Assembly (NCBI RefSeq): GCF_011761235.1 | Contig: NZ_JAAOYW010000001.1 | Span: 1,178,781-1,242,780 of the forward strand | Origin: Frigoribacterium faeni | GTDB taxonomy: Bacteria; Actinomycetota; Actinomycetes; Actinomycetales; Microbacteriaceae | Direction: 5' to 3' | DNA length: 64,000 bases | In this document: one piece after another, positions 1-64,000 of the stretch | How the letters are laid out: every line of letters starts with the position of its first letter | Numbering within the stretch: position 1 is the stretch's first letter | The notes under the pieces: generated by a model | Database searches by the model: none | Seen by the model: the letters and a program-made list of their open reading frames with translations, nothing else | Told to the model about the DNA's origin: nothing | Translations under genes and position numbers: made by a program

Positions 1-416
1 TCGAGACGGAGTAGCCCCGCGGCCGCGCACCGAGAGAGCGTCCGCTCGAGCAGCGCCCTCACACCGTCCGCTGCGCGACCGCCCGCCCAGGGTCGCGGCG
101 CGAACATCAGGCGATAGAGGGCGGGGTTCTCCCTCGCGAAATCGAGGTGATCACCCCAGCCGCGGCGCAGGTCCGCCGCCGGGTCGTCGGTGGCCTCGAG
201 CTCGGCCTTGCGGGCGGCGTAGCGCTGCAGGCCCGTCTCGGCCAGGGCGTCGAGTAGTCCCCGCTTGTCGCCGAACACCCGATACAGCACCGGCTGGGTC
301 ACACCGACGGCCTCACAGACCGCTCGCGTGGCGATCTCGCCGTCGGACGCGGCGACCAGTTGTTCCTCGGCCGCCGCGAGCAGCGCGCTCCGGAGGTCGT
401 CGTCGGATCGGGTCAT
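1..416 (-). CDS. TetR/AcrR-family transcriptional regulator (3' end cut by window edge)
   Basis: The first 138 codons of a TetR-type repressor are present; the C-terminus lies beyond base 1. The N-terminal helix-turn-helix is clear (EIATRAVCEAVGVTQPVLYR followed by VFGDKRGLLDALAE, about residues 29-62), and part of the ligand-binding domain follows (LRRGWGDHLDFARENPALYRLMF). The ATG at 416 is preceded, on the minus strand, by TAGGCT then six bases, so the mRNA is probably leaderless. It is transcribed away from the SDR operon starting at 512, and by the usual arrangement of TetR genes it probably represses that operon in response to an unknown small molecule. The effector cannot be read from the sequence. 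Confidence 0.88.
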   Translation of the reverse strand, partial: MTRSDDDLRSALLAAAEEQLVAASDGEIATRAVCEAVGVTQPVLYRVFGDKRGLLDALAETGLQRYAARKAELEATDDPAADLRRGWGDHLDFARENPALYRLMFAPRPWAGGRAADGVRALLERTLSRCAAAGLLRL

Positions 417-434
417 GCCCCCAGCCTAGAGCAC

Positions 435-463
435 TTGCTATCGCTTGTCGTATCTGTGATAGT
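435..463 (+). promoter_or_regulatory. Promoter and candidate TetR operator of the SDR operon
   Basis: The AT-rich gap between the divergent TetR gene and the SDR operon holds a possible -35 TTGCTA (435-440) and -10 GATAGT (458-463) with 17 bp between. An inverted repeat CTATC (438-442) / GATAG (458-462) and an inner palindrome TATCTGTGATA (451-461) overlap it and are the likely repressor site. A GAAAGG ribosome-binding site follows before the ATG at 512. Confidence 0.5.
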
Positions 464-511
464 TCTTGCGTATCGACGAAACCGTCAACCAATAGCAACG
501 AAAGGCACATC

Positions 512-1252
512 ATGAGCACCGATCCCCAGCGCGTCGCCGTCGTCACGGGTGGCTCCCGCGGCATCGGCCGCGCCATCTCTACCCGACTCTCCCGCGACGG
601 GTTCACCGTCGTCGTCGCATCAGCCAGCGGGGGCGCCGCGGCCGCCGCGACCATCGACGAGATCGAGAGCGTCGGCGGCCATGCCGTCGCCATGCAGGCC
701 GACGTCGCCGACGAGCACGCCGTGGCGGCGATCTTCGACAGGGTCGCGAACGACTTCGGGGGCGTCGACGTCGTGGTGCACTCGGCCGGACGCCTCGGCT
801 TGTCGACCATCGCCGAGCAGGACCTCGACGCCCTCGACGACCTGCACAGGACGAACGTCCGCGGCACCTTCGTCGTCGCACAGCAGGCAGCACGTCGACT
901 GCGCTCCGGGGGTGCCTTCGTCGGCATGTCGACCTCCGTCGTCGGAACGCAGTTCCCCACCTACGGCGCCTACGTCGCGAGCAAGAGCGCGGTCGAGGGA
1001 ATGGCGCTGATCCTCGCGAAGGAGCTCCGTGGCCGGGACGTCACGGTGAACGTGGTCGCTCCGGGCCCGACCGCGACGGAGCTGTTCCTCGACGGCAAGA
1101 CGCAGGAGCAGATCGACGCCCTGGCCAAGGTCCCGCCGCTCGAGCGCCTCGGCACCCCGGAGGACATCGCCGGCGTGGTGGCGTTCCTCGCCGGGCCGGA
1201 CGGGCGCTGGGTGAACGGCCAGACCATCCGTGTCAACGGTGGCATGGTCTGA
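512..1252 (+). CDS. SDR-family NAD(P)-dependent oxidoreductase
   Basis: A 246-aa classical short-chain dehydrogenase/reductase of FabG-like length. The cofactor motif TGGSRGIG is at about residues 12-19 and the catalytic YxxxK is Tyr154/Lys158 (AYVASKSAVEG). The usual NNAG is replaced by HSAG. A C-terminal G-x-W-x-x-G-x-x-I-x-V-x-G-G stretch is typical of the FabG-like subgroup. The start is set by ATG at 512 with a GAAAGG ribosome-binding site upstream. It overlaps the next SDR gene by one base, so the two are co-translated. Cytoplasmic; the substrate is unknown, but pairing with a second SDR, a tautomerase and a TetR gene suggests handling of a small carbonyl or aromatic compound. Confidence 0.9.
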   Translation: MSTDPQRVAVVTGGSRGIGRAISTRLSRDGFTVVVASASGGAAAAATIDEIESVGGHAVAMQADVADEHAVAAIFDRVANDFGGVDVVVHSAGRLGLSTIAEQDLDALDDLHRTNVRGTFVVAQQAARRLRSGGAFVGMSTSVVGTQFPTYGAYVASKSAVEGMALILAKELRGRDVTVNVVAPGPTATELFLDGKTQEQIDALAKVPPLERLGTPEDIAGVVAFLAGPDGRWVNGQTIRVNGGMV

Positions 1253-2154
1253 TGACAGGGCCACTGGTCATCCTCGTCACCGGTGCCTCCACAGGATTCG
1301 GTCGACTCACGGCAGAGTCGCTGGCACGCGCGGGCCACGTCGTCGCGGCGGGCATGCGCGCCGCCCACGGGAGGAACGCGGCTCATCGCGACGCCCTGGC
1401 CGACCTCGCCTCTCGTGAGGGGCTGACGCTCGGCGCCGTCGAGCTCGACGTCCAGTCGCAGGAATCCGTGGACGCTGCGGTCGACACCGTCATCAGGGCG
1501 TACGGCCGCATCGACGTCGTCGTGCAGAACGCCGGCCACATGGCCTTCGGCGCCGCCGAGGCTTTCACGCCGGAACAGTTCGCGCATCTGTACGACGTCA
1601 ACGTGGTCGGCGGCCACCGGGTAGCCCGCGCCGTCTTGCCGCACATGCGCTCCCAGCGCTCTGGCTTCGTCGTGTGGGTGGGCAGCTCCTCGACCCGCGG
1701 CGGGCACCCTCCGTTCCTCGCTCCGTACTTCGCCGCCAAGGCCGGCATGGACGCTCTCGCCGAGAGCTACGCGGCCGAGACGATCCGCTTCGGCATCGAC
1801 GGCTCGATCGTCGTCCCCGGAGCGTTCACCTCGGGCACGAACCACTTCACCAACGCCTCCACCCCGGCGGACGAGGCGCGGGTGACCGACCACGACGCCG
1901 AGTACGGTGCGCTCCGCCGCGAGCTGACCGATCGCCTCGCCGCGATCGTGCCGCCCGAGGCCGACGTGCAGGACGTCGCCGACGAGATCGTGCGCCTGGT
2001 CGGCCTGCCCCGGGGGACGCGCCCGTTCCGGTCACACGTCGACCCGTCCCGCGACGGCAGCGAAGTCGTGTCCGCGGTCGCCGACCGCGTCCGTGCCGAG
2101 TTCTACCGCCGCGTCGGCATCGAGGACCTTTTGCCCTCGAACGCCGCCCTCTGA
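1252..2154 (+). CDS. SDR-family oxidoreductase
   Basis: A 300-aa SDR of the classical type. It has TGASTGFG near the N-terminus, an NAG motif (QNAGHM), a serine run (GSSSTRGG) and the catalytic Tyr/Lys in APYFAAKAGMD. The ATG shares its first base with the TGA of the preceding SDR gene. The C-terminal extension beyond about residue 240 is longer than in FabG-type enzymes and resembles SDRs that act on larger substrates. It is followed 38 bases later by a tautomerase gene, so three enzymes appear to form one operon controlled by the divergent TetR gene. Substrate unknown. Confidence 0.9.
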   Translation: MTGPLVILVTGASTGFGRLTAESLARAGHVVAAGMRAAHGRNAAHRDALADLASREGLTLGAVELDVQSQESVDAAVDTVIRAYGRIDVVVQNAGHMAFGAAEAFTPEQFAHLYDVNVVGGHRVARAVLPHMRSQRSGFVVWVGSSSTRGGHPPFLAPYFAAKAGMDALAESYAAETIRFGIDGSIVVPGAFTSGTNHFTNASTPADEARVTDHDAEYGALRRELTDRLAAIVPPEADVQDVADEIVRLVGLPRGTRPFRSHVDPSRDGSEVVSAVADRVRAEFYRRVGIEDLLPSNAAL

Positions 2155-2192
2155 CCCCCGGAACGTCCGGGCCACCACCGAAAGGAACCACC

Positions 2193-2399
2193 ATGCCCTT
2201 CGCCAACCTCAAGGTCCCCGCGGACACCCTCACCGCCGAGTCCAAGAAGAAGCTGCAGGACGCCGTCACGGACGCCATCGTCGACGTCTACGGAGAACGA
2301 GCACGCCCGACGACCCTCGTCATCCTCGACGAGGTCGCCGACGGCGGCTGGATGCTCGGCGGCACCATCCTCGACGAAGCGATGCTCGGCCGCGTCTAG
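2193..2399 (+). CDS. 4-oxalocrotonate tautomerase-family protein
   Basis: A 68-aa protein beginning Met-Pro-Phe-Ala-Asn. Removal of the Met would expose Pro1, the catalytic base of the tautomerase superfamily, and the length (about 60-80 aa) fits the 4-OT/DmpI class, which works as a hexamer or trimer of dimers. The C-terminal half (TTLVILDEVADGGWMLGG) resembles the conserved core strand. The ATG at 2193 is preceded by AAAGGAACC, a good ribosome-binding site. The shorter start is chosen because longer readings overlap the upstream SDR gene. Last gene of the SDR-SDR operon, followed by a strong terminator. Function by family: keto-enol tautomerisation; substrate unknown. Confidence 0.85.
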   Translation: MPFANLKVPADTLTAESKKKLQDAVTDAIVDVYGERARPTTLVILDEVADGGWMLGGTILDEAMLGRV

Positions 2400-2414
2400 T
2401 ACCGCATGTCACAG

Positions 2415-2446
2415 GATGAGGGGCCCGGGCGACCGGGCCCCTCATC
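2415..2446. terminator. Bidirectional terminator hairpin
   Basis: A perfect 14-bp inverted repeat (GATGAGGGGCCCGG / CCGGGCCCCTCATC) with a 4-base GCGA loop lies between the convergent tautomerase and TetR genes. No clear U-tract follows, as is common in high-GC actinobacteria. Confidence 0.85.
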
Positions 2447-2494
2447 GCGATCGCGGCACCGGGCCTGCCGCGACTCGAGCGCGCGGGTCCCGGT

Positions 2495-3121
2495 TCACCC
2501 GTCGGGGGCAGTGACCGGCCCCTGGGCGGCTGTGCCGAGCTGCTGTTCGATCTGCGGCAGGAGCGCCCGCACCGCCGCGACGACGACTTCGTCCACGCGA
2601 TCCTCGGGGAGCCGGCCGGTGGCCGTCAACGCACTGATGCCTTCCGTCGTCGCCGCGACCAGGAACGGCATCGGACCCATCGACTCCGGACTGCGCTCTC
2701 CGAGCAACTCTGCGCCCAGTGCGAAGAAGCGCTCGGCCGAAGACTGCGCCCCGGGGTCGCGCGCTGCATCCGTACCGTCGTCGGTCGACGCGAACATCAG
2801 CTGCATCAGGGGGCCGTTGCGCTGCGCGAAGCGAGCATGAGCGCGGATGTACTCCGTGAGCCGGCGCTCGAGGGTGCCCATCTGCCGCGCAGCCTCGAGA
2901 TAGCGATGCAGCTCGTCGAAGCCGTCCGCGGCGATCGCGGCGAGGACGGCATCTCGGTCACGGAAGTGACGGAGCGGCGCACCATGGCTGACGCCGACGC
3001 GGCGCGCGAGCTCCCGCACCGTCACCGCCTGTTGCCCCTCCTCGATCAGGAGCGCGCGCCCTTCTCGCACCAGCTCCTCACGCAGCGATCCATGGTGATA
3101 GGAGCGTGCCTGCTGTGCCAT
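2495..3121 (-). CDS. TetR/AcrR-family transcriptional regulator
   Basis: A 208-aa TetR regulator. The HTH is at about residues 35-60 (VRELARRVGVSHGAPLRHFR then DRDAVLAAIA), followed by a ligand-binding domain with the WHG-type architecture (ARFAQRNGPLMQLMF). The ATG at 3121 lies six bases after TACACT on the minus strand, so it is likely leaderless. It is divergent from the SDR-membrane protein pair at 3173, with a nested palindrome in the 51-bp gap, and probably represses both itself and that pair. Ligand unknown. Confidence 0.9.
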   Translation of the reverse strand: MAQQARSYHHGSLREELVREGRALLIEEGQQAVTVRELARRVGVSHGAPLRHFRDRDAVLAAIAADGFDELHRYLEAARQMGTLERRLTEYIRAHARFAQRNGPLMQLMFASTDDGTDAARDPGAQSSAERFFALGAELLGERSPESMGPMPFLVAATTEGISALTATGRLPEDRVDEVVVAAVRALLPQIEQQLGTAAQGPVTAPDG

Positions 3122-3129
3122 CCCGTCAG

Positions 3130-3166
3130 TGTAGACGTTGACAACAATGTGGCCACTGTCTACATT
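3130..3166 (+). promoter_or_regulatory. Divergent promoter/operator between TetR and SDR genes
   Basis: A consensus -35 TTGACA (3138-3143) and -10 TACATT (3161-3166) have 17-bp spacing; the ATG at 3173 falls six bases after the -10, so the SDR mRNA should be leaderless. The promoter is enclosed by an outer inverted repeat TGTAGAC (3130-3136) / GTCTACA (3158-3164) and an inner palindrome GTTGACAAC (3137-3145), an arrangement expected of a TetR operator that blocks RNA polymerase. Confidence 0.72.
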
Positions 3167-3172
3167 GGGGGC

Positions 3173-4051
3173 ATGGACGACACCAGAGCAGGCAAAGCAC
3201 CGACCAACGAGACCGTCATCATCACCGGCGGCACCAGCGGCATCGGCCGAGCGACCGCGATCGCCCTGGCCGAGTCCGGATCACGCATCATCCTCGCCGT
3301 CCGGAACCAGGAGAAGGGGCGAGCCGTGGCAGCGACCCTCCCCGGCGCTCCGGGGATGCACCGCGTCCTGCCACTCGACCTCGCGCGGCTCGAGACGGTG
3401 CCGGACTTCGCAGACCGGATCGACGAACCCATCGCCGTCCTCGTCAACAACGCAGGCGTCGAGTCGAAGGACCTGCAGCGGACGGCCGACGGTCACGAGC
3501 TCCAGTTCGGCACGAACCACCTGGGGCACTTCCTCCTGACGACGCTGCTCCTGCCGCACATCACCGACCGCGTCGTCACCGTAGCTTCCCAGGCGGAACG
3601 CATGGCTCGACTCGACCTGGACGACCTCGATTGGCATCGACGCCCGTACCATGCGAGCCGGGCGTACGCGGACTCCAAACTCGCCAACCTGCTGTTCACG
3701 TCGGAGCTGGACCGGCGGCTGCAGACGTCGGGCTCTCGAGTGCGGGCGCTGGCCGCCCACCCGGGGTTGGTCAAGACAGCCATCTACGAGCGGCCGGCCG
3801 GTCAGCGCCCCAACCTCTGGGACCGGCTCGTCCCGATCTTGGGGCAGGAGCCGGAAGACGGTGCGCTGCCGTCGCTGCTCGCCGCCTCCGCCGACCTCCC
3901 CGGCGGCACCTTCGTCGGACCGCAGCGGATGATGCACATGCGAGGCGGGGCCGAGGTGATCAGCCAGTCGAAGCAGGCACGGAACCCGGAGACCGCAGCG
4001 AGACTCTGGTCCATCTCCGAGCGGATGACGGCAGCGGGTACCCACCCGTGA
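3173..4051 (+). CDS. SDR-family oxidoreductase (retinol-dehydrogenase-like)
   Basis: A 292-aa SDR with TGGTSGIG cofactor motif, NNAG (VLVNNAGVESKD), a downstream serine (VASQAERM) and the catalytic Tyr/Lys (RAYADSKLANLLF). The pattern fits the retinol-dehydrogenase/WW-oxidoreductase-like SDR branch. A longer in-frame reading from 2837 exists but overlaps the divergent TetR gene; ATG 3173 is preferred because it sits six bases after a strong -10 hexamer. Its stop overlaps the GTG of the following membrane protein by four bases. Regulation is probably by the divergent TetR. Substrate unknown. Confidence 0.9.
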   Translation: MDDTRAGKAPTNETVIITGGTSGIGRATAIALAESGSRIILAVRNQEKGRAVAATLPGAPGMHRVLPLDLARLETVPDFADRIDEPIAVLVNNAGVESKDLQRTADGHELQFGTNHLGHFLLTTLLLPHITDRVVTVASQAERMARLDLDDLDWHRRPYHASRAYADSKLANLLFTSELDRRLQTSGSRVRALAAHPGLVKTAIYERPAGQRPNLWDRLVPILGQEPEDGALPSLLAASADLPGGTFVGPQRMMHMRGGAEVISQSKQARNPETAARLWSISERMTAAGTHP

Positions 4052-4992
4052 GCCTCGTCCAGGACCGTCCCCGCGCACTCTGGTCCGGCGTACGCGGATG
4101 GCACCGCCCGCTCGTCGCCTTCACCACAGTGATGTGCCTCTGGGCTGTGGTGTGCCTCGTCGGGCTGATCCTCGATCCGCGGACATCGGCAGGAGACCCG
4201 ATCTGGGCCAAACCTCTCAAGTTCTCGATCTCCCTCGCGCTCTACGCGATCACCCTCGCGTGGATGCTCTCGATGGTGCAGCGGCCCGTCCTGCGTCGGA
4301 TAGGTCGGTGGGCCGGAACCATCGGCGCAGCCGCGTCCCTCCTGGAGATCGTCGTCATCTCGATCCAAGTGATCCGCGGCGTGGGAAGCCACTTCAACGT
4401 CTCGACTCCGACGAACCAGCTCTTCTACCAGCTCATGGCCGGTGGGGTCACTCTCATGTACTGCGCGACACTGGTCATCGGAGCCTTTCTGGCCGTGTTC
4501 TCCCGGATCGAGGACAGGGCGCTGGCGTGGTCCCTGAGGCTCGGACTGATCATCGCCCTGGTCGGCCTGTCCGTGGGCTTCCTCATGGTGATCCCCACCG
4601 CGGCCCAGCTAGCCGACCCGACATCGTCGACCTACGGCTCCCACTCCGTCGGCGGCGACGACGCGACCGGCGGCATCTTCTTCCTCGGCTGGAACACCGC
4701 TCACGGAGATCTGCGCGTGTCGCACTTCATCGGCATGCACGCACTACAGGTCCTGCCGATCCTCGCGATCGCACTCCCCCGGACACTCCGTGAAGCTGAT
4801 CGGCTCCGCATCGTCGTCGTGGCCGGAGCGACGTACGCTGCTGTCACCGCGATCGCCCTGTGGCAGGCGCTGCGTGGACGATCGGTCATCGACCCCGACG
4901 GTCTGACGATCGCCGCGGTCGGGGTCACCATCGCCCTGGCTGGCATCAGCGTCCTGACCATCGCCACAGGCCGACGTCACCCGCACATGTAG
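4048..4992 (+). CDS. Polytopic membrane protein of unknown function
   Basis: A 314-aa integral membrane protein starting at GTG 4048, which overlaps the stop of the SDR gene (GTGA). At least seven hydrophobic segments are visible, for example near residues 20-40 (LVAFTTVMCLWAVVCLVGLI), 55-75, 90-112, 130-155, 165-185, 215-240 and 255-310. The loop containing FFLGWNTAHGDLRVSHFIGMHALQ has conserved-looking polar residues. I do not recognise the family with certainty. Co-translation with an SDR suggests a role in transport or membrane anchoring linked to that enzyme. Confidence 0.8.
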   Translation: MSLVQDRPRALWSGVRGWHRPLVAFTTVMCLWAVVCLVGLILDPRTSAGDPIWAKPLKFSISLALYAITLAWMLSMVQRPVLRRIGRWAGTIGAAASLLEIVVISIQVIRGVGSHFNVSTPTNQLFYQLMAGGVTLMYCATLVIGAFLAVFSRIEDRALAWSLRLGLIIALVGLSVGFLMVIPTAAQLADPTSSTYGSHSVGGDDATGGIFFLGWNTAHGDLRVSHFIGMHALQVLPILAIALPRTLREADRLRIVVVAGATYAAVTAIALWQALRGRSVIDPDGLTIAAVGVTIALAGISVLTIATGRRHPHM

Positions 4993-5148
4993 CACCAGAG
5001 CCCAGGAGAACGGCGCGCCGATGTCGACAGGATCAACGTCGCACTCGACGAGGGCCCTCCCTTCTCACCAGGGCTCGGCTGTCAGGACGTGTCCTCGTCG
5101 TACCCGACCGGGCCCGGGTCACCGCGGCAGCCGGACCCGGCGCGCGGC

Positions 5149-6111
5149 TCAGGCCACGCCGGGCCAGCGCACGGGGACGGGGAGGCGACGCTGCGGGGCC
5201 TCCGCACCCGCGCCTCCTCGGCCCTCGACCATGTCGAGCAGCATGCTGGTCGCGGCGCGGCCGAGCTCGTCGCCGTCGACGTCGATCGCCGGGACGTCGA
5301 CGAGACCGAGCGAGTCGACGACCATGCGCTCCGAGCTGACGACGACACGCGAGGAGGCGGGACGGCTCCCCAGCGCGAACATCAGCCCCAGCCCGATCGC
5401 GGTCGCGTACGGGACGACGGCGGTCGCCCGCGCGTCGAGCACGGCGGGCAGCACGGACACCCCCGCCGCGAACGTCGACGGGAAGGGCCCCAGCCGCACC
5501 AGCTCCGCACGGCCGTGGGCGGCACGGCTGACGGCCTCGATGCGCTGCGCGTCCTGCCACGACCCCTCGGGGCCTCCGACGTAGACGACCCGCTCGTGGC
5601 CCTCGTCGACGAGGCGCGACACGAGCGAGCCGAAGGCCGCGGCCGTGTCGGCGACGACCGACGCGATGCCGGCGACCTCACGGTCGACGAGCACCGTCGG
5701 CTTCGAGGAGGCGGCGGCCGCGACGACCTCGTCGGGCCCGCGGGGCGCCACCACGATGAACCCGTCGACCTGGGCCGAGAGCCGCTCGAAGGCGACGAGC
5801 TCGTCGGCGTGGGCCAACGGGTGCACGGCCACCGTGAGCTGCACGTCGTGCTCGCCGGCCAGGGCCTGCGCCCCGGCGATCACGGGCGTGAAGTAGGCGT
5901 TGTCGAGCGTCGGCACGACAAGGGCGACGAGCCCGCTGCGTCCCCGCGCGAGCTGGCGCGCGGCGCGGTTCGCGACGAAGCCGAGCTGCCGGGCGGCGGC
6001 CAGCACCCGGGCCGACGTGTCGGGCAGCACGAGCTCGGGACGGCTGAGGGCCCGGGAGGCGGTCGCCTTGGAGACCCCCGCGAGGGCGGCGACGTCGGCC
6101 AGTGTCGACAT
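5149..6111 (-). CDS. LacI-family transcriptional regulator
   Basis: A 320-aa LacI/GalR repressor. It starts with the canonical HTH (STLADVAALAGVSKATASRA, residues 2-21), followed by the hinge (ALSRPELVLPDTSARVLAAA) and a periplasmic-binding-like effector domain (ARGRSGLVALVVPTLDNAYF). ATG 6111 is preferred over the upstream in-frame Met at 6174 because it opens directly on the HTH and is preceded by GGAGGGG. It is divergent from the ABC transporter/deaminase operon; AACCGGTT-centred operators lie in the gap. Predicted role: repressor of that operon, released by its substrate or a metabolite. Confidence 0.93.
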   Translation of the reverse strand: MSTLADVAALAGVSKATASRALSRPELVLPDTSARVLAAARQLGFVANRAARQLARGRSGLVALVVPTLDNAYFTPVIAGAQALAGEHDVQLTVAVHPLAHADELVAFERLSAQVDGFIVVAPRGPDEVVAAAASSKPTVLVDREVAGIASVVADTAAAFGSLVSRLVDEGHERVVYVGGPEGSWQDAQRIEAVSRAAHGRAELVRLGPFPSTFAAGVSVLPAVLDARATAVVPYATAIGLGLMFALGSRPASSRVVVSSERMVVDSLGLVDVPAIDVDGDELGRAATSMLLDMVEGRGGAGAEAPQRRLPVPVRWPGVA

Positions 6112-6193
6112 GGTGCGTCCCCTCCGTCGTCGTGCCTGCAGCGAGCCTAGGGGCACGGCCGGACGACGTTTCACACGATCGTTACACGCGGTG

Positions 6194-6254
6194 GTCGACC
6201 TGCCCCCGGAGGCACCCTAGGGTTGATGAGACCGGTTGCACAACCGGTTGCACC
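6194..6254 (+). promoter_or_regulatory. Promoter and LacI-type operators of the ABC/deaminase operon
   Basis: A -10-like TAGGGT lies at 6218-6223 (with a weak -35 near 6194). Just downstream are overlapping palindromes: CCGGTTG (6232-6238) / CAACCGG (6241-6247), and a second one centred on AACCGGTT (6242-6249) flanked by GCAC on both sides. A central CG within an 8-bp palindrome is characteristic of LacI-family sites. The leader to the GTG at 6355 is about 125 nt. Confidence 0.7.
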
Positions 6255-6354
6255 GCCTCCTCGACCCCCCTGCTCCGCCCTCGTCGGCGTCGCCGCGGGC
6301 GTCGTCGGGGCACCCGTACGACCGTCGTACCCCGACCGCCACGAAAGGCTCGTC

Positions 6355-7179
6355 GTGACCACTCGCAAGACCGCCCTGCTGCTGTTGCTGCCCGGGCTCG
6401 CCTTCCTGCTCGTCGGGTTCCTCGTCCCGTCGCTGGCGATGCTCGTCGCCCCTCCCGGCGTGGGCACGGGCGAGGTGGTCGCCCGCGTCGGCCAGATGCT
6501 GACCGACCCGTACGACCTGCGCATCATCGGCCGCACCGTGGGGCTCGGCCTCATCGTCACAGTGGTCTGCATCGTGCTCGGGTTCCCGATCGCCTACCTG
6601 CTCGCACGGTCGACGTCGCGCTGGTCGAGCGTGCTGCTCGCGCTCGCCATCTTCCCGCTGCTGCTCAGCAACGTCGTCCGCACCTTCGGGTGGCTCGTCG
6701 TGCTCGGCTCGCAGGGCGCGATCGGCAAGCTGCTCGTCGGCCTCGGCCTCGTCGACCGGGCGCCGCAGCTGCTCTACACCGAGCTCGCGATCGTGCTCGG
6801 CCTCACCCAGCTGTTCCTGCCGCTCGCGATCATCTCGTGCTACTCCGCCGTCGCCCAGGTCGACGCCGGCCTCGACGACGCCGCACGGGGCCTCGGCGCG
6901 AGCCGTTCCCGCACCTTCTGGGGCATCGTCGTGCCGCTGTCGAGCCCGGGCATCGTCGTCGCGGCGACCCTCGTCTTCGCCGGCTCCGTCACCGCGTACA
7001 CGACCCCGTACCTGCTCGGCGGGTCGAGCCAGCGCATGCTCAGCACCCAGCTCTTCTCCTACTCGAGCGTCACCATCGACTGGGCCGGCGCCTCCGCCAC
7101 CGCCCTGGTGATGACCGTGCTCGTCTTCGTCGTCTCGGGCCTCGCGTCGCTCGTCGCCCGCAAGGGAGCCACCCAGTGA
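6355..7179 (+). CDS. ABC transporter permease (PotB/FbpB-like), subunit 1
   Basis: A 274-aa inner-membrane permease with about six transmembrane segments, first at residues 5-28. The EAA-type cytoplasmic loop is visible as DDAARGLGASRSRTFWGIVV, the contact point for the ATPase. The GTG at 6355 is chosen because GAAAGG lies 8 bases upstream; the longer frame from 6223 would run through the operator region. It overlaps the second permease by four bases. By family (polyamine/iron/small anion importers) it forms the channel with the next gene product. Confidence 0.88.
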   Translation: MTTRKTALLLLLPGLAFLLVGFLVPSLAMLVAPPGVGTGEVVARVGQMLTDPYDLRIIGRTVGLGLIVTVVCIVLGFPIAYLLARSTSRWSSVLLALAIFPLLLSNVVRTFGWLVVLGSQGAIGKLLVGLGLVDRAPQLLYTELAIVLGLTQLFLPLAIISCYSAVAQVDAGLDDAARGLGASRSRTFWGIVVPLSSPGIVVAATLVFAGSVTAYTTPYLLGGSSQRMLSTQLFSYSSVTIDWAGASATALVMTVLVFVVSGLASLVARKGATQ

Positions 7180-8123
7180 GCCAGACCGACAGCCAGGCCC
7201 CCGCGCTGCCCGGCGGACCCGACCAGACCGACGGCCAGGCCCGCGCGCTGCCCGACGGACCCGACCGTCCCGGCCAGGGCGGCCGACCGGCCCGGTCGCG
7301 CCGCCCCGCCCGCTCGGTCCGGACGCCCCGCACCGGCAAGCCCGTCGCCAGCACCCTCGCGGTCGCCGGCTACGTCGTCATGATCGTGCCGATCCTGTTC
7401 GTCGTCGCCACGGCGTTCACGGGCGGCCGCACGCTGACGTTCCCGCCGCAGGGCCTGTCGCTGCAGTGGTTCGAGAAGGCCGTGGCCTACGAGCCCTTCA
7501 CGGGCGCGCTCGTCTCGAGCCTCCAGCTCGCGGTGCTCGCCACCCTCATCGCGCTCGCCGTCGGCGTGCCGGTCACCCTCGCGATCCACCGAGGCCGCCT
7601 GCCCGGGCGCGGGCTGATCGAGGGCATGTTCCTGTCGCCGCTGATCGTGCCCGAGCTCGTCGTCGGCCTCGCGCTCTACCAGCAGCTGATGATCGGCTTC
7701 GGGCTCGCGAACTCGACCACACTGCTGATCGGCCACACCGCGCTGATGATGCCGTACGCGGTCAGGGTGACCGGCGCCTCCCTCGCCCTCGCCGACCCCT
7801 CGCTCGAGGAGGCCGCCCGCGGACTCGGCGCCGGCCCCGTCCGCGCGTTCTTCACCGTCACGCTGCCGATGCTGCGACCGGGCATCTTCTCGGCCGCGCT
7901 GCTGAGCTTCGTCACCTCGTTCAACAACGTCCCCCTGTCGCTGCTGCTGCAGAGCCGCGACTTCCGCACCCTGCCGGTCACGATGCTCGACTACGTGCAG
8001 CAGAGCTACGACCCCATGGTCGCCGCCATGGCCACGCTGATCCTCGTGGCCACCGTCGTCGTCGCCGTGGTCGCCGAGCGCACCGTCGGCTTCGCCCAGA
8101 TCTTCGGAGGCATCAACAAGTGA
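7176..8123 (+). CDS. ABC transporter permease (PotC-like), subunit 2
   Basis: A 315-aa permease starting at GTG 7176, which overlaps the TGA of subunit 1 (GTGA). The first about 55 residues are a Pro/Arg/Gly-rich cytoplasmic tail carrying two copies of a short motif (QAPALPGGPDQ and QARALPDGPDR). About six transmembrane segments follow, with an EAA loop LEEAARGLGAGPVRAFFTVT. The long tail is unusual for the family and may be recent, low-constraint sequence. It pairs with the upstream permease and the downstream ATPase. Confidence 0.88.
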   Translation: MSQTDSQAPALPGGPDQTDGQARALPDGPDRPGQGGRPARSRRPARSVRTPRTGKPVASTLAVAGYVVMIVPILFVVATAFTGGRTLTFPPQGLSLQWFEKAVAYEPFTGALVSSLQLAVLATLIALAVGVPVTLAIHRGRLPGRGLIEGMFLSPLIVPELVVGLALYQQLMIGFGLANSTTLLIGHTALMMPYAVRVTGASLALADPSLEEAARGLGAGPVRAFFTVTLPMLRPGIFSAALLSFVTSFNNVPLSLLLQSRDFRTLPVTMLDYVQQSYDPMVAAMATLILVATVVVAVVAERTVGFAQIFGGINK

Positions 8124-9256
8124 GCACCACGGACCCCGCCGGCACCGGCACCGACGCCCGCCCCGCCGACGCGCGCCCCGCCGGCACCACGGCCGCCGGC
8201 CGCGCCGCCGACCACGGCGCCGACCACGCCGCCGACCGTCCCGCCGCCGAGCTGCGCGGTGTCAGCCAGGTCTTCGGCGACTTCACCGCCGTCGACGGCG
8301 TCGACCTGTCGATCCGCCGCGGCGCGCTGACGACCCTGCTCGGCCCCTCCGGCTGCGGCAAGACGACGACGCTGCGCATGCTCGCGGGCTACTCGGCGCC
8401 GACGAGCGGCACGATCCTCATCGACGGCGAGGACGCCACCCGCACCCCGCCCGAGAAGCGCGGCCTCGGCATGGTGTTCCAGTCGTACGCGCTGTTCCCG
8501 CACCTGTCGGTCGCCGAGAACGTCGGCTACGGCCTGAAGCTGCGCCGCGTGCCCGCCGACGAGCGCGCCCGCCGCGTCGCCGAGACGCTCGACCTCGTCG
8601 GCCTCGGCCACCTCGCCGGCAGCAAGCCCAAGAAGCTCTCGGGCGGCCAGCAGCAGCGCGTCGCCCTGGCCCGCGCCATCGCGATCCGCCCGAAGCTGCT
8701 GCTGCTCGACGAGCCGCTCTCGAACCTCGACGCCCGTCTCCGCGTGCAGATGCGCGCCGAGATCCGCCGCATCCAGCACGAGACCGGCCTCACCGTCGTG
8801 CTCGTCACCCACGACCAGGACGAGGCCCTCGAGATGAGCGACGACATGGTGCTGATGCGCGCCGGTCGCATCATGCAGCAGGGCGCCCCGCAGAGCGTGT
8901 TCCCGGCGCCCGCGAACCGCTTCGTCGCCGAGTTCCTCGGCTACGAGAACTTCGTCTCGGCCGCCGACGGCACCTCGCTCACCGTGCGGCCCGAGCACCT
9001 CGTCGTCGAGGGGAGCGAAGGAGGCGCGGGTCGGCCGGCAGCATCGCCGGCGGGCGGCCTGCACCTCACGGGCACCGTCACCGACGTCGCGTACCGCGGC
9101 GTCGACCAGCTGGTCACCGTGGCCGCGATCGACGACTCGGGCGCCCGCGTGCGCCTCGTCTCCGACGTGCGCGCCACCGGCACCTCGTCGCTCGCGCCGG
9201 GCGACGACGTCGCCGTGACCGCGCCGGCGTCCCGGCTCGTGGCGCTGGCCGACTGA
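8120..9256 (+). CDS. ABC transporter ATP-binding protein (PotA/FbpC-like)
   Basis: A 378-aa ATPase starting at GTG 8120 (4-nt overlap with the permease). Walker A GPSGCGKTT is at about residues 74-82, the Q-loop at VFQSYALFPH, the signature LSGGQQQR at about 173-180, Walker B LLLLLDEP at about 192-199 and the H-loop at VTHD. A C-terminal TOBE-type beta domain follows (TVRPEHLVVE and onward), as in the spermidine/putrescine and molybdate/iron groups. The first about 45 residues are an Ala/Asp/Arg-rich extension before the ABC domain. It energises import through the two permeases. Confidence 0.93.
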   Translation: MSTTDPAGTGTDARPADARPAGTTAAGRAADHGADHAADRPAAELRGVSQVFGDFTAVDGVDLSIRRGALTTLLGPSGCGKTTTLRMLAGYSAPTSGTILIDGEDATRTPPEKRGLGMVFQSYALFPHLSVAENVGYGLKLRRVPADERARRVAETLDLVGLGHLAGSKPKKLSGGQQQRVALARAIAIRPKLLLLDEPLSNLDARLRVQMRAEIRRIQHETGLTVVLVTHDQDEALEMSDDMVLMRAGRIMQQGAPQSVFPAPANRFVAEFLGYENFVSAADGTSLTVRPEHLVVEGSEGGAGRPAASPAGGLHLTGTVTDVAYRGVDQLVTVAAIDDSGARVRLVSDVRATGTSSLAPGDDVAVTAPASRLVALAD

Positions 9257-9399
9257 GCCGAGCCGCGCCTCCTTCACATCTTGACCACCGCCTCCTCGTC
9301 CGCCTGGCCGGGAGAGGCGCGCCGCACCTCCTCGCTCTCCCGCACCGCACCTCCTCCGCCCTGCCCCGGCCGCCCCGGCCGTCGTCGAAAGGACCACCC

Positions 9400-10473
9400 A
9401 TGACCCGCACCGCCCGCACGCGACCGCTGGCCCTCGCCGCCGGCCTCGCCGTCACCGCCGTCGTGCTCGCCGGCTGCTCGTCGAGCGACTCGTCGTCGTC
9501 CGACGCCGAGACGATCGTCGTCAGCACGTTCCCGTTCGGGGTCGAGGAGTTCCAGGAGGCGGTGGTCGACCCGTTCACCGAGGCCACCGGCATCCAGGTC
9601 GAGATCGAGACCGGCTCGAACGCCGACCGCCTGTCGAAGCTGCAGCTCGCCGACGGCGACCCCGGCGTCGACGTCATGCTGATCAGCGACTACTACGCCG
9701 CGCTCGGCCAGGAGGACGACCTGTTCCAGCAGGTCGACGCCGCCGCCGTGCCGAACCTCGAGACGATCGCCGACTTCGCCACCGAGGACTCCTACGTCGG
9801 CCCGGCCTACAGCTACCAGCTCAACGGCACGCTCTACTCGACCGACGAGCTCGACGCCGACGAGGCCGCCGACTGGTCGCTGTACGGCGACCCGGCCTAC
9901 GAGGGACGCGTCGCGCTTCCCGACATCTCGGTGACCGCCGGCCAGCTGATGGTCTCGGGCGTCGCCTCCGAGCACGGCGACGGCCCCTACGACATCGACG
10001 CCGCCCTCGACCAGCTCGGCGAGTGGTCGCCGAACGTGCTGCAGTTCTACAGCTCGTCGACCGAGGTCACGAACCTGCTGACCCAGGGCGAGATCGTCGC
10101 CGCCGACGCCCTCAGCGGCTTCGCCACCGACCTCGTCGCCTCGGGCGAGCCCGTCGCCTGGACCCCGCCCGCGACCGGCAAGTACATGGCCACGAACCGC
10201 GCCATGATCCCCACCGGGGCCGAGAACGTCGACGGCGCCGCCCAGTTCGTCGACTACCTGCTGTCGGCCGAGGCCCAGTCGTCGTCCGCCGAGATCGTCG
10301 GCGACCTGCCGGTGAACCCCGACGCGACCATCCCCTCCACGATCCAGGACGTGGTCGGCGACATCGCCGCCGACCCGATCGCCGCGGGCTACTCGACGCT
10401 CGACCCGACCGAGCTCGTCCCCACGCGCGCCGACTGGGTCGACCGCTTCGCCCGCGAGGTCACGTCGCGCTGA
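9400..10473 (+). CDS. ABC transporter substrate-binding lipoprotein (PotD-like)
   Basis: A 357-aa extracytoplasmic binding protein with a lipoprotein signal peptide ending in LAGC (Cys26), then a Ser-rich linker and a type II periplasmic-binding fold (VSTFPFGVEEFQEAVVDPFT). GNAADRLSK-like and DVMLISDYYAALG segments match the spermidine/putrescine-binding family. ATG 9400 follows GAAAGGACC. The 143-bp gap after the ATPase gene holds several degenerate CGCCTCCTC copies. Its stop overlaps the next gene by one base. With the deaminase next door, a nucleoside or nucleobase-like cargo is possible, but polyamines are also consistent. Confidence 0.9.
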   Translation: MTRTARTRPLALAAGLAVTAVVLAGCSSSDSSSSDAETIVVSTFPFGVEEFQEAVVDPFTEATGIQVEIETGSNADRLSKLQLADGDPGVDVMLISDYYAALGQEDDLFQQVDAAAVPNLETIADFATEDSYVGPAYSYQLNGTLYSTDELDADEAADWSLYGDPAYEGRVALPDISVTAGQLMVSGVASEHGDGPYDIDAALDQLGEWSPNVLQFYSSSTEVTNLLTQGEIVAADALSGFATDLVASGEPVAWTPPATGKYMATNRAMIPTGAENVDGAAQFVDYLLSAEAQSSSAEIVGDLPVNPDATIPSTIQDVVGDIAADPIAAGYSTLDPTELVPTRADWVDRFAREVTSR

Positions 10474-11672
10474 TGAGCTCCTCCACACAGGACCGGACGG
10501 CCGAGGAGGCGCGGGCCTTGTCCCCGGCAGCGGCGAGCGATCCCGGCACGGCGGCGGGCGCCTCCCTGCCGGGGTGGTACCTCGACCGCATGCCGAAGAC
10601 CGATCTGCACTGCCACCTGATCGGCACCGTGCGGGCCTCGACCTTCGCCGAGCTCGCCCGGCGCGAGGGGCTCGCCCTGCCCGACGAGCCCGAGCGGATC
10701 TTCGCCGACATCAACTCGCTGCCGCCCGACCCGGCGCTCTACCGCGACACGCGCATCCCCGTGCCGCAGGGGCGCAGCGCCGACGAGCCCGAGGTGTCGT
10801 ACTCGCTGTTCCAGGCGTCGAACTGGGTCGTCGAGGTGCTGCGCGACGCCGACGACCTGACGCGCATCACCTACGAGGCCTTCGAGGAGGCGCACCGCAC
10901 CAGCGGGACCCGTCACCTCGAGCTGTTCTTCGACGCCGTCCCGCCGCATCTCGAGTCGCTCGGCTACGCCGGGTCCGTCGAGGCGTACGCCGAGGGCATC
11001 CGGCTGGCGGAGCGCGACTTCGGCATGACGGGCCGGATGATCCAGGGCATCGACCGCAGCAGGTCGGGCGAGCACGCGCTCGCCCTCGTGCAGCAGGTCG
11101 TCGACCACCCGCACGAGTACGTCGCCGGGATCGGCCTCGACAACCTCGAGACCTCGGGCCCGCCCGAGCGCTTCGTCGACGCCTACCGGCTCGCCGGCGA
11201 GGCGGGGCTCGGGCGCACCGCCCACTCGTCGGAGCACGCGCCGACCGCGGCCAACACCGTCACCTGCCTCGACCAGCTGGGCTGCGACCGGATCGACCAC
11301 GGGTACTACGTGCTCGAGGACGACGAGGTCGTGGCGCGCGTGCGCGACGAGCAGGTCGCGTTCACCGTCGTCTCGACCACGTCGCGCCGGTCGTGGCGGC
11401 CGTGGCGACGCGCGTCCATCGCCGCCATGCTCGACGCCGGCCTGAACGTCGTGCCCGCGTCGGACGACCCGGGCATGTTCCCGACGTCGCTCGCCCAGGA
11501 GTACCGCATCGTGTCCGAGCAGATCGGCGCGACCGCCGACCAGGTGCGCGGCATGGCCCTCGCCGGGGTCGACGCGTCGTGGCTGCCCGCCGCCGAGAAG
11601 CGGGCGCTGCGCGACCGGTTCGTCGCCGAGCTCGACGCGCTCGACTCGGAGCTGGGGTCGGTCGCGGGCTGA
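10473..11672 (+). CDS. Adenosine deaminase-family metal-dependent hydrolase
   Basis: A 399-aa amidohydrolase of the adenosine/AMP deaminase family. Metal ligands are seen as His46 and His48 (DLHCHLIGT), His251 and Glu254 in TAHSSEHA (where adenosine deaminases have HAGE), His276 in RIDHGYY (usually RIGHG) and Asp331/Asp332 in ASDDPGMF. The usual Cys-Pro-x-Ser-Asn box before the Asp pair is missing; VVSTTSRRSW stands there. The first 33 residues are low complexity. ATG 10473 overlaps the TGA of the binding-protein gene. Predicted role: hydrolytic deamination of an imported aminopurine-like compound; the altered motifs make simple adenosine a doubtful substrate. Confidence 0.82.
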   Translation: MSSSTQDRTAEEARALSPAAASDPGTAAGASLPGWYLDRMPKTDLHCHLIGTVRASTFAELARREGLALPDEPERIFADINSLPPDPALYRDTRIPVPQGRSADEPEVSYSLFQASNWVVEVLRDADDLTRITYEAFEEAHRTSGTRHLELFFDAVPPHLESLGYAGSVEAYAEGIRLAERDFGMTGRMIQGIDRSRSGEHALALVQQVVDHPHEYVAGIGLDNLETSGPPERFVDAYRLAGEAGLGRTAHSSEHAPTAANTVTCLDQLGCDRIDHGYYVLEDDEVVARVRDEQVAFTVVSTTSRRSWRPWRRASIAAMLDAGLNVVPASDDPGMFPTSLAQEYRIVSEQIGATADQVRGMALAGVDASWLPAAEKRALRDRFVAELDALDSELGSVAG

Positions 11673-11687
11673 GGGTGCTCGGTGCCG

Positions 11688-11805
11688 GGTGCCGGGGTCG
11701 GTGGCGGGTCGGGTCCCGGGGTCGGGGTCGCCGGGGTCGGGGGCTTGGTGCGTTCCGGGGCGTCGGGGTCGGGGGCTTCGGGCGTCCCGGGGGCGTCGGG
11801 CGCGT
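11688..11805 (+). repeat. GGGGTCGG-rich low-complexity tract
   Basis: The spacer after the deaminase gene holds many imperfect copies of CGGGGTCGGGGG on the plus strand. Such G-runs could form G-quadruplexes. No open reading frame is credible here. Confidence 0.6.
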
Positions 11806-11836
11806 CGTGGCTGGACGTCGGCCGCGACGCCCCCGC

Positions 11837-11848
11837 TAGCGTCGAGGG
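11837..11848 (+). promoter_or_regulatory. Leaderless promoter -10 of zinc-ribbon gene
   Basis: TAGCGT (11837-11842) is followed by six bases and the ATG at 11849. No ribosome-binding site is present, so transcription probably starts at the ATG. Confidence 0.55.
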
Positions 11849-12097
11849 ATGTTCCTGCTCTTCGGCACCTCCGCACGCCAGGCCCTGCTGACCGTCGTCG
11901 TCTTCGCCTGCCGCTTCTGCGGCCAGGCCGTCGACCAGCAGGTGGTCCGGCGCTCGACCCGCGTCACCCTGTTCTTCGTGCCGCTGCTGACCGTGTCGAA
12001 GCGGTACCACGTGCAGTGCACCAACTGCGGCGGCGTCACCGACCTCACCCGACAGCAGGCGGAGCACGCCCAGGAGTGGGCGGCGCGACGGGGCTGA
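11849..12097 (+). CDS. Small zinc-ribbon protein
   Basis: An 82-aa protein with two Cys-x-x-Cys knuckles: CRFCGQ at about residues 21-24 and CTNCGG at about 57-60, forming one zinc ribbon. Between them is the segment VRRSTRVTLFFVPLLTVSKRYHVQ, and a short helix ends the protein. Uncharacterised proteins with this layout are common in actinobacteria. It stands alone between two repeat-containing spacers, with a likely leaderless start. The biochemical role is unknown. Confidence 0.85.
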   Translation: MFLLFGTSARQALLTVVVFACRFCGQAVDQQVVRRSTRVTLFFVPLLTVSKRYHVQCTNCGGVTDLTRQQAEHAQEWAARRG

Positions 12098-12313
12098 GGG
12101 GCGGGTCGTCCTCGGGGTCTGGACCCGCGCCTCCTCGGGTGTCCTCGGGGTCGGGGGCGCGCCTCCTCGGGGTCTGCCGCTCCCCGTGGCACCTGTGTTG
12201 GGGGCGTGGAGGGTCTGGTCGGGACCGGTCCGCTGCCCCAAGCTTGGGGGGACGGACGACAGGCGGGACTCACCGACCCGCCGCGGCCCCAGCCCAGCCA
12301 CCGAGGAGATCGC
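12098..12313 (+). promoter_or_regulatory. Upstream region of TetR gene with 14-bp palindrome
   Basis: This 216-bp spacer has two copies of CGCGCCTCCTCGG (about 12126 and 12158). A perfect palindrome CCCCAAGCTTGGGG (12236-12249) lies 65 bp before the GTG and is a likely autoregulatory operator. GAGGAG (12303-12308) is the ribosome-binding site. Confidence 0.5.
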
Positions 12314-12916
12314 GTGAGCACCATCACCGCGCACCACGAACCGAGCGCCTTCGAGACCAGCGTCGCCGACCGCAAGCGCATCGTCGCCGCGACCGTGGAG
12401 GCGCTCGACGTCTTCGGCCTCGCCTCCACCGACATCGCCGCCGTCGCCCGGGTCGCCGACATGTCGCCGACCTGCGTCGAGCGGCACTTCCCCTCGTGGG
12501 AGGGCCTCGTGCTCGCCGCCGTCGACCGCTGGAACCTCGACCGCTTCGAGCAGGTCGCCCGCGAGACCGCCGGCAGCGCGACCCTCGGCTTCATGCGCGG
12601 GCTCGTCGCCCACAGCAGCGCGCACCGCGGGCTGTCGCGCACCCTCATGACGTTCTCGATCGGGTCGTCCGACGCGGCCGACCTCACGGGGCGGTTCGTG
12701 CGCGACAGCTACCGCGACTTCCACGCGATGGTGCTGCAGGGGCTTCTCTTCGACCTCTCGCAGGGCGACGTGCCGGCCGGCACGGACGTCGCGGCGCTCG
12801 CGCCGACCGTCGTCAGCCTGTACATGGGGCTGCAGCTGCAGATGCTCCTGCAGCCGGACGTCGACGTCGTCGTCGCCTTCGACCTCGGGCTCGAGGGGCT
12901 GACGCGCGGCTGGTGA
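12314..12916 (+). CDS. TetR-family transcriptional regulator
   Basis: A 200-aa regulator with a TetR-type HTH (DIAAVARVADMSPTCVERHF then PSWEGLVLAAVDRW, about residues 45-78) and an all-helical C-terminal domain (LMTFSIGSSDAADLTGRFVR). GTG 12314 is chosen because GAGGAG lies 5 bases upstream; the frame extends to 12206 but that start would include the palindrome. No divergent partner gene is present, so it may control distant genes or itself. The 94-bp TCAGGA repeat element begins 16 bases after its stop. Ligand unknown. Confidence 0.85.
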   Translation: MSTITAHHEPSAFETSVADRKRIVAATVEALDVFGLASTDIAAVARVADMSPTCVERHFPSWEGLVLAAVDRWNLDRFEQVARETAGSATLGFMRGLVAHSSAHRGLSRTLMTFSIGSSDAADLTGRFVRDSYRDFHAMVLQGLLFDLSQGDVPAGTDVAALAPTVVSLYMGLQLQMLLQPDVDVVVAFDLGLEGLTRGW

Positions 12917-12931
12917 CCCTGGCTGTCGCCG

Positions 12932-13025
12932 TCATTCAGGAACCTGCGTCCTGATCCCCGCGAGGGAGGGAGGCGGAGTCCTGATCCGTGCACGGCTCAG
13001 GAACCCGCCGGGCCGCCTTCCTGGA
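12932..13025. repeat. 94-bp TCAGGA element, copy 1
   Basis: This non-coding element has a second, gap-free copy at 36812-36905. Shared blocks include TCATTCAGGAA, TGCGTCCTGATCCCCGC, CCGTGCAC and CTTCCTG. Alternating TCAGGA and TCCTGA motifs can pair into small hairpins. Confidence 0.75.
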
Positions 13026-13035
13026 TGCTGCGAGC

Positions 13036-13835
13036 GCGTCGAGCTCTCAGGAGACGGCTGCGGGCGCGGTTGCTCGTTCCGGGGCAAGCCGGGGCGCGGC
13101 GACGAGTGCACCTGAACGGTCGACGCGCCCGCACGGGAAGTACGGCCGCCGCCTGCCGGCTCCATCTCTCGACGGCCCGGACCACCCCGACGCGTCGAGG
13201 TCTCAGGAGAGAACGGCCGACGCACCTTCCAGCGCAGGGTCGCCCGGGGCGCGGCGACAAGCACACCTGAACCGTCGACGCGCCCGAACGGAAAGTACGG
13301 CCGCCACACGGCGGTCCTCGTTCTCGGCGACCCTGACCTCCCCGACGCGTCGAAGTCTCAGGCGGCAGCGACAGACGCACCTCCCGGCGCAGGGCGGCCC
13401 GGGGCGCCGGGACGAGCACACCTGAATGGTCAACGCGCACGCTCGGGGAGTACCTCGCCGCACCGTTTGCCCGATGTCTCGACGGCCCGGAACACGTCGA
13501 CGCGTCGAGGTCTCAGGACACGGCGGCCGACGCACCCGCCTGACCCCTGCAGACCTCGGGCGCGGCGACGAGCACACCTGAATCGCCGACAGCCCTGCTG
13601 CGCCGCGCGGCGCGGGCGCCCGCCCCGACGCGTCGAGGACTCAGGAGACGGCGGCGGGCGCAGCCGCCTGACCCCGAGCAGCCCTGGGCGCCGGACGAGG
13701 ACACCTGAGACGTCGACGCGTCGGCCGCGCCTCGGGGCGCGAGGGCCCGCGCCCGCGTCGAGGACTCAGGTGACGGCGGCGGGCGCGCCGCCAGGCGGAG
13801 GGGGGACCGCCGCACCGCGACGGACGCGCCTGAGA
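13036..13835. repeat. Six-unit degenerate tandem repeat array
   Basis: Six units share an anchor GCGTCGAGGTCTCAGG (or ACTCAGG) starting at 13036, 13192, 13347, 13502, 13630 and 13755, giving periods of 156, 155, 155, 128 and 125 bp. Each unit also holds GACGAGCACACCTGA about 60-75 bp later, so CTCAGG and CCTGA recur as an inverted pair. Units diverge in between. Because periods are mostly not multiples of three, the open frames over the array change from unit to unit, so it is not a repeat protein. Most of the 1021-bp gap at 12917-13937 is this array. Confidence 0.8.
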
Positions 13836-13937
13836 CCTCGACCCCGGAGAGCGACGTCGAGCCACGGGCCGGGCCGGCTGGCGACGGCGGACAGCCGAGA
13901 TGGGCGCGGGAGGCGGTCGACGTGTCAGGCTCGGGGC

Positions 13938-14219
13938 ATGCGCATCGACGAATGGTGGTCCGAGCTCGTCCCCTCGACCCGGCAGTGGCTGATCGACAAC
14001 GCGGGCGAGGCCGTCCCCGCCTGGGTGCTGGAGCAGATCACCGCCGTCACCGGCGAGCCGTCGGCCGACGACGACTGGGCCGCCGACGTCGACGCCGACG
14101 AGTTCTACCTGTCCGACGAGGCCACCGACTGGATCGAGGCCGCGGGCAACGACGAGCTCGGCGACCTCGACGACAGCGACCTCGTCGGCGACGACGAGGC
14201 AGGCACCCCCGCCGGCTGA
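13938..14219 (+). CDS. Small acidic protein of unknown function
   Basis: A 93-aa protein beginning MRIDEWWSELVPSTRQWLID, with a Trp-rich N-terminal half (WWSEL, WLID, VPAWVLEQI) and a very Asp/Glu-rich C-terminal half (DDDWAADVDADEFYLSDEAT). ATG 13938 is chosen over the long upstream frame because that frame runs through the repeat array; CAGGCT lies six bases upstream, consistent with leaderless transcription. No family is recognised. Net charge is strongly negative and no membrane segment is present, so it is probably cytoplasmic. Confidence 0.72.
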   Translation: MRIDEWWSELVPSTRQWLIDNAGEAVPAWVLEQITAVTGEPSADDDWAADVDADEFYLSDEATDWIEAAGNDELGDLDDSDLVGDDEAGTPAG

Positions 14220-14299
14220 GCCGACGCGTCGGGCCAGCCTGGGCCGTGCACTCACTGCGCCGCCGCGGGGAGCACGGGGTCACGCGGGCACAGGCGCAG

Positions 14300-14470
14300 G
14301 GGCCGCCGACGCACTCAGAACGCCGACGCATTCCGAGGCACAGCAGAGCCAGAGGTCGCCGGCGCGCTCAGAACGGTGGTGCGCTCAGGGGGCCAACAGA
14401 CCCAGCGCGCTCAGATCGCTGACGAGCCCAGGGCGCCGACGCACCACGGCCGCGAGGTGCTCAGAGGGGC
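14300..14470. repeat. Degenerate GCGCTCAGA short repeats
   Basis: Between convergent small genes, about five imperfect copies of G(C/T)(A/G)CTCAGA recur (near 14309, 14369, 14384, 14409, 14455), several followed by AACG or TCGCTGACG. They resemble the CTCAGG anchors of the 13036-13835 array but are shorter. The last copy overlaps the stop codon of the minus-strand gene. Confidence 0.45.
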
Positions 14471-14685
14471 GAGAGCTGCTCGTCCTCGAGGGCGTCGAGC
14501 AGCACGCGCGGAGCCGGGGCGACCCCGACGGCCCCGAGGGCTCCGCCGAGGTGGTCGGCGGTGCGACGTGCGAACGAACGGCGAGCCGAGGCAGCGAGAG
14601 CGCGGCGCTCGGCGGCGGCCTCCCACACCCCGGGATCGGTCACGTCGTCGACGAACAGGGGGCGGCGTCGTTCGGCGTCGCTCAT
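14461..14685 (-). CDS. Small protein of unknown function
   Basis: A 74-aa protein starting MSDAERRRPLFVDDVTDPGV, with an Ala/Arg-rich middle (ERRALAASARRSFARRTADH) and a hydrophobic C-terminal half (VGVAPAPRVLLDALEDEQ). The Met at 14685 is preferred over an upstream in-frame Met because GAGGAGG lies just before it. No known domain is recognised. It precedes neither an obvious partner nor an operon; the photolyase gene lies downstream on the same strand after a 176-bp spacer. Confidence 0.6.
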   Translation of the reverse strand: MSDAERRRPLFVDDVTDPGVWEAAAERRALAASARRSFARRTADHLGGALGAVGVAPAPRVLLDALEDEQLSPL

Positions 14686-14862
14686 CAGGGCCTCCTCGGG
14701 GTCGCATCGGGTCTGCAGCATGTTCGCAGCCCGAGGCCCCCGGGTGGGAATCGAGACGGCCCCCACTTGTGGTCACCTCGCTCACCGGCCTCGGCGGAGG
14801 CGGCGGGTCCGACGACCGCGACCCCGAGGAGGCGCGGCGCACGACACGCAGGAGGCGACCGG

Positions 14863-16455
14863 TCAGGGAGTCGTGCGCGCCGCCTCCTGCGCGACCACCT
14901 CGTCGAGGTCGTCGAGCCGGCGGAGCCCCTGCAGCGGGCGCATCATGCGCGGGTTGCCCTGCAGCGCGGGCTCGGCCCGGTCGAGGAACGCCCAGTAGCC
15001 CGCCGTGAACGGGCACGCCTTCGGCCCCAGCCGCACGGTCGGCGAGAACGGGCACGACTCGCAGTGGTCGCTCATCGAGTGGATGTAGCGGCCGCCGGCG
15101 GCGTAGGGCTTGGTGGCGACCACTCCCCCGTCGGCGTGCTGCGACATGCCGACGATGTTCGCCGGCATGACCCACTCGGTGCCGTCGACGAAGACGTCGG
15201 TGAACCAGTCGGTCAGGTCGGCCGGCCGGTAGCCGCGCTGCAGCGCCCAGTTGCCGAGGATCATCAGCCGCTGGATGTGGTGGGTCCAGCCGTGCTGGTG
15301 CACCGTCTCGAACGTGCTGCGCAGGCACTCGGCCTGCACCTCGGACGCGTCGACCTCCAGCCACCAGCGCGGCAGCGGCTCGGTCGCCGCGAGCGCGTTG
15401 TTGTCGACGGTGTACGACTCGCCGAGGTGCCAGTAGAGGTGCCAGACGTAGTCGCGCCAACCGGCGACCTGCCGGACGAAGCCCTCGACGCTCGCGAGGG
15501 GCGCACCTCCGGACGCGTGGGCCTCGAGCACGCGCTCGATCACCCGTCGCGGGTCGAGCACCCCGAGGTTCATCGGCACGCTGAGGAGGGAGTGCGACAT
15601 CGTCCAGTCGTTCGAGAGCATCGCGTCCTCGAAGGGGCCGAAGTCGTCGAGGCGGGTGACGACGAAGTCCTCGAGGGCGGCCTCGGCCTCGGCGGGCGTG
15701 ACGGCGAACCGTCGACGGTCGTCGGCCCCGACGAACACGACGTCGCCTACGGCGGCCCAGGCGTCGAGGTCGGCCCGGACGGTGTCGTCGACCCCGTCTT
15801 CGTCGGGCCAGACCGGGTCGGGCTGACCCAGCGTCGTCGCCCCCTTCGGCGGCGGGTTGCGGTTCTGCTCGTCGAGGCTGAACTTGCCGCCGGCCGGGCC
15901 GTCGCCCTCGATCAGCCAGTCCTCGCGGCGTCGGACGGTCTCGTAGTGGTTCTCCATCAGGAGGCGCCCCGTGCGTGCGGCGGCCCAGGTCGCGAAGTCC
16001 TCTTCGCTGGTCACGAAGCCGCGGCTCGGCAGCACGCGCACGTCGCGGCCCTCGCGGCGGACGGCACGCCGCAGCTGCCGGTCGGGCGGGTCGACGACCT
16101 CGAACGGACCGAGCCCGGCGGCGTCGTCGAGCACCTCGTCGAGGGTCCCGACCTGCACGTGGGTGGCCCGGTCGCCGAGCGCGGCGACCCGATGCCGCAG
16201 GGCGGACAGCCAGAGGTGCGCCTTCGCGCGGTGCATGGGCCGCCGCGTGAAGAACTCGCGCGCCTCGACCACGACGACCGGGCCGCCGTCGTCGAACTCG
16301 TCGCCGTACTGCCCTGGGAGGATGAGCCGTGCGCGCGGCCCGTCGTCGCCGGCGGCGGAGCCTCGAGCAGCCGCAGGGGCGTCAGGTGCGGGGGCGGGGG
16401 CGGGGGCAGGGGCGGGGCCGGGAGCGGGGGCGTCGGCGTGCGGCGTCTCGGACAT
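14863..16455 (-). CDS. Iron-sulfur bacterial cryptochrome/photolyase (FeS-BCP, (6-4) photolyase type)
   Basis: A 530-aa cryptochrome/photolyase-related protein. Four cysteines, Cys377, Cys465, Cys468 and Cys481, have exactly the 88/3/13 spacing of the [4Fe-4S] ligands of Agrobacterium PhrB (C350, C438, C441, C454). The segment HQHGWTHHIQRLMILGNWAL is the conserved FAD-domain stretch. By family it repairs UV (6-4) photoproducts in DNA using FAD, a lumazine antenna and the cluster, or acts as a light sensor. About 30 extra residues at the N-terminus are an Ala/Pro repeat (PAPAPAPAP). The ATG at 16455 lies six bases after TAGGTT, so it is likely leaderless. The first of the four hairpin units starts 57 bases upstream. 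Confidence 0.92.
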   Translation of the reverse strand: MSETPHADAPAPGPAPAPAPAPAPDAPAAARGSAAGDDGPRARLILPGQYGDEFDDGGPVVVVEAREFFTRRPMHRAKAHLWLSALRHRVAALGDRATHVQVGTLDEVLDDAAGLGPFEVVDPPDRQLRRAVRREGRDVRVLPSRGFVTSEEDFATWAAARTGRLLMENHYETVRRREDWLIEGDGPAGGKFSLDEQNRNPPPKGATTLGQPDPVWPDEDGVDDTVRADLDAWAAVGDVVFVGADDRRRFAVTPAEAEAALEDFVVTRLDDFGPFEDAMLSNDWTMSHSLLSVPMNLGVLDPRRVIERVLEAHASGGAPLASVEGFVRQVAGWRDYVWHLYWHLGESYTVDNNALAATEPLPRWWLEVDASEVQAECLRSTFETVHQHGWTHHIQRLMILGNWALQRGYRPADLTDWFTDVFVDGTEWVMPANIVGMSQHADGGVVATKPYAAGGRYIHSMSDHCESCPFSPTVRLGPKACPFTAGYWAFLDRAEPALQGNPRMMRPLQGLRRLDDLDEVVAQEAARTTP

Positions 16456-16512
16456 GCCCGGAACCTACGCCCGGCCACCGACACCGGCCCCGGCCCCAGC
16501 CCCGGGCGGGGG

Positions 16513-16829
16513 CGAGTGGTCGGACATGGTCGTTCGCGGGGGCGGGAAGGCCACCACGGGACCACTCGGCCCCGAGCCGGCCGGAGTCGGCCGTGAGCAG
16601 GCGTGAGAGGCCGAGAACGGTCGTTCCCGGGGGCGGGAGGGTCGAATTCGGGCCTCTCGGCACAGCGAGCCGGGCCCAGCCAGCCGGCGCGAGTGGTCGT
16701 CAGTCGTCGTTCCCGGGGGCGGGAGGGTCGGATCGGGACCTCTCGCCGCGGCCAGCTAGCTAATCGGCCAGGGCGAGTGGTCGGTAAAGGTCGTTCCCGG
16801 GGGCGGGAAGAGCACCACGGGACCACTCG
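16513..16829. repeat. Array of four hairpin units with conserved loop motif
   Basis: Four units at 16513-16568, 16604-16659, 16690-16745 and 16774-16829 share one plan: a 9-bp stem arm, 6 nt, a 21-nt core starting GGTCGTTCCCGGGGGCGGG, 11 nt, and the complementary arm. Every unit spans 56 nt. Stem arms are CGAGTGGTC/GACCACTCG in units 1 and 4, TGAGAGGCC/GGCCTCTCG in unit 2, and CGAGTGGTC/GACCTCTCG in unit 3. The core can form an inner hairpin TCCCG-GGGG-CGGGA. Unit starts are 91, 86 and 84 bp apart, so the array is not a coding repeat. It fills most of the 420-bp gap between the photolyase start and the iron permease stop. Confidence 0.88.
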
Positions 16830-16875
16830 GCCCCCGGGCCGACCGGCCGGGCCGGCCAGCCGGCAGGCCCGGCCC

Positions 16876-18951
16876 CTACCGCCCGGCCCGCCCCCGCCAC
16901 AGCAGCCACACGAAGTACGGCGTCCCGATCACCGCGGTCAGCAGCCCCGCGCCGAGCTGGGCCGGCGCGATGACGGTGCGGCCGAGCACGTCGGCGAGGC
17001 CGACGAGGGCCGCGCCGAGCACGACGGCCACGGGCAGCACGCGGGCGTGCCGCGCCCCGACGAGCGAGCGCGCGGCGTGCGGGGCGACGAGCCCCACGAA
17101 CCCGACGACGCCGACGGCGGACACCGCCGTCGCGGTGAGCAGCACCGCGACCGAGAGGAACAGCAGGCGCGACCGCGACAGCGAGACCCCGAGCAGCCGC
17201 GGGGTGTCGTCGTCGAGCGCGACGAGGTCGAGCTGCCGGTGCCGGGCGGCCGCGACCGCGAGGGCGGCGACCAGCACCGCGGCCACGGGCGCCGAGTCGG
17301 AGAACGACCGGCCGTAGGTCGACCCCGACAGCCAGGTCAGCGCCTTGGCACCGTCGAACGGGTCGGTCAGCACGATCAGCAGGCTGATCGACGCGGCGGT
17401 CGCGGCGGCGACCCCGACGCCGACGAGCACCAGGCGGTCCTGCGGGAACCCCCCGCGCGCCGCGAGGCCGAACACGACGACGGCCGCGACGACGGCCCCC
17501 GCGAACGCCGAGCCGGCCACGCCCCACCCCGAGACGGCGGGCAGGGTCGTCACGGCGACGACGGCGCCGAGCCCGGCCCCGCCCGAGACGCCGAGGATGC
17601 TCGGCTCCGCCAGCGGGTTGCGCGTGACCGCCTGCACGAGCCCGCCGGCGAGGGCGAGCGCCGCGCCGGCGAGCAGCGCGGCCACGACCCGCGGCACGCG
17701 CGTGTCGAGCACGTAGGTGACGACGGGCCCCGCCCGCCCGGACAGCCAGTTCGCGACGTCGCCGAGCAGCAGCACCGCGTCGCCGAGCAGCACGCCCGCG
17801 ACGGCCACCCCGGCCACGGCGACGACGAGCAGCGCGACCACGACCGCGAAGCGCCGGCGCGAGACGACCCGCTGCCGCTCGGCGGGGGCGGACCCGCCGC
17901 GGTCCTGCGCCCGGACGGCGAGCACCACGAGCACCACCGCTCCCACGATCGAGGTGACGATGCCGGTGGGCACCTGCACCGACGCGTCCGCGCCGACGAC
18001 GGCGCGCAGCAGCACGTCCGACGCGAGCACGACGGCCGCGCCCGCGAGGCCCGCGAGCGAGACGAACGCCCAGGTGCGGCGAACGCTCGGCACGAGCCGG
18101 CGCAGCGGCCGCACGAAGGCGGGAGCGCAGAGGCCGACGAAGCCGATCGGCCCGGCGACGGTGACCGCGCCGGCCGAGAGCAGCACCGACGCGACGACGG
18201 CGACGACGCGGGTGGTGCGCACGTCGACCCCGACGCTGCGGGCGGCGTCGTCGCCGAGGCCGAGGGCGTCGAGGCGCCGCGTCATGAGCAGCACGACGAC
18301 GAGGCCGACGAGCACGACGGGCGTCATCTGCGCCACCGACGAGAAGCCGTTCTGCCCGATGCTGCCCTGCCCCCACTGGTACAGCCCGGCGGTCTCTCGC
18401 GGGAACAGCAGCAGCAGCGCGCTCGTCACGCTGGCCAGCCCGAGCGCGAGGGCGCTGCCCGCGAGCACGAGCCGCACCGACCCCGAGCCGAGCCCCGACA
18501 GCGCGAGCACCACGCCGGCCGCGACCAGCCCGCCGACGAAGGCCACCCCCGAGGAGGCGACCAGCGGCAGCGACAGGCCCGTCACCGAGGCCACGGCGAG
18601 CGCCGCGTACGCCCCCGCGTTCACGGCGAGGGTGTCGGGCGAGGCGAGCACGTTGCGGCTCACCGTCTGCAGCGCCGCCCCGGCCGCGCCGAGCGCGACC
18701 CCGACGAGCAGGCCGGCGGCCGTGCGCGGCAGCCGCGACGCGACGACGACGGAGGCGTCGCCCGCCGTGGCCGAGCCGGTCAGGGCCCGCCACACCTCGC
18801 GCGGGCCGACCGCCGCGGTGCCCTGCGTGAGGTCGACGAGGGCGAGGAGCACGACGACGGCCGCCAGCGCGACGACGACGGCCACGGCACCGCGGCCGGC
18901 ACGGGGCGGGGCGGCGACCCGCACCTCCTGCCGGTCTGCGGTGACGGTCAC
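16876..18951 (-). CDS. Fused double FecCD-type iron-siderophore ABC permease
   Basis: A 691-aa membrane protein made of two FecCD/BtuC-like permease domains in one chain, about residues 20-340 and 345-690, each with roughly ten transmembrane helices. Both halves carry the family landmarks: LPRTAAGLLVGVALGAAGA and RVPRVVAALLAGAALALAGG near their starts, and GPIGFVGLCAP versus VGVVGFVGLVAPH later. This is the FhuB arrangement (about 660 aa); most actinobacteria use two separate genes. The start is GTG 18951, four bases after the binding-protein stop. It is the last gene of the IdeR-boxed operon. Confidence 0.94.
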   Translation of the reverse strand: MTVTADRQEVRVAAPPRAGRGAVAVVVALAAVVVLLALVDLTQGTAAVGPREVWRALTGSATAGDASVVVASRLPRTAAGLLVGVALGAAGAALQTVSRNVLASPDTLAVNAGAYAALAVASVTGLSLPLVASSGVAFVGGLVAAGVVLALSGLGSGSVRLVLAGSALALGLASVTSALLLLFPRETAGLYQWGQGSIGQNGFSSVAQMTPVVLVGLVVVLLMTRRLDALGLGDDAARSVGVDVRTTRVVAVVASVLLSAGAVTVAGPIGFVGLCAPAFVRPLRRLVPSVRRTWAFVSLAGLAGAAVVLASDVLLRAVVGADASVQVPTGIVTSIVGAVVLVVLAVRAQDRGGSAPAERQRVVSRRRFAVVVALLVVAVAGVAVAGVLLGDAVLLLGDVANWLSGRAGPVVTYVLDTRVPRVVAALLAGAALALAGGLVQAVTRNPLAEPSILGVSGGAGLGAVVAVTTLPAVSGWGVAGSAFAGAVVAAVVVFGLAARGGFPQDRLVLVGVGVAAATAASISLLIVLTDPFDGAKALTWLSGSTYGRSFSDSAPVAAVLVAALAVAAARHRQLDLVALDDDTPRLLGVSLSRSRLLFLSVAVLLTATAVSAVGVVGFVGLVAPHAARSLVGARHARVLPVAVVLGAALVGLADVLGRTVIAPAQLGAGLLTAVIGTPYFVWLLWRGRAGR

Positions 18952-18955
18952 CGGG

Positions 18956-19942
18956 TCAGGCCGTCAGCGTCTCGACGAGGGCGTCGACGTAGGCGGTCAT
19001 CGAGGCGGGCCCGCCGAAGACCCAGACGCCGTCGGGCAGGCGGTGCACGTCGCCCGACTGCACGAACGGGAGCGACTGCCAGACGGCGTTCGTCGAGAGG
19101 GTGTCGGCGAAGGGGTCGCCGTCGACGGCGTTCGAGAAGTAGAGGAACTGCGTGTCGGCGGGCAGCGCCGTGAGGCCCTCGACGTCGGTCGAGGCGAGGC
19201 CGTAGGCCGGGTCGCCCTCGAGGTCCCACGCGTTGACGAGGCCGAGCTCGGTCGTCACGTCGCTGATCAGCGAGCCGGGCGCGTAGGGCCGGATGCTCAC
19301 CTGGCCGGCGTCGACGTAGCCGTCGGCGAAGGCGAAGCGGGTGCCGTCGAGCCCGGCGTCGGCCAGGGCCTGGGTGCCGTCGGCGATCGCCTGCCGGAAC
19401 TCGGCGAGCACCGCGTCGGCCTGGTCGGTCGTGCCGGTCGCGGTCGCGATCATCTCGAGGTTGGCCTGCATCTGGCCGAGCTGGTCGGCGGCGTTCGCGG
19501 ACTCGACCTGCAGCACGGGCGCGATGTCGCGCAGCTGCTCGACCGCGTCGTCCGGCAGGTCGGTGGTCGCGACGATCAGGTCGGGAGCCAAGGAGGCGAC
19601 GGTCTCGACGCTGGGCTCGCCGCGGGTCCCGATGTCGGTCGGCTCCCCGGTGAGCGGCACGGCCGACGACCACGCCTCGTAGCCGGCGACGTCGGCGACG
19701 CCCATGGGCTCGACGCCGAGCGAGACGAGGTCGCCGACGACGTTCCACTCGGTGCCGACGACCTTCGTCGCCGGGCCGTCGAGGCTGACCTCGGTGCCCG
19801 TGCCGTCGGTCAGGGTGATGCGCTCGCCCGAGGCGGTGTCGCTGCCGGGGTCCGCCTCCTCGGTGGTGCCGCAGCCCGCGAGCACGAGGGCCGCCGAGGC
19901 GGCGAGGGCGGTGACGGCGAGGACGCGTCGTCTGGTGGTCAT
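18956..19942 (-). CDS. Iron-siderophore ABC transporter substrate-binding lipoprotein
   Basis: A 328-aa lipoprotein with signal peptide ending LAGC (Cys24) and a type III (FhuD/BtuF-like) binding fold: VVGTEWNVVGDLVSLGVEPM, then ETVASLAPDLIVATTDLPDD and a long connecting helix. By family it captures ferric siderophores or heme-like iron chelates outside the membrane. The ATG at 19942 overlaps the stop of the ATPase gene (ATGA). It feeds the fused permease encoded directly downstream. Confidence 0.93.
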   Translation of the reverse strand: MTTRRRVLAVTALAASAALVLAGCGTTEEADPGSDTASGERITLTDGTGTEVSLDGPATKVVGTEWNVVGDLVSLGVEPMGVADVAGYEAWSSAVPLTGEPTDIGTRGEPSVETVASLAPDLIVATTDLPDDAVEQLRDIAPVLQVESANAADQLGQMQANLEMIATATGTTDQADAVLAEFRQAIADGTQALADAGLDGTRFAFADGYVDAGQVSIRPYAPGSLISDVTTELGLVNAWDLEGDPAYGLASTDVEGLTALPADTQFLYFSNAVDGDPFADTLSTNAVWQSLPFVQSGDVHRLPDGVWVFGGPASMTAYVDALVETLTA

Positions 19943-20967
19943 GGCAGGAGCCTCTCGGTTCTGGTGTGGTGTCGGGCGACCGCGCGGGTGCGGAGCCGGC
20001 CGGTGGCGGGGTCGGTGTCGACCTCGATGTCGATGCCCCAGACCTCGGAGAGCAGGTCGGGGGTCAGCACCTCGGCGGGCGTGCCGGTCGCCCGGACGCG
20101 GCCCTCGTGCAGCAGCACGACGGTGTCGGCGAGCGCCGCGGCCTGGTCGAGGTCGTGCAGCACGACGCCGACGGCGATGCGGGACTCGTCGGCGAGGTCG
20201 CGGACCAGGTCGAGCAGCTCGACCTGGTAGCGGAGGTCGAGGTAGGTGGTGGGCTCGTCGAGCAGCAGCACCCCGGTCTGCTGGGCGAGGCAGCTGGCGA
20301 GCCAGACGCGCTGCAGCTGCCCGCCCGAGAGCTGGTCGACCCCGCGGTCGGCCAGGCCGGCCACGCCGGTCAGCCGGAGGGCCTGGTCGACGGCGACCGC
20401 ACCTCCTGCGTCTCCCCTGCCCCACCGGCCGCGGTGCGGGTGGCGGCCGAACTCGACGACGTCGCGGACGCTGAGGCCGCTCGGCACCGGGCGGCCCTGG
20501 GTGAGCAGCGCGACGTGGCGGGCGAAGTCGCGCACCGAGAGGGCGAGGCCGTCGGCGGGGCCGGTGGCCGGGCCGGTGGCCGGGCCGGGCTCGTCCTGCC
20601 GCTCGGGCGACGGGCTCGGTTCGAGCGACAGCGTGCCGGCCCGGGCCCGCTGCAGCCGCGCGGCGGTGCGCAGCAACGTCGACTTGCCGCTGCCGTTGGG
20701 GCCGACGAGGGCGGTGACGCGACCGGGGCGCAGCTCGAGGCGGGCGTCGTGGACGACGTCGGCGGCGCCGTACGCGACCGAGACCCCGTCGGCGACGAGC
20801 GCGGTGGGCGCGGCCTGCGCCGTGGGCGTGGCCTGCGCGGCGGGCGCGGCCTGCGCGGCGGGCGCGGCCTGCCCGGCGGGCGCGGCCTGCCCGGCGGGCG
20901 CGGTCGCCGCGACGGCGGGCAGGGCCGAGGAGGCGGGCGGCGCGAGGGCTGCGTCGAGTGAGGTCAC
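19939..20967 (-). CDS. Iron-siderophore ABC transporter ATP-binding protein
   Basis: A 342-aa FepC/FhuC-type ATPase. Walker A GPNGSGKST, signature LSGGQLQR, Walker B VLLLDEPTTYLD and the H-loop LHD are present. Two features are odd: an N-terminal tail of about 55 residues built from a hexapeptide repeat of the type AAPAGQ, and an insert with PATGPATGPADG after the first beta sheet. GTG 20967 is chosen because the IdeR-like box lies 7 bases upstream; longer frames run through that box and the divergent promoter. First gene of the iron operon. Confidence 0.92.
   Translation of the reverse strand: MTSLDAALAPPASSALPAVAATAPAGQAAPAGQAAPAAQAAPAAQATPTAQAAPTALVADGVSVAYGAADVVHDARLELRPGRVTALVGPNGSGKSTLLRTAARLQRARAGTLSLEPSPSPERQDEPGPATGPATGPADGLALSVRDFARHVALLTQGRPVPSGLSVRDVVEFGRHPHRGRWGRGDAGGAVAVDQALRLTGVAGLADRGVDQLSGGQLQRVWLASCLAQQTGVLLLDEPTTYLDLRYQVELLDLVRDLADESRIAVGVVLHDLDQAAALADTVVLLHEGRVRATGTPAEVLTPDLLSEVWGIDIEVDTDPATGRLRTRAVARHHTRTERLLP
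20803..20918 (-). repeat. 18-bp tandem repeat coding an (AAPAGQ)-type hexapeptide
   Basis: About six near-identical 18-bp units on the minus strand code the Ala-Pro-Ala-Gln tail of the iron ABC ATPase. Copy number is likely to vary between strains by slippage. Confidence 0.75.
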
Positions 20968-20973
20968 GAGAAC

Positions 20974-20992
20974 TGAGGTTAGCCTCACCTTA
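20974..20992. promoter_or_regulatory. IdeR/DmdR-like iron box of the siderophore ABC operon
   Basis: TGAGGTTAGCCTCACCTTA matches the IdeR/DtxR consensus TTAGGTTAGCCTAACCTAA at 16 of 19 positions. On the minus strand it contains TAACCT as a possible -10, eight bases before the GTG at 20967, so iron-loaded repressor would cover the promoter. Confidence 0.82.
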
Positions 20993-21198
20993 GTGACCCA
21001 CCGCAACCCCGATGGCTCGACGCCGAGACAGGAGGGCCCGTCGTCCCCCGCGTCGGACGGGACGGGGGACGTGTCGGCAACGATCCGGTCACGGGGCCTG
21101 CGCTGACCCGCTCTGGGGTCACGACGGCCGCCGCCGCGCCCCCTAGGGTCGGCGGGACGGCGCCCGCTCGAGGCGCCCAGCTCCCGGGGACGAACGCC

Positions 21199-22533
21199 AT
21201 GACCGCACCGCACCGCATCCGATCGACCGTGGGCGCCGCCGCCCTCGCCACCGCGCTCGTCCTCGTGCCCGGCGCCGCCTTCGCGGACGACGCCGTCGCG
21301 CCGTCGCCGTCGCCCTCGGCCGCGCCCGTCGTCACGGACGGCGCCGCCCCGGCCGCCGCCGACCAGGCGCCCGCCGAGGGAGCCGGCACCGGGTCCGCCC
21401 CCGCGGCCCCGGCCGCCGAGACGCCCGCGACCACGCCGTCGGCCGACCCGTCGGCCGTGCCCTCGAACACCGCCGTCGGCACCCGCCCCGCGCCCGAGGC
21501 GGCCCCGGCCGCGCAGGCGCCGGCGAACGCCGCCGCCGACGCGTCGCCCCGAGGAGGCGGAACGGTCGTCGTGCAGGACCCGGTCGTCGACCCCCTCGTC
21601 GAGGCCTACCCCGCCGTCGCCCACCCCGGGTCGTCGTTCAGCGCCTGGGTCGAGGGCTTCACCCCCGGCGACCCGGTGTCGGCACGCGTCGACGGCCCCG
21701 CCGTCTCGAAGGGCGACGTCTTCACGATCTACCCGAGCCAGGCCCCGTTCGTCTTCGACGCGTCGGGATCGACGTCGTTCGAGGTCGAGGTGCCGGCCGA
21801 CCTGGCCCTGGGCACGCTGACCCTGACCGTGAGCGACGCCCACGGCACCACCAGCGCCGCCGAGATCGCCGTCGCCGAGCAGATGGCGGCGCCCGTGCTC
21901 GTCGCGCCGACCGGCGCCACGGCCGGCGTCGTCGCCGTGTCGGGCTCGGGCGGGACGCCCGGCACCGCCGCGGTCGTCGCGGTCGGCCTGCCCGACGACC
22001 TGCAGGAGGGCTTCGGCTACGGCTTCGGCTCCACCGGCTCCTCCGCTCGCTCGTCGGCCTCGGTCGTGACCACGGCCGAGCAGGCCGCCGACCCCGACGA
22101 GGACTTCTACGACGTCGACCCGGTCGAGTTCGAGGCGGACCAGGGCTACGCCGTGGCCCTCGTGCCCGTCGCCGACGACGGCACCTTCACGGCCCGCTTC
22201 GTGCTGCCCGAGGGCGACTTCGGCGCGACCGCCGCCCTCGTCGACACGACGACCGGCGACACGTCGGCCACGGCCGACGTCGTGACCTTCGCGGTGACCG
22301 CCGCCGCCGCGGCACCCGCGGCGACCCCGGTCTCGCCGGCGGCCGCTCCCGTGAACACGGTGGTCGCGACGCGCGCCGCCGGCAGCGGCGGGGGCCTCGC
22401 CTACACGGGCTCCGAGACCACGGCCCCGATCGCCGTGGGCGCGGCCCTGCTGCTGCTCGGCGCCGTCCTCGCCGTCGGCGCGCGCCTCCGTCGTCGCTCG
22501 CGGATCGCGGCCGCACCGGCCGACCGCAGCTGA
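21199..22533 (+). CDS. Secreted cell-wall protein with LAYTG sorting signal
   Basis: A 444-aa exported protein: signal peptide at residues 1-30 ending VPGAAFADD, an Ala/Pro/Ser-rich stalk (about 30-115), a beta-rich region (about 120-390), then LAYTG at 400-404, a hydrophobic helix and an Arg-rich tail (RLRRRSR). LAxTG signals are used by class E sortases in high-GC Gram-positives, which attach the protein to peptidoglycan. The beta region recalls bacterial Ig-like modules (TLTLTVSDAHGTTSAAEI). Function unknown, probably surface display or envelope structure. Divergent from the iron operon. Confidence 0.85.
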   Translation: MTAPHRIRSTVGAAALATALVLVPGAAFADDAVAPSPSPSAAPVVTDGAAPAAADQAPAEGAGTGSAPAAPAAETPATTPSADPSAVPSNTAVGTRPAPEAAPAAQAPANAAADASPRGGGTVVVQDPVVDPLVEAYPAVAHPGSSFSAWVEGFTPGDPVSARVDGPAVSKGDVFTIYPSQAPFVFDASGSTSFEVEVPADLALGTLTLTVSDAHGTTSAAEIAVAEQMAAPVLVAPTGATAGVVAVSGSGGTPGTAAVVAVGLPDDLQEGFGYGFGSTGSSARSSASVVTTAEQAADPDEDFYDVDPVEFEADQGYAVALVPVADDGTFTARFVLPEGDFGATAALVDTTTGDTSATADVVTFAVTAAAAAPAATPVSPAAAPVNTVVATRAAGSGGGLAYTGSETTAPIAVGAALLLLGAVLAVGARLRRRSRIAAAPADRS

Positions 22534-22539
22534 CCCGAC

Positions 22540-22573
22540 GGCCTGCCCGGCCGGTCGCCCGGCCGGGCAGGCC
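22540..22573. terminator. Terminator hairpin after LAYTG protein gene
   Basis: A perfect 15-bp inverted repeat GGCCTGCCCGGCCGG / CCGGCCGGGCAGGCC with loop TCGC, starting six bases after the stop codon. Confidence 0.85.
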
Positions 22574-22598
22574 GCCTAGAACGTGACATGCTACGGGC

Positions 22599-23693
22599 AT
22601 GGCCGTCGCCTCCAACGCCGTCATCGCCCTCGTGCTCGGCTCCGTCCTCGCGGTGGTCGGTCTCGTGCCCTGGGCCGCCGTCCAGTACCGACGCCGGGGC
22701 GAGCTCGGCCTCGGCAACGCCCTGCTGGCCTTCGCGGCCGTCGTCTACGCCCTCGCCCTGGTGACGTACACGCTCTTGCCGCTGCCGGGGACGACCGACG
22801 CCGCCGTGCTCTGCAGCCCGGCACCGGCACCGCAGCTGCACCCGTTCGAGTTCGTCCGGGACATCGCGAAGGAGGGCGGGGTGACGGGCCCCCGCTCGCT
22901 GCTCGGCAACCGCGCCGTGGCCCAGGTCGCCCTCAACGTCGCGCTCTTCGTGCCGCTCGGCATGCTCGTGGCGCACTTCACACGAGGCCGGACGGGGTCG
23001 CGCCGTCGGCGCCTCGCGGGCGTCGTGGCCGGGACGCTCGCCGGTGCCGCGATCTCGCTGCTGATCGAGCTGACGCAGCTCACCGGCGACTGGTTCCTGT
23101 TCCCCTGCGCCTACCGGCTCTTCGACGTCGACGACCTGCTCGCGAACACCGCGGGGGCCCTGCTCGGCACGGCCGTCGCGCCCGTGCTGCTGCTGCTCGG
23201 CCGCCCCGGCGCCGATCCCGACCGGGACGACGCGCGCCCGGTCACGGTGCGCCGTCGGGCGTTCGGCATGGCCTGCGACCTGCTGGCGATCCTGCTGACG
23301 GGCGGCGGGCTCAGCTCGGTCGTCAGCATCGGGCTCGCCGTCGCCGAGCGCGACCCCGCGTCCGGCGTCGGCGTGGTGCTCCTCGCGGCGGCCCCGCTCG
23401 TCGCCCCCGCCGCCCAGCTCGTCCTCGTGCTCACGACGGGCCGCACGCTCGGCGAGATCGTCACCCGGCTGCGGCCCGAGCCGAGGCCGTCGGCCGGGCA
23501 GCGCCTCGTCCGCTGGGCGCTCGGCTCGGGCGGCTGGGCGCTCGCGTCGGCGCTCTCGTCGACGTCGGCCGTCGCCGCAGCCGTGGCCGTCGTGCTCGCC
23601 GTCGGAGCCGTCGTGGGGGTGTGGGCCACCCGCGACCGGCGGGGCTTCGCGAACGCCGTCGCGCGGCTCGGGGTCGTGGACGAGCGCACCTGA
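22599..23693 (+). CDS. VanZ-like and RDD-type membrane protein
   Basis: A 364-aa integral membrane protein. The N-terminal part (about 1-200) has the VanZ-like pattern: four hydrophobic helices, NVALFVPLGMLV, and ELTQLTGDWFLFPCAYRLFD then VDDLLANTAGALLG. A second set of helices follows from about residue 225 (RRAFGMACDLLAILLTGGGL), which resembles an RDD domain. Similar fusions are found in actinobacteria and are of unknown function, sometimes linked to glycopeptide or envelope stress. ATG 22599 has CATGCT six bases upstream and no ribosome-binding site, suggesting a leaderless mRNA. Confidence 0.8.
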   Translation: MAVASNAVIALVLGSVLAVVGLVPWAAVQYRRRGELGLGNALLAFAAVVYALALVTYTLLPLPGTTDAAVLCSPAPAPQLHPFEFVRDIAKEGGVTGPRSLLGNRAVAQVALNVALFVPLGMLVAHFTRGRTGSRRRRLAGVVAGTLAGAAISLLIELTQLTGDWFLFPCAYRLFDVDDLLANTAGALLGTAVAPVLLLLGRPGADPDRDDARPVTVRRRAFGMACDLLAILLTGGGLSSVVSIGLAVAERDPASGVGVVLLAAAPLVAPAAQLVLVLTTGRTLGEIVTRLRPEPRPSAGQRLVRWALGSGGWALASALSSTSAVAAAVAVVLAVGAVVGVWATRDRRGFANAVARLGVVDERT

Positions 23694-23805
23694 CGCCGAC
23701 CCCGGGGCCAGCTCGACGACCGCAGCGGGAGCACCCTGGCCGGGACGCGGGCGGACCCGCCGAGTCCCCCTCACTGGGGACCGCGGGGTCCCCCGACCCG
23801 GCGCT

Positions 23806-23920
23806 ACCGTCGGAGGGTCGCACCCGAGCGACCACCCACCCGACCTGAGCCGACCCCGTGTCGGCTCAGCAGCGGCCTGCCCTCGAGGGCACGTCGCTGC
23901 GCCCTGATCAGGAGACCCGC
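23806..23920 (+). promoter_or_regulatory. Promoter and structured 5' leader of the adhesin gene
   Basis: A -10-like TACCGT (23806-23811) starts a leader of about 100 nt with consecutive stems: GGTCGC/GCGACC (23816-23833), TGAGCCGAC (23846-23854) / GTCGGCTCA (23860-23868), and a two-level stem GCAGCG...CGCTGC enclosing TGCCCT-CG-AGGGCA (23878-23891). The ribosome-binding site AGGAG (23910-23914) lies directly after. It could be an attenuator, a thermosensor or a protein-binding leader. No known riboswitch class is recognised. Confidence 0.5.
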
Positions 23921-26900
23921 GTGACCGCAGCACACCGAGCAAGGACCCGACCACCGATCAAGAGATGGATCGCCGCGACCACGGCGGTCGTCCTCGCCAC
24001 CGGCACCGCCGCGCTCGTCGCGCCCACGGTCGCCTCCGCCGCCGAGCCGTTCCCGGCCTCGGGCCTCTACGCGACGCAGCAGAACACGTCGAACATCGTC
24101 TCGGTCGACCGGACCACCGGCACGGCCACGACCGTGCTCGTCGTCCCCACCCCCGAGGGCGGGACCGCCCCCACGGGGCTGAACCAGATCGGCCTCTCCG
24201 GCGACGGCACCATGGTGTTCCTGACGAACGCGAGCAACATCTACCAGTACTCGACCAAGAGCGAGAAGTGGAAGGTCACCCCGCGCCCGGCCGACCCCTC
24301 GGTGCCCTTGACGATGGGCGGCGTCGACCCGAAGAGCGGACGCTACTTCTTCGGCGGCCAGTCGAACGGCACCGTCTTCACCTTCACCTCGTACGACCCC
24401 GTCACGAGCGCGGTCGCCACCCCGGCCGTCAGGGTGACGGCCCCCAACCCGCCCGGCAACAACGGCGACCTCGCCTTCGACCGCCAGGGCAACCTCTACT
24501 TCATCTCGAGCACCCCGTCGACCGTGAGCCCCGGCACGGCGCAGCTCTACCGCGTCGACGCCGCCGACCTCGCCGGCGGCAACACGGACGCGAAGCCCGT
24601 CGGCCCCTCCATCTCGACCACCGGCGCCCTCAACTCGCTCGCCTTCGGCGACGACGGCTACCTCTACATCGCCGGATCGGGCCAGAACGGGTTCCTCAAG
24701 GTGAACCCGGTCACCGGCGACAGGCTCGACACGAAGACCGTCAGCGTGTCCATCAGCGACCTCGGCTCGCGCGCCGCACCCTCGACCGGCCAGGTCGAGG
24801 CCGCCTTCTCGGGCGGTCGCCACGACGGGGACGACCAGTTCACCGTGACCCTCGGCGGCGGCGGCATCACCGGGAACAACTCGGCGACGACCACGCCCGC
24901 CGGCGACCCCGCCACCGCGGGGCCCATCATCCTGCTGCCCGGGCAGGAGTACACGGTCACCCAGACGGCGGGCAACGCGACCACCGACCCGGCCGACTAC
25001 ACGACGTCGTACACCTGCACCAACCTCGTCGACGGCACCACCGTCTCCGAGGGCAAGGGCTCGTCCGCGACGTTCACCGTGCCTGCGGCCGGCGGCGACG
25101 TGAAGTGCTCCTTCGCCAACCCGCTGAAGCCCGTCGTCGTCGACTCGGCCTCGTCGGGCAACCGCCAGGGTCAGCCCGTCACGGTGGACGTGCTGAAGGG
25201 CGCCACGGGCGACCCCGACCCGAGCACGCTCGCCCTGACCGCCCCCGCCGTCTCGGGCTCGACGCTCAGCGGCGACGCCCGCACCCTCACCGTGCCCGGC
25301 GAGGGCGTCTGGACCGTCGACCCCGCCACCGGCGCGGTCACCTTCACGCCCGAGAAGGGCACGACCCGCAACCCGACCCCGGTGACCTACACGGTCAGCG
25401 ACGCCGCGGGCGGTCGCGCCTCGGGCCAGGTCGCCGTGAGCTACCTCGGGGTGGCGCAGGACGACGCCGTGACGACGCCGCAGGGCACGGCCGTGACCAT
25501 CGACCCGCTGCGCAACGACGAGGGCACCTTCGACGCCACGTCGGTCGTGTTCCCCGCAGCCGGTCAGCCGGCAGGCGCCGTCGTCTCCGACGGCGGCCGC
25601 ACCCTCACCGTGCCGGGGCAGGGCGTCTGGACGGCCGACCCCCGCACCGGTGCGGTCACCGTCGCTCCCGACGCGCAGCTGCGCGGCGACGCGACCCCGG
25701 TCACCTACCGCGTCTCGGACGCGGACGGCACCCCGTCGACCGCGACGATCACCGTCACTGTGACGGCCGTCGGCCCCGTGGCCCTCTCCGACACCGGCAG
25801 CACCGGCCAGAACACGCCGGTCACCGTCGACGTCCTGGCGAACGACCGTCCCGGCGTCGTCGGCGGCACCCCGCTCGACCGCGGCTCCGTCGTCTTCCCG
25901 TCCGCCGGTCAGCCCGCCGGCGCCGTCGTCGCCGACGACGGTCGCACCCTGACCGTCCCCGGCGACGGCGTCTACACGATCGACCCGAGCACGGGCGCGA
26001 TCACCCTCACCCCGCAGGACGGCTTCGCCGGCACCGCGGCCCCGGTCGCGTACCAGGTGTCGGACACCGGCGGGGAGACGGCCACCGCGTCGTTCACCGT
26101 CGCCGTCGACGCCGTGGCCCCGGTCGCCGAGAACGACGCGGCGACCACGCCGCAGGGTTCGCCCGTCACGGTCGACGTGCTCGCCACCGACGCCCCGGGC
26201 AACCCGATGACGCCCCTCGACCGGACCTCGGTGGTCTTCGCGGCAGCCGGCCAGCCCAAGGGCGCCGTGCTCTCGGACGACGGCCGCTCGCTGATCGTCC
26301 CCGACCAGGGCTCGTGGACGATCGACGGGCGGACGGGCGAGGTCGCCTTCACTCCGATGGCCTCGTTCCGCGGCGAGGCGACGCCGGTCTCTTACCGCGT
26401 GTCCGACGTCGACGGCAGCACCGCCACCGCTTGGGTGCTGGTGACCGTCACCGCGGTCGGCCCGCAGGCCGCCGGCGACGACGCCTCGACGGAGCAGAAC
26501 ACGCCCGTCGCGGTCGACGTCACGACGAACGACCGCCCCGGCGTCGCCGGGGGCACCCCCGTCGACCCGGCGACCGTCGTCTTCCCCGACGCCGGTCAGC
26601 CCGTCGGCGCCGTCGTCTCTGCCGGGGACCGCGCCCTGACGGTGCCCGGTGAGGGCACCTGGACGGTCGACCGCACCACCGGCGTCGTCACCTTCACGCC
26701 CGAGCAGGGCTTCACCGGCACCACCTCGCCCGTGACCTACCAGGTCTCGGACCAGGGAGGCGAGACCGCGACGGCCCCCGTCACGGTCACCGTCGCCGCC
26801 GTGGCCCCGACTGCGGCGCCCGACGCCGCCACCACGCCGGCCGGCACCCCCGTGACGGTCGACCCGCTGCGGAACGACGTCGCGGGCAACGCGGCGACGC

Positions 26901-27664
26901 CCATCGACGTGACGAGCGTCCGCCTGGTCGACCCCTCGGGCGCCCTCGTGGCCACCCTCGTCGTCGCCGGCCAGGGCACGTTCTCGGTCGACACGACGAC
27001 CGGGGCGATCACCTTCGCGCCGGAGGCCGGCTTCTCGGGCGACGCCACGGCGCCGTACGCGATCGCCGACGTCGACGGCGGCACCAGCGCCTCCACGGTC
27101 ACGGTGACCGTGGGCACGCCGCCGACGACCGTGGCCGACCGCACCACCACCCGGCCGGGCACGCCCGTCACGGTGGACGTCGCGGGCAACGACGGCCCCG
27201 GCTCGTCGCCCCTCGACCCGGGCTCGGTCCGGCTCGTGGACCCCGCCACCGGCACGCTCGTCACCACGGTGACGGTGCCCGGCGAGGGCACCTACGAGGT
27301 GGGGACCGACGGCCGCGTCACCTTCACCCCGGAGCCCGGCTCCACCGGCACCGCGACGATCACCTACTCGGTGGCCGGCGAGGACGGCAGCCGCGCGACC
27401 GGCGAGCTGACGATCACGGTGGAGGCGGCACCCGCCGACCCGGCACCGGCCGACCCCCAGCCCGGCACGCAGCCCGGCACGCCGGCGTCGCCCGCCTCGC
27501 CGGACGCCCCCACGGCCCCGTCGGCACCGGCGTCGCCCGTCGAGAGCGCCCTCGCGTTCACCGGCTCGGACGGCGTGCTGCAGGCCGCCCTGGCCGCGGT
27601 CGCGCTGATGCTGGCCGGCGTCACGGTCGTCGTCGTGCGTCGTCGCCGCGGCACCGAGAGCTGA
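23921..27664 (+). CDS. Large CshA-repeat surface adhesin with LAFTG sorting signal
   Basis: A 1247-aa secreted protein. GTG 23921 follows AGGAG by six bases. Order: signal peptide (about 1-42, ending ASAAEP); a beta-propeller-like domain (about 43-280) with [16 protein letters not shown]-type blades; a prealbumin-like domain (about 285-400) with [12 protein letters not shown]; seven CshA-type fibril repeats of about 105-115 aa starting near residues 406, 510, 618, 733, 847, 962 and 1066, each with the pattern T-P-x-G-x-P-V-T-V-D-x-L and F-x-G-x-x-x-P-V-x-Y-x-V-S-D; a Pro/Ala stalk; LAFTG at 1211-1215, a helix and an Arg tail. Such proteins form surface fibrils for adhesion. The near-identical repeats can recombine. 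Confidence 0.9.
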
Positions 27665-27679
27665 TCCGCTCCGCACCCT

Positions 27680-27716
27680 GAGGGGCCGGGCACGCCGCGC
27701 GCGTGCCCGGCCCCTC
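27680..27716. terminator. Terminator hairpin after the adhesin gene
   Basis: A perfect 16-bp stem (GAGGGGCCGGGCACGC with its complement) and a 5-base loop, 15 bases after the stop. Confidence 0.88.
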
Positions 27717-27719
27717 GTC

Positions 27720-27736
27720 CGTGCACCCCGTGCACG
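27720..27736. promoter_or_regulatory. Palindromic candidate operator CGTGCAC-CCC-GTGCACG
   Basis: A 7-bp inverted repeat with a 3-base spacer lies 42 bp upstream of the CNNM-family gene, directly after the adhesin terminator and before a -10-like CTATCT. It may be a regulator site. Confidence 0.35.
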
Positions 27737-27777
27737 TTCGAGGCTATCTCTCGGCGGCCCTCGACACACTCGTCCGC

Positions 27778-29166
27778 ATGGACTCGGACACCCTCGTCAA
27801 CATCGGCCTCGTCGTGCTCTTCGTGCTGGTCGGCGGGGTGTTCGCGGGCACGGAGATGGCGATCGTGACGCTGCGGGACAGCCAGGTGCGGGCCCTCGAA
27901 GCCAGCGGCGAGCGCGGCCGCAAGATCGGGCAGCTCGTCCGCAACCCCAACACGTTCCTGTCGGCGGTGCAGATCGGCGTCACCCTCGCGGGCTTCTTCT
28001 CGTCGGCGTACGGCGCCTCGACGATCGCCCCCGACCTGGTGCCCGGCCTCGTCGCCCTGGGCCTCACCGAGGCCACGGCCTCGACCGTGGCGCTGATCGG
28101 CATGACCCTCGTGGTCGCGTACCTCTCGCTCGTCTTCGGCGAGCTCGTGCCGAAGCGCCTCGCGATGCAGAAGTCGGTCGCCTTCACGAAGGCGCTCGCA
28201 CCGCCGCTGAACGCCCTGGCCCGGCTGATGAGGCCGCTCATCTGGCTGCTGTCCGTGTCGACGAACGCCGTGGGGCGCCTCCTCGGGCTCGACCCCGACC
28301 AGAAGGAGGACGAGGTCTCGGCCGACGAGGTGCGCGACATCATCTCGAACACGAGCGAGATCGACCGCGACAGCCGCAGCATCCTCGCCGACGTGCTCGA
28401 CGCCGACGACCGCCGTGTCGCCGAGGTGATGCGTCCGCGGCCCGACGTCTCGTTCCTCAGCGGCGACTCGTCCGTCTCCGACGGCTACCGCGACGTGCTC
28501 GCGCTGCCGCACTCGCGGTACCCCGTCGTCGGCACCAGCCGGGACGACGTGCTCGGCTTCGTGCACGTGCGCGACCTCATGGCGTCCGTCCCCGCGGCCG
28601 GCGGCGACGGCGCGACCACGGTCGCCGAGATCACCCGTCCGATCCTCGCCCTGCCCGGCACGACGAAGGTGCTCGGCGCCCTGAGCACCATGCGCGACGA
28701 GGGCCACCAGATCGCGGTCGTCATCGACGAGTACGGCGGCACCGACGGCATCGTCACCCTCGAGGACCTGCTCGAGGAGCTCGTCGGCGAGATCTACGAC
28801 GAGTACGACACCGCCGACCGCGGCGAAGGCGTGCTGGAGGCGGGCGAGACCCGAGAGGTCGAGGGCGGCCTGATCGTCGAGGAGCTCGAGGAGGAGACCG
28901 GCGTCTCGCTGCCGGACGGCCCCTACGAGACCGTCGGCGGCTACGTGTTCGACGCCCTCGGCCGCCTCGCCGTCGTCGGCGACACCATCGCCGTCGACGG
29001 GGCGACGCTCGAGGTCGTGCGCATGGAGGGCTACCGGATCGCCGCGGTGCGCGTGACGCCGCTCGAGCACCACGCCGAGCCGCCGACGGCCGCCTCGGCC
29101 GCCCTGCCCGCCCCGCGCGAGGACGCCGGGGCGAGCGCCGTCGACACGGGCGACCAGAGAAGGTAG
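27778..29166 (+). CDS. CNNM/CBS-domain membrane protein (HlyC/CorC family)
   Basis: A 462-aa protein with the full family order: a CNNM transmembrane domain (about 1-200, with NPNTFLSAVQIGVTLAGFFS and VFGELVPKRLAMQ), two CBS domains (about 215-345, with VAEVMRPRPDV and HQIAVVIDEYGGTDGIVTLE) and a CorC/HlyC transporter-associated domain (about 360-435). By family it is linked to magnesium or divalent-cation efflux, with nucleotide sensing by the CBS pair; the old name hemolysin is misleading. ATG 27778 is preferred because translation opens directly on the first membrane helix and upstream sequence overlaps the terminator. Monocistronic. Confidence 0.92.
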   Translation: MDSDTLVNIGLVVLFVLVGGVFAGTEMAIVTLRDSQVRALEASGERGRKIGQLVRNPNTFLSAVQIGVTLAGFFSSAYGASTIAPDLVPGLVALGLTEATASTVALIGMTLVVAYLSLVFGELVPKRLAMQKSVAFTKALAPPLNALARLMRPLIWLLSVSTNAVGRLLGLDPDQKEDEVSADEVRDIISNTSEIDRDSRSILADVLDADDRRVAEVMRPRPDVSFLSGDSSVSDGYRDVLALPHSRYPVVGTSRDDVLGFVHVRDLMASVPAAGGDGATTVAEITRPILALPGTTKVLGALSTMRDEGHQIAVVIDEYGGTDGIVTLEDLLEELVGEIYDEYDTADRGEGVLEAGETREVEGGLIVEELEEETGVSLPDGPYETVGGYVFDALGRLAVVGDTIAVDGATLEVVRMEGYRIAAVRVTPLEHHAEPPTAASAALPAPREDAGASAVDTGDQRR

Positions 29167-29338
29167 CTCCTCGTGCGGGGCGGTGACAAGCCCCCGTGGT
29201 GCGGCGCCGGGGTCCCCGTAGCCTCGGACCACCGCAGCGCCCCGGGGTGACCGACCCGAACCTCCGCCCCCGCCCGACCGCTGCGCAGCCCCGAGGCCCC
29301 CTGAACGGTCCCGGGACGATCGAGCCCCCTCCCCCGGT

Positions 29339-29364
29339 GAGCCCCCTCCCGGCGGAGGGGGCTC
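29339..29364. terminator. Terminator hairpin after the CNNM-family gene
   Basis: An 11-bp stem GAGCCCCCTCC / GGAGGGGGCTC with loop CGGC. Confidence 0.8.
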
Positions 29365-29431
29365 GCTGCGTCCGCGCGCGGCCGACAGGGCCGCAGGTCG
29401 TTCGAGCCCCTGCGGATATCCGATCTGCGAA

Positions 29432-29465
29432 CTCGCTAGTCGGTCTAATTAGATGAACTAGCGAG
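29432..29465. promoter_or_regulatory. 34-bp AT-rich palindrome, candidate MarR operator
   Basis: Outer arms CTCGCTAGT (29432-29440) and ACTAGCGAG (29457-29465) and an inner perfect palindrome TCTAATTAGA (29444-29453) share the same centre, so 28 of 34 positions are symmetric. The AT content is far above the surroundings. A -10-like element TATCTT follows near 29476. The MarR gene in the same block (30337) makes it a likely binding site. Confidence 0.6.
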
Positions 29466-29630
29466 ATCGTGTAACTATCTTCGTGTACCGATTCACGGCG
29501 GTACGAGGGCCTCGAGAGAGGCGCTCACGGGGTCTCGCACGAGATCCCCACGGGGCCTCGCGAGGGGCTCCGGGACCCGAACGAACATGCACCTCGAGGG
29601 CAGCGCAGGGCTGCCAGGAACGAGCAGGAC

Positions 29631-29774
29631 ATGAACACCCCGCAGCACTCCCCCTTCTCCGAGATCCGCGACGCGGACCGCCAGGTGACGCTCTTCGTCG
29701 TCGCCACCTCGGCCCTCGCCGCGTGCGGCACCCTCATCGCCGGCATGCTCGTCGCGATGGGCGCCGGCGCATGA
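29631..29774 (+). CDS. 47-aa single-helix membrane micro-protein
   Basis: A 47-aa protein: a polar N-terminus (MNTPQHSPFSEIRDADRQ) and one transmembrane helix (VTLFVVATSALAACGTLIAG). It is a clear paralogue of the 48-aa protein at 32708-32854; both share D-x-D-R-x-V-T-L-x-V-V-x-x-S-A-L-A-x-x-G-T. Conservation of that core supports real coding. Its stop overlaps the ATG of the next gene (ATGA), so the four small genes here are translationally coupled. Topology would leave the N-terminus in the cytoplasm. Function unknown; the kinase gene at 30906 lies between the two paralogues. Confidence 0.75.
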   Translation: MNTPQHSPFSEIRDADRQVTLFVVATSALAACGTLIAGMLVAMGAGA

Positions 29775-29875
29775 GCGCCTCGACCGTCCCGGCCGCCGAC
29801 GCCGCCCACCACCTCCTCGCCGAGACCCAGCCGCTCGACCTCGCCGACCTGTTCGACACCGAGGTCGTCCGATGA
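29771..29875 (+). CDS. 34-aa micro-protein
   Basis: A 34-aa reading frame, MSASTVPAADAAHHLLAETQ continuing to PLDLADLFDTEVVR. It starts within the stop of the 47-aa gene and ends within the start of the 100-aa gene, with 4-nt overlaps on both sides. Codon choice is nearly all GC-ending, like neighbouring genes. Acidic, no membrane helix, no cysteine. No family recognised. The tight coupling is the main support for its being translated. Confidence 0.6.
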   Translation: MSASTVPAADAAHHLLAETQPLDLADLFDTEVVR

Positions 29876-30174
29876 GCCTCGACCTGCGCGGTCTGTCGCA
29901 CGAGGGCCTCGTCGCCGCCGTCGCCGGCCGCCTCGCCGCCCCGTCCCAGCTGACGGCCGCCGAGCTCGACAGCTTCTACGTGCGCGACCGCTCGGTGCCC
30001 GCCGTCCGCATCGAGACTTACCCGCGTCGCCGTCGCGTCCGCGACGTCGTCGCCTCGATGGCCGAGTCCGTCGCCGCGGCCACGGGCCCTGCCGAGGTCA
30101 GCTACGCGAGCTTCTTCGTCGACCCCGAGTCGGTCCGCCCGGCCGTGCAGCGCGAGATGGCGGTGGCGTCGTGA
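29872..30174 (+). CDS. 100-aa protein of unknown function
   Basis: A 100-aa soluble protein starting MSLDLRGLSHEGLVAAVAGR, with a basic patch (ETYPRRRRVRDVVASM) and a C-terminal region rich in Glu/Val/Ser (AEVSYASFFVDPESVRPAVQ). It overlaps its neighbours by four bases at both ends. Codon use matches the genome. No known domain is recognised; predicted mostly helical. Third gene of the micro-protein operon. Confidence 0.7.
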   Translation: MSLDLRGLSHEGLVAAVAGRLAAPSQLTAAELDSFYVRDRSVPAVRIETYPRRRRVRDVVASMAESVAAATGPAEVSYASFFVDPESVRPAVQREMAVAS

Positions 30175-30260
30175 CCTTCGCGGCCCGCATCCTGCTGAGC
30201 ACCCCGACCGACCACGTCGCGTACTTCGACACCACCATCGACGACGACGACCTGGACTGA
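30171..30260 (+). CDS. 29-aa acidic micro-protein
   Basis: A 29-aa frame from GTG 30171 overlapping the previous stop (GTGA): VTFAARILLSTPTDHVAYFD then TTIDDDDLD. It ends in a run of aspartates. With only 29 codons the coding claim rests on the overlap, the GC-ending codons and its place in the operon. Function unknown; a small interaction peptide is possible. Confidence 0.45.
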   Translation: MTFAARILLSTPTDHVAYFDTTIDDDDLD

Positions 30261-30336
30261 GCCCCACGGCTCGACCGGCACCACCGCCACCCCCGTCCAC
30301 CCCGACGACCTGATCACTCAGAGGACACGACCCCGC

Positions 30337-30804
30337 ATGCCGCAGAAGATCCAGGCCGCACGCCTGCACGCCTCGCTCGAGGCCTGGCGCATCACCGAGC
30401 AGCGCCTCGACCGCACGGTCTCGTCGGCGGGGGCCCTGCCCCGCACCGAGCGCGACGCCCTCGCCCTCGTGCTCGCCGCGGAGCAGACCGACGAGCCCAT
30501 GACGCCGAGCGGCCTCGCCACGACGCTGGGCTTCTCGTCGCCCGCGGTGTCGAACCTGCTGCACCGGCTGCAGGACGCCGGGCTCGTGGTCTGCACCCCC
30601 GACCCCTCGGACGGGCGCCGCAAGATCGTGACGACGACCGAGGCCGGCCGCGACGCCTGCGACACCGTCACGAGCGCCCCGCACGTGCGCCGGTTCCTGA
30701 TGGACGTCCCCGCCGACCAGGCCGCCGCCGTGAGCGCGTTCCTGGACGGGCTCAGCTCGGTGATCGCGCAGCAGCAGACCGGCGCGCCCACGAGCGCCCG
30801 CTAG
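30337..30804 (+). CDS. MarR-family transcriptional regulator
   Basis: A 155-aa winged-helix regulator: dimer helix (LHASLEAWRITEQRLDRTVS), HTH (MTPSGLATTLGFSSPAVSNL) and the wing with the typical Asp-x-R-x-x-R-x-V pattern (PDPSDGRRKIVTTTEAG). ATG 30337 follows AGAGGA. It lies 76 bp after the micro-protein genes on the same strand, so it is probably part of the same transcript and binds the palindrome at 29432. Ligand unknown. Confidence 0.9.
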   Translation: MPQKIQAARLHASLEAWRITEQRLDRTVSSAGALPRTERDALALVLAAEQTDEPMTPSGLATTLGFSSPAVSNLLHRLQDAGLVVCTPDPSDGRRKIVTTTEAGRDACDTVTSAPHVRRFLMDVPADQAAAVSAFLDGLSSVIAQQQTGAPTSAR

Positions 30805-30829
30805 CCGCCCTCGGCCACGCGCGCCGTCC

Positions 30830-30858
30830 GGCCCCCTGCCCCCAGCGGGCAGGGGGCC
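30830..30858. terminator. Terminator hairpin after the MarR gene
   Basis: A 12-bp stem GGCCCCCTGCCC / GGGCAGGGGGCC with loop CCAGC. Confidence 0.85.
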
Positions 30859-30893
30859 GTCGTGCGTCGCGACCCGGAGCCCCCGCCGCCCGG

Positions 30894-30905
30894 TAGCCTC
30901 GGGGC
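30894..30905 (+). promoter_or_regulatory. Leaderless promoter -10 of the Ser/Thr kinase gene
   Basis: TAGCCT (30894-30899) is followed by CGGGGC and the ATG at 30906, with no ribosome-binding site. Confidence 0.55.
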
Positions 30906-32558
30906 ATGGACGACCGGGACGACGACGCGACCGTGGACGACCGACACGACCCCCGCCTCCTCGCCGGCCGGTACCTGCTCGGCGACACGCTGGGCCGAGG
31001 CGGCATGTCGACGGTGCACCGCGCGCACGACCAGCTGCTCGGGCGCACCGTCGCCGTCAAGGTGCTCAGCGCCCAGGGCTCCGACCCCGCCGAGGTCCAG
31101 CGGGCACAGAACGAGGTCGCCGTGCTCGCCTCGCTCAGCCACCCCGCCCTCGTCACCCTCTACGACGCCGACGTCGCTCCCCGCAGCGGGCCCGCCTGGC
31201 TGGCGATGGAGCTCGTCGACGGCCCCTCCCTCTCGGGCCGCCTGCACGAGGGGCCCCTCGACCCGACCGAGGTCGGGCAGATGCTCGTCGACCTGGCCGG
31301 CGCGCTGCACGTCGTCCAGTCGGCCGGCATCGTGCACCGCGACGTCAAGCCGAGCAACGTGCTGCTCGCCCCCTCGCCCGTGCCGGGACGCCGCTGGTCG
31401 CCGAAGCTGGCCGACTTCGGCATCGCGTCGCTGGTCGACTCGACCCGCGTGACGGCCACCGGCGCCGTCGTCGGGACGGCCGCCTACCTGAGCCCCGAGC
31501 AGGCGCTCGGCACCCGGGTCGGGCCCGCGTCCGACGTCTACTCGCTCGGGCTCGTCGTGCTCGAGGCGCTGACCGGCGAGCGCGCGTTCCCCGGCTCGAT
31601 GATCGAGTCGCTCACCGGGCGCCTGCACCGCGACCCCTCCGTGCCCGACGCGCTCGGGCCGGAGTGGGCGTCGGTGCTGCGCGCCATGACCGCGCGCGAG
31701 ACCGAGGCACGACCGACGGCGCTGGAGGTGCTCACGCGCGCGGAGGCGCTGGCCGCCGGGGGCGGACACGCCGACGACGCCCGCACCGGCGCCGCCACGG
31801 TGCTCATGCCGAGCGCGGGCGGCGACGCCCCGACGCGTCGGATGCCGGCGGCGGCCGCCGGCGCGGCCGGCGTGGCCGGAGCCGCCGGGGCCGGGGCGGC
31901 GCTCGGCTGGGCGGACTCCGCCGCCGCGACCGAGCGCTTCTCCGCCGTCGACGGGACGGGCGCCGGCTCCGGTGCCGGCACGGGCGCAGGAGGCGGCTCG
32001 ACGACCGACGAGCCCGAGCGGCGCAGCCGACGCGGCGTCGTCGTCGCCGGTCTCGTGGCGCTCGCCCTGGGCGCCGCCGCCGCGGTCGGCTTCGCCGTGA
32101 CCCAGGGCGGCGACGAGCCCACGGCCCCGGCGACGAGCGACTCCCCCGCCCCGGCCGAGACCGCGCCCGCGGCGACCGAGCCCGCCGACACCACCTCTCC
32201 GTCGACCGAGGACGAGCCGGCGCCGGCGCCCTCGACGTCCGAGCCCGCCGACGAGCCGAGCTCGGCCGACCCGGCGCCGGTCGAGAGCGACCCGGTCGAG
32301 GAGCCCGAGCCGAGCCAGCCCGAAGAGCCGACGCAGCCGGAGGCGCCGGGCAACGGCAACGGCGGCGGCAACGGCAACGGCGGTGCGGGCAACGGCGGTG
32401 CGGGCACGGGCGGCACGGGCACCGACGGCGCGGGCACGGGCGGCCCGGGCAAGGGCTCCGGTGCGGACGACGTCGGGGCCGGTCCGGGCGGCGCCGGGAC
32501 CGAGGTCGACCTCGGCAGCCTGACCGACGGCCCGGGAGGCGGTCCGAAGGCAGGCTGA
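30906..32558 (+). CDS. Transmembrane serine/threonine protein kinase
   Basis: A 550-aa Hanks-type kinase. The glycine loop GRGGMSTV is at residues 30-37, the ATP-anchoring Lys is Lys52 (VAVKVL), the catalytic HRD is His144-Asp146 (HRDVKPSNVLL), DFG starts at Asp170, and GTAAYLSPEQA is the activation-segment end. A transmembrane helix lies at about 376-398. The outer part is a Pro/Glu/Ser stalk followed by a Gly/Asn repeat (GNGNGGGNGNGG); there are no PASTA domains, so the signal sensed is unclear. Probably monocistronic with a leaderless mRNA; the 48-aa membrane protein follows after 149 bp. Confidence 0.93.
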   Translation: MDDRDDDATVDDRHDPRLLAGRYLLGDTLGRGGMSTVHRAHDQLLGRTVAVKVLSAQGSDPAEVQRAQNEVAVLASLSHPALVTLYDADVAPRSGPAWLAMELVDGPSLSGRLHEGPLDPTEVGQMLVDLAGALHVVQSAGIVHRDVKPSNVLLAPSPVPGRRWSPKLADFGIASLVDSTRVTATGAVVGTAAYLSPEQALGTRVGPASDVYSLGLVVLEALTGERAFPGSMIESLTGRLHRDPSVPDALGPEWASVLRAMTARETEARPTALEVLTRAEALAAGGGHADDARTGAATVLMPSAGGDAPTRRMPAAAAGAAGVAGAAGAGAALGWADSAAATERFSAVDGTGAGSGAGTGAGGGSTTDEPERRSRRGVVVAGLVALALGAAAAVGFAVTQGGDEPTAPATSDSPAPAETAPAATEPADTTSPSTEDEPAPAPSTSEPADEPSSADPAPVESDPVEEPEPSQPEEPTQPEAPGNGNGGGNGNGGAGNGGAGTGGTGTDGAGTGGPGKGSGADDVGAGPGGAGTEVDLGSLTDGPGGGPKAG

Positions 32559-32707
32559 GCAGGCCCCGGGAGCTGCCGGGCACCTCCTCGGCTCTGCAGC
32601 CCTGGCCGCAGAACGAAGTCGGCGGTGGCGACAGGTGCGCCGTGCCGACCAGGGGGGCATGCTGGGCGCGCCTCGAGCGGTCGAGGCGCCGACCGGAGGG
32701 AGCCCTG

Positions 32708-32854
32708 ATGACGTACCCCGACCCCGACCAGGGCGACCTGCCCTCGCTCGGCGACACCGACCGACGGGTGACGCTGCTCGTCGTGGTCGCGTCCGCCCTG
32801 GCCGTCCTCGGCACGGCGACCGCCGGCCTGCTCACGGTGCTGGGCCTGCTCTAG
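32708..32854 (+). CDS. 48-aa single-helix membrane micro-protein
   Basis: A 48-aa protein: polar N-terminus (MTYPDPDQGDLPSLGDTDRR) then a transmembrane helix (VTLLVVVASALAVLGTATAG). It is a paralogue of the 47-aa protein at 29631. GGAGGG lies 5 bases before the ATG. The longer in-frame reading upstream is a shadow of the kinase gene. The similarity between two tiny proteins flanking a kinase supports both as real genes. Function unknown. Confidence 0.75.
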   Translation: MTYPDPDQGDLPSLGDTDRRVTLLVVVASALAVLGTATAGLLTVLGLL

Positions 32855-32933
32855 CCGACGTGCAGGGCCGACCTCAGGGTCGCCCGGGCCAGGTCCCCGT
32901 CCCCGAACTGGGGCGTCCTCACTTCTGCGGACA

Positions 32934-32951
32934 TCGATAGCCTCGTATCGA
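32934..32951. promoter_or_regulatory. Palindrome TCGATA-6-TATCGA upstream of the SipW module
   Basis: A 6-bp inverted repeat encloses GCCTCG and overlaps a -10-like TAGCCT. It may control the secreted-protein operon that starts at 33059. Confidence 0.4.
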
Positions 32952-33058
32952 CCGGTGGAGGATCAGTCGTCACCGTCGTGGGGGCCGCTGGGAATCGGCA
33001 CGTCACGGCCGCGCCGGTCGCGACCGTGACCGACCGACCCGACCGAAAGACCGATCAC

Positions 33059-33709
33059 ATGGCCTCCTCGTCCCACCGCGCCCGTGCGCGCCTCCGCACG
33101 ACTCCCCTCGCCGTCGTCACCGGCCTCGCCGCCGCCGTGCTCATGGCCCTGACGATGTCCGGCACGCTCTCGGCGTTCACCGCGAGCATCGCGAACGCGA
33201 ACAACACCGCCACGACCGGCACCCTCCTCATGCGCGAGGTCGGCACCCCGGGCGCCACCTGCTACAGCAACGGCGCCGACAAGGCGTCCGTGTCGAGCAC
33301 CGGCAACACGGCGACCTGCACGTCGAACAACAAGTTCGGCAACGGCGCGCTCACGCCGGGGGCGACCCGCAACGTCGCCGTCAGCGTGTTCAACGACGGC
33401 ACCCTCCCCGCGACCGGGTTCACCCTCGCGAGCACCGGCGCCTGCGTCTCGGGCAAGACCGGTGACACCAGCGGCACGGCGACCGACATCTGCAGCAAGA
33501 TCACGCTCGTCCTCACGCAGGGCGGCACCACCCTCTACACGGGCACCCTGGCCGAGCTCGGCGCCCGGACCGCCACGATCGACCTCGCCGCCGTCCCGGC
33601 GGGCGCGAAGGCGGACTTCGGCTTCGCGGTGACGCTCGCGAGCACGGCCGGCAACGACTACCAGGGCCTCACCGCCACGGTGCCGCTCAAGTGGACCTTC
33701 ACCGGCTGA
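33059..33709 (+). CDS. SipW-dependent secreted protein (TasA/camelysin-like)
   Basis: A 216-aa protein with a hydrophobic signal segment (about 17-40) ending in MSGTLSAFTASIANANNTAT, the pattern of SipW-dependent signal peptides. The mature part is a beta-rich domain (about 45-216) with GAL-TPG, RNVAVSVFNDGTLPATGFTL and KADFGFAVTLA segments, as in TasA or camelysin-type proteins. It has two pairs of cysteines. TasA proteins form extracellular fibres in Bacillus biofilms; here only the signal and fold class can be claimed. ATG 33059 opens the signal peptide. It overlaps the signal peptidase gene by 19 bases. Confidence 0.8.
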   Translation: MASSSHRARARLRTTPLAVVTGLAAAVLMALTMSGTLSAFTASIANANNTATTGTLLMREVGTPGATCYSNGADKASVSSTGNTATCTSNNKFGNGALTPGATRNVAVSVFNDGTLPATGFTLASTGACVSGKTGDTSGTATDICSKITLVLTQGGTTLYTGTLAELGARTATIDLAAVPAGAKADFGFAVTLASTAGNDYQGLTATVPLKWTFTG

Positions 33710-34620
33710 CCCCGTCGACGACCGCGTCCGCGCCCACCACGGCCGCGGCGCCGTCGTCGGCGCGGCGCGGACCCCGCCGCCGCGACGTGCTGCTCGTCGC
33801 CGGCGCCGTCCTCGCCCTCGGGCTGCTCGTCGCGCTGGCCGTGCTGCACCTGACCGGCGCCCGCACCTTCGTGGTGCGCACCGCCTCCATGGGCACGGCC
33901 GCCCCCGTCGGCAGCCTCGTGGTGACGACCCCCGTCACGGTCGACGAGCTCCGGGCGGGGGACGTCGTGACGTTCACCCCGCCCGGACGCACCGGCACGA
34001 CCTTCACCCACCGCGTCGTCGACGTCGACGCGACGGGCGTCGCCACCCGCGGCGACGCGAACCAGTCCGACGACCCCTGGCGGCTGGGCGACGCCGACCT
34101 CGTCGGGCGCGCGGCCGTGCTGCTGCCCGGCGTCGGGTGGCTCGCCCGGGCGCTGCCCTGGCTCGTCGTCGGCGGCGTCGCGCTCTGGGCCGTCACCCTG
34201 CTCGTGCCGTCGCGCACGCACCGCTCGGCCCTGCGGGTCGTCGGCTCGACCGTCGTGGTCGCCGCGGTCTCGGCGGCCCTGCGTCCCTTCACCGCGGCGA
34301 CCGTGCTCTGGACCACCGCCTCCGACGACGGCCTCGGCGGGGCCGCCACCGTCGTCTCGACGGGGCTCCTGCCGTCGCGCCTGGCCGTCGAGCACGGCTC
34401 GTCGGTCGTGCTCGCCTCGGGCGAGGTCGGCACGCTCGACCTGCCCGCGCTCTCGGCCGACGGCCCCGCCGGCGGCGGCTTCGTCGTCTCGATCGCCCCG
34501 CACCTGCCGCCCCTCGGCTGGCTCGTCTTCGCCCTCGTCTGCTGCCTGCCCCTGCTCTGGTGCCTGCTCGTCGGGCTCGCCCCGCAGGGCGCCCCCGGCC
34601 GACGATCGGCCGCGTCGTGA
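33691..34620 (+). CDS. SipW/ER-type signal peptidase I
   Basis: A 309-aa membrane protease. The N-terminal helix is at about 28-50; the catalytic Ser is Ser66 in RTASMGTAAPVGS and the base is His107 in FTHRVVDV instead of the Lys of ordinary bacterial signal peptidases; the GDAN box (RGDANQSDD) follows. These features define the SipW/Sec11 class. Two further hydrophobic segments lie in the C-terminal half (about 150-170 and 275-297). GTG 33691 is the assumed start; a later start is possible. Flanked by two likely substrates in one operon. Confidence 0.9.
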   Translation: MDLHRLTPSTTASAPTTAAAPSSARRGPRRRDVLLVAGAVLALGLLVALAVLHLTGARTFVVRTASMGTAAPVGSLVVTTPVTVDELRAGDVVTFTPPGRTGTTFTHRVVDVDATGVATRGDANQSDDPWRLGDADLVGRAAVLLPGVGWLARALPWLVVGGVALWAVTLLVPSRTHRSALRVVGSTVVVAAVSAALRPFTAATVLWTTASDDGLGGAATVVSTGLLPSRLAVEHGSSVVLASGEVGTLDLPALSADGPAGGGFVVSIAPHLPPLGWLVFALVCCLPLLWCLLVGLAPQGAPGRRSAAS

Positions 34621-36005
34621 CCGGCCGCACCGCCGGCCGCCGCCCCCCGACCGGGCGCCTCGTGCCGTCCCGCGTCGTGACCGGCCCGCTCACGACCCGG
34701 CGCCTCCTCGTCGTCGTCCTGCTGCTGACCGCCCTCGTGGCCGGGCTCTGGACGGCCAGCCCCACCTCCGGCGCGTTCACCGCCGCGGTGCAGAGCACCA
34801 CGAACACGGCCACGACGGCCGCGTCGTTCGGCCGCACCACGAACGCCCTGCCCTACCGCTCGAGCTTCGCGGGCGGCGCCGCCGACTGGACGACCTACGG
34901 CGGCTGCTGGCAGACGATGACGCCGAACGACTTCGGCATGTACTACGAGACCTGCGGCAACGACCAGGCGGGCGCCGCGCCCAAGGCCGTCACGGGCAGC
35001 CCCGAGTGGACGAACTACACCCTGCAGGCCGACGTCAAGCTCGACACCGGCAAGCAGGTGGGCCTGCTGGCGCGGGTCAGCGACCCCTCCCCCGGACTCG
35101 ACGAGCACAACGGCTACTGGGCCTACGTCACCTCCACCGGCAAGCTCGAGCTGGGGCGCATGACCAAGGGGTCGTACCAGTTCCTCCGCTCGGTCGACGT
35201 GCCCAGCGGCATCGCGTACAACACCTGGTACCACCTCGTCGTGCAGGTGCGCGGCTGCAACATCACGGTCTCGCAGAGCACGGTGGGCTCCGGCGGCCCG
35301 GGCGCCGTCACGTCGTTCCGGCACTTCGACGAGGGCTGCAGCGCCGTGCACCAGAAGGGCATGGTCGGGCTGCGCGAGTTCGAGGGCACCGGAGCCTGGC
35401 GCTTCGTCACGGTGACGGACGGGTCGACCGCCGTGTCGCCTCCCCTGGCGACGTGGAACACCCCCTGGGCGACGGGGGCCTCGCCGTCGTTCACCACCTA
35501 CGGCGGCGGCTGGACCAACGACGCCACCGCCGAGACGTACTCCAACACGCAGTCGGGCAAGGGCGACAAGTCCGTCGAGACGTCGCAGACCTGGGGCGAC
35601 CTGTCGCTGACCGGCGAGGTGCGGTTCAACGCCCAGTCGGCGAACTACCTCGACGCCGGCTTCAACGTCCGGGTGCGCAACCCCGGCGTCGGCACCGACA
35701 AGCTCGACGGCTACTACGGCGGCATCTCGAGCACGTCGCTGATCATCGGCAAGCACGTCGGCGGCACCTGGCGGCAGTTCGCCCGGGTGCCGCTCGCCGC
35801 GACCGTGCCGCAGGGCCAGTGGCAGCACCTCACGGTCGAGGTGGTCGGCTGCACCCTCACGGCGACCGCGCAGGCGTCGTCGGGCGGGCCGCAGACCACC
35901 GTGTCGTACGCCGACACCGGCTGCGACACGACGCCGGGCAACGTCGGCGTGCGCACGCTCGCGATCCCCGCGTCGTTCCGCAGCATGGCCGTCACGCCGC
36001 GCTAG
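34617..36005 (+). CDS. Secreted beta-sandwich (LamG/concanavalin-like) protein, likely SipW substrate
   Basis: A 462-aa secreted protein. GTG 34617 overlaps the signal peptidase stop (GTGA). The signal helix (about 29-45) ends in SPTSGAFTAAVQSTTNTATT, very like the signal of the protein at 33059, which points to cleavage by the same SipW enzyme. The mature part has two concanavalin/LamG-like domains (about 75-265 and 280-460), each with a W-x-x-Y-G-G motif, GLLARVSDPSPGLDEHNGYW-type strands and paired cysteines. Probably a carbohydrate-binding or matrix protein. Confidence 0.82.
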   Translation: MTGRTAGRRPPTGRLVPSRVVTGPLTTRRLLVVVLLLTALVAGLWTASPTSGAFTAAVQSTTNTATTAASFGRTTNALPYRSSFAGGAADWTTYGGCWQTMTPNDFGMYYETCGNDQAGAAPKAVTGSPEWTNYTLQADVKLDTGKQVGLLARVSDPSPGLDEHNGYWAYVTSTGKLELGRMTKGSYQFLRSVDVPSGIAYNTWYHLVVQVRGCNITVSQSTVGSGGPGAVTSFRHFDEGCSAVHQKGMVGLREFEGTGAWRFVTVTDGSTAVSPPLATWNTPWATGASPSFTTYGGGWTNDATAETYSNTQSGKGDKSVETSQTWGDLSLTGEVRFNAQSANYLDAGFNVRVRNPGVGTDKLDGYYGGISSTSLIIGKHVGGTWRQFARVPLAATVPQGQWQHLTVEVVGCTLTATAQASSGGPQTTVSYADTGCDTTPGNVGVRTLAIPASFRSMAVTPR

Positions 36006-36010
36006 CCGGG

Positions 36011-36058
36011 GCCGAGGAGGCGCGGGTCGACAGGGCCGAGGAGGCGCGGGTCGCGAGG
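36011..36058 (+). repeat. 24-bp tandem duplication containing GAGGAGGCGCGG
   Basis: Two adjacent 24-bp copies, each beginning GCCGAGGAGGCGCGGGTCG, lie directly after the secreted-protein gene. They are part of the dispersed oligomer family described in the findings. Confidence 0.8.
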
Positions 36059-36247
36059 GCGAGTACGCTGCCTGCCCGCCGCCGCGGCCGGGGGACGCCG
36101 CGTCACCCGCCACCTGACCATCGCCCCTGCACGTGGCCCCACCCGGCCCGCGCCTCCTACCGTCTACTGCGGCGGGTCTGAGTCCAAGAGGGGCGTGGGC
36201 CCCTCAGGGGCTCACCTGCCCCGCGACACAGACCAGAGGAGAACACC

Positions 36248-36703
36248 ATGGCACAGGCCATCGAGACCATCGACGTCGACGTCCCCGTCCGCACCGCGTA
36301 CGACCAGTGGACCCAGTTCGAGGAGTTCCCGAAGTTCCTCGACGAGGTCGAGTCCATCACGCAGACGACCCCCACCCTCACGGTGTGGAAGGTCAAGGTC
36401 GGCCCCGTGGAGAAGACCTTCGAGGCGGAGATCACCGAGCAGCACCCCGACGAGCGCGTCGCCTGGACGAGCACCGGCGGCGAGGTCGACCACGCCGGCG
36501 TCGTCACGTTCCACAAGCTGAGCGACACCGAGACGCGCGTCACCGTGCAGATCGACTGGACCACCGACGGCCTGCTCGAGAAGCTCGGCGCGGCGATCGG
36601 CTCCGACGGACGCGCCATCAAGAAGGACCTCGCGAACTTCAAGCAGTACATCGAGTCGAAGGGCCAGGCCGACGGCGCCTGGCGCGGCGACGTGCAGGCG
36701 TAG
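36248..36703 (+). CDS. SRPBCC-superfamily (polyketide cyclase/dehydrase-like) protein
   Basis: A 151-aa single-domain protein with the START-like fold signature: IDVDVPVRTAYDQWTQFEEF then PKFLDEVESI at the N-terminus, WTSTGGEVDHAGVVTFHKL in the middle, and a long C-terminal helix (LLEKLGAAIGSDGRAIKKDL). AGAGGAG lies 8 bases before the ATG. The family binds hydrophobic ligands; several actinobacterial members are stress-linked proteins of unknown function. Single gene with its own terminator. Confidence 0.88.
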   Translation: MAQAIETIDVDVPVRTAYDQWTQFEEFPKFLDEVESITQTTPTLTVWKVKVGPVEKTFEAEITEQHPDERVAWTSTGGEVDHAGVVTFHKLSDTETRVTVQIDWTTDGLLEKLGAAIGSDGRAIKKDLANFKQYIESKGQADGAWRGDVQA

Positions 36704-36737
36704 CCCGCACCCGCGGGCCTCGGCCCGCACCCCCGGC

Positions 36738-36768
36738 GGCCCCCGCTCCTCCCCGAGGAGCGGGGGCC
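36738..36768. terminator. Terminator hairpin after the SRPBCC gene
   Basis: A perfect 14-bp stem GGCCCCCGCTCCTC / GAGGAGCGGGGGCC with loop CCC. Confidence 0.88.
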
Positions 36769-36811
36769 GTCGTCGTCCCCGCCCGCCCCTCGCTGCCCCT
36801 GCTCTCTCTCC

Positions 36812-36905
36812 TCATTCAGGAATATGCGTCCTGATCCCCGCCAGGACCGGAGCCGGGATCCTGGACCGTGCACCGTTCAGGACCTCGCACCCGCGACTTC
36901 CTGAA
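36812..36905. repeat. 94-bp TCAGGA element, copy 2
   Basis: It aligns without gaps to 12932-13025. Here the final hairpin is perfect: CGTTCAGGA / TCCTGAACG, 9 bp. The element lies between a terminator and the iron box of the heme oxygenase gene. Confidence 0.78.
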
Positions 36906-36949
36906 CGACGAGAGAGCGACGAGACAGGGCGACGACACAGGGGGCTTGC

Positions 36950-36975
36950 GCAGGTAAGGCTGACCTAAGTACGGT
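36950..36975 (+). promoter_or_regulatory. IdeR-like iron box and promoter of the heme oxygenase gene
   Basis: GCAGGTAAGGCTGACCTAA (36950-36968) matches the IdeR/DtxR consensus at 14 of 19 positions and lies directly before a -10-like TACGGT (36970-36975). Iron-replete repression is predicted, as for hmuO of Corynebacterium. Confidence 0.75.
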
Positions 36976-37025
36976 TCAGGGACGGGTGGTCGACCGACCG
37001 CCCGATCCGAGCATCGGAGTCCGCC

Positions 37026-37688
37026 GTGGCCCACGACGTCGTCCCCTTCTCGGAGCTGCTGCGGGCCCGCACGAACAGCCGGCACGGCACCAGCAGCGGC
37101 GCCGACTTCATGACCGACCTGCTGCGCGGCACCTGCGACGTCGACGACTACGCGCAGCTCGTGGCGCAGTACTGGTTCGTGTACCGCGCGCTCGAGGGTG
37201 CGGCCCGGGCCATGGCCGACCACCCCGTCGCCGCCCCGTTCGTCACGACGGGCGCGACCCGGCTGCCCGCGCTCGAGTCCGACCTCGAGTTCCTGCTCGG
37301 CGACGCCTGGCGCGACCGCGTCGTCGCCCTGCCCGCCACCCGCGCCTACGTCGAGCGGCTCGACACCGTCGCCGCCGCCTCGGCGGGAGCGTTCGTCGCG
37401 CACCACTACACGCGCTACCTCGGCGACCTGTCGTGCGGCCGCTTCATCAGCACGCTGCTGCAGAAGCACTACGGCTTCGACGTCAACGGCGTCGGCTTCT
37501 ACGTCTTCGCCGAGGTCGCCGACCCGGCCTGCTTCCGCGCCACGTACCGCGAGCAGCTCGACGCCGCCCCGTGGTCCGACGACGACAAGGAGGCGGTGGT
37601 CGCCGAGGTCACGCTGGCCCACTCGCTGGACACCCGCCTCCTCGACGGCCTCGAGGTCGACCGCCGCGCACGCCGCGCCGCGGCCTGA
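37026..37688 (+). CDS. Biliverdin-producing heme oxygenase
   Basis: A 220-aa heme oxygenase (HmuO is 215 aa). His20 in TNSRHGTSSGADFM is at the same position as the proximal heme ligand of Corynebacterium diphtheriae HmuO, and the distal helix has YLGDLSCGRFIS where the family has YLGDLSGGQ; one of the flexible glycines is Cys. It splits heme to biliverdin, CO and iron. The GTG at 37026 follows a weak CGGAGT. Under an iron box, it likely serves iron release from heme. It ends convergent to the sugar ABC operon. Confidence 0.93.
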   Translation: MAHDVVPFSELLRARTNSRHGTSSGADFMTDLLRGTCDVDDYAQLVAQYWFVYRALEGAARAMADHPVAAPFVTTGATRLPALESDLEFLLGDAWRDRVVALPATRAYVERLDTVAAASAGAFVAHHYTRYLGDLSCGRFISTLLQKHYGFDVNGVGFYVFAEVADPACFRATYREQLDAAPWSDDDKEAVVAEVTLAHSLDTRLLDGLEVDRRARRAAA

Positions 37689-37718
37689 CCAGCCCGCCCG
37701 AGCCCGCCCGCGTCGCCC

Positions 37719-38711
37719 CTACTTCAGCCCCGAGGTCGCCAGCCCGTCGATGACGCGCCGCTGCAGCACGACGAACGCGATCAGCACGGGCGCCATCGCC
37801 AGCAGGCTCGCGGCCATCACCACGGGGTAGTCGGTCGTCTTGTCGCCGATCAGCGTCGCGAGCCCGGCCGAGAGCGGCATGCGGTCGCTGTAGGTCGAGA
37901 CGACGAGCGGCCAGAGCAGCTCGTTCCACGACCAGAGCACCGTCGTGATCGCGAGCACGCTGATCGACGGCACCGCGAGCGGCAGCATGACCCGCCAGAA
38001 CACCTGGAACGGGTTCGCCCCGTCGAGGCGGGCCGCCTCCTCGAGCTCGGCGGGCAGGGCCAGGAACGCCGTGCGCATCAGGAACGTGCCGAACGCGCTG
38101 AACAGGCCCGGCGCCACGATGCCGGCGACGGTGTCGAGCCAGCCCAGCTCCTGCACGATCTGGTACTGCGAGATCAGGTACACCTGCGACGGCACCATGA
38201 GGATCGACAGGATGACGGCCAGCAGCACCCCGCTGCCCCGGAACCTCATGCGCGCGAACGCGTACCCGGCGAGGGTGCAGAGCACGATCTGGGCGACGGT
38301 GCGCACGACCGTCACGACGACGCTGGTGCGCAGCTGGTCGAGGAACGGCAGTCGCTCGAACACGGCGACGTAGTTCTGCCACTGCAGCTCGGCCGGCCAG
38401 AGGTTCGGCGTGACGCTCTGCACCTCGGCGTTGGTCGACAGCGACATGATGATCTGCCACAAGAAGGGGAACGCCATCAGGAACCCGCCGACGCCCAGCA
38501 CGAGGTGGGGCACGACGTGCGACCGCCCTCGGCGACCGGGACGACCCGAGGAGGCGCGGCGTGCGCGCGCGGGACCGCCGGCGCCGGGTGCGCGCCCGGC
38601 CCGCGCCTCCTGCGGGGTCGCCGTCGCCGCGAGCGCGGCCGGCGTCGTGGACAGGGTCTGGGGATCGCTGAGCACGGCCGCGGAGCGGACCGGTGCGGCT
38701 CGGTCGGTCAC
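37719..38711 (-). CDS. Carbohydrate ABC transporter permease (MalG/UgpE-like)
   Basis: A 330-aa permease with six transmembrane helices after a long Arg/Pro/Ala-rich tail of about 65 residues. The EAA loop is LPAELEEAARLDGANPFQVF. GTG 38711 overlaps the stop of the partner permease (GTGA). By family it imports sugars with the upstream permease and binding protein; no ATPase gene is present in the operon, so a shared MsiK-type ATPase elsewhere is likely. Confidence 0.9.
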   Translation of the reverse strand: MTDRAAPVRSAAVLSDPQTLSTTPAALAATATPQEARAGRAPGAGGPARARRASSGRPGRRGRSHVVPHLVLGVGGFLMAFPFLWQIIMSLSTNAEVQSVTPNLWPAELQWQNYVAVFERLPFLDQLRTSVVVTVVRTVAQIVLCTLAGYAFARMRFRGSGVLLAVILSILMVPSQVYLISQYQIVQELGWLDTVAGIVAPGLFSAFGTFLMRTAFLALPAELEEAARLDGANPFQVFWRVMLPLAVPSISVLAITTVLWSWNELLWPLVVSTYSDRMPLSAGLATLIGDKTTDYPVVMAASLLAMAPVLIAFVVLQRRVIDGLATSGLK

Positions 38712-39658
38712 GACTGCACCCACTTCTTCTGGAGACGGAACTGGAGGAGGGTGACGAGGCCGATCAGCACGAAGATGAACATGGCGATCGCTGCCGCGTA
38801 GCCCTTGTCGTTGGCGATGAAGCCCTGCTGGTAGAAGAAGTAGACGAGCGACAGGCTCTTCGGCAGCACGGGGTTCTGGCTGCCGAGGATCGCGAACTGC
38901 AGGTCGAAGAGCTGGAAGCTCGAGATGATCGTGATGATGAGCACGAAGAAGATGCTCGGCGTGAGCAGGGGCACGGTCACCGATCGGAACTGGCGCCACG
39001 GCGTGGCCCCGTCGAGCTCGGCCGCCTCGTACAGCTCGGGCGGCACCGCCTTGAGGCCGGCGCCGAGGATGATCATCGCGAAGCCCAGCGACGACCACAG
39101 CCCCACGACGGCGACGGCGACGATCGCGGCGCCGGGGGTCGAGATCCAGTACGGCCCCTCGATGCCGACCCGGCCGAGCAGGTAGTTGAGCACGCCGAAG
39201 TCGCCGTTGAAGATGATGCGCCAGACCATGGCGATGGCCGTCGGCATGGCGACGTAGGGCAGGAAGAACAGCACGCGGTAGAACGAGGCGAAGCGCAGCC
39301 CGGGGGTGTTGAGCAGGCTGGCGAGCCACACCGCGAGCGGCACGCCGAGCAGCACGATGCCCGTGTAGATCAGCGTGTTGCCTAGCGCCGTCCAGAGCTG
39401 GGGGTCGACGACGAGCCGGGCGTAGTTCGCCAGGCCGGTGAACGTCGAGCCGCCGAAGACGCCCCAGCTCGTGAACGAGTAGTACGCGGTCTGCAGCACC
39501 GGCCAGACGAAGAAGACGAGGATGCCGGCCGCGAGCGGCGACACGAACACCCACGGCCAGGCGCCGTCCCGCTGCAGCACACGGCGCCGGGGCGCCGGGG
39601 GCGTGGTCGCGGCGGGGACAGCGGGCGTCCTCGTCGGGGTGGTCGTGTCGTGGCTCAT
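38708..39658 (-). CDS. Carbohydrate ABC transporter permease (MalF/UgpA-like)
   Basis: A 316-aa permease with six transmembrane helices (first at about 35-57, FVSPLAAGILVFFVWPVLQT) and the EAA loop VPPELYEAAELDGATPWRQF. The N-terminal tail is Thr/Pro-rich. It lies 9 bases after the binding-protein gene and overlaps the second permease by four bases. Confidence 0.92.
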   Translation of the reverse strand: MSHDTTTPTRTPAVPAATTPPAPRRRVLQRDGAWPWVFVSPLAAGILVFFVWPVLQTAYYSFTSWGVFGGSTFTGLANYARLVVDPQLWTALGNTLIYTGIVLLGVPLAVWLASLLNTPGLRFASFYRVLFFLPYVAMPTAIAMVWRIIFNGDFGVLNYLLGRVGIEGPYWISTPGAAIVAVAVVGLWSSLGFAMIILGAGLKAVPPELYEAAELDGATPWRQFRSVTVPLLTPSIFFVLIITIISSFQLFDLQFAILGSQNPVLPKSLSLVYFFYQQGFIANDKGYAAAIAMFIFVLIGLVTLLQFRLQKKWVQS

Positions 39659-39667
39659 CGGCGCTGC

Positions 39668-40987
39668 CTATTCCTTCTCGAGCAGCGCGGTCATGCGCTC
39701 GCCGAGCGACGAGGCGACGTCGGCGACGGGCTCGTCGCCGCTGAAGGCGCCCGGCAGGTCGGCGTTCTCGAGGGCGTTCCACGCGGCGGCGTTCTTCGAC
39801 ACGGGCAGCGGCCGCGCGTAGTCGACGGCGTCGAGGAACACCTGCAGGTCGCGGTCGGGGGCGCTGTCGACGAAGCCCTGCTGGGTGTCGGCGAAGGCGG
39901 GGATCACGGCGCCCATGTCGCCCTGCTGCTGCTGCGCCTCCTCGCCGGCGAGGTAGACCTGCAGCGCCTGCGCCGCCTGCTTCTCCTTGCTGCCGGACGA
40001 GACGACGTTCGAGACGCCGTGGATGACGGTGGCCTGCTCCTCGCCCGCGGGCAGGGGCAGCACGTCGGTGGTGCCGGAGACGGGAGAGTCGGTGACGGCG
40101 GCGTTCAGCCAGCTGCCGCCCCAGTACATGGCGAGCTTGCCCGAGGTGAACCACTGGTCGGCGGGCGTGTCGGTGAGCTGCTGGATGCTCGGCGAGCCGC
40201 CGGACGCGATGAGGTCGGTCCAGAACTGCAGGCCCTCCTCCGCCTCCGGGGTGTCGTAGCCCGAGGCCTTCCCGTCGTCGGCGACGACCTCGCCGCCGGC
40301 CTGGAAGATGGTGTCGTAGTAGGTGGTCTGGCCGTCCATGCCGCCGGCTCCGCCGTAGGCGCCCTCGGCGGACAGCGCCTCGGAGATCGTCGCGGCCGTC
40401 TCCTGGAAGTCGTCCCAGGTCCAGTCCGCCTCGGGCAGGGGCACGCCGGCCTGCTCGAAGAGCGCCTCGTTGACCCAGACGCCGATCGTGTCCATGTCCT
40501 TCGGCACGCCGTACTGCACATCGTCGAGCGAGTAGAGGTCGACGAGCGCCTCGGGGTAGTCGGCCGTGTCGATGTCGCCGGCCTCGACGGCGCCGGTGAT
40601 CGGCTCGATCTTGCCGTTGCTCGCGTAGAGCTGGAAGTTCGGGCCGTTGAGCCAGAACAGGTCGGGCAGGCTGTCGCTCGACGCCTGGGTCTGCAGCTTC
40701 GTGAAGTAGTCGGCGTACGGCGTCACGTTCACGCTGACGTCGATGTCGGGGTAGAGCTCGGCGAAGCCGTCGAGGTTCGCCTCGATCGCCTCGACCTGGG
40801 CCTGGTCCCAGACGCCGTAGGTGATCGACGCGGAGAGGTCGCTCGGCGCCGCCTCGTAGGGGGCGGCCTCGGCGGGGCCGCTGGCCGAGCTGCAGCCGGC
40901 GGCCACGAGGGCGACGCCGACCGCGGCGGCGGTGACGGAGAGACGGCGGCGGACGCCGCCACGGGGGGCGAGGGAGGGTCGAGGCAT
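39668..40987 (-). CDS. Sugar ABC transporter substrate-binding lipoprotein
   Basis: A 439-aa binding protein of the MalE/UgpB cluster: lipobox VAAGC (Cys32), then SITYGVWDQAQVEAIEANLD and the mid-domain aromatic motif TWDDFQETA. By family it binds oligo- or monosaccharides outside the cell. ATG 40987 follows GAAAGGAC. It lies 20 bases after the oxidoreductase stop in the same direction, so the four genes from 42291 to 37719 probably form one operon. Confidence 0.92.
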   Translation of the reverse strand: MPRPSLAPRGGVRRRLSVTAAAVGVALVAAGCSSASGPAEAAPYEAAPSDLSASITYGVWDQAQVEAIEANLDGFAELYPDIDVSVNVTPYADYFTKLQTQASSDSLPDLFWLNGPNFQLYASNGKIEPITGAVEAGDIDTADYPEALVDLYSLDDVQYGVPKDMDTIGVWVNEALFEQAGVPLPEADWTWDDFQETAATISEALSAEGAYGGAGGMDGQTTYYDTIFQAGGEVVADDGKASGYDTPEAEEGLQFWTDLIASGGSPSIQQLTDTPADQWFTSGKLAMYWGGSWLNAAVTDSPVSGTTDVLPLPAGEEQATVIHGVSNVVSSGSKEKQAAQALQVYLAGEEAQQQQGDMGAVIPAFADTQQGFVDSAPDRDLQVFLDAVDYARPLPVSKNAAAWNALENADLPGAFSGDEPVADVASSLGERMTALLEKE

Positions 40988-41007
40988 CGGGTCGTCCTTT
41001 CGGTCCG

Positions 41008-42291
41008 TCAGAGCGCGACGGGGTCGGGTGCAGCAGAGGAGGCGGCAGGGGCGGAACGGGTCGGGCGCGGCACCGCGGCGGGTGCGGCGGGCGCGGTCAG
41101 GCGGGCGAAGTGCTCGAGGACGGCGTCCGGCAGCGGCGGCACGTCGCGGGGCGTCGAGCCGTCGCGCAGCGACTCCGCGGCGAGCGACCCCGCGGCCACG
41201 GCGGCGCGGGCGGCGACCGGCGACAGGCTCGGCAGCACGCCCCGGGCGACGAAGGCGACGAACTCGGCGACGGCGGCGAGGTCGGCGTCGGCGTGGCCGG
41301 CCTCGACCCCGTCGATCGGGTACTCGACGTCGCCGGCGACCTGCCAGTCGTGGCGACGGTTCCAGACCTTGACGACTCCCCCGCCGGTGTCGCCCACGTT
41401 CTCGAGCCGCCCCTCCGTGCCGACGACGGTGTAGTTGCGCCAGTAGTCGGGCGTGAAGTGGCACTGCTGGTAGCTCGCCACGACGCCGTTGCCGAGCGTC
41501 ATCATCATCATCGAGACGTCCTCGACGTCGACGACCGGGTTCAGGCCGGTCGCCGACGCCGGGGGCCAGTTGTCGAACGAGAACCAGTCGTCGACGGTCT
41601 CGCCGGGGCGCTCGCGACGGTCGTCGACGTCGCCGTAGACCATCAGGTCGCCCATCCCGACGACGCGCTCCGTGAAGGCGCCGGCGAGCAGGTGCACCAC
41701 GTCGATGTCGTGGCTGGCCTTCTGCAGCAGCAGCGTGCCCGTCTGCGAGCGGTCGGCGTGCCAGTCCTTGAAGTAGTAGTCGCCGCCGTTGCCGACGAAG
41801 TGCCGCACCCAGATGGTCTTCACCTCGCCGATCTCGCCGCGCGCGATCACGTCGTGCATCAGCCGCACGACGGCGGCGTGCCGGAAGTTGTGCCCGACGT
41901 AGAGCGGGGTGCCGGTCTCGGCCGCGACGCCGAGGATGGCGTCGGCGTCGGCGACGCTGGTCGCCAACGGCTTCTCGAGGTAGACCGCGACGCCGGCGCG
42001 CAACAGGTCGGTCGCGATCGTCGCGTGGGTGGCGTCGGGGGTCGTCACGATCGCGGCGTCGACGAGGCCGACGAGCTCGTGGTGCGAGGCGACGACGGCC
42101 ACGCCGGGGAACTGGGCGGCGGCACGGTCGCGGCCGTCGGCGGTGGTGTCCGCGGCGGCGACGAGCACGGCGGCCTCGCCGGAGGCGGCCACGTGGTGGG
42201 CGATGTAGGCACGCTGGCCCACCCCCACGACGCCGACGCACAGCGGCGCGGACGCGGCGGCGGGGGCCTGCTCTGCGGTGGGACTGGTCAT
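41008..42291 (-). CDS. Gfo/Idh/MocA-family oxidoreductase (possible GH109-like)
   Basis: A 427-aa NAD(P)-binding protein: Rossmann motif VGVVGVGQRAYIAHHV near residue 20, the family EKP motif (YLEKPLATSV) and the catalytic-region His (KASHDIDVVHLLAG). The C-terminal half has HFTPDYWRNYTVVGTEGRLE. The Met at 42291 is chosen because AAAGGAG lies 9-10 bases upstream; an upstream in-frame Met at 42354 lies in the operator. First gene of the sugar ABC operon. The fold class includes sugar dehydrogenases and GH109 N-acetylgalactosaminidases; the exact activity is open. Confidence 0.85.
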   Translation of the reverse strand: MTSPTAEQAPAAASAPLCVGVVGVGQRAYIAHHVAASGEAAVLVAAADTTADGRDRAAAQFPGVAVVASHHELVGLVDAAIVTTPDATHATIATDLLRAGVAVYLEKPLATSVADADAILGVAAETGTPLYVGHNFRHAAVVRLMHDVIARGEIGEVKTIWVRHFVGNGGDYYFKDWHADRSQTGTLLLQKASHDIDVVHLLAGAFTERVVGMGDLMVYGDVDDRRERPGETVDDWFSFDNWPPASATGLNPVVDVEDVSMMMMTLGNGVVASYQQCHFTPDYWRNYTVVGTEGRLENVGDTGGGVVKVWNRRHDWQVAGDVEYPIDGVEAGHADADLAAVAEFVAFVARGVLPSLSPVAARAAVAAGSLAAESLRDGSTPRDVPPLPDAVLEHFARLTAPAAPAAVPRPTRSAPAASSAAPDPVAL

Positions 42292-42561
42292 CGTGTCATC
42301 GCTCCTTTGCGTGAACATGATTCGAATGTAGTCGAAACGATCACGAAACGACAATAAGACGCGTCAACGATCAGCGGTAGGCCCCGTGGCCAGAGTTCAC
42401 ACGGAAGAAACACGCCGGGCAGGGCGCCGGGCGGCAACGGGGGGCGCCGGGCGACGAAGGCGGCGCGGCGGGGCGCCGGCCGGCGGCGGGGGCGCGCCCG
42501 CCCGCGACGCGCCCGGCGTACGCGCCGGACAGGGCGGAGGGACGCCCGGGACCCGCGGTCG
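42292..42561. other. Spacer with operator repeats and GC-rich tract
   Basis: This 270-bp gap holds the promoter region of the oxidoreductase operon (42292-42355) and then a tract of GGGGCGCCGGGCG-type repeats (about 42415-42500) up to the DeoR stop. No gene is seen. Confidence 0.5.
42333..42351. promoter_or_regulatory. Direct repeats CGAAACGA, candidate DeoR operator
   Basis: CGAAACGA occurs at 42333-42340 and 42344-42351, exactly one helical turn (11 bp) apart; on the coding strand these are TCGTTTCG. Direct TTTC-type repeats are typical of DeoR-family sites. They lie 42 bp upstream of the oxidoreductase ATG, and the DeoR gene is the next gene. Confidence 0.6.
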
Positions 42562-43353
42562 TCAGGCGGTCGCGACGACCACCTCGACGCCCGCGGCGTC
42601 GAGCTCGCGGCGCAGCTCGAGCTCGACGGGCACGTCGGTGACGAGCACGTCGACGGCCGAGAGCGGCGCGATGCGCGCGAAGGTCGAGCGGCCGAGCTTG
42701 GTGCTGTCGGCCACGACGACGACCTTCTTCGCGACGGACGCGAACTGACGGCTGACGTCGGCCTCGCCCTCGTGCACGGTCGTCGCGCCGAAGCGGGCGG
42801 TGAGGCCGTCGACCCCGAGCACGGCCACGTCGAGGGCCATCTCGGCCAGCGACGCCGTCACCATGGGCCCGACCAGCTCGTACGACTGCCGCCGCGAGAC
42901 CCCGCCGGTGACGACGATCTTGACGTGCGGCCGCACCGACAGCTCGTAGGCGATGTTGAGGGCGTTGGTCACGATGGTCACGCCGTCGTCGCCCTCGCCG
43001 CGGACGAAGCGCTCGCTCCGGCCGAGCTCGCGGGCGACCTCGCTCGTGGTCGTGCCCCCGTTGACGCCGACCGTGTCGCTCACCTGGATCAGCGCCGCCG
43101 TCGCCCGGGCGATCGCCACCTTGGCCTCGGCCTGGCGGGCGATCTTGTACTGCAGCGGCAGCTCGTAGCCGCTGCCGAGGGCCGCCGCGCCGCCGTGGGT
43201 GCGCGTGATCAGGCGCTGGCTCGCGAGCGTCGAGAGGTCGCGGCGGGCCGTCGCGGCCGAGATGTCGAGGGCCTCGCCGATCTCGGCGATGGACACGTTG
43301 CCGCGCTCGCTGACGAGCTCGAGGAGGGCGTTGAGGCGCTGCTGCTGGGTCAC
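42562..43353 (-). CDS. DeoR/GlpR-family transcriptional regulator
   Basis: A 263-aa regulator: N-terminal HTH (VSIAEIGEALDISAATARRD then LSTLASQRLITRTHGGA, the family signature) and a sugar-phosphate-binding C-terminal domain (GVNGGTTTSEVARELG, TNALNIAYEL, GGVSRRQSYELVGPM). GTG 43353 follows AGGAGAG by four bases. By family it binds phosphorylated sugars and represses sugar catabolic genes; AgaR of the N-acetylgalactosamine pathway belongs here. Divergent from the ROK kinase-nagA pair, with operators in the gap. Confidence 0.92.
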   Translation of the reverse strand: MTQQQRLNALLELVSERGNVSIAEIGEALDISAATARRDLSTLASQRLITRTHGGAAALGSGYELPLQYKIARQAEAKVAIARATAALIQVSDTVGVNGGTTTSEVARELGRSERFVRGEGDDGVTIVTNALNIAYELSVRPHVKIVVTGGVSRRQSYELVGPMVTASLAEMALDVAVLGVDGLTARFGATTVHEGEADVSRQFASVAKKVVVVADSTKLGRSTFARIAPLSAVDVLVTDVPVELELRRELDAAGVEVVVATA

Positions 43354-43390
43354 GGGTCTCTCCTGGAACGATGCCGGGTGCCGGGTCCAC

Positions 43391-43451
43391 CGATCATAGT
43401 GATCGTCGGGCAGGATGATCGGAAGTGAGCGATCTCGAGCAGATCGCTCAC
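43391..43451. promoter_or_regulatory. Divergent DeoR/ROK control region with two palindromes
   Basis: CGATCA-TAG-TGATCG (43391-43405) covers a -10-like TATGAT for the DeoR gene (minus strand). A perfect 11-bp inverted repeat GTGAGCGATCT (43425-43435) / AGATCGCTCAC (43441-43451) with a 5-base spacer lies 44 bp before the ROK kinase ATG; it may be an operator or a leader hairpin. Confidence 0.6.
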
Positions 43452-43494
43452 GCCGGCGCCTCGACGGCGACCGGCTCACCGCGAGAGGACCGCC

Positions 43495-44457
43495 ATGACC
43501 ACCCCTCCCCCGGGCACCGACGTGCCCCGTGTGCTCGGCGTCGACGTCGGCGGCACCACCGTCAAGGCCCGCCTCGTCGAGACCGGCCCCGGCGGCCGCG
43601 CCCTCTGGGAGCGCCGCGTCCCCACCCCGCGCGGCGACGCCGACGGCCGCCGCACCGTCGCCGCGGTCGTCGAGCTCGTCGACGCCGCCCGCGACCAGGG
43701 CCGGCTCGACGCCGTCGGCCTGGTCGTGCCGGGCATCGTCGACGACGAGGCGGGCACGGCGGTCGCCTCCGTGAACCTGGGCTGGCGGGACGTGCCGCTC
43801 CGTGCGCTGCTCGAGCGCGCCTCCTCGCTGCCCGTCGGCTTCGGCCAGGACGTGCGTGCCGGAGCCCTCGCCGAGGCGGCCACGGGCGCCGGGGCCGGGT
43901 CGGCCGGCGGGCTCGCCTTCGTGCCCGTCGGCACCGGCCTCGCCTCGGCCTTCGTCGAGCACGGCGGCGCGCTCGTGTCGGGCGGCTGGGCCGGCGAGAT
44001 CGGCCAGGTGGTGCTCACCTCGGGCCCGCTGGCCGGGCTGCGGGTCGAGGACGTCGCCTCGGCGGGCGGCCTCGCCCGACGGGCGGGCGCGGAGAACGCC
44101 CTGGCCGTGGTCGAGCGCGTGCGGGCCGGCGACCCGGACGCGACCGCGGCGTGGCACGACCTGGTCGTCGTGCTCGCCGACTGCCTCACCTGGATCACGG
44201 CCGTCGCCGCCCCCACCACGCTCGTCGTCGGCGGCGGCCTCGCCGGCGCCGGGTCGCTGCTGTTCGACCCGCTCGGCGCGGCCCTCGACGAGCGTCTCGC
44301 CCACTCGCGCCGCCCCGCGCTCGTCCCGGCCGTGCACGGCGACGGCGCCGCGATGGTGGGCGCCGCCCTGCTCGCCGAGCAGGCGCTGCGAACCGCAGGG
44401 TCGCCCGCCGCCACCACGTCGCCCGCGGCCACCGCGACCGCAGGAGGCGCGGCGTGA
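43495..44457 (+). CDS. ROK-family sugar kinase
   Basis: A 320-aa ROK protein without an HTH, hence a kinase. The phosphate-binding DVGGTTVKARLV motif is near residue 16 and VPVGTGLASAFVEHGG is the family core. The zinc-binding Cys-x-Cys-Gly-x-x-Gly-Cys motif is absent and the preceding GE(I/L)GH reads GEIGQ, so it is a zinc-less variant. ATG 43495 follows GAGAGGA. It overlaps nagA (GTGA), so it most likely phosphorylates N-acetylglucosamine, N-acetylgalactosamine or N-acetylmannosamine. Confidence 0.85.
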   Translation: MTTPPPGTDVPRVLGVDVGGTTVKARLVETGPGGRALWERRVPTPRGDADGRRTVAAVVELVDAARDQGRLDAVGLVVPGIVDDEAGTAVASVNLGWRDVPLRALLERASSLPVGFGQDVRAGALAEAATGAGAGSAGGLAFVPVGTGLASAFVEHGGALVSGGWAGEIGQVVLTSGPLAGLRVEDVASAGGLARRAGAENALAVVERVRAGDPDATAAWHDLVVVLADCLTWITAVAAPTTLVVGGGLAGAGSLLFDPLGAALDERLAHSRRPALVPAVHGDGAAMVGAALLAEQALRTAGSPAATTSPAATATAGGAA

Positions 44458-45587
44458 GCACGCAGGTCCTCCGCGTCGACCGCCTGGTCACCGCCGACGC
44501 CGACGTCGGCCCCGGCTGGCTGGCCCTGCGCGACGGCCACGTGCTCGACCGCGGCGCGGGAGCCCCGCCGACTGACCTCGCCGCCCTGCCCCCCGAGCAC
44601 GTCGCAGGCACGGTCGTGCCCGGCTTCGTCGACCAGCACGTGCACGGCGCCCTCGGCGTCGACTTCGGCACCGCCGACGCGGACGGGGCCCGGCGGGCCG
44701 CCGCCCACCACCACCGGGCGGGCTCGACCCGGCTGGTCGCCTCCGTGGCCACCGCGTCGGCCGCGTCGCTCACGCGCGCCCTCGGGGTGCTCGCGCCGCT
44801 CGTCGACGAGGGCGTGCTCGACGGCGTCCACCTCGAGGGCCCGTGGCTCTCCGAGGCCCGCCGCGGCGCCCACGACCCCGGCCTGCTGCGCGGCCCCGAG
44901 CCCGCCGAGGTCGAGTCGCTGCTCGAGGCCGCCGCCGGCGCCCTGCGCGTGGTGACGCTCGCCCCCGAGCTGCCGGGGGCGGTCGACGCGGTCCGCCGTC
45001 TCGTCGCCGCGGGCGTCGTGGTCGCCCTGGGCCACTCGGACTGCACGGCCGAGCAGGCGCACGCCGCGGCCGACGCGGGCGCCACGGTCGTCACCCACGT
45101 CTACAACGGCATGCGCCCGTTGCACCACCGCGAGCCGGGCCTGGCCGGGGCCGCGCTGACCGACGACCGCCTCGCCGTCGAGCTGATCCTGGACGGCCAG
45201 CACGTCTCGCGCGACGCCGCCGAGATCGCCCGCCGCGCCTCCTCGGGCCGACTCGTGCTCGTGTCGGACGCCATGGCCGCGACCGGGTGGTCCGACGGCC
45301 GCTACGAGATCGCCGGGTCGCAGGTGGTCGTCGCCGACGGCGTCGCGATGCTCGCCGACGGCTCGTCGCTCGCGGGCAGCACCGGCACCGTGGGCGCCGG
45401 CGTCGCCCGCCTGCTCGGCGAGCACGACGTGGGCCTGCAGGAGGCGGTGCGCGCGTCGTCCGCGACGGCCGCGGCCACCCTGGGGCTGGCCGGGGCGGGC
45501 CTCGCGCCCGGCGACCGGGCCGACCTCGTCGTGCTCGACGAGGCCGGCGTGGTCGACAGGGTCATGCGCCAGGGCCGCTGGGTCTGA
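44454..45587 (+). CDS. nagA: N-acetylglucosamine/galactosamine-6-phosphate deacetylase
   Basis: A 377-aa amidohydrolase of NagA length. Visible landmarks: His62 and His64 (DQHVHG), metal ligand Glu128 (HLEGPWL), His194 (GHSDCT), His215 (THVYNGM) and catalytic Asp272 (VSDAMAATG). It removes the acetyl group from N-acetyl-hexosamine 6-phosphate. GTG 44454 overlaps the ROK gene by four bases. Whether its substrate is the gluco or galacto form (AgaA-type) cannot be told from sequence; the neighbouring SIS, aldolase and PfkB genes favour galacto. Confidence 0.92.
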   Translation: MSTQVLRVDRLVTADADVGPGWLALRDGHVLDRGAGAPPTDLAALPPEHVAGTVVPGFVDQHVHGALGVDFGTADADGARRAAAHHHRAGSTRLVASVATASAASLTRALGVLAPLVDEGVLDGVHLEGPWLSEARRGAHDPGLLRGPEPAEVESLLEAAAGALRVVTLAPELPGAVDAVRRLVAAGVVVALGHSDCTAEQAHAAADAGATVVTHVYNGMRPLHHREPGLAGAALTDDRLAVELILDGQHVSRDAAEIARRASSGRLVLVSDAMAATGWSDGRYEIAGSQVVVADGVAMLADGSSLAGSTGTVGAGVARLLGEHDVGLQEAVRASSATAAATLGLAGAGLAPGDRADLVVLDEAGVVDRVMRQGRWV

Positions 45588-45676
45588 GGCCGGCGCGGCC
45601 CGCGATCACGGCCGGCGGGCCCGCCAGGCCCCGCGGGCCGGCGCGGCCCCGCGGCCCGGCAGCCCGGCAGCCCGGC
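45588..45676. other. GC-rich spacer between convergent nagA and GH36 genes
   Basis: It has two copies of GGCCGGCGCGGCC and the palindrome GGCGGGCCCGCC, which can form stems and probably terminates both transcripts. Confidence 0.45.
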
Positions 45677-47179
45677 TCAGCCGGCGACGGCGGTCGGCTC
45701 GGGCTCGTACCCGCCCGTGACGACGGCCGTGAGATCGACCTCGCGGCCGTCGACGACGAAGCGGTGCCGCCCCACGTGCTCGACCGTCGGCTTCTCGGAC
45801 AGCCACGCGGCCAGCTCCTCGCGCTCGGCCTCCGTGAGCCACGCCATCGGGTCGGACGTCGAGCGGAACTCGAGCACCGCGGCGGTGTCGCGCAGCAGCT
45901 CGCGCTCGGGCTCGCCGAGCAGACTGCGCGCGCTGCGGAAGTACACCGAGTCGGGGTCGACCTCGTAGAGCCCCTTCATCCAGGCCCGGTTCACCGACTG
46001 GACGATCGAGTTGAGGGCGCCGGCGCCGGAGGGGTCGCGGGGGCGCTCGGCGTTGTCCCAGACCGCCGCCGTGTCCGGCCCGACCCGGGCGCCGTCGAGC
46101 ACGCCCACGGACGGGATCATCGGCACGCCGCAGCCGAGCAGGTAGGTGTCGTCGCCCACGACGTCGCGGATGTGCTGCAGGGCGTCGCGGTAGGCGACCT
46201 CGCGGTGCACGTCGGCGCTGCGCCGCCCGGTCACCGCCCCGGCGTACATGAAGTCGAGCTTGAGGTAGCTGAAGCCCCAGCCGGTGACGCGCTCGAAGAC
46301 CTCGCGGAGGTGGTCGCGCACCTCCTGCTGCGTCGTGTCGAGGGCGTAGTAGTGCGAGCCCCAGTTGTGGCCGGCGACGAGCGGCCGCCCGTCGTCGCCC
46401 TGCACCATGAGGTCGGGGCGGGTGCGCGCGATCTCCGAGCCGGGCAGGGCGATCAGCGGCGCGAGCCACAGCCCGGGCCGGAACCCCCGTGCGGCGATGC
46501 CCTCGGCGGTGGCCTGCATGCCCGACGGGAAGTCGGGCCCGGCCGTCCAGTCGCCGACGATCGGCTCCCAGCCGTCGTCTATCTGGAACACGTCGACCGG
46601 CTGCCCCTCGAGGTCGGCGACCGTGCGGGCGACGAGCCCCTCGTCGATCGACTCGAAGAACGAGTACCAGCTGCTCCAGACCGTGCCCGCGCGGCGCGTG
46701 CGGCGGCCGAGGCGCTCCGAGACGAGGCGCGCGTAGTCGGCGAACACCTCGAGCTCGGGGCCGAAGGCCACGAACCACTCGGCGAGGTCCTGCTCGCTGC
46801 GGCCCCAGAGCACGTCGCGGTCGGCCCCGACGCGCGGGGTGCCGAGGCCGAGGCTGCCGACGAGCAGCACGCGGCCGTCGGGCGCGGCGACCGCCCCGAC
46901 GGCGCTGCCCGAGTGGGCGTGCGGCGTCTCGACGGCGGCGTCGTCGGCGGTGAGCAGGCGCTCGGGGCTGTCCTTGATGCCGATGGTCTCGCCGTCGGTC
47001 CTGGCCCAGCCGCTGGGGCTCCACGAGTTCCAGCCGTGCCGGTAGAACTCGGTGTCGCCGAACGGGTGCAGCACCGCGAGCGGGCCGGCGGGCACGATCC
47101 AGCCGGTGTCGGTGCGCACGGGAGGCGCGGTCACGTTGGCGGCGAAGGTCGCGTCGCCGAAGTCGAAGGTGAACTGCAT
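45677..47179 (-). CDS. GH36-type alpha-galactosidase
   Basis: A 500-aa retaining glycosidase of the GH36/GH27 clan. The motif DVFQIDDGWE is the conserved first strand, Asp309 in LKLDFMYAG is the nucleophile, and Asp369 in RVGPDTAAVWD is the likely acid/base. It is shorter than typical GH36 enzymes (about 700 aa), because the large N-terminal beta domain is reduced. No signal peptide, so it acts on imported sugars. Expected action: release of alpha-linked galactose or N-acetylgalactosamine. Last gene of the nine-gene operon, 54 bases after the kinase. Confidence 0.87.
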   Translation of the reverse strand: MQFTFDFGDATFAANVTAPPVRTDTGWIVPAGPLAVLHPFGDTEFYRHGWNSWSPSGWARTDGETIGIKDSPERLLTADDAAVETPHAHSGSAVGAVAAPDGRVLLVGSLGLGTPRVGADRDVLWGRSEQDLAEWFVAFGPELEVFADYARLVSERLGRRTRRAGTVWSSWYSFFESIDEGLVARTVADLEGQPVDVFQIDDGWEPIVGDWTAGPDFPSGMQATAEGIAARGFRPGLWLAPLIALPGSEIARTRPDLMVQGDDGRPLVAGHNWGSHYYALDTTQQEVRDHLREVFERVTGWGFSYLKLDFMYAGAVTGRRSADVHREVAYRDALQHIRDVVGDDTYLLGCGVPMIPSVGVLDGARVGPDTAAVWDNAERPRDPSGAGALNSIVQSVNRAWMKGLYEVDPDSVYFRSARSLLGEPERELLRDTAAVLEFRSTSDPMAWLTEAEREELAAWLSEKPTVEHVGRHRFVVDGREVDLTAVVTGGYEPEPTAVAG

Positions 47180-47233
47180 GGGGGTCTCTCTGTCGCGGTG
47201 GTCGATCGGGGAGGGGGGTCGGGCGGGCCCGGG

Positions 47234-48163
47234 TCAGGCGGGCACGACGCGCACGAGGTCGGCGATCTCGCGCGCCCGGCCGGGGTCGAGCACGGCCGCG
47301 CCCGGCACCTCGGCGTTCGCGGCGCCGGCCCCGGTCGCCGCGGCCAGGGCACGGTCGAGCGGCAGCCCCGCGTCGAGGGCGGCGACGAGCCCGCCGAGGA
47401 ACGAGTCGCCGCTGCCGACGGGGTGCGTCCCCGCGGTGGTCGGCAGGGCGACGCGCCAGCGGCCGTGGTCGTCGGCGCCGAGGCAGCCCGCGGCTCCGTC
47501 GGTGACGACCACGGTGCCGTGCGTGCGCGCCCGCAGCCCGTCGACCAGCGTCGCGAGCTCGGCGTCGGCGGGCTCGTCGAGGGCGGCGCACGCCTCCTCG
47601 CGGTTGATCTTGAGCAGGTCGACGCGGGTGCCCGCGTCGAGCAGTCGGCGCAGGGGCTCGCCGTGGGTGTCGAGGGCGAGCCGGGCCGAGGAGGCTCGGG
47701 CCAGGTCGACGAGGCGCGGCAGCGCCCTGCCCCCGTCGCCCGGCGGCATGCTGCCCGACGCCGCGAGCCACGCCCCGGGCGCCAGCGCCGCCTCGAGCTC
47801 GCCGAGCACGGCGTCGACGACGGCGGCCGACACGGGGACGGCGTGCTCGTAGACCTCGGTCAGGTCGCCGGCCGCGGTCGACGCGATCGAGACGCAGACG
47901 CGGGTCTCGGCGTCGTCGGCCACGGGCGCGGCCGCGACGCCGTCGGCGCGCAGCAGCTCGGCCACGAGGTCGCCGATGCGGCCGCCGAGCACGGGCACGG
48001 CCCGCACCTCGGCGCCGAGCGACGAGGCGGCCCGGGCCATGTTGAGGGCCTTGCCCCCGGCGACCCGGCGCACCAGCGCGGGCCGGTGCGGGCGGCCCGG
48101 CACCAGCTCGTCGACCACGTACGTCGTGTCGAGCGCGGGGCTCAGGGCGGCGACGAGGATCAC
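47234..48163 (-). CDS. PfkB-family sugar kinase (tagatose-6-phosphate/1-phosphofructokinase-like)
   Basis: A 309-aa ribokinase-fold kinase. The N-terminus MILVAALSPALDTTYVVDEL and GGKALNMARAASSLGAEV match the LacC/FruK branch, and HPVGSGDSFLGG holds the catalytic Asp253. The branch phosphorylates tagatose 6-phosphate or fructose 1-phosphate to the bisphosphate, which the class II aldolase of the same operon would cleave. ATG 48163 overlaps the preceding kinase stop (ATGA). Confidence 0.88.
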   Translation of the reverse strand: MILVAALSPALDTTYVVDELVPGRPHRPALVRRVAGGKALNMARAASSLGAEVRAVPVLGGRIGDLVAELLRADGVAAAPVADDAETRVCVSIASTAAGDLTEVYEHAVPVSAAVVDAVLGELEAALAPGAWLAASGSMPPGDGGRALPRLVDLARASSARLALDTHGEPLRRLLDAGTRVDLLKINREEACAALDEPADAELATLVDGLRARTHGTVVVTDGAAGCLGADDHGRWRVALPTTAGTHPVGSGDSFLGGLVAALDAGLPLDRALAAATGAGAANAEVPGAAVLDPGRAREIADLVRVVPA

Positions 48164-49113
48164 GCGTCGACCCGGGCGAGGTCGTCACGGGTCGCCTGCG
48201 CCCCGGTGCCGCCGGCGGCGCGGGTCGAGAGCGAGCCGGCCGTGGTGGCCCAGCGCAGCCGCTCGACCTCGTCGTCGACGCCGGCGGTCCACGCCGCGAG
48301 GTAGCCCGCGTCGAAGCTGTCGCCGGCGCCGGTGGTGTCGACGACGTCGAGCACGAGGCCGGGGTGCTGCACGACGGGGCCGCCGGCCCGCAGGGACCAG
48401 CCGCCGTCGCGTCCGGCCTTGACGACGAGGGCGGGCCCGAGGGCGGCGACCGCCGCCGCGGCCGCGCGCTCGCCCTGCTCTGCCGGGGCGCCGAGCACGG
48501 CGCCGACGGCGAGCAGCTCCTCCCGGTTGGGCAAGAAGAGGTCGACGTGGGGCAGGGCCTCGCGCAGCCCCTGCCACCGGCCGGCCGGGTCCCAGTTCGT
48601 GTCGAGGCTGACGGTCGTGCCCGCGGCGCGCAGCTCGGCGAACAGGGCCGGCAGCTCGGCGGCGAGGCCCGGCAGCAGGAACCACGAGGCGACGTGCACG
48701 TGGCCGAAGGGCCGGCCGGCGCGCCGGGCGCCGTCGAGGGCCGCCCGCACGTCGGCGACCGCGACGTCGGTCATCGCCCCGGTGTCGGTGAGGATGGAGC
48801 GGTCGTGCGGGGCGGAGAGGATCACCGAGAGACCGGTCGCCCGGCCCGGGACGACCCGGACGGCCGTGGTGTCGACGCCCCCGTCGCGCAGGCGGTCGAG
48901 CGTGACCCGCCCGAAGTCGTCGTCGCCGACGCAGGCCACGAGGGCGGTGTCGACCCCGAGCCGGGCGAGGCCGTGCGCGACGATCCCGGCCGAGCTGCCG
49001 AGCACGAGGCGGCTCGACTCGAGCAGCTGTTCCTCCTGCCCGAACCGCGGCACGACGTCGCCGGTGAGCACGAGGTCGAGGTTGGCGTCGCCGACGACGA
49101 GGACGCGGGTCAT
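48160..49113 (-). CDS. PfkB-family carbohydrate kinase
   Basis: A 317-aa ribokinase-type enzyme with VVGDANLDLVLTGDVVPRFG at the N-terminus and the catalytic VVDTTGAGDSFDAGY (Asp265) near the C-terminus. It differs from the LacC-like kinase downstream and lies nearer to ribokinase/sugar kinases that act on free sugars. Overlaps its neighbours by four bases on both sides. Two different PfkB kinases in one operon suggest one phosphorylates a monosaccharide and the other a sugar phosphate. Confidence 0.86.
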   Translation of the reverse strand: MTRVLVVGDANLDLVLTGDVVPRFGQEEQLLESSRLVLGSSAGIVAHGLARLGVDTALVACVGDDDFGRVTLDRLRDGGVDTTAVRVVPGRATGLSVILSAPHDRSILTDTGAMTDVAVADVRAALDGARRAGRPFGHVHVASWFLLPGLAAELPALFAELRAAGTTVSLDTNWDPAGRWQGLREALPHVDLFLPNREELLAVGAVLGAPAEQGERAAAAAVAALGPALVVKAGRDGGWSLRAGGPVVQHPGLVLDVVDTTGAGDSFDAGYLAAWTAGVDDEVERLRWATTAGSLSTRAAGGTGAQATRDDLARVDA

Positions 49114-50015
49114 CCCTTCAGCCCCGAGAACGTCATGGTCGCCACGAACTGCTTCTGCGCGACGAGGAAGAACGCGATGAGCGGCAGGGTCGCGACGACG
49201 TTGCCGGCCATGAGCAGGCTCCAGTCGGTGCGCCGGTTGCCCTGGAAGTTCGTGAGGCCGAGCTGCAGCGTGAACGCCTGGTCGTCGTTGATGGCGATCA
49301 GCGGCCAGACGAGGTCGTTCCACGAGCCGAGCAGCGTGAAGATCGCGAGCGTCGCGAGGGCCGGGCGGGCCAGGGGCAGCACGATGCGGAAGAACACCTG
49401 CACCCGCGTGCAGCCGTCGATCATGCCGGCCTCCTCGAGCTCGGCGGGCAGCGAGAGGAAGAACTGCCGCATGAGGAAGATGCCGAACGCCGAGGCGAGC
49501 CACGGCACGATCGCCGCGCCGAGGGTGTCGATCAGCCCTACCCGGGCGAAGAGCACGTAGGTGGGGATCATCAGCAGCTGGGTCGGGATCATGATCGTGG
49601 CGAGCACGGCGAGGAACCCGATGTCGCGCCCCGGGAACCTCAGCCGCGCGAAGCCGTAGCCGGCCAGCGAGCAGAGCACGAGGTGCGAGGCGATGGCGAC
49701 GACCGAGACGACGGCCGTGTTCGCGAGCCAGTGCAGGATGTCCGACTCGGCGAACAGCCGCTCGTAGCCCGCCGTCGTGAGCGACGACGGGAAGAACGCG
49801 CGGGGGAACGTGTTGATCTCGCTCGCCGGCGTGACCGAGGTGAGGAACATCTCGACGAACGGCACGAGGAACACGACCGCGACGGGCAACAGCAGGAGGT
49901 GCCAGGCGCTGAACGGCAGGCCTCGCCTCCTCCGGGCCGGGGGCGCGGGCGGCGTGGTCACCGACTCGGCGGTGTCGAGGGGGCGGCGCGGCAGCACCGG
50001 GGCGTCGACGCTCAT
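49110..50015 (-). CDS. Carbohydrate ABC transporter permease (MalG-like)
   Basis: A 301-aa permease with six transmembrane helices and the EAA loop LPAELEEAGMIDGCTRVQVF. ATG 50015 overlaps the partner permease stop (ATGA). Paired with the next permease and the binding protein; no ATPase gene in the operon. Confidence 0.92.
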   Translation of the reverse strand: MSVDAPVLPRRPLDTAESVTTPPAPPARRRRGLPFSAWHLLLLPVAVVFLVPFVEMFLTSVTPASEINTFPRAFFPSSLTTAGYERLFAESDILHWLANTAVVSVVAIASHLVLCSLAGYGFARLRFPGRDIGFLAVLATIMIPTQLLMIPTYVLFARVGLIDTLGAAIVPWLASAFGIFLMRQFFLSLPAELEEAGMIDGCTRVQVFFRIVLPLARPALATLAIFTLLGSWNDLVWPLIAINDDQAFTLQLGLTNFQGNRRTDWSLLMAGNVVATLPLIAFFLVAQKQFVATMTFSGLKG

Positions 50016-50980
50016 CGGGTCTCCTGTTCTCTCGCGGCAGCGCGGCGCTGCTGCACGGTGACGATCACGGTGGCGATCAGGGTGACGAAGAAGAGGCCGT
50101 ACGCGACGGCGGAGCCGTAGCCGAAGTCGAGCTCGCGGAACGCCGTCTGCCAGAGGTAGTAGACGATCGTCTCGGTCGCGTTCAGGGGGCCTCCGCGCGT
50201 CGTCGTGTAGACGAGGTCGAAGAGCTGGACCGCCTGCAGCGTCATGTAGATCGCGACGAACGTCGTGACGGGCCGCAGCTGCGGCCAGACCACGGCCCAG
50301 AAGATCTGCCACGGGCCCGCGCCGTCGATGCGCGCGGCCTCGACGACGTCGCCGGGCACGTCCTGCAGGGCGGCGAGGTAGATCACCGTCGTGAAGGCGG
50401 CCTGGCCCCAGAGCGACATGATCGCGATGACGACCATGGCCTGGTGCGGGTCCTCGAGCCAGCCCTGCTGCGGCAGGTGGAGCACCCGCATGAGGTTGTT
50501 CATCAGCCCGAACTGCGGGTTGAAGAGGTAGGTGGTGAGGATGCCGGTCGCGGCGGCGGACGCCACGAACGGCACGAAGATCGCCGTGCGGTAGAGGCCG
50601 ACGAAGCGGATGCGGCGGTTGAGGGCCACGGCCAGGAACAGGCCGACGAGCACGACCGAGGGCACGAACAGGGCGGTGTAGAGCACGGTGTGCACGACCG
50701 CCGCGCCGAGGTCGGCGTCGCCGACGAGCTCGACGTAGTTGTCGGCGCCCACGAACTCGGGGGTGCTGAAGCCGTCCCACTCCTGGAGGGAGAGGAGGAG
50801 CGCCCACAGCGCCGGGAAGATCGACAGGCCCAGCACGATGACGAGGGCGGGGGCGACGAACCCCCAGCCGCCGAGGCGGGAGCCGAGCCGACGACCGGAC
50901 CGCGCCGGTGCCGGTGCCTGCTCCGCGCCTCCTCGGGTCTCGACGGGAGACGGCCTCGGCGGCGTCGCGGTGGCGCTCAC
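50012..50980 (-). CDS. Carbohydrate ABC transporter permease (MalF-like)
   Basis: A 322-aa permease; six transmembrane helices start at about residue 38 (GFVAPALVIVLGLSIFPALW) and the EAA loop is VPGDVVEAARIDGAGPWQIF. GTG 50980 overlaps the binding-protein stop (GTGA). Confidence 0.92.
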   Translation of the reverse strand: MSATATPPRPSPVETRGGAEQAPAPARSGRRLGSRLGGWGFVAPALVIVLGLSIFPALWALLLSLQEWDGFSTPEFVGADNYVELVGDADLGAAVVHTVLYTALFVPSVVLVGLFLAVALNRRIRFVGLYRTAIFVPFVASAAATGILTTYLFNPQFGLMNNLMRVLHLPQQGWLEDPHQAMVVIAIMSLWGQAAFTTVIYLAALQDVPGDVVEAARIDGAGPWQIFWAVVWPQLRPVTTFVAIYMTLQAVQLFDLVYTTTRGGPLNATETIVYYLWQTAFRELDFGYGSAVAYGLFFVTLIATVIVTVQQRRAAAREQETR

Positions 50981-52356
50981 CGGTCGCCCAGCGCCTCGTC
51001 GGAGTCGTCGGCGGCCCGCCGCAGGGCCTCCTCGGGCTCGCCCTTCCCCTGCAGCACCTCGGACACCGCCTGGCCCACCGCGGTCGACACGTCGACGTAG
51101 CCCGGCACCGTCGGACGGGCGTGCACGGCGTTCTCGGCGTTCGCCTGCATGACGTCGAGACCGGGCAGCTCGGCCGCCTTGGCCTGGAACTCGGGGCTGT
51201 CGGCCTCGCTCGAGCGCAGCGGCAGGTTGCCGTACTCGACGTTGAAGCGGAGGTCCTGCTCGGCCGAGGTCAGCCACTCGGCGAACTCGTACGACCAGTA
51301 GGCGCGGTTCGCGTCCTGGTGGTCGAAGAGGGCCCACACGTCGGGGCCCGAGACGGTCTGGTGGTCGCCGTCGGTGCCCGGCAGCTCGACGACGCCGTAC
51401 TTCGTGCCGGCGAGCTTCAGGTCGTTGAGCTGCCAGGGGCCCGAGGTGATCATGCCGACCCGGTCGCTCGCGAACAAGGGGCCGAACTTGGTGTCGGTCT
51501 GGTCGAGGTAGACGCTCTCGTCGTCGACAGCCATGTCGCGCAGCAGGGTCAGCGCCTCGACGCCGGCCTCGCCGTCGAAGGTGGCCTCGGTGCCGTCCTC
51601 GCTGAGGATCTCGCCGCCGTTCTGCCACAGGTGCGGCCAGAGCTGCCAGGTGGTCTCCTCGCTGCCGGACACCGAGTACGCGTAGCCGTAGGTGTTCGTC
51701 GAGGGGTCGGTCAGCTGGTCGGCCGCCGCGCGGAAGTCGTCCCAGGTCCAGTCGGACGTCGGGTAGGCGACGCCCGCCTCGTCGAAGACGGTCTCGTTGT
51801 ACAGCAGGCTGATGTTGTCGACGACCGCCGGGAACCCGATGGTGCGGTCGCCGGTCGGCTGCACGGTCTTGCGGGCCGCCTCCGGGAACTCCTCCCACGC
51901 CACGTCGGCCTCGGCGACCTGGTCGCTGATGTCGAGGGTGCGGCCCGACTTCTCCAGCTGGCTCGCCCACGAGCCGAACGCGTACGAGATGTCGGGGTAG
52001 GTGCCCCCGGCGAACGAGGCCGACAGCTTCTGCAGCAGCTGCTCGGTGGACGAGGCGCCGGGCGACAGCTTCAGCGTGACGTTGGGGTGCTCGGCCATGA
52101 ACTCCTGCGCCAGGTCGTCGAGCAGCTGGCCCGCCGCGTCGTCCTGCCCCGTCCACATCGTGATCTCGACGTCGGCGGACTCGTCGAGGGTCGACGACCC
52201 CGCCGACGCGCAGCCGGCGAGGGTGCCGGCCGCCGTGACGAGGGCGACGCCGAGCGCGAGGCCCCGCCGCAGCCGCGGACCGGGACCGCCCCTGCGTCGG
52301 GCGTGGCCGGCGGCGGCCGTGCGGGCGGCGGTGGTCGTGTGCGAGAGGAAGGACAT
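50977..52356 (-). CDS. Sugar ABC transporter substrate-binding lipoprotein
   Basis: A 459-aa MalE/UgpB-type binding protein. The lipobox is TLAGC (Cys49) after a long n-region; ITMWTGQDDAAGQLLDDLAQ and TWDDFRAAADQLTD are family segments. By context it captures alpha-galactosides or amino sugars. GGAG precedes the ATG. A second binding protein at 39668 suggests two related cargo sugars. Confidence 0.92.
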   Translation of the reverse strand: MSFLSHTTTAARTAAAGHARRRGGPGPRLRRGLALGVALVTAAGTLAGCASAGSSTLDESADVEITMWTGQDDAAGQLLDDLAQEFMAEHPNVTLKLSPGASSTEQLLQKLSASFAGGTYPDISYAFGSWASQLEKSGRTLDISDQVAEADVAWEEFPEAARKTVQPTGDRTIGFPAVVDNISLLYNETVFDEAGVAYPTSDWTWDDFRAAADQLTDPSTNTYGYAYSVSGSEETTWQLWPHLWQNGGEILSEDGTEATFDGEAGVEALTLLRDMAVDDESVYLDQTDTKFGPLFASDRVGMITSGPWQLNDLKLAGTKYGVVELPGTDGDHQTVSGPDVWALFDHQDANRAYWSYEFAEWLTSAEQDLRFNVEYGNLPLRSSEADSPEFQAKAAELPGLDVMQANAENAVHARPTVPGYVDVSTAVGQAVSEVLQGKGEPEEALRRAADDSDEALGDR

Positions 52357-52398
52357 CGTCGTGCTCCGTTCGGGTGGGGGTCGGGGGGTCGGGCGTCG

Positions 52399-53277
52399 TC
52401 AGCCGAGGATGACCGAGCGGGTCAGGTGCCGGGGCGTGTCGGGGTTCAGCCCGCGGCTCTCGGCGAGCGCGACGGCGAGGCGCTGGGCCTCGGCGAGCTG
52501 CACGAGGGGGTCGCGGTCGTCGGACACGACGGTGGCGCCGACGGCCTCGATGTCGGCGACGAGCTGCGGCTCGACCGGGCCCATGACCCAGACGAGCGAG
52601 CGCTCGCCCGCGACCGCGATCGGGCCGTGGCGGTAGTCGAGCAGCGGGTACGACTCCGACCAGGCCTGGGCGGCCTCGCGGACCTTGAGGGCCGCCTCCT
52701 GCGCCAGGCCGTGGGTCCAGCCGCTGCCGAGGTAGACGAAGTGGTCGTACCGGGTCACGTCGTGGGCGAAGGGCAGGGCGAGGGAGGCGCGCCCCTGCTC
52801 GACGAGGCCGCTCACGTCGTAGCCGTACACGGTGCGCGCCGCGGCGAGCAGCGTGGTCGGGAAGCGCGTCTGCACGACGCTCTGCTCGTCGGCCCAGCCG
52901 AGCACGAGGGTGTCGGACACGAGGTCGTCGACGGGCTTGCCCCCGACGGCGACGATCGCCACCTTCGTCGTGGCCGGGTCGGCGGCCCGGAGCGCGTCGA
53001 GGATCTCGGTGGTGGTGCCCGAGCGGGTGATCGCGACGATGCGGTCGTACCGGCGGCCGGGTCGCCACTCGCTGGCGTAGGCGGCGTCGGTCTCGCCGAG
53101 GCCGGCCTGCTCGCGCAGGTGCGCCAGCGACTCGGCGACGAACGCCGACGTGCCGCAGCCGAGGAACAGCACGCGCTCCCCCGGCAGGCCGAAGAAGGTG
53201 CTGGCGGCGGGTGCCTCGGCGATGGCCCTGGCCCAGGTGTCGGGCTGGCTGAGGATCTCGGTGGTCGTGAGGCTCAT
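52399..53277 (-). CDS. SIS-domain sugar-phosphate isomerase/deaminase (AgaS-like)
   Basis: A 292-aa protein with two SIS domains (about 15-150 and 165-290): FLGCGTSAFVAESLAHL with AITRSGTTTEILDALRAA, and YLGSGWTHGLAQEAALKVRE with YRHGPIAV. This is the AgaS/GlmS-isomerase-like pattern. AgaS enzymes turn galactosamine 6-phosphate into tagatose 6-phosphate with ammonia loss. Its place between aldolase and transporter genes agrees. ATG 53277 follows CGAAAGGACC. Confidence 0.87.
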   Translation of the reverse strand: MSLTTTEILSQPDTWARAIAEAPAASTFFGLPGERVLFLGCGTSAFVAESLAHLREQAGLGETDAAYASEWRPGRRYDRIVAITRSGTTTEILDALRAADPATTKVAIVAVGGKPVDDLVSDTLVLGWADEQSVVQTRFPTTLLAAARTVYGYDVSGLVEQGRASLALPFAHDVTRYDHFVYLGSGWTHGLAQEAALKVREAAQAWSESYPLLDYRHGPIAVAGERSLVWVMGPVEPQLVADIEAVGATVVSDDRDPLVQLAEAQRLAVALAESRGLNPDTPRHLTRSVILG

Positions 53278-53297
53278 GGTGGTCCTTTCGAGGTTCC

Positions 53298-54173
53298 TCA
53301 GCGGCCGCGGGCGGCGACGGAGGCGGTGGTCGGGGAGATGACGGAGCAGAAGGAGGCGACGGCGTCGGCCAGCGCGTCGCGGCCGGGTCGGCCGTAGCGG
53401 CGCGGGTCGGTCAGGGCGGCGTCGCCGGCGAGCGCGGTGCGCACGGCGGAGGTCCAGGCGATGTTGAGGGCCGTGCCGACGTTGATCTTGCGGACGCCGG
53501 CGTCGACGGCCGCGCGGATCAGGTCGTCCGGCACGCCCGACGACCCGTGCAGCACGAGGGGCACGGGCACGGCGTCGGCCAGGCGACGGACGAGCTCGAG
53601 GTCGAGCGACGCCGAGCGGTCGGCCATGGCGTGCGACGAGCCGACCGCGACGGCGAGCCCGTCGACGCCGGTGGCGGCGACGAACGACGCCGCCTCGTCC
53701 GGGTCGGTGCGCACCCCGGGGGCGTGGGCGCCGTCCTTGCCGCCGACGGCGCCGAGCTCGGCCTCGACCCAGAGGCCCGCGGCTCGGGCCCGGCGCGCGA
53801 CGTCGGTCGTGACGGCGACGTTCTCGTCGTACGGCAGGGTCGAGGCGTCGATCATCACCGAGCCGATCCCGGCCGCGGGGCCGAGCGCGATGGTCTCGTC
53901 GACCAGGTCGGCGTCCTCGACGTGGTCGAGGTGGATCGACACCCCGACCGAGGCGGCGACGGCCAGCTCGCGGCAGGCGGCCACGAGGGGCCGCAGCCCG
54001 CCGTGGTAGCGCACGGCGTTCTCGCTGAGCTGCAGCAGCACGTCGGTGCCGGCGCGCTCGGCGCCGAGCACGATGCCCTCGGCGTGCTCGAGGCCGATCA
54101 CGTTGAAGCTCGGCACCGCGCTGCGTCGGTCGACGGCCGCTGCGACGAGCTCGGCGGTGGTGACGGCGGTCAC
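53298..54173 (-). CDS. Class II aldolase (tagatose/fructose-bisphosphate type)
   Basis: A 291-aa zinc aldolase of the KbaY/GatY/FbaA family. PSFNVIGLEHAEGIVLGAER, the zinc motif VSIHLDHVED, VEAELGAVGGKDGAHAPGV and LHGSSGVPDDLI are all visible. It cleaves tagatose 1,6-bisphosphate (or fructose 1,6-bisphosphate) to triose phosphates. GTG 54173 overlaps the GH4 stop (GTGA). Confidence 0.9.
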   Translation of the reverse strand: MTAVTTAELVAAAVDRRSAVPSFNVIGLEHAEGIVLGAERAGTDVLLQLSENAVRYHGGLRPLVAACRELAVAASVGVSIHLDHVEDADLVDETIALGPAAGIGSVMIDASTLPYDENVAVTTDVARRARAAGLWVEAELGAVGGKDGAHAPGVRTDPDEAASFVAATGVDGLAVAVGSSHAMADRSASLDLELVRRLADAVPVPLVLHGSSGVPDDLIRAAVDAGVRKINVGTALNIAWTSAVRTALAGDAALTDPRRYGRPGRDALADAVASFCSVISPTTASVAARGR

Positions 54174-55486
54174 AGGGCCGACGCCGGCAGGCGCTCGCGC
54201 AGGGGCTCGGGCAGCAGGTCGCCGTGCGCCTCGACGAGCTCGTCGCAGAGCTGCCAGATCTGCTCGGGGGTCAGGGTCGAGCTCGCGTTCGGGTCGACGA
54301 GCACCGCCTGGCGCAGGAGGCGGGGGTCGCCGGTGCGCATCGCCTCGACCGTCAGCTCGGCCACCGACACGTAGGGGCGGTTGACGGCGGCGCACTGCAC
54401 CGGCAGCGAGCCCATGGCGACGGGGCGGATGCCCTCGGGGCCCACGAGCGTGGGCACCTCGACCACGGCGCCCTGGGGCAGGTTGTGGATCAGGCCCGCG
54501 TTGGGCACGTTGGCGTGGATCTCGCGCTCGGTGCCCGTCACGAGCGAGTGGATGACCTGCGGGGCGTACTCGGCGGCGCCGGCCTCGATGGCGAGGTCCG
54601 CCCCCGTGCGGAGCGCCTCCTGGGCACGGTGGTACTCGGCGACGTTCTCGTCGCTGATGCCCAGGTACTCCATGGGGCGCAGCCGGAACCGCTCGACCTG
54701 CTCGGGCGAGCGGAGGAACCACGACAGGTACTCGGACGAGTGCTCGCTCGTCTCGGTCGGGTAGTAGCCGACGCGGCGGAACATCTCGACGCGCACGCGA
54801 CGCTGCAGCTCGGGGTCGTCGGCGATGACCTGCTCGAGCACGGGGTAGAGGTCGCGCCCCTCGTGGGTCCACTCGAGCAGCCAGCTCTGGTGGTTCACGC
54901 CGGCGGCGCGGTGCACGGTCTCGTCGACGGGCACGCCGACCAGCTCGGCGAGGTCGTGGGCGGTCCAGTAGACGCTGTGGCAGAGGCCGAGCGCCCGGAC
55001 GTCGGGCGCGACGACCGAGGCCCACCAGATGTTCATGGCCATCGGGTTCGTGTAGTTCAGCAGCACGGCGTCGGGGCAGAGCTCGCGCATGTCGGCCGTG
55101 AGGGCCGAGAGGAACGGGAACGTGCGCAGCGCGCGGAACACGCCGCCGACGCCGGTGGTGTCGCCGATCGTCTGGAGCAGGCCGTGCCGGGCCGGGATCT
55201 CGAGGTCGCGGCGGGTGGCCTCGACGCCGCCGATCTGCACCATGTCGATGACGAAGTCGGCACCGGCGAGGGCCTCGCGGCGGTCGAGGTGGGCGGTCAC
55301 CGTGACGGGGCGCCCGAACCGCTCGACCAGCTGGCGGGCGGTGCCCTCGGCGACGTCGAGTCGCTGGGGGTCGATGTCGTGCAGGGCCACGTGCAGGGGG
55401 CCGAGGTCGTCGAAGCCGAGCAGGTCGGCGATCAGCTGCCGGGTGAAGACGACGCTGCCTGCACCCATGAACGCGATTCGTGTCAT
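54170..55486 (-). CDS. GH4-family alpha-galactosidase (MelA-like)
   Basis: A 438-aa NAD- and metal-dependent glycosidase. The Rossmann start is TRIAFMGAGSVVFTRQLIAD, and the metal-site motif CHSVYW (Cys169-His170-Ser171) with GVNHQSW (Asn198, His199) is the alpha-galactosidase type of GH4. It works by oxidation at C3 and elimination, needing NAD and Mn. ATG 55486 opens on the Rossmann strand; no good ribosome-binding site is seen. First gene of the nine-gene operon. Confidence 0.9.
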   Translation of the reverse strand: MTRIAFMGAGSVVFTRQLIADLLGFDDLGPLHVALHDIDPQRLDVAEGTARQLVERFGRPVTVTAHLDRREALAGADFVIDMVQIGGVEATRRDLEIPARHGLLQTIGDTTGVGGVFRALRTFPFLSALTADMRELCPDAVLLNYTNPMAMNIWWASVVAPDVRALGLCHSVYWTAHDLAELVGVPVDETVHRAAGVNHQSWLLEWTHEGRDLYPVLEQVIADDPELQRRVRVEMFRRVGYYPTETSEHSSEYLSWFLRSPEQVERFRLRPMEYLGISDENVAEYHRAQEALRTGADLAIEAGAAEYAPQVIHSLVTGTEREIHANVPNAGLIHNLPQGAVVEVPTLVGPEGIRPVAMGSLPVQCAAVNRPYVSVAELTVEAMRTGDPRLLRQAVLVDPNASSTLTPEQIWQLCDELVEAHGDLLPEPLRERLPASAL

Positions 55487-55506
55487 GGGCACGATCATGA
55501 TCGATC

Positions 55507-55522
55507 TTGCGCGATAGTGCAA
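55507..55522. promoter_or_regulatory. Imperfect palindrome between GH4 operon and AraC gene
   Basis: TTGCGCGATAGTGCAA is a 16-bp imperfect palindrome (12 of 16 positions symmetric) in the 199-bp divergent gap; next to it is GATCATGATC (55494-55503). They are likely control sites for the operon. Confidence 0.45.
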
Positions 55523-55685
55523 CCAAACGCTCATAGCGCGTCGGTTTCGCTCACCTCTGGGCGATGGTGGACCCCCGGTCTCGGCCGCGCAGCGAGGGGC
55601 CGGGCAGCCGTCGAGCGAGAATGTCGGTGGCCTGTGGCATCGTCGTCGGCGGTCTGCCCAGACCCTGGCGAGCGAGAGGAGCACC

Positions 55686-56660
55686 GTGGCGCCCAGCACC
55701 TCCGAGCCCCTCGCCGTGCCCCCGCACAGCCGCTCCGTCGACCACGGCCGCGACCTGCACGAGGTGCTGCTGCGGCGTGCCGACCACCACAGCGGCCGGC
55801 GCTTCGACGCCCACCCCTCCGACGCGCCGTTCGCGTACCGCTACGTGACGGCCGGCGACGACCGGGTCGCCCTGCAGACCTCCCTCTTCACCGGGCACAT
55901 GGCCGGCGAGATCCCTTTCCCCCGCGAGCACTTCGTCATGTGGTTCCGCCGGGGCGGCGCCGAGGTGCGACGGCGCGGGGTGCCGCACCGCACCGACGGC
56001 TCGACCCCGTTCCTCATCCCCGCCGAGGACGACTTCGCCTTCGAGTTCGAGCCCCGGCAGAGCCACCTGCTGCGGCTGGGGCCGGGGTTCCTCGAGCAGA
56101 CCGCCGCCGAGCTGCACGGCGGCCCTGCCCAGCGCGTCGCCTTCGACCTGTCGGCCGAGCCGTCGTCCGCGGCCGTCGCCGACTGGCGCAGCGTGATGGC
56201 CGGGGCGACGGAGGCGCTGGTCGGCGAGCTCGTCCCGCCGCTGCTGCGCCTCGAGGCCCAGCTGAGCACGGCCCGGGCCGTGCTGCGCACCTGGCGCTGG
56301 CAGGCCGTCGACGTGCCCCGGTCGCTCCGCACCCCGAAGACGGTGCGCGTGCGGCACGCCGTCGAGTACCTGCACGCCCACGCCGCCGAGGCGGTCACCC
56401 CGTCCGACGTCGCGGCCGCCGTCGGCCTGCACACCCGCAGCCTGCAGCTCGCGATGAGCGAGCACCTCGGCACCACGCCGTCGGCGTACCTGCGCCAGGT
56501 GCGCCTCGACCGCGTGCGCGACGACCTGCGCGCCGCGTCGCCCGACGACACGACCGTGGCCGAGGTCGCCCGCCGCTGGGGCTTCGGCAACCTCGGCCGG
56601 TTCTCGGGCACCTACGCCGAGCGCTGGGGCGAGTACCCCCGCGACACCCTGGCGCGCTGA
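55686..56660 (+). CDS. AraC-family transcriptional regulator
   Basis: A 324-aa regulator. The first about 200 residues form a sensor domain of the kind in AraC-binding-like/cupin_6 proteins; the C-terminal HTH_18 region (about 220-320) has two HTH motifs, VTPSDVAAAVGLHTRSLQLA and TVAEVARRWGFGNLGRFSGT. GTG 55686 follows AGAGGAG. It is divergent from the galactoside operon and may control it. It is a paralogue of the AraC protein at 58912. Confidence 0.87.
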   Translation: MAPSTSEPLAVPPHSRSVDHGRDLHEVLLRRADHHSGRRFDAHPSDAPFAYRYVTAGDDRVALQTSLFTGHMAGEIPFPREHFVMWFRRGGAEVRRRGVPHRTDGSTPFLIPAEDDFAFEFEPRQSHLLRLGPGFLEQTAAELHGGPAQRVAFDLSAEPSSAAVADWRSVMAGATEALVGELVPPLLRLEAQLSTARAVLRTWRWQAVDVPRSLRTPKTVRVRHAVEYLHAHAAEAVTPSDVAAAVGLHTRSLQLAMSEHLGTTPSAYLRQVRLDRVRDDLRAASPDDTTVAEVARRWGFGNLGRFSGTYAERWGEYPRDTLAR

Positions 56661-56693
56661 CCGCGGCCGGGCCCGTCCCGCTACCGTGGGGCC

Positions 56694-57266
56694 ATGTCCA
56701 CCCGCCTCGTCCGGCCGGTCCCGCTGCGCCGTGTCGTCCCCTGGTGGCTGGTCGCCGCCGCCGTGGTCTCGCTCGCCGTCATCGTCGTCGTCCAGCAAGG
56801 CCACACCGCGGTCGGCGCGTTCTGGGGGCCGTGCATCGGCCTCGTGATCCGCGACCGCCTCGACGACGCCGCGAAGCGGTCGGAGGAGGGGCGGGACACC
56901 TCACGGGCGAGCCTGGTGGGCCGGGCCTGGGTCGAGCCCGTCGTCGGTGTCCTCCTCGGGACGTTCGTCGTCGGCCTCTCGATGCTCGCCGCCGCCGTCT
57001 TCGACGGCGTGAGCGCCGCCCGCCTCGGGACCGGCGTCGCTCTCTGCACCGGCGGCGCCCTCGGCTGCGCCGTGCTCGTGCTCGTCGGTCACCGCCGGCT
57101 CCGTCGCCGCGAGGCGGAGGCGGCGGAGGCGGCCGAGGCGACCGACGCGACCGACGACGGCACGGCCGAGGCCGCCGACACGGCCGTCACGACCGAGGCG
57201 GCCGCCGACGGCACGGCCGCCGAGCCCCGTGCCGGCGAGCCCCGTGCCGACGAGCCCCGCCCCTAG
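56694..57266 (+). CDS. Small membrane protein with Ala/Glu/Asp-rich tail
   Basis: A 190-aa protein with two to four hydrophobic segments (about 15-35, 40-60, 82-105, 112-132) and a low-complexity tail from about residue 140 (AEAAEAAEATDATDDGTAEA). ATG 56694 lies six bases after TACCGT, consistent with a leaderless mRNA. No family is recognised. The tail is likely cytoplasmic. Confidence 0.65.
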   Translation: MSTRLVRPVPLRRVVPWWLVAAAVVSLAVIVVVQQGHTAVGAFWGPCIGLVIRDRLDDAAKRSEEGRDTSRASLVGRAWVEPVVGVLLGTFVVGLSMLAAAVFDGVSAARLGTGVALCTGGALGCAVLVLVGHRRLRRREAEAAEAAEATDATDDGTAEAADTAVTTEAAADGTAAEPRAGEPRADEPRP

Positions 57267-57276
57267 GCTCGGGCTC

Positions 57277-58086
57277 GTGGACCCGACGACGGAGACGACC
57301 CGACAGCTCACCACCGACGACGGCACGACCATCGCCTACACGGTGTCCCCCGGCGCCGAGCCGGCCGTCGTCGTGCTGCACGGCCTCGCCGGCAGCAGCC
57401 GCGAGTTCGCCCCGACCGCCCGGGCGCTGGCCGGGCGCAGGGTCGTCCTCGTCGACCAGCGCGGTCACGGCGCGAGCACGACCCGGCCCGCCGACACCTC
57501 GCGCGAGGCGTTCACGGCCGACGTCGTCGCCGTCCTCGAGGCCGAGACGAGCGAGCCGGCCGACCTCGTCGGCCAGTCGATGGGCGCCCACACCGCGATG
57601 CTCGTCGCCGCCGCGCGACCCGACCTCGTGCGCCGCCTCGTGCTGCTCGAGGGCGACCAGGGCGGCGGCAGCCCCGAGGAGCACGCGGCCCTCGGCGACT
57701 TCTTCCGCAGCTGGGCCGTGCCCTTCGCCGACCGGGCGACCGCCGCCTCCTCACTGGGTGACGGACCGCTCGCACGGGCCTGGGCGGACGACCTCGAGGA
57801 GGCGCCCGACGGGCTGCGTCCGCGCTTCGACGCCGACGTCGTGCAGGCGACCATCGAGGCCGTCGGCACCCCGCGCTGGGCCGAGTGGGAGAGCGTCACG
57901 GCGCCGGTGCTCGTCGTGTACGCCGACGGCGGCATGTTCACCGCCGAGCAGCAGGACGAGTTCGTGCGGCGCGGCCGCGACGTCCGCCGCGTCGACCTGC
58001 ACGACGCGTCGCACGACGCGCACCTCGACGCGACCGACCAGTGGATCGACGCCCTGCGCGCCTTCGTCGAGGCCGACGAGGTCTGA
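57277..58086 (+). CDS. Alpha/beta-fold hydrolase
   Basis: A 269-aa hydrolase: oxyanion motif LHGLAGSSREF, nucleophile elbow GQSMGAH (Ser101), acid in VYADGGMF and the C-terminal His in DASHDAHLDA. GTG 57277 is preferred to an earlier start that overlaps the previous gene; TAGGCT lies seven bases upstream. Substrate unknown; esterase or C-C hydrolase. Confidence 0.85.
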   Translation: MDPTTETTRQLTTDDGTTIAYTVSPGAEPAVVVLHGLAGSSREFAPTARALAGRRVVLVDQRGHGASTTRPADTSREAFTADVVAVLEAETSEPADLVGQSMGAHTAMLVAAARPDLVRRLVLLEGDQGGGSPEEHAALGDFFRSWAVPFADRATAASSLGDGPLARAWADDLEEAPDGLRPRFDADVVQATIEAVGTPRWAEWESVTAPVLVVYADGGMFTAEQQDEFVRRGRDVRRVDLHDASHDAHLDATDQWIDALRAFVEADEV

Positions 58087-58101
58087 CCCGGCGGCCTGCG
58101 C

Positions 58102-58119
58102 CGCCCCCGCATTGGGGCG
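58102..58119 (+). terminator. Weak terminator hairpin after the hydrolase gene
   Basis: A 6-bp stem CGCCCC / GGGGCG with a 6-base loop, 15 bases after the stop. Confidence 0.4.
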
Positions 58120-58171
58120 TGACGGCGGGGTGCGGGTGGGGCAGGCTCGACTGACCCTCCGGAAGGCCCCC

Positions 58172-58603
58172 ATGCTCTCGATCGTCTACACCAGCGTCGC
58201 CCGTGTCCGCCCCAGCGACGGCGACCTCGCCACCCTGCTCATGAACAGCCGCGCCAACAACCGGCGGCTCGGCCTCTCGGGCTACCTGATGCACAAGGAG
58301 GGGCGGTTCGTCCAGGTGCTGGAGGGTCCCGCCGACGTTGTCCAGGCCCGGTACGACGTCATCGCGGCCGACCCGCGGCACAGCGACGTCACCGTGCTGC
58401 TGCGCGAGCCGATCGACGAGCGTCGCTTCGCCGACTGGTCGATGGGCTACCGCCCCACCACCGACGAGCAGGCCGAGGCGATCCCCGGCTACGCCGACGT
58501 CTCGGGCGCGGCCCTCGACGAGGCCCGCAGCCGGCCCGGCCTCGAGCCGCAGGTCCGGGCGCTGCTCGACTGGTTCCGCGAGCCGACGCGCGCCCGGGCC
58601 TGA
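58172..58603 (+). CDS. BLUF-domain blue-light photoreceptor
   Basis: A 143-aa single-domain BLUF protein. All key residues are present with the spacing of AppA (Y21, N45, Q63, W104, M106): Tyr6, Asn30, Gln48, Trp89 and Met91. RLGLSGYLMHKEGRFVQVLE is the flavin-binding core. It binds FAD and changes its hydrogen-bond network in blue light; short BLUF proteins pass the signal to a partner. ATG 58172 follows GGAAGG. No output domain and no obvious partner next door. Confidence 0.95.
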   Translation: MLSIVYTSVARVRPSDGDLATLLMNSRANNRRLGLSGYLMHKEGRFVQVLEGPADVVQARYDVIAADPRHSDVTVLLREPIDERRFADWSMGYRPTTDEQAEAIPGYADVSGAALDEARSRPGLEPQVRALLDWFREPTRARA

Positions 58604-58618
58604 GCCCGGGGCGCGTCG
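58584..58618. terminator. Terminator hairpin overlapping the BLUF stop codon
   Basis: CGACGCGCGCCCGGGC pairs with GCCCGGGGCGCGTCG with one bulge; the loop holds the TGA. Confidence 0.75.
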
Positions 58619-58651
58619 GGACGGGACCGGCGCCGGGCCGGACGCCGGGGG

Positions 58652-58849
58652 CTAGACGTCCGCCTGGGCGTCGTGCTGGCCGGCGCGCTCGCGCACGTCG
58701 TCGTCACGGTCGCCCGTGCCGCCGCCGTCGCGGTGGTCGGCGTCGGCCTGGTCCGACAGGCCGTCGGCCTTCTCGTCGGCCGTCGCCTCCTCGGCGCCGT
58801 CCATCATCGGGCTGGTCATGGTCTCGTCGGGCTCGTCTCGCGATGTCAT
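58652..58849 (-). CDS. Small Asp-rich acidic protein
   Basis: A 65-aa hydrophilic protein (MTSRDEPDETMTSPMMDGAE at the start; DADHRDGGGTGDRDDD near the end). ATG 58849 lies seven bases after TACGGT on the minus strand, consistent with leaderless transcription. It is probably disordered. No family recognised; convergent with the BLUF gene. Confidence 0.5.
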   Translation of the reverse strand: MTSRDEPDETMTSPMMDGAEEATADEKADGLSDQADADHRDGGGTGDRDDDVRERAGQHDAQADV

Positions 58850-58911
58850 GTCGCGGACCGTACGCCCGCCCGCCGCGAGCGCGCCCCGAGCCCCCTGTGA
58901 GGCCTGCCCGG

Positions 58912-59925
58912 TCAGGGGCGGGCGAGCGTGTCGCGGGGGTACTCGCCGAACCGCTCGGCGTACCAGCCGGAGAACCGGCCCAGGTTGCCGAACCCCCAGC
59001 GGCGGGCGACGTCCGAGACGAGCACGTCGGACGGGTCGGCGGGCAGCAGGTCCTGTCGGGCACGGTCGAGGCGGATGTGCCTCAGGTAGCCGGTGGGGCT
59101 CGTGCCGAGGTGCTCCTGCATCATCTGCTGCAGCGTGCGTGTGTGCACGCCGGCGGCGGCGGCGACGTCGGCGGGCACGATGGCCTGGCCCGCGTGGGCG
59201 TGCAGGTAGTCGACGGCCCGTCGCAGCCGGTCGAGGGACTCGCGTCCGCGGGCGCGCGGCACGGCGACCGCACGCCACGGGAACAGGTCGAGCATCAGCC
59301 GCGCGACGGCGACCTGGGCCGTGTGCCGCGCGAGGAACGGGGTGTCCGGCCCGACGATCAGGGGCGTCGCCTCGACCATGAGCGCGCGCCAGGCCGCGAG
59401 CGCCCCGTCGACGAGCACGGCGCCCGGCACGAAGGCGACGTGCCTCGACGGCCCGTCGTGCCGCTCCGTGGCGATGTCCTCGACGAACGACGGGTCGGCG
59501 CGCACCGTCCACCGGCGGTACGGGGTCGCCGTGAAGGCGACCGAGCGCTCGGCGGGCACGAGCACGGGCCGGGAGCCGGCGTTCGTCAGCGATCCGCCGG
59601 GATGGTCGACGGTGACCTCGCCGGCCTCGAACCACGACACGGCGTGGTCGAGGCGCCACGGGATGCAGCCCGTCAGGTGCGCCGAGAACGTGCTGGTCTC
59701 GAGGCGCATGCGCGAGTCGCCGGCCGACGCGTGCCGGAACGAGAACGCCCCGCCCGCGCGACGCCCCCGGAACAGCAGGCCCTCGTGGACCGCCTCGGCG
59801 CTGTGGCACGCCTCGTCGAGGTCGTCGCTCGCGGACGTGACCCGCTCGAAGGCGAGGTCGCCCGGGGTGTCGTCGCTCGGGGCGTCGACGCGCGGGGGCG
59901 CGCCGGTCGTGGCCGGGGTCGTCAC
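58912..59925 (-). CDS. AraC-family transcriptional regulator
   Basis: A 337-aa regulator, paralogue of the protein at 55686: the C-terminal part reads IVPADVAAAAGVHTRTLQQM and LVSDVARRWGFGNLGRFSGW, nearly the same as the first. The N-terminal sensor domain is more diverged. GTG 59925 follows AGGAG. Divergent from the GH3 gene, which it may control. Confidence 0.87.
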   Translation of the reverse strand: MTTPATTGAPPRVDAPSDDTPGDLAFERVTSASDDLDEACHSAEAVHEGLLFRGRRAGGAFSFRHASAGDSRMRLETSTFSAHLTGCIPWRLDHAVSWFEAGEVTVDHPGGSLTNAGSRPVLVPAERSVAFTATPYRRWTVRADPSFVEDIATERHDGPSRHVAFVPGAVLVDGALAAWRALMVEATPLIVGPDTPFLARHTAQVAVARLMLDLFPWRAVAVPRARGRESLDRLRRAVDYLHAHAGQAIVPADVAAAAGVHTRTLQQMMQEHLGTSPTGYLRHIRLDRARQDLLPADPSDVLVSDVARRWGFGNLGRFSGWYAERFGEYPRDTLARP

Positions 59926-60306
59926 GGTGGTTCTCCTGATCGTCCGTCACCTCGCGCTGGTGGGGCGCGGGGACGACCGTGGACGGCCGTCCTCATTACG
60001 ACGAGCGCGGGACGCGGAATGTCACGGATCGGTTCACGGCGTGCACGTTCCCGCCTGTCGGCGGGGTGCCTCGACCGGTCTGGGACCCGGGACCGGTGAC
60101 CGAGGACGACCTCGGACCGCCCGCCTCCTCCGATCGCCGTCCCGCTCTTGTCTCGGCACCGCCTGTGTGAATACGATGAGCCGATCCGCCCCTGGCCCCC
60201 GTTCGCGGGGTCGGCGAGGGCGGCCCTGTCTCGCGACAGCGCGAGGGCACGACGCCGTGTCCCCGACCGCTGTCTCGCGTCGCCTCGTGATTACAAGGGA
60301 GTGATC
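59926..60306. promoter_or_regulatory. Divergent control region of AraC and GH3 genes
   Basis: This 381-bp gap holds inverted repeats ACCGGTC (60074-60080) / GACCGGT (60091-60097) and CCGAGG-ACGA-CCTCGG (60100-60115), a promoter TTGTCT (60148-60153) / TACGAT (60172-60177) with 18-bp spacing, leader hairpins CCCCG-TTCG-CGGGG (60197-60210) and CTCGCG-ACAG-CGCGAG (60230-60245), and the ribosome-binding site AAGGGAG (60295-60301). Confidence 0.6.
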
Positions 60307-63300
60307 GTGGCCGTTGGTCCTGTCCGCACTGGTTCGCCTCGCCCGGCCGGCCGTCGCCCCGGGGAGGCCCGCGACCGTCGTCGCGGCGGCCTGCTCGGCG
60401 CCGCCGCGCTGACCGCCGTCTCGGCCCTGCTGCTCTCCGGCCTGCCGGCCGTGGCCGCCTCCGCCGCGCCGATCGACCTCGCCCGCCTCGGCTCCGTCAC
60501 CGCGTCGGCCACGCAGTCCGACAAGGACGGCACGTTCCCCGCCGAGGCCCTGATCGACGGCGACTCGACCACCCGCTGGGCCAGCGGCAACGGCCCCGAC
60601 GAGGACGTGGAGTTCACCGCCTCGGCGACGGTCGACCTCGGCGGCGTCTCGCGCGTCGACGCGGTCGGCATCGACTGGGAGGCGTCGTACGCGGCGAGCT
60701 ACCAGATCCAGACCACGCAGGGCGACCCCGCCGACGACGCGAGCTGGACCACCGCCGCGACGGTGACCAGCGACGGTCGCCGCGACGACGAGACGCTCGC
60801 GACGCCCGTCGAGGCGCGGTACGTGCGCATCGCCATGCTGACGCGCGCCCCCGCCACCTGGGACGCCGCGCGCCCGCACTGGTACGGCTACTCGGCCTAC
60901 GGCCTCCAGGTCTTCGGCGAGGCCCTCGACCGTGCCGTCACCCTCGACCGGTCGACGGCCACCGTCGCCGCCGGCCAGACCCTCACCGCCGGGCTCAGCC
61001 TCACGGGCACGAGCACCGAGCCGGTCACCGCCCGCGTCCGGTCGACGGGCGGCACCGCCGTCGCCGGCACGGACTACGTGGGCCTCGACGAGGAAGTGAC
61101 GTTCGCGCCCGGCGCGACCACCGCCTCCGTCGACCTGGTCACCCTCTCGACGGGCGGCCTCAGCCCCCGCAAGACCGTCGAGCTGACGCTGTCCGACCCG
61201 AGCGAGCCCGTCGTCGTCGGCGCGCGCCCGACGCTCACCGTGACCCTCACCCCCACCGGCGACGTGCCGAACGTCGGCGCCACGACCGTCGTCGACGACT
61301 TCGAGGGCGACGTGCCCGCGGGCTACTTCGGCTGGGGCGCGAGCACCGCCGTCACGCCAACGCTGACCACCGTCGCCGCCGAGCGCGAGGGCTCGACCGG
61401 GGCGAAGGCGCTCAGCGCCGTCGTCGCCGGCCCGACGACCGAGGCCGACTGGTTCGGCCTCTCGCACGACACCCCCGCGACCGACTGGAGCGACCAGGAC
61501 GGCTTCTCGTTCTGGTTCAAGGGCAACGACACCGGCAGGCTGCTCCGCTACGAGCTGAAGAACGGCAACGACCACCTCTTCGAGCAGACCGTCGTCGACG
61601 ACAGCACCGACTGGAAGCAGGTCCGCGTGCTCTTCGCCGACCTGCGCGCCAAGGGCGCCGCGGACAGCGACGCCCGCTTCGACCCCTCCGCCTCGACCGG
61701 CTTCGCCGTCACCCTGACCGGCGTCGGCCCCGGCACCTGGCTGTTCGACGACGTCGCCCTGTTCGAGCGCGCGACGATGATCGAGGACTTCGAGGGCGAG
61801 GTGCCGCTCACCGACGGCTCCGCGCCCGAGGGCTTCTTCACCTGGGGCTCGCCCGACCCGCTCGCGCCGACGATCACCCGCGAGGTGACGGTGCAGGAGC
61901 GCGACGGCCGCGCCGACAACCACGTGCTCAGCGGCCGGTACTCGATCCCGTCGGGCGGCTACGGCGGCCTCAGCCACGACCTCGCCGACAGCCAGGACTG
62001 GTCCAGCTACCAGGGCCTGCGGTTCTGGTGGTACGCCTCCCAGGCCAACAACCCCGCCTCGCCCACCGCGGGCGCCGACGTCAAGGTCGAGATCAAGGAC
62101 GGCGACCCGGCCGGCGGCGGCGACACCGCCGAGACCAGCGAGCTCTGGGCGGCCACGTTCAAGGACAACTGGGGCAGCAGCACCAGCCGCTGGAAGCTCG
62201 TCGAGCTGCCGTTCTCGTCGTTCACGCCCTCGGGCTACCAGCCGGGCGACGCCGCCACCACGAACGGCACGCTCGACCTGACGGCCGCGTTCGGCTACTC
62301 GATCACCTTCACCCCGGGCACGCCCGCGCCCGTCGGCTGGGCGATCGACGACACCCAGATCTGGGGCACCCCGGCCACCGCCGCGTCGGTCACGGTCGCC
62401 TCGCCGCAGGACGTCTGGCTCGTCGACGCGGGGCAGACCGCCGACGTCGCGCTGACGCTGTCGACCGCGGGCGACGAGCCGCTCACCTCGGACGTCGTCG
62501 TCGACTGGGCGACCGCCGACGGCACCGCGGTCGAGGGCGTCGACTACGACGCGGCCTCGGGCACGGCGACGTTCCCGGCCGGCTCGCCCTCGGGGACGGT
62601 GCAGACGGTCGGCGTGACGACCCGCGCCTCCTCGGGTCCGGCCGAGTCGAGGCAGCTGCAGGTGACGCTCGCGTCGACCACGGCGAAGGTCGGCGACGGC
62701 CCCCGCGTCGTCATCGGGGCGCACGACCTGCCCTACCTCGACGCGTCGCTGCCGACCGCCGACCGCGTCGCCGACCTGCTGGGCCGCATGACCCTCGAGG
62801 AGAAGGTCGGGCAGATGGCGCAGGCCGAGCGCCTCGGCCTCACGTCGACGAGCGACATCAGCGACCGCGCGCTCGGCTCGCTGCTGAGCGGCGGCGGCTC
62901 GGTGCCCGAGGGCAACACCGCCGTGGCCTGGGCCGACATGGTCGACGGCTACCAGCGCGAGGCCCTCTCGACGCGCCTGCAGATCCCGATGATCTACGGC
63001 GTCGACGCCGTGCACGGCCACAGCAACGTGGTCGGGGCGACGATCTTCCCGCACAACACCGGCCTCGGCGCGACCCGCGACCCGGCCCTCGTCGAGCAGA
63101 TCGCCCAGGTCACCGCGAAGGAGGTGCGCGCCACCGGCGTGCCGTGGACCTTCGCGCCCTGCCTCTGCGTCTCGCGCGACGAGCGCTGGGGCCGCAGCTA
63201 CGAGTCGTTCGGCGAGGACCCCGACCTGGTGCGCACCTTCGCCGCGCCCTCGGTGACCGGCCTGCAGGGCGACGACCCGACCGACATCGGCGGGGCCGAC

Positions 63301-64000
63301 GAGGTGCTCGCGACCGCGAAGCACTGGGCCGGCGACGGCGGCACGAGCTACGACGAGTCGGTGGTCGGCACCGGGGCGTACCCGATCGACCAGGGCGTCA
63401 CCCACGCCGACTCGCTCGAGGACTTCACCCGCCTGCACGTCGACCCCTACCTGCCGGCCCTCGAGGCCGGGGTGGGCACGATCATGCCGTCGTACTCGGC
63501 GGTCGACCTCGGCGACGGCCCCGTGCGGATGCACGAGAACGGCGCCCTGAACACCGACCTGCTGAAGGGCGACCTCGGCTTCGGCGGGTTCCTCATCAGC
63601 GACTGGGAGGGCATCGACAAGCTGCCCGGCGGCACCTACTCCCAGAAGGCCGTCCGCTCGGTGAACGCCGGGCTCGACATGGCGATGGCGCCCTACAACT
63701 ACGGCGACTTCATCGACAGCATCGTCGCCGCCGTGCGCAAGGGCGACGTCACGCAGGCACGGGTCGACGACGCCGTGCGGCGCATCCTCACGCAGAAGTT
63801 CGACCTGAACCTGTTCGAGCAGCCCTTCGCCGACCGCACCAACGTCGACGGCGTCGGCAGCGCCGAGGACAGGGCGGTGGCCCGCCGGGCCGCGGCCGAG
63901 TCGCAGGTGCTGCTGAAGAACGACGGAGGCGCGCTGCCGCTCGCGAAGGAGGACGCGGACCTCTACGTGGCCGGCTCCACCGCCGACGACCTCGGCCGTC
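60307..64000 (+). CDS. Secreted multidomain GH3 glycoside hydrolase (C-terminus beyond window)
   Basis: The first 1231 residues of a large exported glycosidase. Order: long signal peptide (about 1-56); F5/8-type C (discoidin-like) carbohydrate-binding domain (about 57-215, ATQSDKDGTFPAEALIDGDS); Calx-beta-like domain (about 217-315); two CBM11-like domains (about 325-490 and 491-690, each starting VDDFEG or IEDFEG); a second Calx-beta-like domain (about 691-805); then GH3 from about 808 (DLLGRMTLEEKVGQMAQAER). The nucleophile is Asp1099 in FLISDWEGID. GTG 60307 is chosen because AAGGGAG lies 5 bases upstream. GH3 enzymes of this type cut beta-glucosidic bonds in plant glucans. Confidence 0.93.
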   Translation, partial: MAVGPVRTGSPRPAGRRPGEARDRRRGGLLGAAALTAVSALLLSGLPAVAASAAPIDLARLGSVTASATQSDKDGTFPAEALIDGDSTTRWASGNGPDEDVEFTASATVDLGGVSRVDAVGIDWEASYAASYQIQTTQGDPADDASWTTAATVTSDGRRDDETLATPVEARYVRIAMLTRAPATWDAARPHWYGYSAYGLQVFGEALDRAVTLDRSTATVAAGQTLTAGLSLTGTSTEPVTARVRSTGGTAVAGTDYVGLDEEVTFAPGATTASVDLVTLSTGGLSPRKTVELTLSDPSEPVVVGARPTLTVTLTPTGDVPNVGATTVVDDFEGDVPAGYFGWGASTAVTPTLTTVAAEREGSTGAKALSAVVAGPTTEADWFGLSHDTPATDWSDQDGFSFWFKGNDTGRLLRYELKNGNDHLFEQTVVDDSTDWKQVRVLFADLRAKGAADSDARFDPSASTGFAVTLTGVGPGTWLFDDVALFERATMIEDFEGEVPLTDGSAPEGFFTWGSPDPLAPTITREVTVQERDGRADNHVLSGRYSIPSGGYGGLSHDLADSQDWSSYQGLRFWWYASQANNPASPTAGADVKVEIKDGDPAGGGDTAETSELWAATFKDNWGSSTSRWKLVELPFSSFTPSGYQPGDAATTNGTLDLTAAFGYSITFTPGTPAPVGWAIDDTQIWGTPATAASVTVASPQDVWLVDAGQTADVALTLSTAGDEPLTSDVVVDWATADGTAVEGVDYDAASGTATFPAGSPSGTVQTVGVTTRASSGPAESRQLQVTLASTTAKVGDGPRVVIGAHDLPYLDASLPTADRVADLLGRMTLEEKVGQMAQAERLGLTSTSDISDRALGSLLSGGGSVPEGNTAVAWADMVDGYQREALSTRLQIPMIYGVDAVHGHSNVVGATIFPHNTGLGATRDPALVEQIAQVTAKEVRATGVPWTFAPCLCVSRDERWGRSYESFGEDPDLVRTFAAPSVTGLQGDDPTDIGGADEVLATAKHWAGDGGTSYDESVVGTGAYPIDQGVTHADSLEDFTRLHVDPYLPALEAGVGTIMPSYSAVDLGDGPVRMHENGALNTDLLKGDLGFGGFLISDWEGIDKLPGGTYSQKAVRSVNAGLDMAMAPYNYGDFIDSIVAAVRKGDVTQARVDDAVRRILTQKFDLNLFEQPFADRTNVDGVGSAEDRAVARRAAAESQVLLKNDGGALPLAKEDADLYVAGSTADDLGR

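Follow-up and report, generated by a model that had tools for sequence, protein, structure and literature searches.

The window (the whole stretch of DNA that was analysed, 64,000 nt) carries a series of four related units between two genes that the sequence-only reading had named as a photolyase gene and an iron permease gene. Pfam confirmed both neighbours (DPRP, photolyase-related, and FecCD). The features are as follows.

14863..16455, - strand: photolyase-related gene (Pfam DPRP); its listed ORF start lies 57 bp from the array
16513..16568, no strand assigned: unit 1, outer arms CGAGTGGTC / GACCACTCG, 38 bp between the arms
16604..16659, no strand assigned: unit 2, outer arms TGAGAGGCC / GGCCTCTCG, 38 bp between the arms
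16690..16745, no strand assigned: unit 3, outer arms CGAGTGGTC / GACCTCTCG, mismatched at one position
16774..16829, no strand assigned: unit 4, outer arms CGAGTGGTC / GACCACTCG
16876..18951, - strand: FecCD permease gene, containing two stretches of FecCD and ending (3') 46 bp from the array

Four units of 56 nt were found in register at 16513-16829, with spacings of 91, 86 and 84 bp, as had been claimed. The 9-nt outer arms form 9, 8, 8 and 9 Watson-Crick pairs in units 1 to 4; the other arm positions are one extra T-G in unit 2 and one mismatch in unit 3. The joint change of both arms in unit 2, from GAGTGGTC/GACCACTC to GAGAGGCC/GGCCTCTC, was seen as described. When up to three mismatches were allowed, the core GGTCGTTCCCGGGGGCGGGA matched only the four units in the whole window (expected: 0.02), and the core is near-identical in all four, probably because they are related local copies. 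The inner stem proposed for this core did not hold as a general feature: it is peculiar to the four window copies and differs from the family structure described below, in which inner arms of 14 bp are complementary. Complementary inner positions number 5, 5, 6 and 4 of 14 in units 1 to 4, and the window units are poor family members in this respect. The arms CGAGAGGCC/GGCCTCTCG recur at three further loci of the window's genome (L247, L248 and L254). A comparison of the 341-bp array with plasmids gave no match.

Other repeats were observed in the same window. A second array at 13035-13850 has six units 125-156 bp apart, each containing an inverted pair like CGCGTCGAGnnCTCAGG (exact in five of six) and CCTGAnnnGTCGACGCG (variable); it, too, starts with GTCGAG. 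The 10-mer GGAGGCGCGG/CCGCGCCTCC occurs 16 times (0.86 expected), ten times in intergenic DNA and in places as inverted pairs; its positions include 36016, 36040, 36148, 38550 and 38601. Its 9-mer GGAGGCGCG was present in 9.1 % of the 60-bp flanks of the elements and in 1.4 % of background windows.

The covariance model R1, a check of the kind named in the sequence-only reading, was built from 47 elements including the window units and found tens of copies in the window's genome: at least 85 matches on two strands, corresponding to at least 46 sites after strand merging (150 of 5117 candidates scored). The elements are dyads of two inverted half-sites of ~23-25 bp with the structure GTCGAGTGG[T/G]C + N7 + G + N6. 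The outer arms are 38-40 bp apart and enclose a free loop of 10-12 bp in the centre, and the inner part of each half-site, 14 bp long, is typical of a species or subfamily and contains a near-invariant G. With exact arms and a permitted spacing of 30-50 nt, 13 sites were obtained in the genome, units 1 and 4 among them, and all 13 had 38 nt between the arms; the reversed pattern, used as a control, gave none. In the loci from the genome collection described below, with distances of 36-40 bp allowed, the counts were 70 for 38 bp, 44 for 39 bp, 13 for 40 bp and one each for 36 and 37 bp. Outer-arm variants come as matched pairs (CGAGTGGTC, CGAGTGGGC, CGAGAGGCC, CGAGTTGCC and others). In 854 kb of loci chosen for holding pairs, 258 of 296 arms stood in inward pairs 36-40 bp apart, a count that bears on a comparison with DNA uptake sequences, for which abundant single copies beside the inverted pairs would be expected. 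Local clusters have a spacing of about 84-119 bp. The outer-arm conservation in alignment A4 is partly a matter of ascertainment, many elements having been collected by their exact arms.

A scan of a genome collection yielded at least 115 loci with the pattern. Among the matches listed, at least eight of the 14 inner positions were complementary in 117 of 129 exact-arm sites (2.5 % expected), and the inner G was present on both arms in 105 of the 117; the remaining 12 include the one Acidobacteria MAG. By genus, the 117 listed sites comprised Frigoribacterium (53), Microbacterium (13), Herbiconiux (12), Curtobacterium (6) and Kribbia (4), and further holders were Brevibacterium, Kocuria, Leifsonia and other actinobacteria, with two labelled only 'uncultured bacterium'. 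With the filters tightened and no more than 22 candidates scored per genome, a match was found in at least 79 of 249 genomes of the taxonomic family. The distribution was patchy, and 37 of the 79 had only one or two matches. One genome, G004, gave a single weak match among the matches listed; a generic dyad scan by eye of 240 kb around its dnaA gene revealed no repeated 56-bp family, and one dyad, with the arms CGAGTGTCC/GGACACTCG, was seen at L218. The exact-arm pattern had no matches in viral contigs. We conclude that the four window repeats are a local cluster of a dispersed intergenic family present in many actinobacteria. In the open-access literature searched, no description of the 56-bp repeat was found.

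Dyads of other types were also encountered. A fixed-length dyad of 58 bp, GTGAGCCGTCACGAACGGCTC ..., is present twice in the window's own genome (L245:6060-6117 and L246:3920-3977), and three dyads (L247:7378, L248:2043 and 2176) measure 83-85 bp and have the arms CGCAAATGCCGA / TCGGCATTTGCG. Kribbia (L078, L097, L140 and L182 pooled) has, beside the usual type, a second arm type CGAGTGATG/CATCACTCG with the inner sequence G(T/A)TTCGGG.

At the permease end the site is inherited within the genus. In ten of 13 permease orthologues examined, an element lies 36-106 bp past the aligned coding sequence; a decayed element was recognized by eye in G014 and none in G002 and G003. The gap between the photolyase-related gene and the permease gene contains four copies in the window and two, one and one in relatives that are 87-91 % identical. 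The window array is a local cluster of dyads behind a siderophore permease operon.

The placement of the elements was related to genes, which were called here with a home-made finder instead of standard annotation. In a redundant locus set, 246 of 257 elements were intergenic. Of 148 placed deduplicated elements (24 were left unassigned in this tally), 58 were in convergent gaps (36 expected), 74 in tandem gaps (73) and 16 in divergent gaps (39). Moreover, 71 of 132 elements (54 %) were located within 50 nt of a stop codon, compared with 36 % expected, and 83 of 104 elements in tandem gaps were closer to the upstream stop, orthologous copies being counted separately. This 3'-end preference is what transcription terminators, or RNA hairpins of common sequence that stabilise 3' ends, would produce, and stable folds were found on the + strand (z -2.2 to -2.9). 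Like intrinsic terminators, the elements can form hairpins and lie mostly near stop codons. Unlike them, they have no T-run after the stem (T made up 5-20 % at each of the 14 positions outward of it, with a window average of 12.5 %), and the 16 of 148 elements in divergent gaps do not fit such a function.

The sequence-only reading had left open whether the array is a structured RNA or a protein-binding array. No Rfam family reached its gathering score anywhere in the window, and at E values up to 1 the region 16300-17000 gave only mir-3569, with 18.7 bits vs 50 needed. Covariation was strong in the 47-element alignment (195 cells with both sides changed vs 83.9 after shuffling, sd 7.6). Inside tight subfamilies (cut 4), paired double changes of the inner arms were at the shuffled level (51 vs 46.0, sd 5.9), and the excess appeared at the looser cuts (cut 5: 100 vs 66.6, sd 7.2; cut 6: 189 vs 101.5, sd 8.9); orthologous copies were counted separately here too. 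The arms appear to change independently inside tight subfamilies, and we read the strong covariation and the excess at loose cuts as a mixing of subfamilies, beside which a hairpin reading may still hold. A repeat family may covary strongly without having RNA structure, and much of the covariation here probably reflects the exchange of whole subfamilies.

A test of the stem mismatches drew on 204 distinct, non-overlapping elements whose neighbours had been predicted on both sides, orthologous copies again being counted separately, and when mismatches were oriented by transcription in the 98 tandem-gap elements, 77 were G-T and 82 were A-C (P=0.75). The transcribed strand carries no mark. The earlier alternative was partly supported. 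Its RNA half found no backing in Rfam matches, G-U asymmetry or significant compensation in tight subfamilies, and the DNA-site half fits the data best, with half-sites conserved and the loop free at orthologous sites (see below). Compensation at the looser cuts speaks for terminators, together with the folds and the placement; against them stand the lack of a G-T surplus, the sequence conservation of the outer arms across genera, the absent T-run, the copies in divergent gaps and the patchy occurrence (at least 79 of 249 genomes of the taxonomic family). We regard the terminator reading as unlikely, though worth keeping in mind because of the 3'-end preference.

In some genomes the half-sites were uniform across copies. 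In M. resistens (13 copies), inner identity was 0.94 between copies and 0.93 when the two arms of a copy were compared, with a loop identity of 0.44 (random: 0.37). The F. faeni set (22 copies, with G006, probably Frigoribacterium, pooled in) gave 0.87 between copies and 0.86 within a copy, with a loop identity of 0.39 (random: 0.35). A point against the DNA-site reading is that five of the seven sets had higher identity between the arms within a copy than between arms of different copies: 0.68 within vs 0.49 between in the window's own genome, 0.90 vs 0.51 in Kribbia, 0.85 vs 0.71 in Herbiconiux, 0.74 vs 0.69 in Curtobacterium and 0.79 vs 0.75 in CFBP 13712. Half-sites are homogeneous within some genomes and differ between genomes.

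We compared copies at orthologous sites, using strains with syntenic blocks 84-97 % identical together with the permease end and the L249/L250 locus sets. Thirty of 35 pairs were compared; the five left out comprise three losses (G010), a different subtype (G009) and one length change, and three of 28 site-by-strain comparisons had no joint match. In the 30 pairs, which share common history and are not independent, and whose reference copies were picked as intact, changes affected 11 of 540 outer-arm positions (2.0 %), 98 of 840 inner-arm positions (11.7 %), 55 of 300 loop positions (18.3 %) and none of 60 inner G positions. Strain G010 lacked an element at three of six comparable sites, and G009 had another subtype at one. 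None of these comparisons revealed a new insertion opposite a clean empty site. The half-sites look as if they are under selection for sequence and the loop is free.

These data bear on a neutral reading, in which the units are relics of miniature elements and template switching at quasi-palindromes keeps their arms alike. Template switching can yield compensatory changes without selection, as described in PMC8794818. Such a process, however, would not leave the outer arms and the inner G intact at orthologous sites where the loop and the inner arms do change, nor would it produce a single half-site shared by copies whose loops are unrelated, and we consider this explanation improbable.

One of the locus sets, L249/L250, is a syntenic island with GNAT, GrpB, SdpI and NERD genes in both strains and five elements per strain; an amidohydrolase gene and a G5-domain gene were found in one strain only. 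The elements here separate small genes of mixed function, as integron-like recombination sites between gene cassettes would. The genes point both ways, however, and where two elements enclose the amidohydrolase gene in L249 (G005), L250 (G015) shows two elements ~75 bp apart. Since L250 keeps both elements, recombination between them did not excise the amidohydrolase gene; such an excision would have left a single joint site. On this comparison of one locus, an attC-like function is largely refuted, and we regard the integron reading as very improbable.

The position of the elements on the chromosome was also considered. In the single-contig relatives G008 and G015, distances to dnaA were below uniform among the matches listed (16 clusters, P=0.024, and 13 clusters, P=0.029, respectively), the weaker sites of G005, G008 and G015 being left out, and in the window's own genome 22 of 30 clusters lay on C2, the contig with dnaA, which holds 38 % of the bases (P=9×10−5). 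Such crowding near the replication origin would be in keeping with chromosome-organising sites of the matS or parS kind. The tests come from one genus and are not independent, however; element numbers are patchy among genomes, and clusters also occur far from dnaA (1648 kb in G015 and 1433 kb in G005). The crowding around dnaA is suggestive only, and we think a chromosome-organising role of this kind has little probability.

The genes near the elements were searched for a possible partner. Ten proteins, representatives mostly taken from recurring clusters, were compared with Pfam and proved mostly ordinary (ABC_tran, SDR, zinc dehydrogenase, FecCD, LacI, GNAT and aldo-keto reductase). One recurring neighbour family weakly matched REase MTES_1575 or DUF559 at its C terminus, with bits below the curated cut-offs. 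In Frigoribacterium this REase-like gene is bracketed by elements at one orthologous locus (L163, L251, L285 and others), at distances of 291 and 68 nt in L163 and 224 and 6 nt in L251. In Homoserinibacter gongjuensis (L115:1126-2264), elements with the same loop at 1126 and 2207 bracket the gene, predicted there in two pieces, and in Herbiconiux L145 it lies 666 nt from an element. As background in L070-L184, nine of 813 genes were bracketed within 400 nt and 268 of 813 lay within 700 nt of an element. A jackhmmer search of the examined stretches of the window's genome found no REase-like homologue. The three independent loci were picked after the fact among loci chosen for holding elements, and the REase-like (MTES_1575/DUF559) protein as partner of the dyads is a lead, not a proof.

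Taken together, our findings give an even chance to the reading that the family consists of REPIN-like intergenic DNA dyads read by a putative trans-acting protein. This protein would probably be a dimer that recognizes long half-sites, and it would read the dyad as duplex DNA; alternatively, its substrate could be an extruded or single-stranded hairpin. Its specificity would drift with the lineage, such that the copies in one genome come to have a common half-site, and copies would arise rarely and mostly locally and would sometimes be lost. The driver would not be RAYT, the REPIN transposase. It may be speculated that a REase-like nuclease cuts at the dyads and that break repair could homogenise the half-sites. 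More tentatively, and with somewhat less than even confidence, we propose that these DNA sites form an actinobacterial class served by a dedicated trans-acting protein, which may be REase-like. The class might be a RAYT-free REPIN-like replicator or a chromosome-marking system, with half-site specificity rewritten genome-wide in each lineage, a free loop and several flavours per genome. If true, this would point to another, independent route by which REPIN-like repeats are made and maintained, in actinobacteria that lack RAYT. The 56-bp duplex offers a precise bait for the putative binding protein, and the REase-like gene is a first candidate for it.

Among known systems, the family shares with MITEs its short, non-coding form, terminal inverted repeats and intergenic location. 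In contrast to MITEs, the arm ends of 229 elements showed no target-site duplication of at least 3 bp, and no parent transposon was found. Small excesses of flank duplication were seen at 2 bp at the arm ends (17.9 % vs 8.0 %) and, in shifted frames, at 4 bp (4.4 % vs 1.4 %), 3 bp (7.0 % vs 3.6 %) and 2 bp (18.3 % vs 11.1 % and 15.3 % vs 10.4 %); they probably come from palindromic flanks.

REPINs are linked to RAYT transposases. A search of the window's genome for RAYT (Y1_Tnp, PF01797), which was positive in five of 14 control genomes, gave no matches; in the taxonomic family, Y1_Tnp was found in two of 249 genomes, one of which (G041) is element-rich. The family differs from REPINs also in its halves. 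The half-sites start with GTCGAG and by inspection carry neither form of the REP tag, GTAG or CGTC, that is given in PMC3733652. Whereas each REPIN half has its own small palindrome, only one of the types inspected here, that of F. faeni, showed a small inner palindrome. Because RAYT is absent and the halves are not tagged REPs, we do not class the family as REPINs. The likeness lies in the architecture. REPINs are characterized in PMC3116915 by inverted conserved ends, a less conserved spacer of constrained length and an extragenic location, and by clusters of up to four and more than one flavour per genome. The dyads described here likewise have two inverted conserved ends and a spacer of constrained length, are extragenic, form clusters and come in several flavours.
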